DNA of 43,528 bases from a virus. Shown in pieces: positions 1 through 43,528 of this stretch. Location of the stretch: positions 1 to 43,528 of IMG/VR virus record IMGVR_UViG_3300037258_000118; one strand, 5' to 3'. The position numbers and the translations under genes are program-made. The notes under the pieces were generated by a model that saw nothing but the letters and a program-made list of their open reading frames with translations, made no database searches and was not told the DNA's origin. The stretch's first letter is position 1; every line of letters begins with the position of its first letter.

Positions 1-153
1 CCCCGCAGCGAGGTATTCGGCGAGATCGTGGCAGCGGCCAAAGAGAAGCTGGCAGCACCCGGCGGTGCCGTGATCCTGTTCTTCAGCCTCGAACCCGAGA
101 ACCTGACGGCACCCGCAATCACCGGTTCACGCAGCCAGGTAGAGGGAGACTGA
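1..153 (+). CDS. C-terminal fragment of an unrecognised protein
   Basis: The first 50 codons are open in frame 1 and end in TGA at 151-153. They encode the tail of a protein with the hydrophobic strand AVILFFSLEPENL. The start lies upstream of the window. The next gene begins five bases after the stop, so the two are probably co-transcribed. No family is recognised. Confidence 0.6.
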   Translation, partial: PRSEVFGEIVAAAKEKLAAPGGAVILFFSLEPENLTAPAITGSRSQVEGD

Positions 154-157
154 ACCA

Positions 158-547
158 ATGGCAGAGCACGACGACCAGCCGCAGGGAACCTGGACCATCA
201 CGGTCAAGGGCGACCAGGGCTGGCTGGGGCGGCTGAGGGCCGAGCTCGGCGACATGATCGAGGGCGAGCAGGCGATCCTGGCGCACTCGCTGAGGCACGC
301 GACCTGGACCCCGCCGCCGGACCAGCGGATAGAGCGCGCCCTGGACTTCGCCCGCCGCTACGCCTCGACCGACGGCGAAGCCCGCAAGCTGTGGGTCATC
401 GACCAGATGGCGAGAGCGCTCACCGGATGCCCGCTCGAAACCGTAACCAAAGCCAACTGGAAGGGCGACGAGTACAGCTTCGAGGCCCGGGCGAGAACGA
501 CGCCTACCGGCTCGTATCGGGCGAGTGGGACTGGGAAGAGGGCATAG
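158..547 (+). CDS. Small phage protein of unknown function, probably frameshifted near its end
   Basis: The 129-residue product is hydrophilic, with a central helical stretch (about residues 25-70) and no recognised domain; it loosely resembles short actinophage proteins of unknown function. The C-terminus reads poorly (RARTTPTGSYRASGTGKRA). Slipping back one base at about 488-490 (CCCGGGCG) gives GENDAYRLVSGEWDWEEG and then IAP, ending in TAA at 553-555. That TAA overlaps the ATG of the next gene as TAATG. The natural protein therefore probably ends at 555, and the frame printed here is disrupted by a one-base indel. ATG at 158 follows GTAGAGGGAGAC, a good ribosome site. Confidence 0.6.
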   Translation: MAEHDDQPQGTWTITVKGDQGWLGRLRAELGDMIEGEQAILAHSLRHATWTPPPDQRIERALDFARRYASTDGEARKLWVIDQMARALTGCPLETVTKANWKGDEYSFEARARTTPTGSYRASGTGKRA

Positions 548-554
548 CACCGTA

Positions 555-1250
555 ATGGACGGCAGGGAACTCAAGCGCATGATGGCGGTGCACGACCGGC
601 TCGCCAGCGTCATGGCCGATGACCGGTTCACGCTGCCGACCCGGCGCGGTCCCGATGTCCGCATGTTCGCGGTCGCCTCGATCTGGGCGCTCGCCGAGCG
701 GGCACCCGAGCCGTGGGAGCGGGTCAGCGAGATCCTGCACATGCGGACCTGGGACGACTTCTGGCGCTACATCGCGGCCGACGCGCCCCGCTGGGAACCT
801 GAGCCCTGGGACCACGACGGCCGGTGCGAGGCGCCGATGATCCGCCGTGACGGCCCCTGCGGCCAGCGCGCGACGCTGCACCTGACGGCCCGCGTCACCA
901 GCCCGCAGGACGGGACTTGGCGGATAGCGCGGTACTGCAAGCGGCACGAGGACCACGCCCGGCAGGCCGCCCGCGCCGACCGGCTCATGGTCGCGGCCGG
1001 CGCCATGCCCGAGCCGGTCCCGAATACCGGAGGCCTGCTGCCCTGCTACCTGTCGTGGTCCTGGCCCGACCAGTACGCCCGAGCCCGGCCCGGCTGGAAG
1101 CCCCCGTCCTACGGCGTATGCGCCGATGACTGGCCGGTCCTGGCGAAGGTAGCGGAGATGAAACCGCCTGAGCTGCGGGCGCTCGACGGCGACGGCGAGG
1201 CAGTGCCCGGCGTGCACGAGGCTCCCTCGCTGCGGCTCGTGCGTTCCTGA
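555..1250 (+). CDS. Hypothetical protein with Cys/His cluster
   Basis: This 231-residue protein of unknown function has a helical N-terminal half and a central cluster of metal-ligand type: C in GRCEAP, C in GPCGQR, then YCKRHEDH around residues 90-145. The spacing would suit a structural zinc site. A longer frame opens at GTG 525, but ATG 555 is preferred because it overlaps the repaired stop of the upstream gene (TAATG) and the ten extra residues look like noise. It lies in the run of small genes preceding the terminase. Confidence 0.6.
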   Translation: MDGRELKRMMAVHDRLASVMADDRFTLPTRRGPDVRMFAVASIWALAERAPEPWERVSEILHMRTWDDFWRYIAADAPRWEPEPWDHDGRCEAPMIRRDGPCGQRATLHLTARVTSPQDGTWRIARYCKRHEDHARQAARADRLMVAAGAMPEPVPNTGGLLPCYLSWSWPDQYARARPGWKPPSYGVCADDWPVLAKVAEMKPPELRALDGDGEAVPGVHEAPSLRLVRS

Positions 1251-1334
1251 CCGGCCGGCACCGGAGTAAGGAAGGATCACCGCCCGTCCTGGCGCGATAG
1301 CCTCATAGGCAGTCACGCGCACCGGGGGTGATAG

Positions 1335-2006
1335 TTGGCATCGGACAGCACCTGCCCCGGCTCCTGCAACGCCAGGCTCCGCAGGATCACCGCGGGCGGC
1401 GGCGAGATCCCGGAAGACCTGCTGCCCGTCCCCGGCGATCCGGTGTTCTGCGCCAGGGACGCCGCATCAGTGCGCCGCGAACTCGCCGAACTGGACGACC
1501 TCGCCTCGATCACCTCGGCAGCATCAGACGGCCACCGGGGAGCACCGGAACGCCAGCGCGTAGGCGGAACCCCCCGCACCCTGTCACCCTCTCCTGCGGC
1601 TGACGACCTGGACGACCTCGCCTCGATGCTCAGGGGCTGGGAGTCCGCGGCCCGCGGCGAGGACCCGCTGCCGCGGCGCGGCTACCTCGCTACCGAGATC
1701 ACCACCGTGACGGCGTGGCTCGTCAGCCATTTCGACACCCTGATTGCCAACTGCGATATCGCAGAGGACTTCGCCGCCGAGGTGCGGGAATGGCACCAGC
1801 GGCTCGCCTCATCAGCGAAGGCCGGGACGGGCAGGCACCAGAAAGGGCGCCCGTGCCCGAGATGCGACCGGTACAGCCTGTTCTGGACCGAGGGAACTGA
1901 CTACGTGGAGTGCGGGACGCCGGAATGCGGCAGGCTCCTCTCGCTCGACGAGTTCGAGGCATGGGATGCCGCTTACCCGCACCTGGAAGACGCCCAGGCT
2001 TCCTGA
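1335..2006 (+). CDS. Zinc-ribbon phage protein
   Basis: The 223-residue protein has two recognisable parts. Residues 1-90 contain CPGSCNARLRR and a later FCARDAASVRR, a layout I associate with proteins encoded just upstream of actinophage terminases. Residues about 175-205 form a zinc ribbon: CPRC, then about 15 residues, then CGTPECG. A DNA-binding or regulatory role is plausible but is inferred. Translation starts at TTG 1335, six bases after GGGGGTG. The C-terminal SLDEFEAWDAAYP is typical of these proteins. Confidence 0.65.
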   Translation: MASDSTCPGSCNARLRRITAGGGEIPEDLLPVPGDPVFCARDAASVRRELAELDDLASITSAASDGHRGAPERQRVGGTPRTLSPSPAADDLDDLASMLRGWESAARGEDPLPRRGYLATEITTVTAWLVSHFDTLIANCDIAEDFAAEVREWHQRLASSAKAGTGRHQKGRPCPRCDRYSLFWTEGTDYVECGTPECGRLLSLDEFEAWDAAYPHLEDAQAS

Positions 2007-2071
2007 CCCGGCTAACTGGACTTGCGCGGGCCGGCCCCCTAAACTCGCTCGCAGCAAGCCGAGGTATGCCT

Positions 2072-2107
2072 CCGGACGGGATCACCCGCCGGGGGCCGTT
2101 TTCGTTT
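2072..2107 (+). terminator. Possible intrinsic terminator
   Basis: CCGG-A-CGGG (2072-2080) pairs with CCCGCCGG (2085-2092) around an ATCA loop, with one bulged A. It is followed by a T-rich run (GTTTTCGTTT). It sits between the zinc-ribbon gene and the small HTH gene, so it could end or attenuate the upstream transcript. Confidence 0.35.
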
Positions 2108-2125
2108 CCGGGGGTGAGAACTCCC

Positions 2126-2380
2126 GTGGAACTCCCGCCTCCGGCCCCGGACGGCGTCACGTACGTGGTCACCAAGACCGCCGCGGCACTCATCGGCGTC
2201 GCCGAGTGCACGATCACCCGCTGGCGCCACCTCGGCTACCTCGAGCCGGTCCCGGGCAGCCCGCCCCGCCGCCCGCTGTACCGCTGGCCCGATGTAGTCG
2301 AAGCCGAGTACAGGGCACGCCAGGCCGCTATCGCCGCATCCGGAACCGATGCTCAGGTACGGCGCCTCCGTGCCGCCTAG
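2126..2380 (+). CDS. MerR/excisionase-like helix-turn-helix protein
   Basis: This 84-residue protein carries a winged-helix motif of the MerR/Xis type. TKTAAALIGVAECTITRWRH forms the two helices, and LYRWPDVVEAE the following segment, which is characteristic of small phage DNA-binding proteins. The chosen start is GTG 2126, seven bases after GGGGTGAG. Longer in-frame starts exist (for example GTG 2114) but sit on top of that ribosome site. The role is probably transcriptional regulation or packaging-site binding; which cannot be told from sequence. Confidence 0.65.
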   Translation: MELPPPAPDGVTYVVTKTAAALIGVAECTITRWRHLGYLEPVPGSPPRRPLYRWPDVVEAEYRARQAAIAASGTDAQVRRLRAA

Positions 2381-2389
2381 GAGGCTCCC

Positions 2390-2956
2390 GTGACCGAAAT
2401 CCAGGACCTCCCCGCGCAGCTCGTGCGGTGCGGTCCCGATATCCGCCTCGAAAGCCTCAGGCTCGCCGTCGACCTGTACGCGCGCCGCCCGCAGGACGAT
2501 TTCACCGGGCAGTCCGTACTTCACGCCGCGGGCGAGTTCGCGAAGTGGCTCACTGAGCCGGCCGCGCATATCCGCGTCGGCAACCCCGTCATCAGCCCGC
2601 AAGGCCGTCCGGCCGAGCACCTCCCCCTGCAGAGAACAGGACCAGACATGGCAGTCACCATGAAGGACACCGACCAGGCCACCTACCCGGCGGCCAGCGA
2701 AGCCGACTCGAAGGGCTTCCCGGTCACGGGCGACGTGATCGCCATCGCCGAGGACTCGGGGGGCGCCGTGGTGGCGCTGACCCAGAACGCGGACGGCTCC
2801 TCGGTATTCAGCGCCGTCGCTCCCGGTACCGCCCAGGTGTCGTGGACTGACGGCGTGCTGAGCTTCGCCGACACCATCAACGTTACGGCTGGCGACGCCG
2901 CGACTCTCGTGGTCGGCAGCCCTGTCGTGGCACCGCAGGCCGCTCCGGCTTCCTGA
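2390..2956 (+). CDS. Two-domain protein: unknown N-terminus joined to an Ig-like (Big2-type) domain
   Basis: The 188-residue frame joins two unlike parts. Residues 1-86 (PAQLVRCGPDIRLESLRLAV and on) resemble a free-standing small phage protein. Residues 87-188 look like a Big2-type Ig domain that phages use as head or tail decoration: VTGDVIAIAEDSGGAVVALT, FSAVAPGTAQVSW, FADTINVTAGDAAT. Met87 (ATG 2648-2650) is preceded by AGG seven bases upstream, so a separate product could start there. GTG 2390 follows GGAGGCTCCC. It is either a true fusion or two genes that lost the intervening stop. Confidence 0.6.
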   Translation: MTEIQDLPAQLVRCGPDIRLESLRLAVDLYARRPQDDFTGQSVLHAAGEFAKWLTEPAAHIRVGNPVISPQGRPAEHLPLQRTGPDMAVTMKDTDQATYPAASEADSKGFPVTGDVIAIAEDSGGAVVALTQNADGSSVFSAVAPGTAQVSWTDGVLSFADTINVTAGDAATLVVGSPVVAPQAAPAS

Positions 2957-2974
2957 CCCTCGCCACGCGAACCC

Positions 2975-3559
2975 ATGGCCACGCGAACCCGGGGCGGTGA
3001 CGGCGAGTACCGCCGTACTATCGCCAGCGCGTCCCGGGACATGCGCGCGGCCGAGCTGCACGGCGAAGGCTGGAGCTACCCGCGCATCGCCGCCGAGCTG
3101 GGGTTCGCGTCCAAGGGTCACGCCTACGACGCGGTCCAGCGGGCGTTCGCGTCGATCCCGACTCCGGGCGCGGCACTCGCCAAGCGCATCGACCTGGAGC
3201 GGATCGACCGGCTGATCGAGAAGAACTGGGAAGTCCTGGAACGCCAGCACGTCGCCGTGTCCCAGGGCCGGGTAGTGCGCCGGTTCACCGGAGTGGAGCG
3301 CCACGCGGACGGCATCGAGAAGCTGGACGCGGACGGCAAGCCCATCCCGGTCTTCGAGGACGTGCTGGACGACGGCCCGGTGGCCGTTCACTCGGCGGTG
3401 ATCCTGCGGCTGATCGAGCGCCGGGCGAAGTCCTACGGCTACGACGCGCCGGTTACCTCGCGGGTGGAGATCGTCACCCCCGAGGACATCGAGGCCAACA
3501 TCGCGCGCCTGGAGTCCGAGCTTGCCGCCAGCGACCCCGCTCATCCAGGCACCGCTTGA
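2975..3559 (+). CDS. terS: Terminase small subunit
   Basis: The small terminase subunit recognises phage DNA and delivers it to the large subunit at the portal. The 194-residue protein has an N-terminal HTH (about residues 22-55, ELHGEGWSYPRIAAELGF), a long helical oligomerisation region (KRIDLERIDRLIEKNWEVLE) and an acidic C-terminus. That architecture, together with its position directly before the large subunit, supports the call. It overlaps the large-subunit start by 38 bases, implying translational coupling. ATG 2975 is the start. Confidence 0.8.
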   Translation: MATRTRGGDGEYRRTIASASRDMRAAELHGEGWSYPRIAAELGFASKGHAYDAVQRAFASIPTPGAALAKRIDLERIDRLIEKNWEVLERQHVAVSQGRVVRRFTGVERHADGIEKLDADGKPIPVFEDVLDDGPVAVHSAVILRLIERRAKSYGYDAPVTSRVEIVTPEDIEANIARLESELAASDPAHPGTA

Positions 3560-6287
3560 CCGCCTGCGCTACCTGCGCGAGCTTCAGTCGCGTGCGTCGC
3601 GGATCAAGCGCGGCGTGGCGAGGTACTACGACGACCCGCTGGGCTTCGCGGCAGACTGCATCGACTGGCGCGGCGGAGGGCTGAAGGAATACCAGCAGGA
3701 GATCATCGGCGAGCTTCCGTCCCGCAAGCGCGAAGCTGTCCGCGGTCCCCATACGCTGGGCAAAGCGCTACATTTGAATGTGCGCATACCCACTCCTTCC
3801 GGTTGGTCTACGATCGGCGATCTTCGCCCCGGCGACCGGGTGTTCGATGAGGCCGGCAGGCCATGTTCCGTGGTTGCGAAGTCGCCTGTCTGGCACGGTG
3901 ACACCTACGAAGTTGAGTTCGCCGATGGCACCGTGATCACGGCCCATGGTCAGCATGAGTGGAACGCAGTTGATGTCTACACCCGGCCGAGGACGCCTCG
4001 GCCCGAGCGCCGGCGCATAGAGGTTAGCGACTGGCGCGACCACTGGGCGAACACCAAGTGCGTCACTACCGCATACATGGCGCAGCGGCTGCGCACCCGC
4101 GGCGGCCAGCTCCGGTGGCGTATCCCGGTCGCGAGCGCACTGGAACTCCCGGAAGCCGACCTTCCGGTGGACCCGTACCTGTTCGGCTACTGGCTCGGCG
4201 ACGGTACCTCATCCACGGCTGCGGTCACGGTTCATTCCGGTGACTGGCCGAGCCTGCAAGGCCACCTGGCGCGGGCTGGGTACCATCACGGGACTCCGCG
4301 CCCGCATAAGGAACGGCCCGTAACCCTGACGGTGGGCATCTCGACTCAGCCGCTCCGCCGCGGCGGCAGTGTCGCCTTCAAGCAGAACTCGATGGCCGGC
4401 AGACTGCGGACTCTCGGGGTGCTGGGCAACAAGCACATCCCGGGCGTTTACAAGCGCGCATCCGCCGCGCAGCGCATCGAACTCGTGCGCGGCCTGATGG
4501 ACTCGGACGGCTACCGGCAGGCTGGCGACGGCAGCGATGAAATCTCCCTGAGTTGCGAGCTGCTTGCGCTTGATTTCGCGGAAGTGCTGCGGTCGCTCGG
4601 CCTAGTTGTTCGCGTCAGCGAGAGCGATTCCAAGCTGTACGGGCGCGTGGTCGGCCGACGGTGGCGAATCGCCGCCCGGTTCGACTTCAACCCGTACCAC
4701 CTCAAGCGCTACAACTGGAAGCCGCGCGGACGAGCCGCATCCCGCCACACCCAGCGGACCATTACCGACATCCGCAAGGTCGCCGATCAGCCAACGCAGT
4801 GCATCGAGGTTGACTCGCCCTCGCACCTGTACCTTGCCGGCGACTCGATGGTTCCGACGCACAACAGCACTATCGCCGCGGTCACCGTGCTGTGGTTCGC
4901 GCTCACCAGAGACGCTGCCGGGACTGACTGGAAGGTCGCGACGACGGCCGGGTCCTGGATGCAGCTGACTCGTTACCTCTGGCCGGAAATCCACAAGTGG
5001 TCCGGCCGGCTGCGGTGGGACAAGGTGCGGGACGGGCGCCCGTTCACCCGCCAGGAGCTTCAGAACCTCAACCTGAGGCTGAACCACGGCGCGGCGTTCG
5101 CCGGGGCATCGGCTAACTCGGCGCTGATCGAGGGTGCGCACGCTGACAGCCTCCTGTTCGTCTACGACGAGGCCAAGGCCATCCCGGCAGGAACGTTCGA
5201 CGCCTGCGAGGGTGCGCTGGGCGGCACCGGGGAAGCCCTCGCGCTGACGCTGTCCACGCCAGGATCCCCGGCCGGCCGGTTCTACGACATCTGCACCCAC
5301 CGTCCCGGCTACGAGGACTGGCACCCGGTACACATCACGCTTGAACGGGCGATAGCCGCGGGGCAGGTCGACGAGGCGTGGGCTGACCAGCGCGCCCGCC
5401 AGTGGGGCACTCAGTCCGCGATCTACGTCAACAGGGTGCTCGGCGAGTTCCACGCCGGCGACGAGGACAGCGTGATCCCGCTCGCGTGGGCCGAGGCAGC
5501 GGTACTCAGGTGGCATGAATGGGACCTGGCGGGACGGCCGGACGGCGGCTGGCCGCGCACAGTCGGCGTGGACGTGGCCCGGTCGGGCTCGGACAAGACG
5601 GTCCTGGCGCCGCGGCAAGGACCGGTCATCACCGGCCTGCGGCGGTCGGTCAAGGAAGACACGATGCAGACCACCGGCCGCGTCAAAGGCGTGGTGGATG
5701 CCGACAACGGCCGGAGTGTCCCCGTGGTCGACGTGATCGGCATCGGCGCGGGCGTGGTCGACCGGCTGCGCGAGCAGGAGTACACGGTCGAGGCGTTCAA
5801 CGCATCCGCCCGGTGCGACCGGCTTGACGCCACGGGCGAGCTGGGTTTCGCGAACGTCCGCAGCGGCGCGTGGTGGTCGGTCAGGGAACTGCTGGACCCG
5901 TCGTCAGGCTCCGATATCTGCCTGCCCGACGATGACATGCTCCTCGGCGATCTCTCGGCACCGCAGTGGAAGGTGCTGTCAGGCGGCAAGATCCAGGTGG
6001 AGTCCAAGGACGAGATCGTCAAGCGGCTCGGCCGGTCAACTGACGACGGCGACGCGGTGGTGCAAGCCCTGTGGCCGCGCTCGACTCCGCACCAGCCGAA
6101 CGCCCGGCAGTACGCCCTTCAGGCCGAGCTGGACCAGATGACGCGCCCCTCCGACCCTCGTCACAGGCGCGCGGCTCAGCAGCAGGCCGATTACGGCCAG
6201 CGGGACGACGGATGGGGCGTGGACTCGTTCGCGCCTCAGGACGACGACGGAAGGCCGTCAAGGCCGAACGTGCATAGCTGGCGCTGA
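3522..6287 (+). CDS. terL: Terminase large subunit, intein-containing precursor
   Basis: This is the ATPase/nuclease motor that pumps DNA into the procapsid. The precursor is 921 residues; removing the 367-residue intein leaves 554. The Walker A motif (GPHTLGK then ST) is split by the intein between Lys81 and Ser449. The Walker B is LLFVYDEAKAIP. Nuclease acidic motifs follow: VGVDVARSGSDKT, VPVVDVIGIGAGVVD and STDDGDAVVQAL. Translation starts at TTG 3522, seven bases after GGAG and inside the small-subunit gene. No packaging ATPase can form until the intein has been removed. Confidence 0.93.
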   Translation: MPPATPLIQAPLDRLRYLRELQSRASRIKRGVARYYDDPLGFAADCIDWRGGGLKEYQQEIIGELPSRKREAVRGPHTLGKALHLNVRIPTPSGWSTIGDLRPGDRVFDEAGRPCSVVAKSPVWHGDTYEVEFADGTVITAHGQHEWNAVDVYTRPRTPRPERRRIEVSDWRDHWANTKCVTTAYMAQRLRTRGGQLRWRIPVASALELPEADLPVDPYLFGYWLGDGTSSTAAVTVHSGDWPSLQGHLARAGYHHGTPRPHKERPVTLTVGISTQPLRRGGSVAFKQNSMAGRLRTLGVLGNKHIPGVYKRASAAQRIELVRGLMDSDGYRQAGDGSDEISLSCELLALDFAEVLRSLGLVVRVSESDSKLYGRVVGRRWRIAARFDFNPYHLKRYNWKPRGRAASRHTQRTITDIRKVADQPTQCIEVDSPSHLYLAGDSMVPTHNSTIAAVTVLWFALTRDAAGTDWKVATTAGSWMQLTRYLWPEIHKWSGRLRWDKVRDGRPFTRQELQNLNLRLNHGAAFAGASANSALIEGAHADSLLFVYDEAKAIPAGTFDACEGALGGTGEALALTLSTPGSPAGRFYDICTHRPGYEDWHPVHITLERAIAAGQVDEAWADQRARQWGTQSAIYVNRVLGEFHAGDEDSVIPLAWAEAAVLRWHEWDLAGRPDGGWPRTVGVDVARSGSDKTVLAPRQGPVITGLRRSVKEDTMQTTGRVKGVVDADNGRSVPVVDVIGIGAGVVDRLREQEYTVEAFNASARCDRLDATGELGFANVRSGAWWSVRELLDPSSGSDICLPDDDMLLGDLSAPQWKVLSGGKIQVESKDEIVKRLGRSTDDGDAVVQALWPRSTPHQPNARQYALQAELDQMTRPSDPRHRRAAQQQADYGQRDDGWGVDSFAPQDDDGRPSRPNVHSWR
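3765..4865 (+). other. Class 3-type intein with LAGLIDADG endonuclease
   Basis: The intein covers residues 82-448 of the terminase precursor. Position 1 is Ala, not Cys or Ser. The residues diagnostic of class 3 inteins are present: Trp147 at the end of block B (HGQHEW), Cys427 in block F (TQCIEVDSPSHLYLAG) and Thr446 before the terminal His-Asn (PTHN). The +1 residue is Ser449. The endonuclease carries two LAGLIDADG blocks, LFGYWLGDG and LVRGLMDSDGY, each with its acidic residue, so it may still be active. The insertion splits the Walker A GK-ST. The boundaries follow from restoring the terminase motif. Confidence 0.88.
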
Positions 6288-6419
6288 GGCCGGTTACGCA
6301 GCGTCATCCCGTCGCCCTCCCGTCATGCTTGCCGGCCGGTGAGTGATGGTAAGTCGCCGCAGGTCAGCGGGCCGGTTGCGCAGAGTCACGGGACCGGGTC
6401 GAGCAGGGCGGGTGAGTCC

Positions 6420-6656
6420 GTGGCCACCGTCCTCTACACCGCCCAGCGAGACCTTCAGGTCTGGTCGGCCGTCGCGTCGTGGATCGCGCCCGAAGGTTCC
6501 TGTCTTCCGCTCAATCCCGCCTCGCCGTTCACTATCAATCTGCTGGCTGCGGGCGGGATCGTGCTGGCGCCGGACGGTTCTGTAGACACCGCGACCCCGG
6601 CGCACGTGCTCAGGGGACAACCCGGGCTGCACAACCCTAGAACGGTATCAAACTAG
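6420..6656 (+). CDS. Small hypothetical protein between terminase and portal
   Basis: The 78-residue product contains YTAQRDLQVWSAVASWIAPE and LAAGGIVLAPDGSVDT, a small mixed alpha/beta protein of unknown role. GTG 6420 lies just after GGGCGGGTGAGTCC, the same ribosome-site block that precedes several other late genes here. An upstream GTG at 6339 would add 27 low-complexity residues and is less likely. Confidence 0.5.
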   Translation: MATVLYTAQRDLQVWSAVASWIAPEGSCLPLNPASPFTINLLAAGGIVLAPDGSVDTATPAHVLRGQPGLHNPRTVSN

Positions 6657-6667
6657 CCCTGACCTGC

Positions 6668-6748
6668 TAAAATAGGGCCTAACAATCAAGCGGCCCCGGC
6701 GGTGCTCTAACACCGTTATCCGGGGCCTGACCGGAAGCTGGTCCGGCT
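6668..6748 (+). promoter_or_regulatory. HNH leader 1: -10-like box plus two hairpins
   Basis: A TGC-TAAAAT extended -10-like box (6668-6673) is followed by a nested hairpin. GGCCCCGG (6692-6699) pairs with CCGGGGCC (6720-6727), and inside it CGGTG (6700-6704) pairs with CACCG (6711-6715). A second hairpin, CCGGA (6731-6735) with TCCGG (6742-6746), ends three bases before the GTG start of the HNH gene. The same order occurs before three other HNH genes, and the block CTGACCGGAAGC is shared with the leader at 20818-20898. Confidence 0.65.
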
Positions 6749-7750
6749 GTGAGTCACCGTACCCCGCATGCCCCCGTCGTGTACTATGCCCGTCGCGGCA
6801 GCCTGATCAAGATCGGGACGACTACGCAGCTCCGGCCGCGCATGCTCAAGCTGCGGATCGAGGAACTTCTCGCCGTCGAGCCGGGCTACTACGACCTTGA
6901 GCGGCAGCGGCATGCGCAGTTCGCCGAGTTCCAGATCGTCATCAAGCGCCAGGGCAAGCCCAATGAGTGGTACGTCCCGGCCAGGGCGCTTCTCCGGTTC
7001 GCGAGGGAACTCCGGGCGGCTCACGGCCTGCCCGACCTGTCCCGGTGGGAAGCCGCGCAACTCGCCCCTGGCGAGCGAGAGGGTCTCGCGCTGCTGCCCC
7101 CTCTGGTGATGACGGTCCGGCCGTGGACGCTGGAGCGCTTCGCGTCCGGGCTGACCATCGGCACCGGAGGCGAGTGCTGGCCGCGCAGGGTCACGGATTT
7201 CACCAACGGCGGTTATGGCCGTATCTACTTCGAAGGACGGCTCACCGGGGCGCACCGAGCGTCCTACCAGATGTTCGTCGGGCCGATTCCAGAAGGACTT
7301 GTCCTTGATCACATGTGCCACGACCCCGACGTGTGCAAGCTGGACAAAGAATGCCCGCACCGGGGATGCGTCAACCCGGCCCACCTGGAGCCGAAGACGA
7401 GCAGGGAGAACGGGCTCCGCGGCGGGGGGGCTTCGGCAGTCCATGCCCGCCAGACCCACTGCAAGCGCGGCCATGAGTTCACCGACGACAACATCTACCC
7501 GGTAAAGGGCGGCGGCCGGCAGTGCAAGACCTGCTCGCGTGAGGCCAGCCTGGCAAGGTCCAGCGGGAAAAAGTGCGGCGATGCCCAGCGCGAGCGGACG
7601 CACTGCAAGAACGGCCACGAGTACACGCCCGAGAACATCTTCTATTCAACCCGCCGCCGCGATGGCCTAGTTATCCGCCAGTGCAAGACGTGCCGTCAGG
7701 CATCTACTGAGCGCTGGAAAGCTAAGCGCGATGCGGCGCTGCTGAGCTAG
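6749..7750 (+). CDS. Homing-type endonuclease: GIY-YIG-like domain fused to HNH
   Basis: The 333-residue product has three parts. Residues 8-95 resemble the T5orf172/Mug113 branch of the GIY-YIG superfamily: VVYYARRGSLIKIGTT, RPRM, LERQRHAQF. Residues about 130-215 form an HNH_3-type nuclease: ECWPR, AHRASYQMFVGPIPEG, DHMCHD, CVNPAHLEP. The C-terminus has two zinc-type modules (HCKRGHEFT ... QCKTC and HCKNGHEYTPENIF ... QCKTCR). It lies between a small gene and the portal and probably acts as a selfish nuclease cleaving related phages. It starts at GTG 6749 directly after leader 1. Confidence 0.8.
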   Translation: MSHRTPHAPVVYYARRGSLIKIGTTTQLRPRMLKLRIEELLAVEPGYYDLERQRHAQFAEFQIVIKRQGKPNEWYVPARALLRFARELRAAHGLPDLSRWEAAQLAPGEREGLALLPPLVMTVRPWTLERFASGLTIGTGGECWPRRVTDFTNGGYGRIYFEGRLTGAHRASYQMFVGPIPEGLVLDHMCHDPDVCKLDKECPHRGCVNPAHLEPKTSRENGLRGGGASAVHARQTHCKRGHEFTDDNIYPVKGGGRQCKTCSREASLARSSGKKCGDAQRERTHCKNGHEYTPENIFYSTRRRDGLVIRQCKTCRQASTERWKAKRDAALLS

Positions 7751-7772
7751 GGCGACAGGGGGAGGTCTTTTC

Positions 7773-9308
7773 GTGGCCGACCCCCAAGCGGCGCGGGTGC
7801 TAAAGTTCCCCGATCTTGCCCCGGCTAAGCGCCGTCAGCTTCTCGGCCCCGAAGCCGGCACTCAGTACGATTCCACGGACCGGATGTTTGCCTACTGGGG
7901 CGACGGTTCCGTACTGGATTATGGCGAATATACCGCTAGAGACCTCGAAACGATGCTTGTCCGGGATGGACAGGCTGCGGCCATTGAAGCGGTGATCACC
8001 CTGCCCATACGGCAGGCTAGCCGTGCTATCGAGAAGTCCAAGGGTGACAGTGGCGAGGCTGATTTCTGCCGCTCGGTGCTCATGGAGCCGCACACAGGTG
8101 GCGGGATGAAAACCCCGCTTCAAGATGTAATCGGGCAGCTTACCTCGGCGCAAACGTTCAAAAAAGCCTTCTTTGAGAAGGTTTGGGGCATTCGCGACTC
8201 TGACGGAAAAATCGTATACGAGAAGCTCGCATTCCGGCCAGCCTCCACCTGCGAGCAGAAGCGCAACGCCCGTACCGCCGCAGCCGAAGGGTTCGTTCAG
8301 CGTAACTGGATGTTCGGCGCGGGCGCGTCGGGGATCACGCAGAAGAAAACCAAGTACCCGGGTTATACGGAAATTCCGCAGATTCGCTCGTGGGTTTACA
8401 TAAACGGTAAGCACAGAAAGCCGCTGACCGGTACAGGCGAATTGGACTTGTGTTACTGGGCGTACAGTACCAAGCTAAAACTAATCTTCCTTTGGCTGCA
8501 ATTCCTGGAACAGCAATCATTGCCAAAGGTAATCATGTACGGCCAGAGCGCCCGTGAGGCCAACGCCCACGCCGACGACCTGGCTAGCATGCGGGCTTCC
8601 GGCGTCATGGGAATGGAGCGCCCGCCTCAGGGTGCCAAGTCCTACGATCTGGTCGAGTCATCGGGCAAGGGCGCGGATCAATTCTCGGCCGCTTTGTCCT
8701 TCCTGGAGACGTGGCAGGTATCGAGTGTCCTGGCCGGGTTCACCGGACTGGCGTCGCTCGCCAGCCTCGGGCGCGGGTCGCTCGCCTTGTCTCAGGACCA
8801 GAGCGCGTTCTTCCTGAAGAGCCGCCAGGCGGTCACCGCCGAGATGGAGACGGCGATCACGCATGACGTGATCGCCCCGCTGGTGACCCTGAACTTCGGT
8901 CCCGGCGCGGCCTACCCGTCCTTCAAGTTCGGCGCGCTCACCGACGAGTCCGACACGGCGCTGGTGACCCTGTTCCAGGCGATGTCCGTTGCCCCGTCGC
9001 TGCAGGTTCCGGCAGGCATCCTGGACATCATCACGACAAGGCTGGCGACCTACCTTGACCTGGACGTGTCAGCGGTAGAGCAGATCATCCAGCAGGGAGC
9101 GAAGGACCGGGCAGCGCAGGCCCAGGCGAACCCCCCGCCGGGTATGCCGCCGCAGGCAGCAGCCCAGATGGGCTCGCTCGCGGGCGGGGTGGACGCGGCC
9201 GACAAGATCGCGAAGGCCGCGCTGAAGCAGTCGGATCAGGCACCGCTTCCGGAGGACATGAACGCGCCGTTCTCCGACCCGAACTTCGGCACCAGCACGA
9301 AGGCGTGA
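7773..9308 (+). CDS. Portal protein, DUF935/Mu gp29-like
   Basis: The portal forms the dodecameric ring at the head vertex through which DNA passes. The 511-residue protein shows DUF935-type features: an early WGDGSVLDYGEYTARDLETM, MLVRDGQAAAIEAVITLPIR, WAYSTKLKLIFLWLQFLEQQ, and the C-terminal DVIAPLVTLNFG ... PSFKFG. GTG 7773 follows GGGGGAGG at ideal spacing. Codons from roughly 7860 to 8540 are much less GC-rich than the rest of the gene (hand counts: 27/60 at 8161-8220, 25/60 at 8461-8520). That tract lies on the side adjoining the HNH gene, suggesting a converted segment. Confidence 0.88.
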   Translation: MADPQAARVLKFPDLAPAKRRQLLGPEAGTQYDSTDRMFAYWGDGSVLDYGEYTARDLETMLVRDGQAAAIEAVITLPIRQASRAIEKSKGDSGEADFCRSVLMEPHTGGGMKTPLQDVIGQLTSAQTFKKAFFEKVWGIRDSDGKIVYEKLAFRPASTCEQKRNARTAAAEGFVQRNWMFGAGASGITQKKTKYPGYTEIPQIRSWVYINGKHRKPLTGTGELDLCYWAYSTKLKLIFLWLQFLEQQSLPKVIMYGQSAREANAHADDLASMRASGVMGMERPPQGAKSYDLVESSGKGADQFSAALSFLETWQVSSVLAGFTGLASLASLGRGSLALSQDQSAFFLKSRQAVTAEMETAITHDVIAPLVTLNFGPGAAYPSFKFGALTDESDTALVTLFQAMSVAPSLQVPAGILDIITTRLATYLDLDVSAVEQIIQQGAKDRAAQAQANPPPGMPPQAAAQMGSLAGGVDAADKIAKAALKQSDQAPLPEDMNAPFSDPNFGTSTKA

Positions 9309-9311
9309 CGG

Positions 9312-9953
9312 TTGCCAGCCACGGCGCAGGCACCACCCCGGCAGAAGCCGACTCAGGCTCAGCTGACCGCAGCCGTCATCACCGCTCTCGGTGCCGCAGT
9401 AACAGTGGCAGGCGTCGTGGCCGCACTGAGGGCACTCTTCCGCTCGGCTGGCATCGGAACCGCCGCCTTGTCTGCCGTAACCGCGCTGATCCTGTCCTGG
9501 GTACCGGACGTGATGGAAGGCACGGGTCCGGCTACGCACTGGGCTGTCCGGACGAACGCGATGAGGCGGGCCCAGTTCTTTGTAGCGGCCTGCAGGCGCG
9601 TTCAGGCTGCCGCCGTCGATGCGCGCTCTAAAGGCGAGCCGGTGAAAGACGCCATCCTGGACGCCATCGCCACGGAACGGCGCTATCTGGCTATGCACGC
9701 CGGAGCCTGCAGCCAGCGAGTTGCTGCGGCCTCGCGAGTCGACGGCATGGCAGCGACCTACGGCAACCTGCTGGGCTGGCAAGCGGTGAAGGATCCGAAG
9801 TGCTCGCCGGGCTGCGCCAGAGCTTCGGGTCAGAACTTCCGGGCCGACCGGCCGCCCATAGTCGAGGGCCACCCGTCATATCCGGGGGCAGTTCACCCGA
9901 GTTGCCGCTGCATACCCGTGCGGCCGTTCAGGGACGCTCCGGTGCTGCCGTAG
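9312..9953 (+). CDS. MuF-like minor head protein
   Basis: This 213-residue protein has an alanine-rich, partly hydrophobic N-terminal region and ends with the MuF-type signature in which Cys and His residues cluster: PKCSPGCARASGQNF then AVHPSCRCIPVRP. Members sit on the inner face of the portal and help head morphogenesis. It directly follows the portal gene, as usual for this family. The start is TTG 9312, three bases after the portal stop. It is short compared with many MuF proteins; the missing functions may lie in the next gene. Confidence 0.75.
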   Translation: MPATAQAPPRQKPTQAQLTAAVITALGAAVTVAGVVAALRALFRSAGIGTAALSAVTALILSWVPDVMEGTGPATHWAVRTNAMRRAQFFVAACRRVQAAAVDARSKGEPVKDAILDAIATERRYLAMHAGACSQRVAAASRVDGMAATYGNLLGWQAVKDPKCSPGCARASGQNFRADRPPIVEGHPSYPGAVHPSCRCIPVRPFRDAPVLP

Positions 9954-9978
9954 CGATCAGATGTCCGGGCGGGTGAGC

Positions 9979-11223
9979 ATGGCCGCTCCGACCGCCTCGC
10001 CGGTCACCGATCCGCATGCCTCGCCAGCCGTCAAGGGCAAGCTTTCCACGGCTGATCAGGTGAAGCGGCAACTGGCCCGCGACTACCCTCCCGGCGCGCT
10101 TTCCTGGGTCGACAGCCTGACCTGGACCGGTCCTGTTCAGGTGCCAGTCGGCCAGGTCGACCGGAGCACCGGAACGGCAGAGTGGTCGGCTGCGGCGAAG
10201 GACACGGCCAAGCTCGCACTCTTCCGGCACAAGATCGCGGGCGGCTTCCGCAAGCCGATCGTGCTCGTCAGAACGCCGGGCGGCGGCAAGCTCTTCGCGG
10301 TCGACGGCCATTCTCGTACCCTCGCGTGCACTGCTCTCAGGATACCCGTCACGGCCTGGGTGGGGACGGCCGCGACAGCGCACGGACCGTGGGAACAGGC
10401 ACATTCCCGCCAGCTGGCGAACGACCGCGAGGGCGCCGTCATCGAGCTTGTCGGCCCCAAGGGCTTCATCCACGGCTGGATTTTCGTCGGCGTCCCTGCG
10501 TACGGCGACAAAGTGTATCACCCGCACCACGGCCACGGAACCGTCACCGACTCAGGTGATCACCACGTCTCGGTGCGCTTTGACTCGGGCGCGTCGCACT
10601 CGTTCCCTGTGCGCCCCGATTCCGGGCCGGGCCACTTCGAGCGGATGAGCGACGATGACCTGGTCGCCGAGATGCGCGATGGCCACGGCGAGCACTTCAA
10701 TCGCGCGCTGGCCGAGATCGACCGGCGGGACCGGGCCGAGAAGGCCGATAAGGTCGCGGCGCTCTACCGGCAGGCACCCGGCAAGGGCGAGCAGCGGGAC
10801 AAGCTGTACCGCGATCTCGTCAGTCTCGGCGAGAACCCCGAGGACGCCTGGTCGCACGCCTACAGCGTCAGCACCGAGGCGATGCAGCGCAAGGCCGTCA
10901 CCGCCCAGCTTCGCGAGCAGGGCTACCGCGGGTCCAGTTTCGACGCGCTCAGCCGCAACGCGTTCCGCGACGAGCTTCAGCGGATGACGCTGGCAGCCGA
11001 GGCGGACACGAAAGGCAACATGCTGAACCCGGCGGGGAAGAAAGCCGGGATCGACCCGTGGTCCCTGTTCACCGGCACCGACACGCGGGCCCGGGCATAC
11101 GCCAGCCATGAGCTGCGGGAGTACTGGGACCAGAACGGGCGCCTTACCGTCGCCAGTTTCCAGCGCCAGCTACTCGGGCAGGCAGCGAACGCGGGACCAG
11201 GAAGAGGCGACTACCTGCAATGA
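9979..11223 (+). CDS. Head-associated protein with ParB-like domain
   Basis: The 414-residue protein (from ATG 9979, immediately after GGGCGGGTGAGC; ATG 9961 is an alternative) has a ParB/sulfiredoxin-like N-terminal domain. It includes VPVGQVDRSTGTAEW and the signature LFAVDGHSRTLACTALRI. A KOW/SH3-like strand segment follows (HGHGTVTDSGDHHVSVRFDS), then a charged helical C-terminus. ParB-like domains are often linked to MuF proteins and may process nucleic acid or nucleotides after ejection; that role is inferred. It overlaps the next gene as ATGA. Confidence 0.65.
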   Translation: MAAPTASPVTDPHASPAVKGKLSTADQVKRQLARDYPPGALSWVDSLTWTGPVQVPVGQVDRSTGTAEWSAAAKDTAKLALFRHKIAGGFRKPIVLVRTPGGGKLFAVDGHSRTLACTALRIPVTAWVGTAATAHGPWEQAHSRQLANDREGAVIELVGPKGFIHGWIFVGVPAYGDKVYHPHHGHGTVTDSGDHHVSVRFDSGASHSFPVRPDSGPGHFERMSDDDLVAEMRDGHGEHFNRALAEIDRRDRAEKADKVAALYRQAPGKGEQRDKLYRDLVSLGENPEDAWSHAYSVSTEAMQRKAVTAQLREQGYRGSSFDALSRNAFRDELQRMTLAAEADTKGNMLNPAGKKAGIDPWSLFTGTDTRARAYASHELREYWDQNGRLTVASFQRQLLGQAANAGPGRGDYLQ

Positions 11224-11432
11224 GAGCCGCCATCCTGACTGCCGCGGCCGATGCCGGGCGCGCGGCCGGAGAGCAGTACCGCAAGGACGGAAAGCCCCCG
11301 CCGTCGGTGCCTTCGGTCATGTCCGGTTCGCTGCTGGCAAGGCAGGCCGCGTCGGCGTGGCACCGCGGGTTCAGCGAGAGCCGGAACGCACCGGAGGGCA
11401 CGGCCCCAGAACTGGCCTGGCCGGCATCCTGA
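11220..11432 (+). CDS. Small protein, possibly RMF/CrpP-like
   Basis: The 70-residue product starts in the ATGA overlap with the upstream stop, which supports translation. Its layout (AADAGRAAGEQYRKDG, then a variable stretch, then ASAWHRGFSESR) recalls ribosome-modulation-factor-like proteins, which have G-x2-AG followed by W-x-RGF. The similarity is weak and the function is unproven. Confidence 0.5.
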   Translation: MRAAILTAAADAGRAAGEQYRKDGKPPPSVPSVMSGSLLARQAASAWHRGFSESRNAPEGTAPELAWPAS

Positions 11433-11446
11433 CCGAGGGAGCTGCC

Positions 11447-12334
11447 GTGCCCGTTGAAGACCCGGTAGCCGCACCGTGGCAGGGCTGGAGCCTGAGTGTC
11501 CCCGCGATCGATCTGAGCGCGCAGACGGCAGCGCTGGAAGTCACCCCGGCACCCTACGGAAAGCCGGACGGTCCTGGCCTTTACCGCGTCAAGGGGCTGT
11601 CCCACAGCGACTACTACGACCACATCGTCCAGGCCATGATCCGCAAGGGGAAGACCAAGGCCGAGGCGTCGGCGATGGCATGGGGAATCCTGCGGCGGTG
11701 GGCTCGCGGCGGCGGGAATGTGCATCCTGAAGTACAGGCGGCTGCGGCTGCGGCGCTGGCTCAGGAAGCGGCCAAGGCCGCAGCCGCGCATGCGCACGCG
11801 AACGACGGCCCATCGATCGACCTGGCCGGCATGTTCACCGAGGCGCTTCACCCTCGCGCGGCAGGCGGGAAGTTCGGCAGCAAGGGCGGCGCACCGGTAG
11901 CGGCAGCACGGGCAAGGAACGCCCCGAAGACCCCCGCAGCGCAGAAGCCGGGCAGCGTCGCGGGACCGATGACGCGGGCTCAGCAACTCCGGTACCAGGC
12001 ATCCCAGGACCGCCAGCTTGCCCACCAGATCATGCTGAAGGTAGCGGGACTGGTACGGCAGCGGGACGCGGCGATAGCGGGAATCAGCCAGCCGGCGAAA
12101 GCGGTGTCCGGCGTCAAGTCGGCGGCGGCGAAGAAAGCTGCGGCGACGCGCAAGGCGGCCGGCAAGTCGAAGCAGGCCAAGGCTGCGGCGAAGACGGCCA
12201 AGGCAGCAACGACCGGCACGGCGGGGCAGACGAAGGTCGCGAAGCTCAACGGCCAGATCAGGCTCCTGACCCATGACGCGAGGCTGCTGGCCACGGCAGC
12301 GAACCACCTGGACGCTCAGGCGGCCAGCCAGTGA
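11447..12334 (+). CDS. Alanine/lysine-rich head accessory protein
   Basis: The 295-residue protein starts at GTG 11447, six bases after GAGGGAG. Residues 40-100 (GLYRVKGLSHSDYYDHIVQA, GKTKAEASAMAWGILRRWAR) form a short helical domain that I recall from actinophage head-region proteins. After residue 130 it becomes low-complexity and rich in Ala and Lys, suggesting a coiled or disordered scaffold-like or DNA-contacting tail. It lies between minor head and protease genes. The exact role is unknown; it overlaps the next gene at GTGA. Confidence 0.55.
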   Translation: MPVEDPVAAPWQGWSLSVPAIDLSAQTAALEVTPAPYGKPDGPGLYRVKGLSHSDYYDHIVQAMIRKGKTKAEASAMAWGILRRWARGGGNVHPEVQAAAAAALAQEAAKAAAAHAHANDGPSIDLAGMFTEALHPRAAGGKFGSKGGAPVAAARARNAPKTPAAQKPGSVAGPMTRAQQLRYQASQDRQLAHQIMLKVAGLVRQRDAAIAGISQPAKAVSGVKSAAAKKAAATRKAAGKSKQAKAAAKTAKAATTGTAGQTKVAKLNGQIRLLTHDARLLATAANHLDAQAASQ

Positions 12335-12807
12335 CAGACCTCGCTGCCACTGCCCGCCAGTGGCTCGGCGTGCCCTACTCATGGCCTGCACCAGATGGCG
12401 ACGACTCGGATTGTGCCGACTTCGTGAACGCGGTCAGCGACTGGCTGCGCAGGGATGGCGGAGGGAGTTGCGTGGCTACCACAAGTGATCGCAGCGATCC
12501 GCGCCTGACCCACGGCGCCGACACCGAGCCGAAGGGCATGGCCGAGGTCTACCTCGTGCTCAGCGACGACGAGCGCGCCAAGGGCTTCATCCGGCCCGTT
12601 CGCCGCTCCTACCGGCATCAGGACCCGGAATGCGGCGCGGTCACCACGATGGGCGCGGCGCTCGCTGAGACCTACGCCCGCACCCCGTCGTTCTACGGGG
12701 CCACCTACTGCGCCGGATGCCGGATGCACCGGCCCGTGGGCGCTGGGGGCGAGTTCACGTGGATGACCGAAGGCGGACAGGACACCGCAGAGTTGGTGGG
12801 CACGTGA
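12331..12807 (+). CDS. Zinc-site phage protein, apparently fused to an upstream fragment
   Basis: The frame encodes 158 residues. Residues 48-158 form a recognisable small phage protein: YLVLSDDERAKGFIRPVR, CGAVTTMGAALAETYA, SFYGATYCAGCRMHRPVG. His and Cys residues suggest a zinc site (HQDPEC, CAGC, H). Val48 is encoded by GTG 12472, close after GGAGGGAG, so this part could be translated alone. Residues 1-47 (ARQWLGVPYSWPAPDG, SDCADFVNAVSDWLRR) look like another small protein reading in without a stop. GTG 12331 overlaps the upstream stop as GTGA. Confidence 0.55.
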   Translation: MTDLAATARQWLGVPYSWPAPDGDDSDCADFVNAVSDWLRRDGGGSCVATTSDRSDPRLTHGADTEPKGMAEVYLVLSDDERAKGFIRPVRRSYRHQDPECGAVTTMGAALAETYARTPSFYGATYCAGCRMHRPVGAGGEFTWMTEGGQDTAELVGT

Positions 12808-13715
12808 CCGTGAAGACTCCCGCGCCAGAGCGCGCCGCCGGCCGGAAGAAGCTGGCAGCCGAAGGAAAGGCGCTCCCGGGCGGCGAGGAACCGATACCGG
12901 ACGTTGCGTACCTGAAGAAGGCGATCCGCTCGGTAGGCAGGCTGGACCCGTCGAAGCGTCCCGCGCTCAAGGCGCTGATCATCAGGCGGGCTAAGGAACT
13001 GAACGCCCTGAACGCGCCGGGCGTCGAGGGAACGTGGGCATTCCAGGGCTCTGGCCAGAACCCGGCAGTCACCCTGAGCACAGGCAGTTCGGTAGCGAGC
13101 TACGCGCTGAGCCTCGCCGGCAGGCCGTACGCGTGGACCGGGACTAACGACGACGGCGAGGCGATCAACTTGGCCAGCACGCTTCCCCGCAGGATGCCGA
13201 TAGTACGGGGCGCTGCGGATGTCCAGATGGCCCGCACCGCTCCCGGCGTGATCAGCGTGATGCACAAGTCGACGGGCATGAAGCTCGGCACGATCACGCC
13301 GAAGGGCGCCGGCTACGGAACAACCCACGGCGACGGCACGGCAACCCCGGCGTCAGGCTCGCAGCAAGGAGCGCTGGCAGGGCTGATCCGCTACCACAAC
13401 CAGATGGCGGCGGCCAAGAACGCGAAGACGAGGGACGAAGCCCAGGCTTCCGGAGCGGGCATCGCGATGGTGAAGGGCTACGCGGGCGATCAGCCGGCGC
13501 TTGACTTCGCCTCAGCCCCCTCGGTGACATCCGGGGACGGCCCGCGCATGACCACGATGGGCGCGGGGAAAGCCTCGCCTGCCGCGACGAAGCTCGGCCT
13601 GTCCCCTGAGTGCGCGAAGGTCTACGCCAAGCTCCGGAAGAAGGGCCTGGACCACGGGGCGGCCATGTCGCTGGCCAAGAGAGCAGCGGCAATGCACGCG
13701 AAGGCCGCGGCCTGA
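12804..13715 (+). CDS. Head-region accessory protein of unknown function
   Basis: The 303-residue protein starts at GTG 12804 in a GTGA overlap with the upstream stop. Residues 25-75 (DVAYLKKAIRSVGRLDPSKR, LKALIIRRAKELNALN) form a charged helical module that recurs in actinophage head genes. The middle is Gly/Thr-rich. The C-terminus (ECAKVYAKLRKKGLDHGAAM and a Lys/Ala helix) may bind nucleic acid or scaffold. No enzymatic motif is visible. Confidence 0.55.
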   Translation: MTVKTPAPERAAGRKKLAAEGKALPGGEEPIPDVAYLKKAIRSVGRLDPSKRPALKALIIRRAKELNALNAPGVEGTWAFQGSGQNPAVTLSTGSSVASYALSLAGRPYAWTGTNDDGEAINLASTLPRRMPIVRGAADVQMARTAPGVISVMHKSTGMKLGTITPKGAGYGTTHGDGTATPASGSQQGALAGLIRYHNQMAAAKNAKTRDEAQASGAGIAMVKGYAGDQPALDFASAPSVTSGDGPRMTTMGAGKASPAATKLGLSPECAKVYAKLRKKGLDHGAAMSLAKRAAAMHAKAAA

Positions 13716-13733
13716 ATGGCCCGAGGATGCGCG

Positions 13734-13973
13734 TTACCCGGTGCCGCCGTCGTTGATCAGGAAGGCGTCCACATCATGAGGGACGCCATAGAAGACTTGC
13801 AGGCGGTTGCGCTGAGCGCCCGGCCGCAGCGGCGGATGATCAAGGCCTGATCCGCGCGGGAAAACGCCCCGGAACTGCACCCGGTGGCACTTCTCGCCGC
13901 CGACCTCGACCGGGAATACGTCAAGCACGATCTCAAGGATGTCGCCCTGACTAGCGGGCTGCGCGATGGCCAC
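13734..13973 (-). CDS. Possible antisense hypothetical protein
   Basis: A 79-codon leftward frame from GTG 13973 contains DILEIVLDVFPVEVGGEKCH followed by RVQFRGVF, which reads like protein, and its third positions are GC-rich. It is exactly codon-aligned with a rightward frame from ATG 13716 that abuts the previous stop but is broken by TGA at 13848. The strand is therefore uncertain. The leftward frame is preferred because it has no stop and follows another leftward frame at 14028-14225. Confidence 0.35.
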   Translation of the reverse strand: MAIAQPASQGDILEIVLDVFPVEVGGEKCHRVQFRGVFPRGSGLDHPPLRPGAQRNRLQVFYGVPHDVDAFLINDGGTG

Positions 13974-14027
13974 ATCTCAGCGTAGCCAGACTGCCCGGAA
14001 TCAGGCCGGGTTTCGCACTCCATTCGC

Positions 14028-14225
14028 TCACCTAGCCGCATCCATTCCGTCCAACTCGCGCGGGTCGTCATGGCGGATCAGGTCGATCGCGTCGTCCGGG
14101 TCATCTGAGCGCGCAGCAACCCACGGGCAGACGCCGGGTCCGTCACAGGCCAGCGCCGGATGCTCGCCGCAGTCATCGCAGCCGACGATGCAGTCTCGCC
14201 AGACATGCGAGTGCTCGGATCTCAC
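14028..14225 (-). CDS. Small cysteine-rich antisense protein
   Basis: A 65-residue leftward frame from GTG 14225 has a tight metal-ligand pattern (HVWRDCIVGCDDCG, then ACDGPGVC) and an acidic C-terminus. It would fill part of the 540-base interval between rightward head genes. Function is unknown. The ribosome site is weak, so translation is uncertain. Confidence 0.45.
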   Translation of the reverse strand: MRSEHSHVWRDCIVGCDDCGEHPALACDGPGVCPWVAARSDDPDDAIDLIRHDDPRELDGMDAAR

Positions 14226-14255
14226 GAACCCAACGGTAACGGAGGCGATGCCTCA

Positions 14256-14453
14256 GTGAGCGCGCAGATCATCACCGCCCTGCGGAAGCGGGCCGAAGTG
14301 CTGGACGCCGAAGCTGACTCGATTGCCGTCACGGCCGGCGGCGCGTCCGAACTGCCGGTGACTCCGCAGAACCCCTATCCCCGCAGTGCCGCGTCGCTGC
14401 GGCTTATAGCGGGCGAGTTCCGCGCGCTGGCCGATCAGGCGGAGGCACGATGA
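14256..14453 (+). CDS. Small helical protein before the protease
   Basis: The 65-residue product (QIITALRKRAEVLDAEADSI and RLIAGEFRALADQAEAR) is two amphipathic helices separated by a Pro/Gly stretch. GTG 14256 follows GGAGG by about ten bases; a longer frame from 14160 has a non-coding-like N-terminus. Its stop overlaps the protease start as ATGA, indicating coupling. Function is unknown. Confidence 0.6.
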   Translation: MSAQIITALRKRAEVLDAEADSIAVTAGGASELPVTPQNPYPRSAASLRLIAGEFRALADQAEAR

Positions 14454-15733
14454 CCACCACCCTCCTGACGCCGGTCACCAGCGGCAAGGCGCAGCGCGTC
14501 GGCGCCTCCATGTGGCGAAGGCAGCTGCTCCCGATAGGTGACATCACCTACGAGGGCCGGAAGATCAGCTTCACCCGCGACTACCTGACCCGGCTCGTGC
14601 AGGCATTCCGCGACAAGGCCTACGACGCGGTCCCGTTCCAGTTCGCGGACCACGACAACAAGCACACCAACAAGGTGGAGCAGCGGCGCGGCACCGTCCG
14701 CGACCTCGAGCTCACCGACGACGGCCTTGATGTCATCGTCGAAGCGGGCAAGACCGCCGGCGACTACCTGGGCGAATATCCCGACCTCGGCATCTCAGCC
14801 TCCATCGTGGAAGCCCACGAGCGCGCGGACGGCAAGTTCTTCCCCGTCGCGCTGCGCCACGTTCTCGGCACCCTCGATCCGCGCCTGGTCGGGATGCGGC
14901 AGTGGCAGCCCGTCACGGCGGCACTGGCGTCCGACATGTGGCACGGCATGGACTTCTCCGGCGACGCGGGCGATGTCCTCGACCTGACCAGCGCCGAGTA
15001 CGCGAAGCCAGGCGCGAAGCCCGCGGATGCCCCCCCGCAGCCCCCAGAACCACCCCCAGCCGATCCGGCAGCCCCGCCCGCACCCGCTACGGAGGAATCA
15101 CCCATGGCTTTCACCGCAGAGCAGGAGGCCCGGCTGGCGAAGCTGCTGGACCTGCCTGACGAGAAGTTCGACGCGCTCCTCGCCGACCCGGAGCCAGTCG
15201 CGGAACTGACCGACGCCGAGCTTCGGGCGCTGTTCGACGAGACCGACGACGAAGACGGCACCGAAGGCGAGCCAGACAAGGACGCCAAGCCGGAAGGCGA
15301 ACTCGCCACCGCTGGTGCCGCCCTGTCCGCCGAGGCTCAGGCCGCGATCGACCTGGCCAACTCCCGCGCCGAGGAGCAGGGCATCGAGCTGGCCCGGATC
15401 ACGGCGGCGCTGGACACGGCGACCTACGAGCGCGAGCGCGACGCCTTCGCCCGGCTGCACGGCATCCCGCCCCGCATCACCGACCTGGCCCGGCCGCTGC
15501 TCGAGGGCTCGGGGCGCGTAGTCGAGCTGTCGGGCGGCAAGACGGCCGACGCGGGAGCGATCATCCGCAAGGTGCTCACCGAGTACGGCCGGACCGTCAA
15601 GGCCCTGGACCTGTCCGCCGAGACCGGCACCGCGCTCGACTTCGGCGCCGAGGAAGCCGCTGCGGCAGAGGACGCCAAGGTCGCCGAGCGCGCCAGCATC
15701 AAGGCCGGCTACCGGCAGATGTCCGGCCTGTAG
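14450..15733 (+). CDS. Mu-like prohead protease with C-terminal scaffold
   Basis: The 427-residue protein combines an N-terminal Mu gpI-type protease region (about residues 1-165) with a Pro/Ala linker and an acidic helical scaffold (about 219-427). The protease region includes GDITYEGRKISFTRDYLTRL, FQFADHDNKHTN, YPDLGISASIVEA and RHVLGTLDPRLVGM. It lies directly before cement and capsid genes. The family matures the procapsid by cutting scaffold and itself. ATG 14450 is in an ATGA overlap. A second start inside the gene is described separately. Confidence 0.8.
   Translation: MTTTLLTPVTSGKAQRVGASMWRRQLLPIGDITYEGRKISFTRDYLTRLVQAFRDKAYDAVPFQFADHDNKHTNKVEQRRGTVRDLELTDDGLDVIVEAGKTAGDYLGEYPDLGISASIVEAHERADGKFFPVALRHVLGTLDPRLVGMRQWQPVTAALASDMWHGMDFSGDAGDVLDLTSAEYAKPGAKPADAPPQPPEPPPADPAAPPAPATEESPMAFTAEQEARLAKLLDLPDEKFDALLADPEPVAELTDAELRALFDETDDEDGTEGEPDKDAKPEGELATAGAALSAEAQAAIDLANSRAEEQGIELARITAALDTATYERERDAFARLHGIPPRITDLARPLLEGSGRVVELSGGKTADAGAIIRKVLTEYGRTVKALDLSAETGTALDFGAEEAAAAEDAKVAERASIKAGYRQMSGL
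15104..15733 (+). CDS. Nested scaffold protein from internal start
   Basis: ATG 15104 lies in frame within the protease gene, seven bases after GGAGGA (15091-15096), as good a ribosome site as any in the window. The 209-residue product begins MAFTAEQEARLAKLLDLPD and is acidic, helical and scaffold-like. Nested scaffold genes of this kind are established for Mu (I/Z) and lambda (C/Nu3). Here the nested start coincides with the end of the Pro-rich linker, a sensible domain boundary. Confidence 0.7.
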   Translation: MAFTAEQEARLAKLLDLPDEKFDALLADPEPVAELTDAELRALFDETDDEDGTEGEPDKDAKPEGELATAGAALSAEAQAAIDLANSRAEEQGIELARITAALDTATYERERDAFARLHGIPPRITDLARPLLEGSGRVVELSGGKTADAGAIIRKVLTEYGRTVKALDLSAETGTALDFGAEEAAAAEDAKVAERASIKAGYRQMSGL

Positions 15734-15805
15734 TCCCAGACCCCGCAACGTCTCACCCGCCTCGCGCGGGCCTTACCCATGCCTACCGCGAAGGACGGCT
15801 GACCC

Positions 15806-16255
15806 ATGCCCGGACGTTTGCCTCATTACAAGACCGGTCCCGCCTCCTACCAGGTGTCCGCGCTGGTCATCGGCGGCCAGCTCGTCCAGTCGACCAGCGC
15901 CAACGCGACCACGGTCATGCCGTGCGCCACGTCGGCGTCGCTGCTCGTGCTCGGCGTGGCCGGCAACGACGCGAGCCCGATCGTGTCCCAGGCTGCCTTT
16001 GTCGACGCCAACGCGGGCAACGCGCCGCTCGTGGACATCTCCGTTCTGCCGGACTACACGGCGGTCTACCGGGGTGTCGACATCGGCGTGACCTACGAGG
16101 CGGCCTGCTCGTTCGGCGCGCAGCTGATGGCCGCCGCCACGGCCGGCAACGTCAAGGCGTGGGACGGCACCACGGTCGGCGCGATCATCGGCCGCTGCAC
16201 CCAGCCCGGCGGCGTCCTGGCCGGCGCGACGGTAGCTCGCGCCCTTATCTACTGA
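15806..16255 (+). CDS. Capsid decoration/cement protein, DUF2190-like
   Basis: The 149-residue beta-rich protein (YQVSALVIGGQLVQSTS, LLVLGVAGNDASPIVSQ, GVDIGVTYEAACSFGAQLMA, IIGRCTQPGGVLAGATVARA) has the alternating Gly/Val pattern of DUF2190-type cement proteins, which bind the outside of the capsid and stabilise it. It sits immediately before the major capsid gene, the usual place. ATG 15806 is the start. Confidence 0.75.
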   Translation: MPGRLPHYKTGPASYQVSALVIGGQLVQSTSANATTVMPCATSASLLVLGVAGNDASPIVSQAAFVDANAGNAPLVDISVLPDYTAVYRGVDIGVTYEAACSFGAQLMAAATAGNVKAWDGTTVGAIIGRCTQPGGVLAGATVARALIY

Positions 16256-16311
16256 CCCTCCCCCGGCCGTTCCCGGCCTTCACCGAGCCATTCAGCGGCA
16301 CTGCCGCCCGA

Positions 16312-16333
16312 CCCCGGACGGGGCTTCTCCCCG
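16312..16333 (+). promoter_or_regulatory. Two mutually exclusive hairpins before the capsid gene
   Basis: CGGGG at 16319-16323 can pair with CCCCG upstream (16312-16316, two-base loop) or with CCCCG downstream (16329-16333, five-base loop). The two structures exclude each other and lie about 30 bases before the capsid start, just ahead of its ribosome site. This could tune capsid expression, but the stems are short and the two-base loop is strained. Confidence 0.3.
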
Positions 16334-16361
16334 CCTGCCCTCCGCAGAGGAGTGACACCCC

Positions 16362-17273
16362 GTGCCAGTTTCGTCTATCACCAGCATGGACGGCCCGCGC
16401 ATCACCTATGACGCGCTGCTGAAGGACCCGCTGATCATCCCGGAACTCATCCTGGACATGACCCAGAACGAGTTCATCATGGACGTGATCTTGAGGAAAG
16501 GCGGGATGACGAATAGCGGTGCCGTCCGCTACTCGGAGTCCACGCCGCTGTACGCCGATGACGTGCCCGAGATCCGGTCGGAGTTCGGCGAGGTGCCCGT
16601 CGTGCCGACCAGCGTCGGCATCCCCCGGGTTGTGTTCACCCATGAGCGCGCCATGGCGGTCAGCGTCTCCGACCAGATGCGGCGCCGCATGATCATGGAC
16701 CCGCTGACCCGGCAGCTCCGCCAGGTCAAGAACACGATGACGTACTCGTGGGAGCAGGCTTTCTTCTCGGCCGTGATCGCCAACGCGGGCATCCAGACCC
16801 TTGCCGTGGGCGCGCCGTGGGCATCGTCCAACGCCACGATCCGGGCGGACATCGCAAATGCCGTGTTTTTGGTCGAGAACGCGTCCGTGCCCAGCAGCCT
16901 CGGATTCACGAGCTTCCTGGGCTTCGAGGCCGACACCATGATCATCGGCACGGGCACCAAGAACACCCTGATCCAGTCGAGCAGCTTCGCCGCCCCGTAC
17001 ATCGGGGACATCGCCAGCGAGAACCTTCAGTACACGGGCGTGCTTCCTAATAAAATCCTCGATCTCGACACTTTGCGGTCAAGGCAGATCCCATCAGGCA
17101 ACGCTTTGGTGCTTATGCGTCAGAGGTGCGGGTTTGTCGCGGATGAGCTGGAATACCAGGCGAGTCCCCTGTACCGGGTCGAGCCGACCAAGTCCATGCG
17201 CAGTGACGTGCAAAGGCAAAGTGCCATCGGGATTGACGAGCCACTTGCATTTGTCCTGCTCAGCGGCATATAA
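16362..17273 (+). CDS. Major capsid protein
   Basis: The 303-residue protein builds the icosahedral shell. Position after protease/scaffold and cement genes, length, and the HK97-like layout support the call: an N-terminal helical segment, RYSESTPLYADDVPEIRSEF, then ERAMAVSVSDQMRRRMIMDP, and a C-terminal strand region with CGFVADELEYQASPLYRVEP. GTG 16362 follows GAGGAG. The last 240 bases use more A/T-ending codons than the rest (for example CCTAATAAAATCCTC). That tract lies next to the HNH gene downstream. Confidence 0.85.
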   Translation: MPVSSITSMDGPRITYDALLKDPLIIPELILDMTQNEFIMDVILRKGGMTNSGAVRYSESTPLYADDVPEIRSEFGEVPVVPTSVGIPRVVFTHERAMAVSVSDQMRRRMIMDPLTRQLRQVKNTMTYSWEQAFFSAVIANAGIQTLAVGAPWASSNATIRADIANAVFLVENASVPSSLGFTSFLGFEADTMIIGTGTKNTLIQSSSFAAPYIGDIASENLQYTGVLPNKILDLDTLRSRQIPSGNALVLMRQRCGFVADELEYQASPLYRVEPTKSMRSDVQRQSAIGIDEPLAFVLLSGI

Positions 17274-17400
17274 TCGAACGTCCGTTCGACGAACGCGGAC
17301 GGACGGACTAGAGGGCGCAATGCACTAGAATGGGGCATGAAAAGGTCCCGGCACCTGATGGCTCAGGTACCGGGACGTGTCAACACCGATTCAGGCGGTG
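17269..17400 (+). promoter_or_regulatory. HNH leader 2: -10-like boxes plus hairpins
   Basis: TATAAT (17269-17274, overlapping the capsid stop, with TTGCAT 18 bases upstream) and TAGAAT (17326-17331) are both possible -10 boxes. A 7-bp repeat, TCGAACG-TC-CGTTCGA (17274-17289), follows the first. The main hairpin pairs 17345-17358 with 17363-17376: GTCCCGG, one mismatch, CACCTGA, loop TGGC. A second hairpin, CACCG (17384-17388) with CGGTG (17396-17400), precedes the chosen start. Its loop and stem hold the only SD-like AGGCGG. Confidence 0.6.
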
Positions 17401-17409
17401 CAACACACC

Positions 17410-18660
17410 ATGCAGGATAACCCTGCCCCCAGGAAACGCGCTCCCCGAGTCTTCGCCCCGCGTACGTGCCAGGACTGCCCGGCTACATACACTCCCGGCA
17501 ACAGCACCTCGTTCCGCTGCCCGGACTGCCAGGCCGCGAAAACCGCGCAAGTCACCCGCGAAGGCAGAGTGCGCGCGCACGCCAAGCGACGGGCTGACCG
17601 CGCAGCCGCACGGCTGGAACGGCCCGGGTGTACCGTCTGCGGATCACCTCTCCGCAAGAGCAATAAGATCGGGCGCTGCGAGGCACATCGCTACGTCATC
17701 GCGGACAGGCCCGGGTGCGGGCACTGCGCGAAGCCGCTGCGACTCGATAACAGGACCGGGTTCTGCCAGGCCCACAAGGGCCTGACATCGCGGACCCCCG
17801 CACGGTTCTGCGCCAGCCGCGCGGGGTGCGACGCCCAGCTCCGGGCGGACAACTCCTCCGGATTCTGCCCGCGTCACATCGGCGAGTCGCCTCAGGCGCG
17901 CGCGATCCGGGACCGCCATAACGCGAAGCTGCGGGAACTGACGCGCCTGCGTCCTGACGAACGCCGGTTCTGCTCGGAACCCAACTGCCTCAACCGGCTG
18001 CGCTCAGACAACACCTCCGGCCGGTGCAGGGCTGCCCGGCATTTCTGCATCCCCGTGGACATGCCGGAGTGCTCGATCGAGGGCTGCACCAACCGGCTGA
18101 CAACGCGCAACGAGACCGGCCGGTGCCGGGAGAAGCATCACGCGAAGTACTGGGTTGCTTCCGTGTGCGGCGGCGAGAACTGCACTCAGGTTCTCCATGC
18201 CGACAACAGGACCGGCTTCTGTCATGAGCACCGCGGGCAGGCTGAAGCGCATCAGGCGTACCTGCGCGCCTACTACCAGAGCCGCAAGGCCGAGTTCCGG
18301 GAGTACGCGCGGAACTGGCGGCTGGCCAACGGCGACGACAGCCGCGCGGCAGCACGCGCCTGGAACCGGGCCAACCCGGAAGCGCGGCAGGCCATGCACG
18401 CCCGGAGGCGCACGCGCGTCAAGGCCGACATGAGCGCGGCCGACCGGCGTGAATCCGTCGAGCGGCGCAAGCAGATCAAGAGTGATCCCTGCTACTACTG
18501 CGGGACCGCCGAGACCTCGGACACGGATCATTTCTTCCCGCTCGCCAAGGGCGGCACGGACCACTGGTGGAACCTCGTTCGCGCCTGTGACCTGTGCAAT
18601 TCCCGCAAGAACGCCACGTGCGGAACGGCATTCATGCTCAGAACCGGCCGCCTGACCTGA
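17410..18660 (+). CDS. HNH endonuclease with a six-unit zinc-knuckle array
   Basis: The 416-residue protein (ATG 17410; GTG 17377 is possible) begins with CQDC...CPDC (residues 20-40). Six repeats follow around residues 74-93, 103-122, 134-156, 188-211, 221-244 and 253-274. Each is a Cys pair, then Leu, then N-x-S/T/E/I-G-x-C-x2/4-H, for example CGHCAKPLRLDNRTGFCQAH. A helical Arg-rich linker leads to a C-terminal HNH nuclease (residues 361-404: CYYCG, DTDHFFPLAKGG, NLVRACDLCNSRK). The zinc units probably recognise DNA. It sits between capsid and connector genes, as a free-standing homing endonuclease would. Confidence 0.82.
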   Translation: MQDNPAPRKRAPRVFAPRTCQDCPATYTPGNSTSFRCPDCQAAKTAQVTREGRVRAHAKRRADRAAARLERPGCTVCGSPLRKSNKIGRCEAHRYVIADRPGCGHCAKPLRLDNRTGFCQAHKGLTSRTPARFCASRAGCDAQLRADNSSGFCPRHIGESPQARAIRDRHNAKLRELTRLRPDERRFCSEPNCLNRLRSDNTSGRCRAARHFCIPVDMPECSIEGCTNRLTTRNETGRCREKHHAKYWVASVCGGENCTQVLHADNRTGFCHEHRGQAEAHQAYLRAYYQSRKAEFREYARNWRLANGDDSRAAARAWNRANPEARQAMHARRRTRVKADMSAADRRESVERRKQIKSDPCYYCGTAETSDTDHFFPLAKGGTDHWWNLVRACDLCNSRKNATCGTAFMLRTGRLT

Positions 18661-18711
18661 CCCGTCCTTCGCGGCGGTGCCGAATTACCCCCCGTCACGA
18701 AGGAGTCAGCC

Positions 18712-19293
18712 ATGCCCGCAGCCGGCCAGAAGACGGCAGAAACGAGCCAGCCCGCACCCGAGGCGACGGCTGAGGCGCGAGACCGGGAAATCGCCGAACT
18801 CCGCGAGGCCGTGCGCCAGCTTCAGTCACCGCCCGGAACGCAGTCAGCGGCGAAGCCGGCCGGGGTGGCCACCCCGAAGGGCTCAAATTGGGAGGCTTTG
18901 ACCAATTTGAGCATCCCGCGCGTCACCGCCCCCGGCGAGGACAAGGCCGCGGACATCGTCCACCGGGGCGACACCGTGTTCCTGACCGACGAGCAGGCGG
19001 CCCGCTTCAATGACCGGCGCCGCCACCGCGTGCCCGTGATCCGGCCGGCGAAGGAGCAGAACGACCCGGCACCGGATGTCAGTGCCCGTGACCTGTTCGG
19101 CGCCCGCCCGAAGGCCCAGCAGCTCGGCGCGCGGCCGGACCCGGCCGGGGCAACGCAGGTCCGCGTCATCGAGGACGCCGACCCGAACGCTCCAGACGCT
19201 CCCGACGACCCCGCTGACCCGAGGAACGCTCCGGAGGGCAAGGACCCGGCAGTAGACCTGAGTACGGACCCGGACGCCAGGAAGGGCAAGTAG
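18712..19293 (+). CDS. Head-region hypothetical protein, Pro/Asp-rich
   Basis: The 193-residue product has an N-terminal helix (RDREIAELREAVRQL) that could form a short coiled coil. A core at residues 85-110 (DIVHRGDTVFLTDEQAARFN) resembles small phage proteins encoded after capsid genes. The C-terminus is acidic, disordered and rich in Pro and Asp. ATG 18712 follows GAAGGAG. Its role is unknown; its place suggests a connector or completion function. Confidence 0.6.
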   Translation: MPAAGQKTAETSQPAPEATAEARDREIAELREAVRQLQSPPGTQSAAKPAGVATPKGSNWEALTNLSIPRVTAPGEDKAADIVHRGDTVFLTDEQAARFNDRRRHRVPVIRPAKEQNDPAPDVSARDLFGARPKAQQLGARPDPAGATQVRVIEDADPNAPDAPDDPADPRNAPEGKDPAVDLSTDPDARKGK

Positions 19294-19297
19294 GCCC

Positions 19298-19504
19298 GTG
19301 AGGCCGTCTGTCGGGCGCTGGCTGGAACGGCGCGCCGAGGGGCGGCATGAGCGCGAGCTAGCCCGGTGGGATCGCGGCCGGGTCGTCGCCGGTGCCTACG
19401 TCGGCAACAGGACGCCGGGCAGACGTATCGACGTGATGGATGCGGCCGCCCCGGTTCCGTCGCGGCGTGATCCCTCCGAGCCGCCGGAAGACTACGACGG
19501 CTGA
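19298..19504 (+). CDS. Small basic hypothetical protein
   Basis: The 68-residue product is Arg-rich at the N-terminus (VGRWLERRAEGRHERELARW) and acidic at the end. GTG 19298 is five bases after the preceding stop and the next gene begins 18 bases after its own stop, so it fits the rightward operon. No family is recognised. Confidence 0.5.
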   Translation: MRPSVGRWLERRAEGRHERELARWDRGRVVAGAYVGNRTPGRRIDVMDAAAPVPSRRDPSEPPEDYDG

Positions 19505-19522
19505 GCACGCCAGGGAGGTTCA

Positions 19523-20032
19523 GTGCCCGTCAGCTACTGCACTCCCGCCGATATCCGGAACAACGTAGCCGGAACTGACGCGGGCACCGGAACGTGCGCC
19601 GCGCTCGAAGACGCTCAGTTGCTCGCGGCGATTGCCCAGGCGTCGGCCAAGACTTCGGCGTATGCGGGCACCGCATGGTTCACGGACGCGAATGACCCGG
19701 TCATCGTGATTCCGGATCTGATAAAAACTGTCGCGATTCAGCTCGCAACCTTTTACGCGACATTGACTTACCGAAAAGGCAAAGACCTCAGCGCTTTCGA
19801 CCCGGTCTACCTCGGGTACCAGGACGCGATCAAGACGCTGAATGACATTCAGGCCGGCAAGATCGACGTAAGCCCGACACCGCCTAATGACCCGGTAAGC
19901 AGCGCCGGCCACGTGGTCAACAAGATCCCGGCCATCTTCACGTACGAGGATTCCGGCACCGAGCCTGACGGGCGGGGCGGGATCATGGCGGCGGGTGCAG
20001 CGGGATCCGGGCTGATCGACGGCTGGCGGTAG
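19523..20032 (+). CDS. Head-tail connector, Mu Gp36-like
   Basis: The 169-residue protein opens SYCTPADIRNNVAG and continues with helices (EDAQLLAAIAQASAKTSAYA, IPDLIKTVAIQLATFYATLT), the arrangement of Gp36/DUF1320-type connector proteins that join portal to tail. GTG 19523 follows GGGAGG. The stretch about 19690-19870 is unusually A/T-rich (30 of 60 G+C at 19741-19800 by hand), close to the antisense HNH gene whose end abuts this gene's stop. Confidence 0.7.
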   Translation: MPVSYCTPADIRNNVAGTDAGTGTCAALEDAQLLAAIAQASAKTSAYAGTAWFTDANDPVIVIPDLIKTVAIQLATFYATLTYRKGKDLSAFDPVYLGYQDAIKTLNDIQAGKIDVSPTPPNDPVSSAGHVVNKIPAIFTYEDSGTEPDGRGGIMAAGAAGSGLIDGWR

Positions 20033-20719
20033 TCAGGCCGCAAGCTTGCGTGCGCGCACCCGGGCCGCACTGTCAATCCGCCGCTGACGCCGGCAGATTT
20101 TGCAGTCACGGCGGGGATTCGGCCTAGCGCTCGTTGGCGGCCGGATGTAGGTGTTCTCCGGCGTGTACTCATGACCTTCTCCGCAGTGGGTCTGATTGAT
20201 GCGCCAGCCCTTGCCGGGACCTGGCACCTTGACCGCAGGTTCGGGCTTGACCGGGACCGGCTCGGAAACGTGCCCCCATGTCATCCCCCGGATGGCGTGG
20301 TGCATAGTCGCCTTGTTAACGCCGAATTCGTCGGCGAGGGATTCCTGCGTCTCGCCCGCCGCATGCCTGATCCTGCATTCGGCAACGATTGCGTCGGTTA
20401 GCTTGGCGATGCCGTGGCGCTCACCCTGGTTGCTGGTGCCGTCGCGGTGCTTGTCAGCGTGGTTCTGCTTGCGCGTGCCGTAGCAGAGCTGAGATGCCCG
20501 GTTGTCTGGCTTGCCGTTCGGGCCGTGGCGGACTTCCTCGCCGGGCGGGCACGGCCCGATGAATGCCTCGGCCACGAGTTGGTGAACTGCCTTGCGCTGA
20601 TTGAAGCCGGGTCGGTAGAGGCCGACGACTTCGTAGCCGTGGACAGTCAGCCACGGCTTGAGGATCTGGCCCTCATGGCCCCGGCGACCCGGACGGCTAT
20701 CGCGCGGCAGGCTGCGCAC
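20033..20719 (-). CDS. NUMOD4-HNH homing endonuclease, antisense, with interrupted N-terminus
   Basis: Read leftward, the protein contains an HNH core (VHQLVAEAFIGPCP, VRHGPNGKPDNRASQLCYGT), an HTH (ECRIRHAAGETQESLADEFG) and a C-terminal module CGEGHEYTPENTY ... CKICRRQRR shared with the gene at 6749. The frame extends upstream to ATG 20800, adding PPERWLPVAD, a stop, then QGFYEVSDLGRVRSLPRD, a clear NUMOD4 domain. The in-frame TGA is at 20753-20755. The 228-residue frame from GTG 20719 lacks half of NUMOD4. It may be decayed, or the TGA may be a sequence error. It is the only HNH gene opposing late transcription. Confidence 0.75.
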   Translation of the reverse strand: MRSLPRDSRPGRRGHEGQILKPWLTVHGYEVVGLYRPGFNQRKAVHQLVAEAFIGPCPPGEEVRHGPNGKPDNRASQLCYGTRKQNHADKHRDGTSNQGERHGIAKLTDAIVAECRIRHAAGETQESLADEFGVNKATMHHAIRGMTWGHVSEPVPVKPEPAVKVPGPGKGWRINQTHCGEGHEYTPENTYIRPPTSARPNPRRDCKICRRQRRIDSAARVRARKLAA

Positions 20720-20817
20720 CCGGCCAAGATCGCTGACCTCGTAGAACCCCTGTCAGTCGGCCACGGGCAGCCACCGCTCAGGCGGCTCGAACGGGAGCAT
20801 GGGACACTCATCCACAG

Positions 20818-20898
20818 CCGGACTCGCTTCCGGTCAGGGCCTGGAATCACGGTGCTGATAACACCGCCAGGCCCGATTGACTATTCAGTTCGATTATA
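20818..20898 (-). promoter_or_regulatory. HNH leader 3 (antisense): TATAAT plus two hairpins
   Basis: On the minus strand TATAAT (20898-20893) is followed 19 bases later by a nested hairpin. GGGCCTGG pairs with CCAGGCCC (20867-20874 with 20837-20844), enclosing GGTG/CACC (20862-20865 with 20851-20854). A second hairpin pairs 20818-20822 with 20829-20833 (CCGGA/TCCGG). Stems match leader 1 while the second loop differs (AGCGAG against AGCTGG). The 12 bases ATATAATCGAAC (20899-20888) also occur at 17268-17279 in leader 2. Confidence 0.62.
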
Positions 20899-20936
20899 TC
20901 CTTCTCACCACCATTCGGACGGAGGTGAGAAAGGTC

Positions 20937-21101
20937 ATGGCGTCATCGTTTTTCGACAGAATTGACGCGCTGGCCGAGATGGTAGGCAACGGAGATTTGA
21001 CCGGAATGGTAGAAGTGAGTCAAATCTACGCAGCCTACCAATTATCCGACATAACGGCCTGGATTTCCGTCACCCCAGGGGCGGTCAGGCTCTGTACCTG
21101 A
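20937..21101 (+). CDS. N-terminal part of a frameshifted neck-region protein
   Basis: ATG 20937 follows GGAGGTGA by eight bases. The frame gives MASSFFDRIDALAEMVGNGD, then SQIYAAYQLSDI, and ends at 21101 after 54 residues. Moving back one base near 21060-21062 (CCTGGAT) continues naturally as DFRHPRGGQALYLTEPLMNN into the frame annotated at 21113-21430. The intact protein would be about 164 residues and lies where a connector or neck gene is expected. Its identity is not recognised. Confidence 0.55.
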   Translation: MASSFFDRIDALAEMVGNGDLTGMVEVSQIYAAYQLSDITAWISVTPGAVRLCT

Positions 21102-21112
21102 CCGAGCCGCTG

Positions 21113-21430
21113 ATGAATAATTATCGCGGGTATCTGGAGGAATACGCCCGGACCGTCCTAGAGGACGGCGGCGAGCCCGCGTTTGTGGCCGCAATGGAAG
21201 ACCTGGCTGAAGAGGGCGGCGTAGCCACAAAAGCGCCGGTTTTGTACAGCAATCTCAGGGCTTCCGGCAAGCCGTCAGTGACCTCGGACGGCGAGACGGT
21301 GTATGACCGCGAGCCGCGCCAGCACCGGCTCAGCGAAGAGGAACTGAAGGCGATCTACCGGGAGCATCACCCGGTGCCGAGCAGGTTCAGCGAGAAGGAA
21401 CTTAGGCTCCTCTGGAGCCGGGGTATCTAG
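21113..21430 (+). CDS. C-terminal part of the frameshifted neck-region protein
   Basis: This is the downstream half of the gene begun at 20937. The frame is open from about 21054, and ATG 21113 is only its first in-frame ATG; no ribosome site precedes it. The product is acidic and helical (YRGYLEEYARTVLEDGGEPA, RLSEEELKAIYREHH, FSEKELRLLWSRGI), with two related EELxxIYR/EKELRLLW helices near the end. It is probably produced only with frame repair, or is non-functional as drawn. Confidence 0.5.
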   Translation: MNNYRGYLEEYARTVLEDGGEPAFVAAMEDLAEEGGVATKAPVLYSNLRASGKPSVTSDGETVYDREPRQHRLSEEELKAIYREHHPVPSRFSEKELRLLWSRGI

Positions 21431-21594
21431 CTCTGCCCGAACCGTGGCTTGACCCGCCCGGCCCGAGCGACGGCGGCACGCCTGCACTTGCGGCATCCGC
21501 AGCCATCCGGGTGCCACTCGAAGCGGCCGGTCTGGCGAAGTTCCTGCTTGCCCCCGTAGGCGACCGCGCCCGTGCGGCGCTTAGACCCGCTCAT
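21427..21594 (-). CDS. Small antisense Cys-rich protein
   Basis: A 55-residue leftward frame starts at ATG 21594 and its stop overlaps that of the rightward gene. The sequence is basic with a compact motif, FEWHPDGCGCRKCRRA, suggesting a zinc or nucleic-acid-binding peptide. It accounts for the otherwise empty interval 21431-21621. The ribosome site is weak. Confidence 0.45.
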   Translation of the reverse strand: MSGSKRRTGAVAYGGKQELRQTGRFEWHPDGCGCRKCRRAAVARAGRVKPRFGQS

Positions 21595-21621
21595 GCCGCC
21601 CATCGTAGGACCGGTGAGCTT

Positions 21622-21831
21622 GTGGCTATCTGCGCGTGCTCGCTGTGCTCAAGGTCTTTCAGCGGCCTGACCGCGTTCGACCGCCATCACGACGTTGACT
21701 ACCGCCGCAATCCTGCCGTCCTGTGCAGGGAACCGGCATCAGCGGGCCTGGTGCGACAGAAATCCGGGCGGTGGGGACTGCCTGCCGATCCGGCATCCCG
21801 GGAACGGCTGCGAGCACTGCGGGCGGGGTGA
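21622..21831 (+). CDS. FDxHR-type putative zinc-binding protein
   Basis: The 69-residue protein carries CACSLCSRSFSGLTAFDRHH, the pattern of the small FDXHR zinc-binding family common in actinophages (C-x2-C, FxGLTAFDxH). GTG 21622 lies just after GGTGAG; a longer frame from 21511 has a non-coding-like N-terminus. It may act as a small DNA- or protein-binding regulator. It sits three bases before the tail-terminator start. Confidence 0.65.
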   Translation: MAICACSLCSRSFSGLTAFDRHHDVDYRRNPAVLCREPASAGLVRQKSGRWGLPADPASRERLRALRAG

Positions 21832-21834
21832 GCC

Positions 21835-22248
21835 GTGCCGCTTCCCACCACGGCGATCATCGGCTGGATAATAGGGCCTCTCGGCTGGGATGCCACCCAG
21901 GAGACCGGGGCGCCGGTCCTGATGGGTCCGTACGTGGAGAAGGCACCCGACCGGATCGTGACCCTGACCCCTACGCCAGGGCCGGGCTACCTGCTGGAAG
22001 GCGCGGCCGACGCGGGCGGGTTCCAGACCCGCGTCAGAGGCGGCCAGAACGACCAGGCAGGCGCGGAAGCGCTGGCCTACGACCTTGACGCGCGCATCCT
22101 CGGCGCGCAGTTCCCGGCAGTCATCGGCGGCCGGGTGATCATCCACCTTCACCGCCTCGGCGGCACGCCGGCGCCGCTCTCGCCCGATCCCGATGACGCC
22201 GAGCGCTATTCCTATGTCACCAGTTACGTCTGTATCGCAGGAAACTAG
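21835..22248 (+). CDS. Tail terminator / minor capsid protein
   Basis: The 137-residue protein matches the layout of phage tail-terminator proteins: an N-terminal helix, RIVTLTPTPGPGYLL, FQTRVRGGQNDQAGAEALAY, then DLDARILG and a final strand pair with RYSYVTSYVCIAG. The family caps the tail tube and joins it to the connector. GTG 21835 follows GGGCGGGGTGAGCC. Its position before the tail tube supports the call. Confidence 0.7.
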   Translation: MPLPTTAIIGWIIGPLGWDATQETGAPVLMGPYVEKAPDRIVTLTPTPGPGYLLEGAADAGGFQTRVRGGQNDQAGAEALAYDLDARILGAQFPAVIGGRVIIHLHRLGGTPAPLSPDPDDAERYSYVTSYVCIAGN

Positions 22249-22262
22249 GGAGATGTCCTAAA

Positions 22263-22967
22263 TTGGGCTACGAGACTGACCAGCTAACCCTTGCGACCGC
22301 CCTTACCTGCACGGGCGCGGCCACCCCCGGCGTCCTCACCCCCGGCACGATCACGGCCGGCGGCTCCGACTTCGTGCGCGGCCTGCTGCGGGTCAAGTTC
22401 GCCGCGATCACCACCGCCCCGACGTCGCTGTTCCTGTTCTTCCAGCACCAGGACACCGCTGAGGGCCTGTCTACCTCGTGGTATCCGAACCCGGTTGCGG
22501 CCCAGCTCGCCTCGGTCGTGTCGGCACTGGGCGCCCCGGCTCCTGCTACTCCGGCGGTCCCGGCGACCACGGTGGCGGTGCAGAACCCGAACGCCTACCC
22601 GGTCACCGTGGTGATCACGGGCGGCACGATGACCGCCGTGATCGTCAACAGCATCACGGTCGGCGCCGGTGCGGGGACGTACATCGTCCCGGCGGCCGGG
22701 GCTATCTCCATGACCTTCTCGGGCGCCCCCACCTGGGCGTGGTCGGCTGCGGCCTCTCCCGCTCCGGGGAGCGCGCTGCGTCAGCTCGTCACGGGCGGCG
22801 AGGTGCTGCTTCCCGCCGTCCCGGCGACCACCGACCGGTACTCGGTGCCGTTCGAGGGCTTCCCCGGCAGCACGTTCCGCTTGGCCGTGCTGGCCATCGG
22901 CGCATCGGCGGCGTTCACGCTCACCGTGCAGGCCGACTGCCAGAAGTGGCTGGCCGACAACAGCTAG
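22263..22967 (+). CDS. Beta-rich structural protein
   Basis: The 234-residue protein is made of strands. Residues 1-75 are a jelly-roll-like region (FVRGLLRVKFAAITTAP, SLFLFFQHQDTAEGLSTSWY). A short domain at about 100-160 (VAVQNPNAYPVTVVITGGTM, PTWAWS) is a type I associate with virion decoration and tail proteins. TTG 22263 follows AGGGAG at ten bases. Structural role likely; exact role unknown. Confidence 0.5.
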   Translation: MGYETDQLTLATALTCTGAATPGVLTPGTITAGGSDFVRGLLRVKFAAITTAPTSLFLFFQHQDTAEGLSTSWYPNPVAAQLASVVSALGAPAPATPAVPATTVAVQNPNAYPVTVVITGGTMTAVIVNSITVGAGAGTYIVPAAGAISMTFSGAPTWAWSAAASPAPGSALRQLVTGGEVLLPAVPATTDRYSVPFEGFPGSTFRLAVLAIGASAAFTLTVQADCQKWLADNS

Positions 22968-23009
22968 CACGTCTTCGCAGGCCAGAAGCACTGAGGAAGG
23001 CGGATCAGC

Positions 23010-23375
23010 ATGGCACGAGTGACCCTGACGCCAGTGAACATGAAGGGCGCTGCCGGGCTGACGCTGCCGTCCTCGGGCGCTCAGTCGCTGTCCGGATTCA
23101 CGGGCGTCCAGTTCATCAACAACGGGATGCTCTGGCTCGCGGTCTACAACGGCACCGGCTCGCAGACCATCACCCAGACCATCGCGGGCCAGGTGCAGGG
23201 AATCGCCCCGACCGTCTCCCCGCTCGCGCTGACCGCCTCGACGAACTACCTGTTCGGCAACTGGTCCCAGAAGGACTACACCCAGCTTGACGGCTCCGGG
23301 ATGCAGTACATCGACTTCGGCGGCACCCAGGCCAACATCTCAGTGACCCTCTACCAGGTCACCCCGATCCCGTAG
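23010..23375 (+). CDS. Small beta-rich virion protein
   Basis: The 121-residue product is all short strands (VQFINNGMLWLAVYNGTGSQ, ITQTIAGQVQGIAPTV, MQYIDFGGTQANISVTLYQV), like small tail-region decoration proteins. ATG 23010 follows GAGGAAGGCGGATCAGC. It belongs to the rightward structural operon before the tail tube. No specific function can be given. Confidence 0.55.
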   Translation: MARVTLTPVNMKGAAGLTLPSSGAQSLSGFTGVQFINNGMLWLAVYNGTGSQTITQTIAGQVQGIAPTVSPLALTASTNYLFGNWSQKDYTQLDGSGMQYIDFGGTQANISVTLYQVTPIP

Positions 23376-23384
23376 GAGGCCGCT

Positions 23385-23759
23385 GTGACGACGCCGACCG
23401 AATCTGACCTCCTGCCGCGCCGCAGCCCGTCCGCAGTCCCGGTGACTGCCTCAGCGCCACCCGAAGCCAGTGCGGCGAAGGTGCCGGATGCCGAGCCCGC
23501 AGCGGCAGAGGAATCCAAGCCCGATCCGATCCCTACCGGCTTCCCCGAGCCCGTCGCGGCCGATGAGCCCCGCGAGCCGTCTCCGGACGGAATGGTGCGG
23601 CTGGCCCCGGTCGGCTTCGGCTACCTGACCGTCCCTCCGCTCGAGGTAGGCGGAGAGTCGGTGGTGATCACGGCAGAAGGCACTGACTGCGACGAGGAGA
23701 CCGCTGCGCGAGCGCATGAGGCCGCAGGGCTGGCAGGGTTCAGGCTGAAAGAGGTCTAG
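23385..23759 (+). CDS. Pro/Ala-rich protein of unknown function
   Basis: The 124-residue protein has a disordered Pro/Ala/Glu-rich N-terminal two thirds and a small ordered end (MVRLAPVGFGYLTVPPLEVG, EETAARAHEAAGLAGFRLKE). It resembles small head-tail region proteins that carry a peptide tail. GTG 23385 follows GGAGG by seven bases. Its stop overlaps the stop of the leftward cluster. Confidence 0.55.
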   Translation: MTTPTESDLLPRRSPSAVPVTASAPPEASAAKVPDAEPAAAEESKPDPIPTGFPEPVAADEPREPSPDGMVRLAPVGFGYLTVPPLEVGGESVVITAEGTDCDEETAARAHEAAGLAGFRLKEV

Positions 23760-24073
23760 GCCGGCTCGTACCAGCGGTCAAGCTCGGCCTCGGAACTGCT
23801 CGTCAGGCTGCCGTACGAATGACTGTAGGTCAGCCAGTGACCGGCCGGGACGACCGCGTGATCCCGGCTCGTTCCCCGATCCTGGATGTCATCCCATGCG
23901 GCGAGGACTACCGGGCCGCTTGGCAGGGCGCATTCGGCCGCCTCGCCGTTGTAAGCCTCGGCTGCGACCTTCCGCAGATCATCCAGCGGCTCGCCCGGAA
24001 CGTAGAGCGCGGCCATGATCCCGTCATCCGAACGCGGTTGCTGCGGCTTCTTGCGGTAGTTCCTGATCGTCAC
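23756..24073 (-). CDS. Antisense cargo protein of unknown function
   Basis: The 105-residue protein, last of a leftward cluster, starts at GTG 24073 behind GGAAGGGGGACAG and overlaps the upstream small membrane protein (GTGA). It has NYRKKPQQP, DLRKVAAEAYNG and a Ser/Tyr-rich segment GHWLTYSHSYGSLTSSSEAE. A longer frame to 24208 reads through the small membrane gene in another phase and is not preferred. No family is recognised. Confidence 0.6.
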   Translation of the reverse strand: MTIRNYRKKPQQPRSDDGIMAALYVPGEPLDDLRKVAAEAYNGEAAECALPSGPVVLAAWDDIQDRGTSRDHAVVPAGHWLTYSHSYGSLTSSSEAELDRWYEPA

Positions 24074-24162
24074 GGCCTGTCCCCCTTCCCGATCGCGTAG
24101 CCGACGCACAACGCGAGTGCGGCGACCACGAAGATGCCGGTGACCTGCCAGATCTGGCTCAT
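24070..24162 (-). CDS. Single-pass membrane peptide of 30 residues
   Basis: The leftward frame encodes MSQIWQVTGIFVVAALALCV followed by GYAIGKGDRP: one transmembrane helix and a short basic tail. It starts in an ATGA overlap with the gene before it and ends in a GTGA overlap with the gene after it, strong evidence for coupled translation. It could be a small membrane effector or an anchor; the function is unknown. Confidence 0.6.
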   Translation of the reverse strand: MSQIWQVTGIFVVAALALCVGYAIGKGDRP

Positions 24163-24836
24163 TGCGCTTGCGTCGCAGACACATGCCAGGCATCGGCGCA
24201 GCCGCCATCAGCCGTCCCGATCGAGTGGCAGGACGGGCACGAGCGCGGGCGGAGGCCCAGTGCGGGCCGGATCACCTCGTCTTCGAGCACCCGGCCGATG
24301 TGCGCCTTCAGTGCCGCTACCTCAGGCGCGCGCAGTTCCTCCCATCGCGCTTTGTCTTCCGGGCTCGGCACCCCGTAGGCCATGAGCCATTCCAGCCTCG
24401 CGCGTTCGGCGATCTCGCCTGAAGTCGTCATGGCGTCGCGCAGTTCGGCTAGCCGTTCCTTAGCGGCCGGGCTCAGCAGGCCGAAAGTCTCCGAGTACTC
24501 AAGCCGCGCACGCTCCTGCACCAGCGCGCCGTACGCCTCGATAACCGGATCGGACGGCCGGGGCAGTGCCGGCACAAGGCGCGAGGCCGTTTCGGTCATG
24601 ACGCTCGAAGAATGCGCGTGCCATGCGCCGGACGCACCGCCGAACACCGGCTCAATCCCCGGCTCCTCCCGCCAGTCGGCCCCGCGCGGGTCCCAGTGCC
24701 ATCCGTTGTCATGGCCGGTCATCAGCGCGCACTCAAGGCCGATCGCGGGGAAAGTCGCAGGGCAGTCATCCTCGTTGCGCTCATCGCCGTCACTCCCGTA
24801 AAGGCCGGGGTGCTGGCGGTCAGGCTCAGCGCTCAT
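24159..24836 (-). CDS. Antisense cargo protein with C-terminal Cys/His motif
   Basis: The 225-residue protein starts at ATG 24836 in an ATGA overlap with the antitoxin-like gene. Residues 15-60 resemble small proteins with CPATFPAIGLECALMTGHDN. The middle is helical with two similar segments (RARLEYSETFGLLSPAAKER and RARLEWLMAYGVPSPEDKAR), an internal duplication. The C-terminus has CPSCHSIGTADGGCADAWHV, a probable zinc site. Function is unknown; no toxin motif is seen. Confidence 0.6.
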   Translation of the reverse strand: MSAEPDRQHPGLYGSDGDERNEDDCPATFPAIGLECALMTGHDNGWHWDPRGADWREEPGIEPVFGGASGAWHAHSSSVMTETASRLVPALPRPSDPVIEAYGALVQERARLEYSETFGLLSPAAKERLAELRDAMTTSGEIAERARLEWLMAYGVPSPEDKARWEELRAPEVAALKAHIGRVLEDEVIRPALGLRPRSCPSCHSIGTADGGCADAWHVSATQAQ

Positions 24837-25051
24837 CGCCCGGCTCTCCGTCGCACGCCATCCCCATCAGCAGATTCATGGGCGGCGTCGACATCGGACG
24901 GTCCCGCTACCGGCACGATCGCCGCGACTGCCTTCCCGTCCTCGGTGAGCAGCGTCACCTCGCCGCGCTCCCTGGCTGCGAAGACGGCGTCGAAGATCTC
25001 GCCAGCGTAGATGTGCTCGATGCCTTCCATGCAGATCTCGCGCTCGCTCAT
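24833..25051 (-). CDS. Phd/YefM-like antitoxin-type protein
   Basis: The 72-residue protein shows the Phd/YefM fold pattern: HIYAGEIFDAVFAARERGEV followed by TLLTEDGKAVAAIVPVA, where the family has a short helix, a second helix, then strands with xxGKPVAAxVP. Such proteins bind their own promoter and neutralise a toxin. It heads the leftward cluster and overlaps the next gene as ATGA. No recognisable toxin is adjacent, so it may be an orphan regulator or the partner of a novel protein. Confidence 0.55.
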   Translation of the reverse strand: MSEREICMEGIEHIYAGEIFDAVFAARERGEVTLLTEDGKAVAAIVPVAGPSDVDAAHESADGDGVRRRAGR

Positions 25052-25129
25052 CCCCGCAGCCTAACCGCTTCCTCCCAGCCCGCCCCGGTCACGGCGGGTT
25101 TCCCGAATGCCCCGTGAAGGAGACCCGCC

Positions 25130-25738
25130 ATGACTGGTGCGCCGCTGCTCTACACCCCCCCGACTCCGACCACGACTAACGTCCTGTACGGGCTGGGGAT
25201 CGTGTTCACCGCGCCGCAGGGCACCGCGCTGCCCTCGGACCAGAACCTGGGCGTGGGGTCGTCGTGGATTTCGGGCGGATGGTCATACATCGGGGCGACC
25301 GATGCGGGCGTAACCCTAACATGGACGCCTTCGGTGGTAGATATCGCCATCGAAGAACAACCTACGCCAGTTGCGAAGATAGTGGACAAATCTACGCTGG
25401 AGCTGTCGTTTAACTTCAGCGAGGAGACGCTGACCAACCTGAATACCGCTTACGGCGGTGCCGGAACCATCGCGGTCACGGCTGCTGGGGCTGGGCAGCC
25501 GGGCAAGAGCGTGCTATCTATGTCCCTCAATTTCCCGACCCTGGCGTGTGCCGTCATCGGCAAGAACCAGTTCGGCTTCGCCCGCGTGCTGTCTGTCCCT
25601 GGTGTCATGTCTTCCGGCACCGTGGCCACGTCCTACCGGCGCGCGGCGAACCAGCGCCTCTACCCCTGCACCTTCGGCGCTACGTGTGCCTTTAGCTCAA
25701 TTGTCTGGATTGACCTTACAAGCATCGCAACGTCGTAA
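25130..25738 (+). CDS. Major tail tube protein
   Basis: The 202-residue protein has the typical tail-tube layout: an N-terminal arm, WISGGWSYIGATDAGVTLTW, IEEQPTPVAKIVDKSTLELS, FNFSEETLTNLNTAYGG, and a final strand region with RVLSVPGVMSSGTVATSYRR. Hexameric rings of this protein stack into the tail. ATG 25130 follows AAGGAGACCCGCC. The 3' half from about 25310 is clearly less GC-rich (31/60 at 25321-25380, 27/60 at 25681-25740 by hand) and adjoins the HNH gene. Confidence 0.82.
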   Translation: MTGAPLLYTPPTPTTTNVLYGLGIVFTAPQGTALPSDQNLGVGSSWISGGWSYIGATDAGVTLTWTPSVVDIAIEEQPTPVAKIVDKSTLELSFNFSEETLTNLNTAYGGAGTIAVTAAGAGQPGKSVLSMSLNFPTLACAVIGKNQFGFARVLSVPGVMSSGTVATSYRRAANQRLYPCTFGATCAFSSIVWIDLTSIATS

Positions 25739-25803
25739 TCATCCGCTTCGGTTCCGGCATACACCGCGCGGCGCGTCAGTTAACCGTCAGTACCGCGAAC
25801 CGA

Positions 25804-25887
25804 TAGAATGTACGAATTAGGCCCCGGTACCTGGACTCTCCAGAACAGGCACCGGGGCACTTCTGCCGAACCTGATTGAGCAGGAAC
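25804..25887 (+). promoter_or_regulatory. HNH leader 4: TAGAAT plus hairpins
   Basis: TAGAAT (25804-25809), with TTAACC 18 bases upstream, is followed by a hairpin. GCCCCGGT (25821-25828) pairs with ACCGGGGC (25851-25858), and CCTG (25830-25833) pairs with CAGG (25846-25849). A short CCTG/CAGG hairpin around 25872-25885 precedes the ATG, and the ribosome site AGGAAC begins in its 3' arm. The arm GCCCCGGTACCTGG matches the leader-2 stem at 12 of 14 positions. Confidence 0.62.
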
Positions 25888-25893
25888 GACAAC

Positions 25894-26667
25894 ATGATCC
25901 AAGGTACATGCCACCTCGGCGAAGGCGATTGCAGCAAGGCCGGGAAGCTGACGTGCGGCTGGTGCGTCAAGCACTACCAGCGCGTTCGCAAGACGGGCGA
26001 TCCGCAGTCCACCAAGCGCATCAAGGGCGATGACGAGGCCCGTTTCTGGTCCAAGACCGATCGCCGGGGCGACGGCGAATGCTGGCCGTGGACCGGCGGC
26101 ATAGACGCTTTCGGCTACGGGATATTCAGCCATGACGGCCTGATGCGCAAGCCGCACGTGTGGGCTTACGCGCATTTCGTCGGCCCGATGCCAGAGGGAA
26201 CCACCGACCTCGATCACGTCTGCCACACGCGCGTCCCGGAGTGCCACGGCGTCTGCGCGCACCGGAGATGCGTCAACTTCCTCCAGGTGCCCGGCTTCCA
26301 CTTGGAGGCGGTCTCCGATGAGGAGAACAGGCGCCGCGCCCATCTGGGCGTCTCGCGCGATGATGTCATCGGCCTGCACGCCCGCTGGGAGGCAGGCGAG
26401 TACATCGGCATCCTCGCCGCTGAGGCAGGGATCTCAGATAGTGCCCTGCACAAGCGCTTCCGTGAACTGGACGACGAGCCGCGCGACGGACGGCGGGCGA
26501 GCCGGCTTCAGAAGATGACCGACGAAGAGGCCATCGCCCTGCACGTTCGGTTTCTCGCGGGTGAAGGCATCACAGCACTCGCACGGGAGACCGGCTGCGA
26601 CCGGACCTCGATCTACGCCCGGTTCAAGCGCATGCAAGCGGCCGGGGAACTTCCGGAAGCTAGCTGA
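25894..26667 (+). CDS. HNH endonuclease with zinc finger and two HTH modules
   Basis: The 257-residue protein starts at ATG 25894 (TTG 25876 is possible). It has an N-terminal Cys cluster (CHLGEGDCSKAGKLTCGWC, then VKHYQR), an HNH_3 nuclease core (residues 58-125: ECWPWTGGIDAFGYG, TDLDHVCHTRVPECHGVCAH, RRCVNFLQ) and two C-terminal HTH repeats (GILAAEAGISDSALHKRF, ITALARETGCDRTSIYARF). It lies just after the tail-tube gene. A selfish homing role is inferred from family and context. Confidence 0.8.
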   Translation: MIQGTCHLGEGDCSKAGKLTCGWCVKHYQRVRKTGDPQSTKRIKGDDEARFWSKTDRRGDGECWPWTGGIDAFGYGIFSHDGLMRKPHVWAYAHFVGPMPEGTTDLDHVCHTRVPECHGVCAHRRCVNFLQVPGFHLEAVSDEENRRRAHLGVSRDDVIGLHARWEAGEYIGILAAEAGISDSALHKRFRELDDEPRDGRRASRLQKMTDEEAIALHVRFLAGEGITALARETGCDRTSIYARFKRMQAAGELPEAS

Positions 26668-26679
26668 CCAGGAGGACTC

Positions 26680-26859
26680 ATGGCCCAGCAGGTCGCCTTC
26701 ACCTCAAACCAGGTGCCTGGCTCGCTCACCGTCACCGGCAACCCGGCTGACACGAACTCGCACCAGTCAACGGGCGGAAGGTGCCCGAGGTGCGAGCGGA
26801 TGCTGACCGAGCCCAGTTGTCCGGGCGTGGCGGGGGAGATCATTCACGTCGGGGGCTAG
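26680..26859 (+). CDS. Small zinc-knuckle protein
   Basis: The 59-residue frame from ATG 26680 follows GGAGGA at ideal distance. It contains VAFTSNQVPGSLTVTGNPAD and a Cys trio, GGRCPRCERMLTEPSCPGV, consistent with a small metal-binding protein. It sits 12 bases after the HNH stop and before the convergent leftward genes. Function is unknown. Confidence 0.6.
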   Translation: MAQQVAFTSNQVPGSLTVTGNPADTNSHQSTGGRCPRCERMLTEPSCPGVAGEIIHVGG

Positions 26860-26892
26860 CAGCCCTTACCGCCGGTCGCTGTGCGCGGCCGG

Positions 26893-27192
26893 TTATTCCG
26901 ATGTTTCCCGCGCTGCCTCTGCCGCGAGCCTGGCCGCCTTGAGCGTCGCGATCTCGGCGTCCTCTGCCTGTTCTCTCTTCTGCGCCCAGCGCCCGAAAAG
27001 CATGAGCGCGGCGATGGCAGCGACGAAGACGGCGAACGGCCAGTACCGCAACTGCAGTATCAGCAGGGCGAGGGCCGGCAGCAGGAAGACAGCCGCGAGC
27101 ACCTTCCCCCCGGTGCCGTTCTTCTTGCCGCCTGACGACCACAGGGTGGTCCGCACCGGCCCGAGGTGAGGGCCGCTTACCCGGATCCGCAT
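26893..27192 (-). CDS. Small membrane protein, two helices
   Basis: The 99-residue leftward protein has two predicted membrane helices (VLAAVFLLPALALLILQL and WPFAVFVAAIAALMLFG) joined by a tight RY turn. A basic N-terminus precedes them, and a charged helical tail follows (EDAEIATLKAARLAAEAARE). ATG 27192 is three bases after the stop of the upstream leftward gene. It could be a holin-like or accessory membrane protein; the sequence does not decide. Confidence 0.65.
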   Translation of the reverse strand: MRIRVSGPHLGPVRTTLWSSGGKKNGTGGKVLAAVFLLPALALLILQLRYWPFAVFVAAIAALMLFGRWAQKREQAEDAEIATLKAARLAAEAARETSE

Positions 27193-27194
27193 GG

Positions 27195-27425
27195 TCAGCC
27201 CTTCCTGAACCGCTTGCCGCAGGTGACGCAGTCAACCAGCTTGCGTGCCTCGATGAAGTTGAACATCAGGGCGCCCGACCACCGGGACACGAGCGGGCGC
27301 CGGAAGCCGGAGCCCTTGCACTGCGGGCATTTCCCGTCCGGCGCGGCCTCGGAGAACAGCGGCGGCGGCACGTACCCGGCGCCCCTTGCCGCGCGTTCCC
27401 TGGCCCGTTCCTCCGGTGATTTCAC
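27195..27425 (-). CDS. Zinc-ribbon protein, leftward
   Basis: The 76-residue protein has an Arg/Ala-rich start and two CxxC knuckles (GKCPQCKGSGFRRPL and DCVTCGKRF), a DnaJ-like zinc ribbon layout. It starts at GTG 27425, which coincides with the transcription start predicted from the promoter at 27432-27459, so the mRNA may be leaderless. It is followed closely by the membrane protein. Confidence 0.6.
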   Translation of the reverse strand: MKSPEERARERAARGAGYVPPPLFSEAAPDGKCPQCKGSGFRRPLVSRWSGALMFNFIEARKLVDCVTCGKRFRKG

Positions 27426-27431
27426 GTTGCC

Positions 27432-27459
27432 GTATTACCACGCCATTACCTGAATGCAA
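27432..27459 (-). promoter_or_regulatory. Possible leftward promoter for a leaderless mRNA
   Basis: On the minus strand TTGCAT (27459-27454) and TAATAC (27437-27432) are separated by 16 bases. A start about seven bases past the -10 would fall on the GTG at 27425. No ribosome site is visible between them. Leaderless transcripts are common in actinobacteria. Confidence 0.4.
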
Positions 27460-27485
27460 AGCCTTTCGCCGGAAGGAAATACCTG

Positions 27486-28010
27486 ATGGCCGCATTTAAT
27501 GCCGCCAGCATCGTTGAGCCGCTGGATTACGACTTCACCGGCATGGCCCTGGCGCCGAACAACATCCGGGAACTGGCGGACGTCAGGGGCGTGATCCCTG
27601 AACCTTCGTCTGTCCAGGTCCGGCGGTTCATGCAGGCGTCGGCGAGGGAATTGCAGCGGATCCAGCGCGAGGCGGCCGATGCGGCAGGGAAGGCGGGCCA
27701 GGGCACCGGCGAGCCGGCAGAAGACGCGGAGGGCGCTGACGCCGACATCGGCGCTGGCGACGTGGCAGACGCTATCGAACTGCTGGCCGGGGCCGACGAG
27801 AGGGCGGGCGAGGCCGCGCGCAAGCGCGACGCGGCGAACGTCAGCAAGCTCTGCTCAGGCGAGATCAGTGCCGAGACGCTGATGAAGCTGCCGTTCCGGA
27901 TCTACCGCGGGTTCGGCAAGTGGCTGTGGGAGGAGATCACCGACCCGGAAGCCGTGACCGGCGCTGGCAAGCCGCATCTTCAGATAGCGCGGTCGCCAGC
28001 CGCCGGCTGA
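27486..28010 (+). CDS. Tail assembly chaperone, short form (G-like)
   Basis: The 174-residue acidic protein lies between tail tube and tape measure, the invariant site of the tail chaperone pair. It has an Ala/Glu-rich middle and a conserved-looking end (TLMKLPFRIYRGFGKWLWEE). Chaperones of this type coat the tape measure during assembly. ATG 27486 follows GGAAGGAAA. Its C-terminus overlaps the next frame, into which a fraction of ribosomes probably shift. Confidence 0.7.
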   Translation: MAAFNAASIVEPLDYDFTGMALAPNNIRELADVRGVIPEPSSVQVRRFMQASARELQRIQREAADAAGKAGQGTGEPAEDAEGADADIGAGDVADAIELLAGADERAGEAARKRDAANVSKLCSGEISAETLMKLPFRIYRGFGKWLWEEITDPEAVTGAGKPHLQIARSPAAG

Positions 28011-28240
28011 TCCTGCATCTCGCCCGCCGCCACCTCGGGCTGTCAACGCAAGGCTGGGACTCACTCGAGTGGTGGGAGCAGCGGAACCACGTCGAGGGGT
28101 TCGCCGACGAGAACCTGATCGAACTGCCCGCGACCGGCGAGGAACTGGCGGAAGAAGCCGGTATCACGCAGCGGACGGCTGATACCGGGGCCGACGTCAT
28201 CGACCTGGCCGCGATGAGGATGGAGCTCGGGGGGCGGTAA
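27920..28240 (+). CDS. Tail chaperone frameshift extension (T-like)
   Basis: This frame is -1 to the short chaperone and overlaps its last 90 bases. The protein-like part begins about 27997: SRRLILHLARRHLGLSTQGW, DSLEWWEQRNHVEGFADE. A Trp-rich helical T domain of this kind is normally made only as a G-T fusion. No ribosome site precedes the GTG at 27920, and no textbook slippery heptamer is obvious in the overlap, so the slip site remains unresolved. Confidence 0.6.
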   Translation: MAVGGDHRPGSRDRRWQAASSDSAVASRRLILHLARRHLGLSTQGWDSLEWWEQRNHVEGFADENLIELPATGEELAEEAGITQRTADTGADVIDLAAMRMELGGR

Positions 28241-28255
28241 TAGCGCCTCGCCCGC

Positions 28256-28612
28256 TCACCGGAGTCCGGCCAGGACGATCAGGGGAAGCTCTTCCCAGTC
28301 ATGCCAGAGATTCCGCTTGATGTCCTCCGGTGCACCGAACGGGGCCGTGGTCGTCTCGGGCACCGTACCGGCGTTCCACTCAAGCCATGATCGGCAGAGT
28401 TGCCCGTCCTGGTCGACACCGACCACTTCCAGCCGCCTAACCCACTCGCGCTTGTCGGGTTTACCTGAACGCACGCGCCCGAAGGGCTCGATTGTCGCAA
28501 TATGCACTTCGTCAAGCTGGCGGTAGACGCTCAGCGTCACCTGACGCGATCCGACCATCAGGACCCGGACCTCTGCGGCCAAAACTTCGACGGTCGCCGC
28601 TTGTGCGCTCAT
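28256..28612 (-). CDS. Antisense phage protein between chaperone and tape measure
   Basis: The 118-residue leftward protein reads convincingly: VRVLMVGSRQVTLSVYRQLD, ATIEPFGRVRSGKPDKREWV, EDIKRNLWHDWEELPLIVL. I recall similar proteins (MVGxRQVTxSVYxQLD with IEPFGR) as small actinobacterial phage proteins of unknown function. ATG 28612 is the start and no partner gene is nearby. Its location inside the tail operon, opposite to late transcription, marks it as cargo or a regulator. Confidence 0.65.
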   Translation of the reverse strand: MSAQAATVEVLAAEVRVLMVGSRQVTLSVYRQLDEVHIATIEPFGRVRSGKPDKREWVRRLEVVGVDQDGQLCRSWLEWNAGTVPETTTAPFGAPEDIKRNLWHDWEELPLIVLAGLR

Positions 28613-28677
28613 AGCCTTCCCGCTCTCGCCGACCAGCGGCGCATGGCCCGGTGGTGCATCGATCCGGGGTGCATCAA

Positions 28678-28711
28678 TCCGGCCTGAGCCGGAAGGGTCT
28701 GGCAGCAGACC
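28678..28711. other. Two tandem perfect hairpins
   Basis: TCCGGC-CTGA-GCCGGA (28678-28693) is followed by GGTCTG-GCAG-CAGACC (28696-28711). Both stems are six base pairs with four-base loops. They occupy the gap between the leftward gene and the tape-measure start. No T-run follows on either strand, so they are not clear terminators; an RNA or protein-binding role is possible. Confidence 0.4.
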
Positions 28712-28770
28712 AAGCGTTCTCCCCGCGACCTCCTTGAGGGTAGCCGAAGCGGTCCCGGGGGTGACTTCCC

Positions 28771-31700
28771 ATCGGGTTCGACGCAGGTGATATCGAGAGC
28801 CGCCTCACGCTTGACCGCACGCCGTTCAACGACGGGCTGAGGGCGGCGCGGGCCGACGCGGACAAGTTCGCCCGCGAGGGCATCACGGCGAAAGTCAACC
28901 TTGACGACGACAAGGCCAAGGCCAAGGTCGACGACCTCAAGCGCAAGAAGGCCGACGTCAAGGGCAGCGTCGACCTCAATACGGACAAGGCCAAGGCCAA
29001 GCTCGCCGAGCTGAAGAAGTTCTCCGACCAGACGGTCGGCGCGAAGTTCGCCTCCAAGCTCGGCGAGGCCCCCGCATGGCTAGGCCCGGCGATCATCGCC
29101 CTCCCGGCCGCGATGACGATCCTGGGCACCGCTACCGGGGCGGCGGTCGCTCTCGGGTCGACCCTTGCCACGGGCGGCATCGCGTTCGCCGCTTACGGCG
29201 CGGTCGCGAAGACAGTGATCGGCAACGCGGCCACGGCGGCCACGGCAGTGCAGGCCGCGCAGAACAGGTACAACGCCTCGATCACGGCCGGGGCGAAGCA
29301 GTCCACCGCGTACCTGGCGGAGCAAAAGGCCATCAACCTGGCTTACGCCCAGATGTCACCCGCCCAGATCGCGCTGTCCAGGCAGCTCGGCGACCTGTCG
29401 AACCAGTGGCAGGGCGTGGAGAAGTCGCTGACCCCGGTCATCGCCATGTCGGTGCAGCCGTGGCTCGCCGGGATCACGTCGGCGGCGAAGTTCGCCAAGC
29501 CGGTCGTCACCGGCGTTTCGCAGGCCGTGTCTTCGCTGGGCAGCACGTTCGCGGGGCTGGTCAACCTGCCTGCCTTTGCCACGTTCGCGAAGTTCATCGG
29601 CACCGAGGGAACCGATGTGATCGCGTCCGGCGGCGGCGCGCTGATGAACTTCTTCCACGGGTTCCTGATCCTGCTCCCGCAGGTCAAGCCCCTGATCGAC
29701 GACGTGGATCATGCCATCTCCGGGCTCGGTTCCTCGTTCCTGACCTGGTCCCAGTCCGATGCCCCCCGCCGCGACATCACGGCCTTCCTGTCCTGGCTGC
29801 ACGACAACGGGCCGGTAGTCGGGCATCTCCTGCTGGCCATCGGCGCAGCGCTGAAGAACCTCGGCGGGGGGCTGCTGGAAGGTCCGGCCGGCGCTGACGA
29901 GATCAGGCTGCTGACCGGGTTCTTCGGCATGATCTCCCGGCTTCCTCCCTCGTTCGTGCAGCCGGTAGCCGACCTGGCGGCGTCGCTGCTGCTCATCTCC
30001 AAGTTCGGGGTGGGCCGCAAGGTCATCTCCATCGGCGTGAACCTGGTGGGCACCGCGTTCGCGAAGCTGTGGAACCTGCTGACGCCGGGCGGCTCGATCG
30101 ACTTCACCGGCAAGTTCTCCGGTGCCGCCGCGATGCAGGCGGCGGCGGACACGATGGTCACGGCATCCGTGAACATGCAGAAGGCCGCCGACACGATGGT
30201 CGGTGCCGATGCGGGCGGCGGCGGCGTCGGGGGGCTGACGACTCAGGGGGCCGAGGACGCGGCGGGCGGCGCGGCCGGGGGTGCTGCGGCTGCCGAGAGC
30301 GCTGCTGCCACCAAAGCCGAGTCCGGCATCCTCGGGCTCGTCGGCGGACTGCTGAGCAAGGTCAACCCGGCACTGTGGGGGCTGGCGCTGTCCGGGGACT
30401 CCGGCCCGCAGTCAGCGCGGACGAGCCGGAGCGCGCTCGGCATCACCGACAGCCAGACGTCGCCCGTCAAGGTGATCGTCAACTGGTCCGGGGCCAGCCC
30501 GGCCGAGGCCAGGAGTGCCATCGCCGACGTGAAAGCCGGCACCGGCTTCGGCAACCTGAACGCGCTGCACGACACCCCCCCGGCGGACATCGCCGCGATC
30601 GTCAGGTTCACCGCCGCGAACACGGCGGCGGCAAAGGCAGTGGGACTGCTCGGATCAGCCGAGTTCGCCGGCAAGGTCCCCATGACCCAGTTCTCCGGCT
30701 TCCTCACCGCAGCCGGGACGAGCAGCCTCAAGGCGAAGACCCTGACCGACGCGTACACGCTGGCGATCCAGCACAACGGCGCCACGTCGCAGGCCGCGCA
30801 GCAGGTCCGCGCGCAGATGATCTCCGACTTCATGCACCAGGGCCTGTCGGCTCAGCAGGCGAACAAGCTGGTCGATACCTACACCGACAGCGTGCTAGCG
30901 AACGGCAGCACCACGGCGGCGAAAGCCAAGGTCCGCGCCCAGCTCATCAGCGACTTCGAGGCCGCCGGGGACACCGCCAAGGCCGCAGCGGCGAAGGTTG
31001 ACACCCTGATCGGGCAGATAGCGAACGTCAGGTCCAAGGCCGTCAGCCTCTCGGTGAAGGCATCGGGCTCGTTCACCATCACCGACCAGTCGGTATCGGC
31101 CGGTCCAGGTCACAAGATCGTCGGCGGGGTAGCGACCGGCGGCCTGATCAACGGTCCCGGCACCGGCACCTCGGACACCGCCGGGCTGTTCGCGCTGAGC
31201 AACAAGGAATACGTCCACAACGCGGCTGCCGTCGACTATTACGGGACCGCGTTCATGGACGCGGTGAACCAGCAGCGTCTCCCGAAGATGGCCGGCGGAG
31301 GGCTCGCGGGGACGTTCGCGGGCAACGCGGCCGGGCTCGGGGCGTTCGATACCCGCGAGTGGCACGCCACCCAGTCGATGGTCGAGTCCGCGGATGCCGC
31401 TGCCGCAGCGAGCGCTCTGCGCAAGTCCATCGCGGCGGCGCGGGCTCAGCTTGAGGGCGGCCTCGGGAGCGCCACGGGCGGACCGCTGGCGATCCTGAAA
31501 TACGCCCAGTCATTCCTCGGCACCCCGTATGTCTGGGGTGGTACCACTCCGGGCGGTTGGGACTGTTGCATAATTGGCAGTATGCAAGTACAGACAAACC
31601 AGGGGCCGAAGGAAATCCGTGACATCCGCGCCGGCGATGTCGTCTATTCGTGGAACGACGGGAAGCTTGCCGCCAGCCGCGTGCTGCGTCGTAGTGCCCC

Positions 31701-33411
31701 CCGCCATCAGCAGACCTACCGGCTGCGGACCATTCACCGCGAGATCGTCGCCTCGGGCAATCACCCGTTCCTGACGCTGCGGCAGGGAGATACCGTCCCG
31801 CGTCCGCCTTCAGGTCTCCCCGATCTGCCTGCGGCACTCAGCCGTCCGCCCGGCCAGCAACCGCACCCGGTGAGCAGCGAGCAGGTCCGAGACCTGTACC
31901 TCGGCGGTTATTCCCTGTCGGAGATCGCCGCCCATCTCGGCATCGCGGTCATGACGGTGAGCCGGCGCCTGGACGAGACCGGCACGCCGCGCCGTCCGCG
32001 CGGGGCCAGTGCCGCCGGCGTCAAGCGCCCGAAGGCATGGACAGCCGAATGGGTCAACCTTGAAGACCTGCGGCGCGACGACATCATCGTCACCCTGCGA
32101 AGCCTCCCGGACGATGCGCCAGAACCGGCCGACGCGCTCCTCGCCGACAAGCGGTTCCTGTGGCTGCTCGGACTGGCCTTCGGCGACGGTGCCCTGTCGC
32201 ACGCGCGGGCCAACCGGGTTGACCTGTGCGTCTTCGGCGAGTTGCGCGAAGAGACTCAGCGGCGGCTGGACGACTTCTGCGGCAAGCGCGGCAGCGAGAC
32301 GGACAAGCACGGCGTCTACCTGTTCAGCGAGCCGCTAGCCACAGGCTTCCGCCGTTTCGGGATGGACGCCAAGAGCACCGACCGGGTTCTGCCGCGTGAA
32401 CTGTGGTCGCTGCCGCACGGTCACATTCAGGCCTTCCTGGACGGCTACACAGCCGCTGACGGCCACCGGGTCAAGCGGGCCAGCGATCCCGCACTCAGCT
32501 ACAAGGCGGCTAACCGCCGGCTGATCAAGGATGTCCGCAACCTGCACCTGGTCATCGGGCACAACGTGACGCGAGTCCGCGAGATGAAGCGCACGCGGCC
32601 GATCGTGATCAAGGGCGTTGAAGTCAGGAACGCCCGGTCGCTGTGGACCTTCGAGGCATATGAGACGGGCAGGAAGCAGTCGACTGCGGGAGCCGACCTT
32701 CTGCACCGCCCCGGCATCGCCGAGATGTTCCCGCCCGACTCGAATTTCGCGCCGCAGAAGGTGACCTCGATCGAGCCGATGGAGGTCGAGGACACCTACG
32801 ACATCATGGTCGAGGACACGCACAACTTCGTGGCTGAGGGTCTCGTGGTCCATAACTCCGGCTACACGTCCTGGGTCTACCATCACTTCGGCATCCCCGC
32901 GCCCCGCACGTCGCAAGAACAGCAGCTCTGGGCTCAGCCCAGCGGTGACCAGCCGGCCGCGCTCGTGTTCTTCTACGGCACCGACGGCACCGCGAGCCAC
33001 GTGGGCCTGTCCATCGGCGACGGCACGATGATGAACGCCGCCGACCCCGCCCTGGGCACGCTGATTTCGAGCACGGGCGGCAACTCCGGGTTCGGCGTTC
33101 CTCCTGACGCGGCTACGGGTGCGCGGGGGAAGGGACCGGGACTGTCTCCCCGGATCCGGTCCTTCGACTCGGGCGGCTGGGTTCTTCCCGGCATCACGCT
33201 GATGGACAACCGCACAGGCGGCCCGGAGCACCTGACCAGGGACAGCGGAGGCCGGAACCAGGGAGCAACCCTCAGCGACGTTGCCGGCCTGATCTCAAGG
33301 CTCATCGGTGCCGTCTACGACAACGCCGGGATGACCGCTGACGGGGTCGCCGACGCCATCGGGGGCGCTGCCACCAGATCCGCGCACCGGGCCATGTACT
33401 CGCCGAGATAG
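28771..33411 (+). CDS. Tape measure protein with NlpC/P60 domain, intein-containing precursor
   Basis: The precursor is 1546 residues; splicing leaves 1116, predicting a tail near 165 nm at about 0.15 nm per residue. The first 115 residues are Lys-rich and helical (DDDKAKAKVDDLKRKKADVK). Hydrophobic Gly/Ala segments, Ala-rich helices and an NlpC/P60 peptidase follow (GTPYVWGGTTPGGWDC, then SGYTSWVYHHFG, HVGLSIGDG). The frame has no ATG, GTG or TTG before ATG 29113, although it is clearly coding earlier. ATC 28771 lies six bases after GGGGGTGA. Alternatively, GTG 28761 with one surplus C restores the frame. Confidence 0.85.
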   Translation: MGFDAGDIESRLTLDRTPFNDGLRAARADADKFAREGITAKVNLDDDKAKAKVDDLKRKKADVKGSVDLNTDKAKAKLAELKKFSDQTVGAKFASKLGEAPAWLGPAIIALPAAMTILGTATGAAVALGSTLATGGIAFAAYGAVAKTVIGNAATAATAVQAAQNRYNASITAGAKQSTAYLAEQKAINLAYAQMSPAQIALSRQLGDLSNQWQGVEKSLTPVIAMSVQPWLAGITSAAKFAKPVVTGVSQAVSSLGSTFAGLVNLPAFATFAKFIGTEGTDVIASGGGALMNFFHGFLILLPQVKPLIDDVDHAISGLGSSFLTWSQSDAPRRDITAFLSWLHDNGPVVGHLLLAIGAALKNLGGGLLEGPAGADEIRLLTGFFGMISRLPPSFVQPVADLAASLLLISKFGVGRKVISIGVNLVGTAFAKLWNLLTPGGSIDFTGKFSGAAAMQAAADTMVTASVNMQKAADTMVGADAGGGGVGGLTTQGAEDAAGGAAGGAAAAESAAATKAESGILGLVGGLLSKVNPALWGLALSGDSGPQSARTSRSALGITDSQTSPVKVIVNWSGASPAEARSAIADVKAGTGFGNLNALHDTPPADIAAIVRFTAANTAAAKAVGLLGSAEFAGKVPMTQFSGFLTAAGTSSLKAKTLTDAYTLAIQHNGATSQAAQQVRAQMISDFMHQGLSAQQANKLVDTYTDSVLANGSTTAAKAKVRAQLISDFEAAGDTAKAAAAKVDTLIGQIANVRSKAVSLSVKASGSFTITDQSVSAGPGHKIVGGVATGGLINGPGTGTSDTAGLFALSNKEYVHNAAAVDYYGTAFMDAVNQQRLPKMAGGGLAGTFAGNAAGLGAFDTREWHATQSMVESADAAAAASALRKSIAAARAQLEGGLGSATGGPLAILKYAQSFLGTPYVWGGTTPGGWDCCIIGSMQVQTNQGPKEIRDIRAGDVVYSWNDGKLAASRVLRRSAPRHQQTYRLRTIHREIVASGNHPFLTLRQGDTVPRPPSGLPDLPAALSRPPGQQPHPVSSEQVRDLYLGGYSLSEIAAHLGIAVMTVSRRLDETGTPRRPRGASAAGVKRPKAWTAEWVNLEDLRRDDIIVTLRSLPDDAPEPADALLADKRFLWLLGLAFGDGALSHARANRVDLCVFGELREETQRRLDDFCGKRGSETDKHGVYLFSEPLATGFRRFGMDAKSTDRVLPRELWSLPHGHIQAFLDGYTAADGHRVKRASDPALSYKAANRRLIKDVRNLHLVIGHNVTRVREMKRTRPIVIKGVEVRNARSLWTFEAYETGRKQSTAGADLLHRPGIAEMFPPDSNFAPQKVTSIEPMEVEDTYDIMVEDTHNFVAEGLVVHNSGYTSWVYHHFGIPAPRTSQEQQLWAQPSGDQPAALVFFYGTDGTASHVGLSIGDGTMMNAADPALGTLISSTGGNSGFGVPPDAATGARGKGPGLSPRIRSFDSGGWVLPGITLMDNRTGGPEHLTRDSGGRNQGATLSDVAGLISRLIGAVYDNAGMTADGVADAIGGAATRSAHRAMYSPR
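31567..32856 (+). other. Class 1 intein with LAGLIDADG endonuclease and HTH insert
   Basis: The 430-residue intein starts at Cys933 (CIIGSMQVQTNQGPKEIRDI) and ends VVHN before Ser1363. Block B is IVASGNHPFLT and block F DTYDIMVEDTHNFVAEG, as in standard inteins. LAGLIDADG blocks are LLGLAFGDG and FLDGYTAADGH. Between the splicing block and the nuclease lies an HTH (EQVRDLYLGGYSLSEIAAHL, GIAVMTVSRRL), probably a DNA-recognition module. The insertion falls directly after Cys932, the catalytic cysteine of NlpC/P60 (WDC-SGYTSW). Confidence 0.9.
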
Positions 33412-33417
33412 CTCGCG

Positions 33418-33458
33418 TCATTCACCCGGCCATCACTAGCTGAGGGCCGGGTGAATGA
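33418..33458 (+). promoter_or_regulatory. 14-bp perfect inverted repeat hiding a start codon
   Basis: TCATTCACCCGGCC (33418-33431) pairs perfectly with GGCCGGGTGAATGA (33445-33458) around a 13-base loop. The right arm contains the ribosome site GGGTGA and ATG 33455-33457 of the following tail gene. In RNA the start would be sequestered. It begins seven bases after the tape-measure stop, so it could also pause or end transcription, though no T-run follows. Confidence 0.7.
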
Positions 33459-36424
33459 CGGACTCTTTGGTGCTCGCGGAGCAATTTGAATTGCTGGGCG
33501 GCGGCGTAGCCAGCACGATCCCCGAGTGCGCGGGCGCCAAGTTCCGGCTCGGCCCCGGCTACGACCTCGGCGCGCCCGACCCTCAGCCGTCGTTCGTCGC
33601 CAGCCTGATCCTTGACGGGGAACGGCCCGTCGGCAGGCGGTCGAGCAACCGGAATCCCGCGATACCGCTGGTCATCCAGGTCCCGAGCACGGGCAGTTCC
33701 CAGAACGACCGGGCGACGCTCGCGGCGGCGCGGGAGATGGTCGTAAGGGCCATCGACCAGGAAACCTTCACCCTGAAGTGGACGCGCGAGGGCGCGCTTC
33801 CGCTGGTGCTCGACTGCTACCGGGCGTCAGCCACGGTGGTGGACTACTCGCTGTCGCTTGACCATGGCCTTGTCTCCACGATGGCGCTGACGTTCCAGGC
33901 CGCGCCGTTCGGCCGCTCCGACGTGCCCGTGATCGCCGACTTCCCGTCCCCGATCACCGGCAAGTCCGCGCCCGGTTCCACGGTCCTGATCGACGGCTAC
34001 ACGACCGTCACCGGGACCCACTGGTCCCAGTCCCTGCAAGGCCCCGGGTCTTTCTCCGCGTTCTGGAACAGCGGCACCGACGGCACCGGGCAGGCCGCCT
34101 CCTACACCCGCAGCGGGATCGGGCCGTTCAGCCTCGCCGGCCTCAACGGGCTGACCGTGTGGGCCGGGTTCGGGTCGACCGTCTACTTCCCCTGGTGGGG
34201 ACTGCGCGGCGCCGGGCCGGTCCAGTTCACGTTCACCCTGACCGACGGCACCCACTCGGCGTCCACCCACGTGACCCGCCGGGTCAAGACCTCCAACAGC
34301 AGCTTCGTTCCCGTCTGGCAGCGGATCCGGGTCCCCGTCCCGGTCACCGGCAGCCTGAATTTGTCCGCGATCACCGGGTACACGATCAAGGTGTCCGGCC
34401 GCGCGGCCGGGGACCTGCCCTACACCGAGCTGTACCTGGACACGTTCCAGGCCGTCGCCTACGCCACCACCGCCGCGCAGCAGCCCGTCACCGGGACCGT
34501 CATCGACCTGGCCGGCATCGCCGGGTCAGCCCGGTCGCCGTTCACCCTGCAGATCGAGCAGCCCGCCGGGACCGTCAGCCAGCACACCAAGGTGTACTCC
34601 ACTCCCGGCGACTTCCTGCACCTCGCCGCAGCCGGGACGACCGCGATCCAGCGGGCCGAGGCCTACGGCGCCGGCGGCAAGGGGTCGACCGACACCCAGC
34701 ACCTGTTCAGGGCGGCGGGCGGCGGCGGCGAGTACCACGGCGAGCCAGGCGTGCCGGTCACCCCCGGCAGCACCTACCCGGTGCATGTCCCCGCCGGGGG
34801 CAGCGCGAACTCGGGTGTCGCCGATTCGGCGTCGTTTACCGGCGACGGCGGCCTGGTCGTCCTCGCCCACGGCGGGTCGAACCGGGCCGACGACACGGCG
34901 ACGTCCGGGCCGGGCGGCACCGGCGCGGCCGCGGCCCAGCAGCTGGCGGGGCAGCAGGGCAACTTCGACGGCGGGATAGGCAACTGGGCCGGCAGCGGCA
35001 ACGCGAACGTGTCGGCCGACACGACCCAGCATCAGGCCGGCACCGGGAGCCTGAAACTGGCGTCCATCGCATCCGGGGACATGTCGGCCGGATCGTGTGC
35101 CACCGGGAACATCCTGACGCAGGGCGAACCCTGCGACCCCCTGTTCCCCGTCATCGTGAACGGGTTCGCGCGGGCATCCACGGCAGGCCGGTCATGCTCC
35201 CTCGGCGCGGAGTTCTTCGATGTCAGCGGGGTCAGCCTCGCCAGCGCTTTCGGGTCCGATACCTCGGACGTGACCTCAGCGTGGACCGCCATGGCGACCG
35301 CGACCCTGACCCCTCCGGCGGGTTCGGTGTGGTGCCGGGCAAGGACGCGGGCCAAGGCCACGGGCGCCGCTAACGAGGTGCACTGGTTCGACTCCCTGAC
35401 CCTGACCTCGGGCACCGTGAGCGCGGGCGGCCAGGGCGGCGCGGGCGGCAGCGCGGGACCGTTCCCGGGCGGCGGAGGCGGCGCGGGCGGCCCGTCCGGC
35501 AGCGGCGGCAACGGCGGCGGCTTCGCGACGGGGACCGGCGGAACATCCGGCGGCGGCCTCGCGGGCGCCGGCGGCGCGAGCGGAATCGTGTTCCCGTCCC
35601 GGCCCGGCAAGACCGCCGGCGGCGGCGGCGCGGGCGCGGTAGCCGTCCTGATGACGACCCCCGGAGGCACCGGCGCCAGGGGCGCGGTCTCCCTGACCTA
35701 CAACCAGACCGGCGGATCGAAGACCATCGTGGTCCACCGGCCCGGGTTCGACGCCCCCGACACCCTGTCGCCGTACATCCCGCTGAACACCGCCGACACC
35801 CCCGACGGCACGACCGAGTACCAGGTTCCGTCCCTGATCGCCGGGCAGCCGGGCCGGTTCGGCAGCACCTACACGGTCTATCTCGTCAGCGCGGCCTGGA
35901 ACAACCCGAGCGCTTCCCGCACGCTCACGGTCACGGTCAACCATTACGAGCAGCAAGGCGGCACGGTCTACGTCCAGTCGACCTCGCGGACGGTCACGCC
36001 GGCCAACCTCGCCTCGCAACTGGTCAACATGGGCGACCTGACGATCCCCGATCACCAGATCCCCGACAGCAATACGAACGCCTACTTCACCATCACCATC
36101 ACCAGCGGGAACACCTCGGACTCGTTCCAGGACTGCCTGTTCCTGGACACCCTGGGCTCCTCGGTGATCATCGAATCGCCGACGGCCTACGTGTCGTATT
36201 GGCTCGACGCACCGTCCGGCCTGCCGGATCTCGGCGGCGTCTACGGCTCCATGTTCGACCGGGGCGACGCCGTCTCGGTCCTGGCCTACTCGCAGGTCAG
36301 CGGGCCGCCGATGACGGTCGACCCGCTCGGCAACCAGGCACTGCTGATCTACAGCGCGGACGGGTCGGCACCGAGCGCGGAACTGACTTTTTACCCGGCC
36401 TGGATGATCGACCGCCTGTCATGA
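33455..36424 (+). CDS. Dit-like minor tail protein with glycine-rich and carbohydrate-binding-like domains
   Basis: The 989-residue protein starts like a distal tail protein (residues 1-160: FVASLILDGERPVGRRSSNR, ALPLVLDCYRASATVVDYSL). Beta-sandwich domains follow (about 180-350). A glycine-rich domain begins near 400 (YGAGGKGS, AAGGGGEYHGEPGVPVTPG) and resumes at about 655-740 (GGAGGSAGPFPGGGGGAGG). A jelly-roll of CBM4/9 type interrupts it at about 500-655 (NFDGGIGNWAGSGNANVSAD, GTGSLKLAS). The end is beta-rich. Probable roles are baseplate assembly and receptor contact. The start is sequestered in a hairpin. Confidence 0.75.
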   Translation: MTDSLVLAEQFELLGGGVASTIPECAGAKFRLGPGYDLGAPDPQPSFVASLILDGERPVGRRSSNRNPAIPLVIQVPSTGSSQNDRATLAAAREMVVRAIDQETFTLKWTREGALPLVLDCYRASATVVDYSLSLDHGLVSTMALTFQAAPFGRSDVPVIADFPSPITGKSAPGSTVLIDGYTTVTGTHWSQSLQGPGSFSAFWNSGTDGTGQAASYTRSGIGPFSLAGLNGLTVWAGFGSTVYFPWWGLRGAGPVQFTFTLTDGTHSASTHVTRRVKTSNSSFVPVWQRIRVPVPVTGSLNLSAITGYTIKVSGRAAGDLPYTELYLDTFQAVAYATTAAQQPVTGTVIDLAGIAGSARSPFTLQIEQPAGTVSQHTKVYSTPGDFLHLAAAGTTAIQRAEAYGAGGKGSTDTQHLFRAAGGGGEYHGEPGVPVTPGSTYPVHVPAGGSANSGVADSASFTGDGGLVVLAHGGSNRADDTATSGPGGTGAAAAQQLAGQQGNFDGGIGNWAGSGNANVSADTTQHQAGTGSLKLASIASGDMSAGSCATGNILTQGEPCDPLFPVIVNGFARASTAGRSCSLGAEFFDVSGVSLASAFGSDTSDVTSAWTAMATATLTPPAGSVWCRARTRAKATGAANEVHWFDSLTLTSGTVSAGGQGGAGGSAGPFPGGGGGAGGPSGSGGNGGGFATGTGGTSGGGLAGAGGASGIVFPSRPGKTAGGGGAGAVAVLMTTPGGTGARGAVSLTYNQTGGSKTIVVHRPGFDAPDTLSPYIPLNTADTPDGTTEYQVPSLIAGQPGRFGSTYTVYLVSAAWNNPSASRTLTVTVNHYEQQGGTVYVQSTSRTVTPANLASQLVNMGDLTIPDHQIPDSNTNAYFTITITSGNTSDSFQDCLFLDTLGSSVIIESPTAYVSYWLDAPSGLPDLGGVYGSMFDRGDAVSVLAYSQVSGPPMTVDPLGNQALLIYSADGSAPSAELTFYPAWMIDRLS

Positions 36425-36978
36425 GCGATTCCAAGTCCTACGCGACCGAAGCGCGGCTCAACGCCCTGATCGCCGCTATCGGACCGGTTCCCGCGAACGT
36501 CGCGGTAGGCAACATCACCGCGAACGGCCCGACTGAGCTCACCGCGCTCACGGTCCCGGCTAACACCCTCGCGGCCGGGGTGAAGTGGACGATCGAGTTC
36601 AGCGGCTACTTCTCCACCGGGACCGCTCCCGGCTCGGTGACGTGGACGGTCAACTGGGGACCGGTCGGCAGCGCCATCAGCGGCGCGCAGATCGCCACCC
36701 TCGCCATCCCCGCCGCCGGGCTCCTGACCTCCGCTTCCAACCTCGGCTGCCACGTCCGATGCACCGTGTGGGGCAAGTCCGCGACCTCGACCGGGACAAA
36801 GCTCGAAGTCGGCTGGCACACCGCTACAGGCGTGGCCGGCTCCGCGACGTGGTTCGCGGTCGCGAACAACACCGGCCTGACCGGCGGCAGTAACCGCGAC
36901 CTTGACCTGGCCTTCGCCTACACCGGTTCCGGGATGACCCTGACCACCGACGCCGTGCACATCGCCCGCGTTGCCTGA
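36421..36978 (+). CDS. Beta-sandwich minor tail protein
   Basis: The 185-residue protein starts in an ATGA overlap with the preceding stop. After a short helix (YATEARLNALIAAIG) it is a strand-rich domain (ELTALTVPANTLAAGVKWTI, GYFSTGTAPGSVTWTVNWGP, HVRCTVWGKSATSTGTKLEV), like tail-fibre or tail-tip beta-sandwich heads. Location after the Dit-like gene supports a tip or fibre role. No catalytic motif. Confidence 0.6.
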   Translation: MSDSKSYATEARLNALIAAIGPVPANVAVGNITANGPTELTALTVPANTLAAGVKWTIEFSGYFSTGTAPGSVTWTVNWGPVGSAISGAQIATLAIPAAGLLTSASNLGCHVRCTVWGKSATSTGTKLEVGWHTATGVAGSATWFAVANNTGLTGGSNRDLDLAFAYTGSGMTLTTDAVHIARVA

Positions 36979-37002
36979 ACGACACCGAAGAGGAGCAGTC
37001 AG

Positions 37003-37308
37003 ATGAGCATCGGCGCTGGCACGACGGGAGCCAACCTGAACGCCCGGCTGTGCGCCCTGGCGCAGGTCAGGGAAGTGCAGGCTGTACTCACCGTCGCCTT
37101 CGCGAAGTATGTCGACGATCTCGGCATCCCGGGCCTGGAACTGGCGGACATGGATTCGGATGATGCCACGGCGTTCCTGGCCGCATGCGACTACCTCAAG
37201 ACCGACGCCCTGATCTTTCAGGGGCAGGCCACCCAGGGCAGCGACTTCGACTTCAGCAACGCCCTGTCCGGCTTCATCGGCCCTGACCCGCAGCAGAGCA
37301 CCCTGTAG
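37003..37308 (+). CDS. Small tail-region protein, paralogue A
   Basis: The 101-residue helical protein follows GAAGAGGAG. It shares its whole layout with the protein at 41002: an N-terminal AQV-helix, LGIPGLELADMDSDDATAFL, then CDYLKTDALIFQGQATQGSD and FDFSNAL. Small proteins of this type accompany minor tail genes. The function is unknown; the duplication suggests two related partners in the tail tip. Confidence 0.6.
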   Translation: MSIGAGTTGANLNARLCALAQVREVQAVLTVAFAKYVDDLGIPGLELADMDSDDATAFLAACDYLKTDALIFQGQATQGSDFDFSNALSGFIGPDPQQSTL

Positions 37309-37311
37309 CAG

Positions 37312-38595
37312 ATGCCGGGCCGCAGCCAGGTACGCACGTTCGCGGTCGACGGCTCCAAGCCGCGCTACCTGGGGACGCTCGGCGCCGTGTCCGGTCTTCA
37401 GCTGTCCTGGACGATCCCCGGCGGCGCCGAGCAGCTGACCTGCACTCTCGGTGCCGACCCGAGGCTCCGCACCGACGCGACGGACCCGGGCCGGATCGTG
37501 GAAGTGATCCGGGGCGGGTCGGTGTCCTGGAACGGCACCCTCGCCGAGCCGCAGCAGACGGCGAACGGCTGGGCTCTCACCGCGAACGGGTCCGGGACGT
37601 GGGGCGCCGGCTTCACCGCCGACTTCAGCAATAAGTGGAAGGACGACGCCCCCGACCAGGTGATCGCCAACGCGGTCGGGCGCGGGCTCGGCTGGGAGCA
37701 GCCGGACATCGGGCACCCGTCCGGCATGTTCCTGGGCCAGCCCCCCGACCCCGGCGCGATCCAGGTCGACGCCATGATGACCCAGCTGTGCAGCCTCGGC
37801 GGCCTGACGTGGTGGGTCAAGCGGGTGCAGTCCGGCTGCCAGGTGCAGGTGTTCCCCGTCCCTACTACCCCGATGACGGCAACCCGGCTGCTGGTCGCGA
37901 CCTCTCCCGCACCGAGAACGCTCGGCGGCGATATCAACGCCATCGAGATCAGGTACGAGTCCGCTCCCGATGAGGGCGCGGGCTACCCTGCCGTCTTCTC
38001 GACCACCTGGGCCACTGATGCGACGAGCATCGCCAAGCACGGCCGGATAGAAACGTTCCTCGACATCTCGAACTCGGGCCCGATGCTGGCCGGGGACGCG
38101 CAGGCGATCGGCAATCTCGTACTCGGCCAGTACCAGCGGGCCTCCTACGCCGGCCCGTTCACGGTCAGGCAGGGCGAACTCCTCACCCTGGGCGGCCAGC
38201 CCACCGACATCGGCATGTTTTTCACCGGAACGCCCGAAGGGGCGCCCGTTTACAAGCTGCTGATGATGGACCAGGCCTACGGCGGCGAGGTAGCGCCCGG
38301 CCCGGTGACGTTCCTGTGCGGCCGGTACGAGTATGACGAGGACGCCGAGACCGCGACGATTACCCCGTTCCAGAGCCTGGCCGAGAACTTCGCGAGCCTG
38401 CTCGCCGCCAGGGCGTCGCGGGCACGCGGGCGAAAAGTAGAGGTGTGGCGCGGCCGGGGAGCCATCCTGTGGGGCTTCGAGGGCTCAAAGCACTGGCACC
38501 GCCGCAACCGGCCCGGGTGGCTGGGAAATACCAGCACCGGCAGCCCTGTGGACCTGGGCGGCAGCAGCACGGGCGACCCGGAGCGGCAGGGCTAG
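37312..38595 (+). CDS. Tail hub-like minor tail protein
   Basis: The 427-residue protein begins with strands (VRTFAVDGSKPRYLGTLGAV), contains LQLSWTIPGGAEQLTCTLGA and GRIVEVIRGGSVSWNGTLAE, and ends in a disordered Gly/Ser region. The pattern of short strand pairs around 'GxVSWNGTL' and later FTVRQGELLTLGGQPTDIGM resembles actinophage tail hub (Tal/gp27-like) proteins. ATG 37312 is three bases after the previous stop. Position after Dit and fibre-like genes agrees. Confidence 0.65.
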   Translation: MPGRSQVRTFAVDGSKPRYLGTLGAVSGLQLSWTIPGGAEQLTCTLGADPRLRTDATDPGRIVEVIRGGSVSWNGTLAEPQQTANGWALTANGSGTWGAGFTADFSNKWKDDAPDQVIANAVGRGLGWEQPDIGHPSGMFLGQPPDPGAIQVDAMMTQLCSLGGLTWWVKRVQSGCQVQVFPVPTTPMTATRLLVATSPAPRTLGGDINAIEIRYESAPDEGAGYPAVFSTTWATDATSIAKHGRIETFLDISNSGPMLAGDAQAIGNLVLGQYQRASYAGPFTVRQGELLTLGGQPTDIGMFFTGTPEGAPVYKLLMMDQAYGGEVAPGPVTFLCGRYEYDEDAETATITPFQSLAENFASLLAARASRARGRKVEVWRGRGAILWGFEGSKHWHRRNRPGWLGNTSTGSPVDLGGSSTGDPERQG

Positions 38596-38641
38596 CCGGC
38601 TGCCGGTGCCGGGCCGCAACCCCCCTTACCGAAAAGGACAC

Positions 38642-38902
38642 ATGGTGAGCCGTTACGCCTACTCCCACCCCGAATGCAAAGGGGTCGGCGAGCACCACGC
38701 GAACGAATCGGGCCGGGAACTGCCCGCCGAGATGCGGGACCTCGACCTGGCCCACGGCACGGAGATCGAGCACGTTGCCACCGATGAGGGCACCGGGGCG
38801 CTGATCCTCGCCTGGACCGACCGGTCGGGCACGAACCGCAACTCGGCCGTCTCGCCGGAGTTCTTCGCCGGCCACTTCACGGCGCTTGGGGAGGCGAGGT
38901 AG
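38642..38902 (+). CDS. Small hypothetical protein
   Basis: The 86-residue product (YAYSHPECKGVGEHHANESG, HVATDEGTGALILAWTDRSG) looks like a small beta-rich domain with His/Cys near the N-terminus. ATG 38642 follows AAAAGGACAC; a longer frame from 38606 is less likely. Its stop adjoins the ATG of the next gene (TAG-ATG). Function is unknown. Confidence 0.55.
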   Translation: MVSRYAYSHPECKGVGEHHANESGRELPAEMRDLDLAHGTEIEHVATDEGTGALILAWTDRSGTNRNSAVSPEFFAGHFTALGEAR

Positions 38903-39331
38903 ATGCCGCTCTCATCGGGACAGCTCAACGAGCACGGCGAGCAGATAGCCCTCGAAGCGATCTTCCGCAAGACCCAGTCAGCGGCGGCGGGAAGCATCTG
39001 GCTGGCACTGGTCACCGCCGCGCCGAACGCCACCGACCTGACCATGGCGGCCCTGACCGAGTTCTCCACCTCAGATGGCTACGCGCGTCAGGTGTTCGGC
39101 CCCGGTTCCGCGTCGGCCGCGTCCCCTTCGGTGATCTCCAACTCGGGCACGCTGACGTTCGGCCCGATCACCACCGCCGCCCCGGGAACCGCTACGTGGG
39201 CGATCCTGACTGACGCGGTATCGGGCACGACAAGCCTGATCCTCGCCTCGTTCCTGCTCGCTAACGCCCGGACCCCGCTTGTTGGTGACAGCCTTACAGC
39301 GGCGGCGGCATCCTTCACCTGTACACTATGA
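38903..39331 (+). CDS. Minor tail protein, beta-rich
   Basis: The 142-residue protein has a helical start (LNEHGEQIALEAIFRKTQSA), a strand region (SIWLALVTAAPNATDLTMAA, GTLTFGPITTAAPGTATWAI) and resembles the small minor-tail proteins with 'WLALxT' that many actinophages encode near the tail tip. ATG 38903 touches the previous stop. Its 3' end contains CCTTACAG (39293-39300), which can pair with the ribosome site of the next gene. Confidence 0.6.
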   Translation: MPLSSGQLNEHGEQIALEAIFRKTQSAAAGSIWLALVTAAPNATDLTMAALTEFSTSDGYARQVFGPGSASAASPSVISNSGTLTFGPITTAAPGTATWAILTDAVSGTTSLILASFLLANARTPLVGDSLTAAAASFTCTL

Positions 39332-39350
39332 AATCTGTTACTGTAAAGGT

Positions 39351-40298
39351 ATGCCGAAACGCTTCCTTCGCGACGAAGACGGACAGATAGCAGAGCTTTA
39401 CCGAGCCGGACGTACCACCTATGAGATCGGGGCCACCTTCGGCATCTCCGCCAAGGCTGTTACGAACGCCCTGCATCGTCAGGAAGTCCCACTTCGGCGG
39501 GGCGGGACCATCCGGACATGGCTCATGCCGACCGAGCGCCGGGATGAGGCGATCAGGCCGTATCAGTCGGGCGCTTCGGTCTGTGACATCGCGGCGCATC
39601 TCGGGTGTCGCACCGATTACGTGACGGGCGTTCTCTCAGATGCCGATATACCGCGCAGGCCATTCGGCCACGCAAATAACCTGTACAACGAAGCGCAGGC
39701 AGAGCGGGTAGCGGCCGAATACCGGGCCGGCGATACCCAGCGCGCCCTAGCCCGCCGTCACGGCGTTTCGGCCCCGACGATCAAGTCGTGGTTGCACCGC
39801 ATGAATGTTGAGATCCGGCCGCAGAACGCTCCAACCTTCTGGACTCCGGAGCGGGTCGCGGAAGCTGCGGAGCGCTACCGGCGGGGTGAGTCCGCAGAGA
39901 AGATAGCCTCCGACATGGGCGTATCGCAGGCTGGAGTGGCGTACTCGCTGGAGAAGGCCGGCGTCAGCAGACGGCACCCGGCCAAGCGGCGAGAGCAGTC
40001 ACACTCATGGAAGGGTGGCCGCATTCGCCTCGGTGCGTACATCGCTACGTGGCCCTCAGCGGGTGATCTGAAACTTATCAAGCCGCTGGCCAACGGATAT
40101 GTCATGGAGCACCGCCTGGTGATGGCACGGCACCTAGGCCGGCCCCTCTTGCCCGGTGAGACGGTGCACCACAAAGACGGCGATCCGGTGCACAACGCCA
40201 TTGGGAACCTTCAACTGCGTCAAGGGAAGCACGGCCGTGGCGCGGTAGTGGCGTGCATGGACTGCGGATCGAGCAATATCGGCTACGCAGACCTTTGA
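39351..40298 (+). CDS. HNH endonuclease with four tandem HTH modules
   Basis: The 315-residue protein has four successive HTH units (about residues 12-46, 63-100, 118-154, 165-202), each A-E-x-YRAG-type helix, IAxxxGIS, then a recognition helix, for example AERYRRGESAEKIASDMGVS. The C-terminal HNH_3 core (about 236-300) reads MEHRLVMARHLGRPLLPGET, VHHKDGDPVHNAIGNLQL. The tandem HTHs probably span a long DNA target. ATG 39351 lies right after AAAGGT. It sits between minor tail genes and an XRE regulator. Confidence 0.82.
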   Translation: MPKRFLRDEDGQIAELYRAGRTTYEIGATFGISAKAVTNALHRQEVPLRRGGTIRTWLMPTERRDEAIRPYQSGASVCDIAAHLGCRTDYVTGVLSDADIPRRPFGHANNLYNEAQAERVAAEYRAGDTQRALARRHGVSAPTIKSWLHRMNVEIRPQNAPTFWTPERVAEAAERYRRGESAEKIASDMGVSQAGVAYSLEKAGVSRRHPAKRREQSHSWKGGRIRLGAYIATWPSAGDLKLIKPLANGYVMEHRLVMARHLGRPLLPGETVHHKDGDPVHNAIGNLQLRQGKHGRGAVVACMDCGSSNIGYADL

Positions 40299-40332
40299 TC
40301 AGAGGCACTGGTGTGTGTCGCCGTTCCCTACG

Positions 40333-40683
40333 ATGCATCCCGTGCAGCCTGAGCCTTACGCCAAGATCCTTGCCGCCAACGTCCGCGCGGCGCGGGCGCG
40401 TCTCGGCATCAAGCAGGAGAACCTCGCAGCGCGCATGACCGCGCTCGGCTGGCGCTGGTACAGGCAGACGGCAAGTGAGGTTGAGGCGGGCAAACGCCGA
40501 CTAGTGGCCGAGGAGATGCTCGGGCTGGCCATCGCACTGGAGACAACCGTTGACGTGCTGACGCTTCCGCCACCCGGTACGGCCCTCGTCTCGTTCGGGG
40601 ATCACGTCGTGCCGGCGCGGAGGCTCCTCAGCGTCATTGACAACAGCGTGTCCTGGGACGGCGACGACCTGAAGATCACTTAG
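40333..40683 (+). CDS. XRE-family transcriptional regulator
   Basis: The 116-residue protein has a Cro/C1-type HTH at residues about 12-62 (NVRAARARLGIKQENLAARM, TASEVEAGKRRLVAEEMLGL) and a short C-terminal extension with FGDHVVPARRLLS. Such proteins repress or activate promoters. No good ribosome site precedes ATG 40333 (GTG 40315 also in frame). It is the only XRE regulator in the window, placed among tail genes, and may control late genes or the neighbouring nuclease. Confidence 0.7.
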   Translation: MHPVQPEPYAKILAANVRAARARLGIKQENLAARMTALGWRWYRQTASEVEAGKRRLVAEEMLGLAIALETTVDVLTLPPPGTALVSFGDHVVPARRLLSVIDNSVSWDGDDLKIT

Positions 40684-40705
40684 ATCAGTTCGGGGCGGGT
40701 GAGCG

Positions 40706-41011
40706 ATGGCAGTTCACCTGATCGAGCCGGTATCGCCCAGCCTCGAAATCCCCCGCGCCTGGCCGTGCGCCGCGATCATCGACCAGTTGCAGGCCGTCTG
40801 CGGCGCTACCCCGGCGCTCCTGTACCGCCGCGTCTGCCTCCACGGCCACGCCCGGGACCTGTACCTGTGCCGCCCCCACGAACTCTCTGCCAGCCGCACG
40901 GCGTCATGCGGGGACTGCTCCGGGCTCCGGGCCGGCGCGCACCGATGCCCGGTCGCGCTCGTGCTGCTCCCTGAAGCCATCGACCTGATCCGGAGGAACA
41001 CATGGCAGTAG
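40706..41011 (+). CDS. Small Cys/His-rich protein
   Basis: The 101-residue protein follows GGGGCGGGTGAGCG. It has many metal-type ligands: CGATPALLYRRVCLHGHARD, LYLCRPHE, CGDCSGLRAGAHRCPVA. This suggests a zinc-binding fold. Its end overlaps the start of the next gene by ten bases. Function is unknown. Confidence 0.55.
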   Translation: MAVHLIEPVSPSLEIPRAWPCAAIIDQLQAVCGATPALLYRRVCLHGHARDLYLCRPHELSASRTASCGDCSGLRAGAHRCPVALVLLPEAIDLIRRNTWQ

Positions 41012-41289
41012 GCACGACGGCCACCGCCGCGCAGATGAACGCCCAGCTGGCATCAGTGGCGATGGCGCTGCGGTCGACCGCGCAGCAGATCCTGGCCCTG
41101 TCCGTGTACGCCAACGAACTCGGGCTGGCCGGGCTGGAAGCAATCGGATTCGGCTCCGACGACGCGCAGACGTTCCTGAACATGTGCGATTACATGGCGA
41201 CGGTCGCTCAGGTGTACCAGGGCACCGCCACCCAGGGCAGCGAGTTCAACTTCTCCGACGCGCTGACCGCCGTCACCGGCCCCTACTGA
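41002..41289 (+). CDS. Small tail-region protein, paralogue B
   Basis: The 95-residue protein parallels the one at 37003: LGLAGLEAIGFGSDDAQTFL, CDYMATVAQVYQGTATQGSE, FNFSDAL. GGAGG precedes ATG 41002. Identity between the two is partial but spans the whole length, so they are old duplicates or were acquired from related phages. Each precedes a large minor tail or fibre gene, suggesting linked roles. Confidence 0.6.
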   Translation: MAVGTTATAAQMNAQLASVAMALRSTAQQILALSVYANELGLAGLEAIGFGSDDAQTFLNMCDYMATVAQVYQGTATQGSEFNFSDALTAVTGPY

Positions 41290-41311
41290 TCGCGCGCCCT
41301 GAGAACGTGAC

Positions 41312-42991
41312 GTGACCTTCGCGGCGGTCGGCACCATAGTCCAGACCACCACCGCGAGCCTGACCCTGAACCCGACGGCAGTAGGCCATTTCTACCTGGT
41401 CGAGGTGCAGGCCGACTCGCAGGTGGTCTGGTGCACGTCCGTCAGCGGCGGGAACTGCACCTGGACTCAGCTCGGCACCGTATGGACGTTCAGCGGGGCG
41501 TCGGGCTGGGGCAGCGCCACCGTTTTCGCCGGGAAGGCCACGGCCACCGGATCCGCCACGGCGACGCTGACGTTCAACGGCTCGCTGCCGGCACTGCGGT
41601 GCGCCGGCCAGCAGTTCAGTACCACGGTGGGCTCGTGGGCGCTGGACGGCTCGCAGGGCAACCTGGGCAGCACCGGGACCGCGACGATGCCGTCCCTCAC
41701 CCCGTCCGGTTCAGGGGACCTGTACTTCTGCTTCGCCAACGACACCGGTTCCGCAAGCTCCGGATCAACCAGCGGCTACACCTACCAGGACGACGCCCAC
41801 TCCAACGGCATGGTGTACAACGCCGCGTGCACCGCGTCAGCTCAGGCACCGGTCTGGGGCGATGCCGGGGAGTTCTTCGGCGTCGCCGTCCTGCTCGCGG
41901 AAACCTCTGCCACTTCGTGGGTCCTGGCCGGGACCGCGGTCTCCGCGAGCACGTCAGCCGGAGCACTGGCGTGGCTGGCCGTCATCTCGGGCACTGCGAC
42001 ATCTTCCCCGGCCGCCGCGGGCGCTCTCGCGCAGGCCGCGGCGCTCGCATCGGCGGCCTCATCGTCATCTTCGGCTGCAGGCTCGCTGGCCTGGACCGCG
42101 GTCATATCGGGCACCGCATCGTCGGCGTCATCCTCAGCCGGGGCGCTTCCGCTCACCGCGATCACGGGCTCGGCGTCATCGGCAAGCTCTGCCTCAGGGT
42201 CGCTGGCCTGGACCGCCGCGCTTTCCGGAACCGCCGCCAGTACCTCCGCGGCGGCCGGGAGCCTCGCCTGGACCGCTGTTATCGCGGGGTCCGCAACATC
42301 CGTTTCATCGACGGCCGGTGCCGTGGCGCTCACCGGGATGTCCGGAACGGCCTCGTCGGCCAGTACGTCGGCCGGGTCGCTCGCGCAGCAGATGAGCATG
42401 GCCGGGACCGCGGCGAGCCCGGCAACTGCCGCGGGCAGCCTCGCGTGGCTGGCCGTCATCTCGGGCACCAGCGGATCGGCTAGCAGTTCCGCGGGTGACT
42501 TCGGGTCGCCGGGCTCGATCGCCGGGACGGCCTCATCGTCCGGCACCGCATCGGGCTCGCTCGCCCAGTCGATGGGCGTCAGCGGCACCTCGTCCCCGGC
42601 GTCTTCCGCTGCAGGGTCGCTCGCATCGTCCGCTGCGATCACCGGGCCCGCCGTGACGGTCTCCGGTACTTCAGGCGCGCTCGCGTGGTCCGCCTCGCTG
42701 AGCGGAACGGCTTCAAGCTCAGCGGGCACGACTGCCGCGCTGACGATGACGGCCGTTCTCGGCGGGACCGCGGTCACGGTCAGCGCCGCGGCCGGCGGGA
42801 TCCTGTCCGGCATCTTCCTCGTCGGCGCCGCGGTCACGGTGAGCAGCGCCGCGGGCTCGTTCACGCTCAGCTTCACTGCGCTGATCAGGGCCGGCGGGAT
42901 CATCCAGGCCTTCACGGCCGGCCACGTCATGCAGCAGGCAAGAGCGGGCCCGGTCCGCGAACAGGTCACGGCGGGGGCGGTGAGCACCTGA
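41312..42991 (+). CDS. Fibre-like protein with twenty-residue repeats
   Basis: The 559-residue protein has a beta-rich N-terminal domain (residues 1-200; VQADSQVVWCTSVSGGNCTW, GYTYQDDAHSNGMVYN) resembling minor tail or lectin-like heads. About 15 repeats of about 20 residues follow (217-514; GSLAWTAVISGTASSASSSA type), then a short C-terminal segment (SFTALIRAGGIIQAFTAGHV). The repeats are Ser/Thr/Ala-rich with alternating hydrophobics, suiting a fibre or stalk. GTG 41312 is the start. Confidence 0.65.
   Translation: MTFAAVGTIVQTTTASLTLNPTAVGHFYLVEVQADSQVVWCTSVSGGNCTWTQLGTVWTFSGASGWGSATVFAGKATATGSATATLTFNGSLPALRCAGQQFSTTVGSWALDGSQGNLGSTGTATMPSLTPSGSGDLYFCFANDTGSASSGSTSGYTYQDDAHSNGMVYNAACTASAQAPVWGDAGEFFGVAVLLAETSATSWVLAGTAVSASTSAGALAWLAVISGTATSSPAAAGALAQAAALASAASSSSSAAGSLAWTAVISGTASSASSSAGALPLTAITGSASSASSASGSLAWTAALSGTAASTSAAAGSLAWTAVIAGSATSVSSTAGAVALTGMSGTASSASTSAGSLAQQMSMAGTAASPATAAGSLAWLAVISGTSGSASSSAGDFGSPGSIAGTASSSGTASGSLAQSMGVSGTSSPASSAAGSLASSAAITGPAVTVSGTSGALAWSASLSGTASSSAGTTAALTMTAVLGGTAVTVSAAAGGILSGIFLVGAAVTVSSAAGSFTLSFTALIRAGGIIQAFTAGHVMQQARAGPVREQVTAGAVST
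41960..42853 (+). repeat. About fifteen 60-base coding repeats
   Basis: In-frame units of 57-63 bases encode Gly-(Ser/Ala)-Leu-Ala-Trp-x-Ala-x-(Ile/Leu)-x-Gly-Thr-Ala followed by seven small residues. DNA copies diverge, so the protein pattern is better conserved than the bases. The reading frame is kept throughout. Confidence 0.75.
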
Positions 42992-43327
42992 ATGGGCCTC
43001 GCCAAGATCGTCAGCGCCGACCCCGTGCGCAACGTGCTGATCTCGATTCAGACCTTGCAGGACGACGCCGGCAACGACCTGGACCCGGTAGCGCTCTCGC
43101 TTCCGGTCACGGTGGCGTTCGTGCCAGTCGGCCAGTCACCGGATACCGCGACGTTCCTCGCCGCGGACTGGGTTGCTGCCACTGACGGGTCGTTCCGGGT
43201 GCGCTGCCAGGTCGGCACGGGCGCAACGGGCGTGCTCGTGCCCGGTCAGTACCAGCCGTATGCCCGGGTGCTCACGGGCGGCCAGACCATCACCGTTCCC
43301 GCCGCGGATGTCCTGGAGTCGTACTGA
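42992..43327 (+). CDS. Small beta-rich tail-region protein
   Basis: The 111-residue protein (VRNVLISIQTLQDDAGNDLD, LPVTVAFVPVGQSPDTATFL, GQYQPYARVLTGGQTITVPA) looks like an Ig-like or fibronectin-like single domain. ATG 42992 directly follows the previous stop. Such proteins often attach to fibres or the baseplate in actinophages. Identity is uncertain. Confidence 0.55.
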   Translation: MGLAKIVSADPVRNVLISIQTLQDDAGNDLDPVALSLPVTVAFVPVGQSPDTATFLAADWVAATDGSFRVRCQVGTGATGVLVPGQYQPYARVLTGGQTITVPAADVLESY

Positions 43328-43344
43328 GCTAGGGGGGACGCCCG

Positions 43345-43528
43345 GTGCAGTGGCTTGCTGCCGCAGCCTTCCTCGCCCGAGCGGTCCCCCTGGGCATCCC
43401 GGGTGACAGCGTGCCGCCTATCGGGGGACCGGGCGAGAGCATCGCCGGCTACCTGCTCGGCTACGGCCCGATCGGCGTCGTCGCCCTCGTACTCGGGTGG
43501 GTGCTGTACAAGGGCCTGTTCGTCCTGG
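43345..43528 (+). CDS. Truncated membrane protein at window end
   Basis: The frame from GTG 43345, after AGGGGGGA, is open to the window edge (61 codons). It has a short hydrophobic N-terminus and one clear membrane helix (LGYGPIGVVALVLGWVLYKG). The position after tail genes would suit a holin or accessory lysis protein, but the C-terminus is missing and this is inference. Confidence 0.55.
   Translation, partial: MQWLAAAAFLARAVPLGIPGDSVPPIGGPGESIAGYLLGYGPIGVVALVLGWVLYKGLFVL

What the first reader, a model, noticed from the sequence alone, without database searches (positions are those of the whole stretch)
17410..18660. HNH nuclease with an array of six zinc-knuckle units
Six consecutive 20-25-residue units share a Cys pair, Leu, a conserved Asn, Gly, Cys and usually His. 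The regular array before an HNH domain resembles a modular DNA reader, with variable residues between the second Cys and the Leu and around the linkers. I do not recognise a named domain for this unit.
Basis: partly seen in the sequence, partly recalled or inferred. Interest (0 to 1): 0.68.

Follow-up and report, generated by a model that had tools for sequence, protein, structure and literature searches.

The report
Phage homing endonuclease with zinc-finger array
A soil phage carries, right behind its capsid gene, a selfish DNA-cutting gene whose protein has six small zinc fingers in a row, and the gene sits behind a conserved folded RNA leader that turns out to precede many different selfish nuclease genes in phages of actinobacteria.

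Summary
In detail: the ORF (likely start ATG 17413, 415 aa) has a C4 zinc ribbon, six CCCH units (C-x2-5-C-x3-L-x4-N-x2-G-x-C-x2-4-H) and a C-terminal HNH domain; shuffles almost never give one unit. The unit is not nameless: relatives score above the Pfam cut-off for CxC6 (PF18721), though the window protein does not.

Comparative evidence makes this a free-standing homing endonuclease gene. It lies directly after the major capsid gene in 20 of 74 related phage loci and is missing from 54, with at least 14 gains or losses on the capsid tree; the closest capsid relative (96% identical) lacks it. At the same site the array is joined to HNH or to endonuclease VII, and HNH also occurs without the array. 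Unit number varies (4, 5, 6, 8), but each position keeps its own sequence, which argues for an ordered reader of a fixed site, not a freely reshuffled code. DNA binding is inferred.

Unexpected result: a -10-like box plus a covarying two-hairpin leader over the ribosome-binding site precedes the gene. The same leader precedes HNH, endonuclease VII and GIY-YIG genes in metagenomic and cultured actinophages; one Bifidobacterium phage shows it before a primase. No Rfam family matched.

The parts
16362..17273 (+). major capsid protein gene, the gene directly upstream (context)
   Evidence: phrog_1650 major head protein E 2.5e-63; PF25209
17326..17331 (+). -10-like box TAGAAT in front of the leader
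   Evidence: TANANT found 11-25 nt upstream of 31 of 31 leaders, 4.5 expected in shuffles; the generic sigma-70 scan found no full promoter here
17341..17412 (+). two-hairpin leader: hairpin 1 at 17345-17376, hairpin 2 at 17384-17400 enclosing the SD-like GGCGGTG, closed by GTGT/ACAC 17377-17406
   Evidence: fold z-score -3.5; covariation; model R1 E 2e-18 here, but the window is a training sequence
17413..18660 (+). zinc-array HNH homing endonuclease ORF, 415 aa
17470..17532 (+). N-terminal C4 zinc ribbon (C20, C23, C37, C40)
   Evidence: sequence; alignment A2
17629..17688 (+). zinc unit U1 CTVCGSPLRKSNKIGRCEAH
17716..17775 (+). zinc unit U2 CGHCAKPLRLDNRTGFCQAH
17809..17877 (+). zinc unit U3 CASRAGCDAQLRADNSSGFCPRH
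17971..18042 (+). zinc unit U4 CSEPNCLNRLRSDNTSGRCRAARH
18070..18138 (+). zinc unit U5 CSIEGCTNRLTTRNETGRCREKH
18166..18231 (+). zinc unit U6 CGGENCTQVLHADNRTGFCHEH
18232..18480 (+). basic helical linker between array and nuclease
   Evidence: AlphaFold2 model, helices 271-354
18490..18621 (+). HNH nuclease domain
   Evidence: PF14279 E 9e-10, PF01844 E 1e-5; nearest solved structure 4h9d
18661..18712 (+). right flank: similarity to the empty locus L022 resumes here, directly after the HNH stop codon
   Evidence: blastn window against L022
25817..25896 (+). second, diverged copy of the leader
   Evidence: R1 20.7 bits, E 5.7e-4 in this record, 0.0084 over 69 sources
25894..26667 (+). second endonuclease gene behind that leader, with one CCCH finger
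   Evidence: phrog_826 HNH endonuclease E 5e-23; no Pfam HNH hit at E 0.01

Best explanation
A free-standing homing endonuclease gene (HEG) inserted in the gap behind the phage's major capsid gene. The C-terminal HNH domain cuts DNA. The ribbon plus the six CCCH fingers, in two groups of three held apart by a basic helix, bind the flanking target and place the nuclease. The cut is made in a co-infecting relative that lacks the gene, and break repair copies the gene in together with some flanking DNA. The gene carries its own expression cassette: a -10 box and a short leader whose second hairpin holds the ribosome-binding site, so translation is probably throttled. Shown here: the domains, presence/absence at one site, the sharp loss of similarity at the end of the capsid gene, the exchange of nuclease domains, ordered conservation of units, and covariation of the leader. 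Inferred: zinc and DNA binding by the array, the cleavage site, active homing, promoter use, and translational control.
For: Presence/absence: 20 carriers and 54 empty loci, at least 14 changes on the capsid tree; window/L022 and L001/L006 are sister pairs with different content. L022 is 90% identical in DNA over the first 650 nt of the capsid gene, then about 60% over the last ~100 nt, and resumes at 18662 behind the insert, as expected for an imported tract. Same site with exchanged effector: L041, L045, L046, L048 carry the array and Endonuclease_7 at E 1e-21 to 1e-23; L006, L035, L037, L038 carry HNH without the array. HNH zinc ligands and the first His are invariant in the alignment. Unit identity by position. 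Leader covariation: 57 both-side changes against 16.2 in shuffles and at most 9 in slid versions, on an alignment fitted to the model. Precedents: T4 has 12 free-standing HEGs in intergenic regions, segD lies beside capsid gene 23, and several HEGs have the RBS held in a hairpin (PMC2988022).
Against: No cleavage or binding data. AlphaFold2 models have low overall order (pTM 0.29 and 0.39), and the array gives no significant Foldseek match. The general loss of conservation at the capsid gene's 3' end in all comparisons weakens the co-conversion reading. Pfam CxC6 is seen in relatives but only at 10 bits in the window protein. The leader also precedes a primase-like gene in one Bifidobacterium phage.
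Confidence: 0.76

Rival explanations
1. A modular, reprogrammable DNA reader in which each unit reads a set number of bases and target length scales with unit number (the strong form of the first reader's idea).
For: Unit number differs between relatives at the same site (4, 5, 6, 8); individual units share a fixed frame with variable residues.
Against: Unit identity is tied to position, not shuffled (74 of 79). Proteins with 4-8 units, and even none, sit at the same genomic site, so the site does not track unit number.
Confidence: 0.1
2. The array is mainly a structural, RNA-binding or protein-binding element, and specificity lies in the HNH domain or the ribbon.
For: CCCH knuckles of this size can bind RNA or protein (general knowledge); L006-type proteins occupy the same gap without the array.
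Against: The array is retained when the nuclease domain is exchanged. PMC7641404 notes that cysteine-cluster proteins of the CxC5/CxC6 kind accompany transposable elements and may recognise DNA.
Confidence: 0.15
3. A domesticated nuclease with a phage function (packaging, or interference with co-infecting phages) rather than a selfish gene.
For: HNH genes near structural genes can serve packaging, as in HK97 (discussed in PMC10448857); an intron endonuclease aids competition between phages (PMC11620839, title and abstract only).
Against: Absent from 54 of 74 loci, including the nearest relative, so it is not needed for the phage. PADLOC matches cover only the HNH domain.
Confidence: 0.12
4. 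The leader acts as DNA, not RNA: the inverted repeats are an operator or cleavage/recombination site that lets endonuclease cassettes replace one another.
For: It lies at the 5' edge of the mobile unit and is shared by unrelated nucleases, which makes it a natural recombination anchor.
Against: Compensatory G-C to C-G swaps at paired columns keep pairing but change the DNA sequence. Hairpin 2 covers the SD at a set distance from the ATG.
Confidence: 0.2

Closest known systems
T4-type free-standing homing endonucleases (seg/mob; segD and seg43(25) beside capsid gene 23; PMC2988022)
   Same: Intergenic, beside an essential capsid gene, presence/absence in relatives, and a stable RNA hairpin at the ribosome-binding site.
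   Different: Nuclease fold (HNH_5 against GIY-YIG of seg), the targeting module (CCCH array), and the leader: here one alignable family shared by unrelated nucleases; in T4 the hairpins are described gene by gene.
Pfam CxC6 (PF18721), cysteine cluster associated with fungal KDZ transposases
   Same: Tandem short Cys-rich units in a mobile-element protein; relatives L041 (45.5 bits), L070 (44.3) and L046, L048, L003 exceed the 27.5-bit cut-off.
   Different: The window protein itself stays below the cut-off. The model is 66 positions long and each matched stretch covers about half of it or a little more. Hosts and nuclease partners differ.
Phage HNH proteins with WRKY19-like CCCH fingers (Zf_WRKY19, PF24906) plus HNH_5, as in L014
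   Same: N-terminal run of CCCH fingers, the same HNH_5 domain, the same leader.
   Different: Different finger consensus (C-x4-C...RG.C..HY) and different genomic sites.
I-TevI (zinc finger in the linker between nuclease and DNA-binding domain)
   Same: Zinc finger and long linker place the nuclease on the target (PMC2988022).
   Different: One finger rather than six, GIY-YIG nuclease, intron-encoded.
Start-associated sequences SAS/ESAS of Cluster K mycobacteriophages (PMC3203893)
   Same: Conserved inverted repeat plus an element next to start codons in actinophages.
   Different: Found in many gene families within one phage cluster, with consensus GGGATAGGAGCCC; the leader here is tied mostly to endonucleases and has another sequence.

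Membership tests
free-standing homing endonuclease gene | nuclease domain of a HEG family with catalytic residues kept | tested here: met
   HNH_5/HNH above cut-offs; zinc Cys, His and Asn columns invariant
free-standing homing endonuclease gene | optional gene at a fixed site, with empty alleles in close relatives | tested here: met
   20 present, 54 absent, 14 or more changes; L022 empty at 96% capsid identity
free-standing homing endonuclease gene | no intron or intein around it | tested here: inconclusive
   Capsid stop codon lies upstream and the insert is intergenic; no Rfam match at 17200-18800; splicing not assayed
free-standing homing endonuclease gene | site-specific cleavage of the allele without the gene, and biased inheritance | not testable with these tools
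   needs protein and mixed infections
Pfam CxC6 (PF18721) | score above the gathering cut-off | tested here: inconclusive
   Met in L041, L070, L046, L048, L003; not met in the window protein (10.1 bits; none)
retroviral-type CCHC zinc knuckle | C-x2-C-x4-H-x4-C spacing | tested here: not met
   ligand order is C-C-C-H with about 11-13 residues between the pairs; no zf-CCHC hit
RNA-guided IscB/Cas9 | RuvC plus HNH above the curated cut-off | tested here: not met
   NF040563 23.8 bits against cut-off 175; matched residues are only in HNH
defence nuclease (PtuB, PDC-M01B) | match beyond the HNH domain | tested here: not met
   the best matches cover only the HNH region, about residues 343-405
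RBS-sequestering leader of homing endonucleases | conserved helix that includes the SD | tested here: met
   helix 2 paired in 97.8% of cells, all 4 pairs with both-side changes
RBS-sequestering leader of homing endonucleases | translation repressed by the helix | not testable with these tools
   reporter assay needed

The most novel reading that the evidence does not exclude
Phages of actinobacteria use one family of structured RNA leader, with its own -10 box, as a common expression cassette for homing endonucleases of unrelated folds (HNH_5, HNH_3 with or without AP2 or NUMOD4, endonuclease VII, GIY-YIG). Nuclease and DNA-reading modules are exchanged behind it; the CxC6-like zinc array is one such reading module.
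Probability: 0.6. Interest if true: 0.78.

Novelty: new variant of a known kind. Interest (0 to 1): 0.62.

Why it matters
It gives a set of natural proteins with 4, 5, 6 and 8 zinc units, two kinds of nuclease and one known insertion site, so the question whether short CCCH arrays read DNA in order can be tested directly. The leader would be a searchable signature for homing genes in actinophages, correct start codons (Bauer gp40), flag unannotated ones (GAL1 gp80 in one record, Guacamole gp77), and point to a shared way of keeping selfish nucleases quiet.

Tried and rejected
Array-only searches in cultured phages and plasmids gave no convincing hit. Array and capsid scans of bacterial genomes found no relative, so the host is unknown. 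DNA near-match of 10 kb in cultured phages: none. Rfam on 17200-18800: none. Foldseek on both models: only the HNH domain finds 4h9d, at E 0.016; the array has no match better than E 1.9. Generic promoter scan: none. L070's leader found nothing in cultured phages; hits of GAL1's leader at E near 0.6 lie inside endolysin and tail genes and are taken as chance. A possible deletion scar of an endonuclease VII gene in the empty locus L024 (29 aa, E 0.005) is suggestive only. A decayed leader in L043 (seen by eye) was not counted. Considered and dropped: IscB/Cas9 kinship, defence nuclease, retroviral zinc knuckle.

Full report
Observation. The ORF at 17377-18660 holds an HNH domain at its C terminus (PF14279 E 9e-10, PF01844 E 1e-5) and six CCCH units before it. 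The pattern C-x2-5-C-x3-[LVIMT]-x3-4-[NS]-x1-2-G-x-C-x2-4-H occurs six times in the protein; only 3 of 20,000 shuffles have it even once, and no other six-frame place in the window has it. The conserved start is ATG 17413. A C4 ribbon precedes the array, and a basic linker of about 31 residues that is helical in the model splits it 3 + 3.

Setting. The window is a 43.5-kb virus record. The gene lies between the major capsid gene (phrog_1650) and ORF 18712-19293, which has no family match.

Relatives at the same site. The 80 best capsid-gene loci were fetched (of 173 found) and the next genes mapped. After removal of repeats and of loci without downstream sequence, 20 carry an endonuclease between capsid gene and g18712 (including L047, which has another HNH type) and 54 do not. 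The label needs at least 14 changes on the capsid tree. The window's sister L022 (96% capsid identity) is empty. DNA identity to L022 is about 90% in most of the capsid gene, about 60% in its last ~100 nt, and resumes at 18662, directly after the HNH stop. This is what an imported tract would leave, but the capsid 3' end is also less conserved in other comparisons.

Modules. Four loci at this site (L041, L045, L046, L048) carry the same kind of array joined to Endonuclease_7 (PF02945, E 1e-21 to 1e-23). Four others (L006, L035, L037, L038) carry HNH_5 behind two ribbons and no array. Away from this site the HNH_5 domain is joined to other CCCH fingers (L009, L011, L013, L014, L019, L020), of which L014 matches Zf_WRKY19, and two-unit arrays with an endonuclease VII-like C-terminus (by sequence inspection) occur in L110/L111. 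The array and the nuclease are therefore separable modules.

Array. Unit number is 4 (L048), 5 (L032, L045, L046), 6 (seven proteins including the window), 8 (L070, L078, L091) and 2 in a more distant protein (L005). Outside the ligands, units at the same position are 42% identical between proteins, against 23% for different positions between proteins and 26% within one protein; 74 of 79 units find their nearest unit at the same position. The extra units of the 8-unit forms precede the ribbon and resemble U1 and U2. This is an ordered array with changes at the N-terminal end. Pfam CxC6 is exceeded by five relatives (up to 45.5 bits, cut-off 27.5) but not by the window; so the unit is CxC6-like, and formal membership of the window protein is open. 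Structure predictions are moderate locally (mean pLDDT 78) and poor globally (pTM 0.29 and 0.39), and give no significant fold match for the array.

Leader. All carriers with sequence at hand share a leader before the ATG even where the protein N termini differ. The window leader folds with z-score -3.5. A covariance model was built from 22 leaders; 21 of these come from genes of the capsid-site family and one (L020) from elsewhere. Sequences outside the training set that match well: L047, L058, L009, L013, L014, L019, L130 and L123. Each is followed by an endonuclease gene by sequence or family match, and these differ in domain type. The window has a second, weaker copy at 25817-25896 before an HNH gene of another family (phrog_826 E 5e-23). 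A leader hit in L022's record (L124, E 3.8e-5) has no recognisable gene behind it.

Cultured phages. DNA searches with leaders from L020, GAL1 and Bauer found the element before: Pitbull gp27 and Bauer gp40 (HNH_3; AP2 seen below cut-off), GAL1 gp80 (three ribbons by eye + HNH_5), Asapag gp99 (HNH), Vivi2 gp38 (NUMOD4 + HNH_3, on the strand opposite to its tail-gene neighbours), Guacamole gp77 (MUG113/T5orf172, GIY-YIG type), Rousseau ROUS_22 and ArV2 gp26 (annotated HNH, no Pfam hit at 0.01). The one clear exception is a Prim-Pol gene in Bifidobacterium phage BigBern1; that leader did not reach E 0.001 with the model. Many Gordonia records are near copies, so independent cases number roughly ten. 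In an alignment of 34 leaders, 96.7% of cells pair and 57 cells change on both sides (16.2 in shuffles, at most 9 when slid), helix 2 over the SD included; the alignment was fitted to the model and leans towards it. TANANT lies 11-25 nt upstream of 31 of 31 leaders tested, with 4.5 expected; the cultured-phage leaders were not in that count. No Rfam family matched and text searches found no description; the held library lacks most subscription papers.

Mechanism. The simplest account is a selfish gene that homes into the gap behind the capsid gene, with the array placing the nuclease and the leader limiting expression. T4 offers close precedents for position and for hairpins at the RBS (PMC2988022). 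PMC10448857 reports that phage HEGs cluster near essential genes, capsid genes among them. Cleavage, DNA binding by the array, promoter use and translational control remain to be shown.

Novelty. As a protein: a new variant of a known kind. The shared leader across unrelated endonuclease folds is the more surprising result and deserves its own study.

Noticed in passing
window 25817-26667 (+): Second copy of the leader before another HNH-type endonuclease gene (phrog_826) with one CCCH finger.
   Followed up: partly
window 20033-20719 (-): HNH_3 gene (PF13392 E 1e-8) on the opposite strand to the structural genes; the reading frame of its likely N terminus is interrupted by an in-frame stop, so it looks decayed. 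A TATAAT-like box and two hairpins also lie upstream, too diverged for the model.
   Followed up: partly
window 18661-18711 and L022:5937-5985: Gap before ORF 18712 has a long inverted repeat over that gene's SD (12 pairs in L022), another possible translation-control hairpin.
   Followed up: no
window 22263-22967: Homologues of a part of this ORF (about residues 90-190, weak tail-spike match phrog_11182) recur two or three times behind g18712 in many related phages.
   Followed up: no
L007:3986-4894: The capsid gene of this carrier contig has an in-frame stop codon; sequencing error or decay not resolved.
   Followed up: no
L144 (Arthrobacter phage Bauer gp40): The annotated start lies 135 nt downstream of the ATG that follows the leader; the longer reading frame is open and extends the protein.
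   Followed up: partly
L150 (Gordonia phage Guacamole gp77): Annotated hypothetical, but matches MUG113/T5orf172 (GIY-YIG type) above cut-offs and has the leader.
   Followed up: yes
L149 (Bifidobacterium phage BigBern1): Leader-like element before a Prim-Pol gene, the only clear non-endonuclease case.
   Followed up: partly
L024:3168-3300: Empty locus whose gap may hold the last codons of a lost endonuclease VII-type gene (E 0.005).
   Followed up: partly
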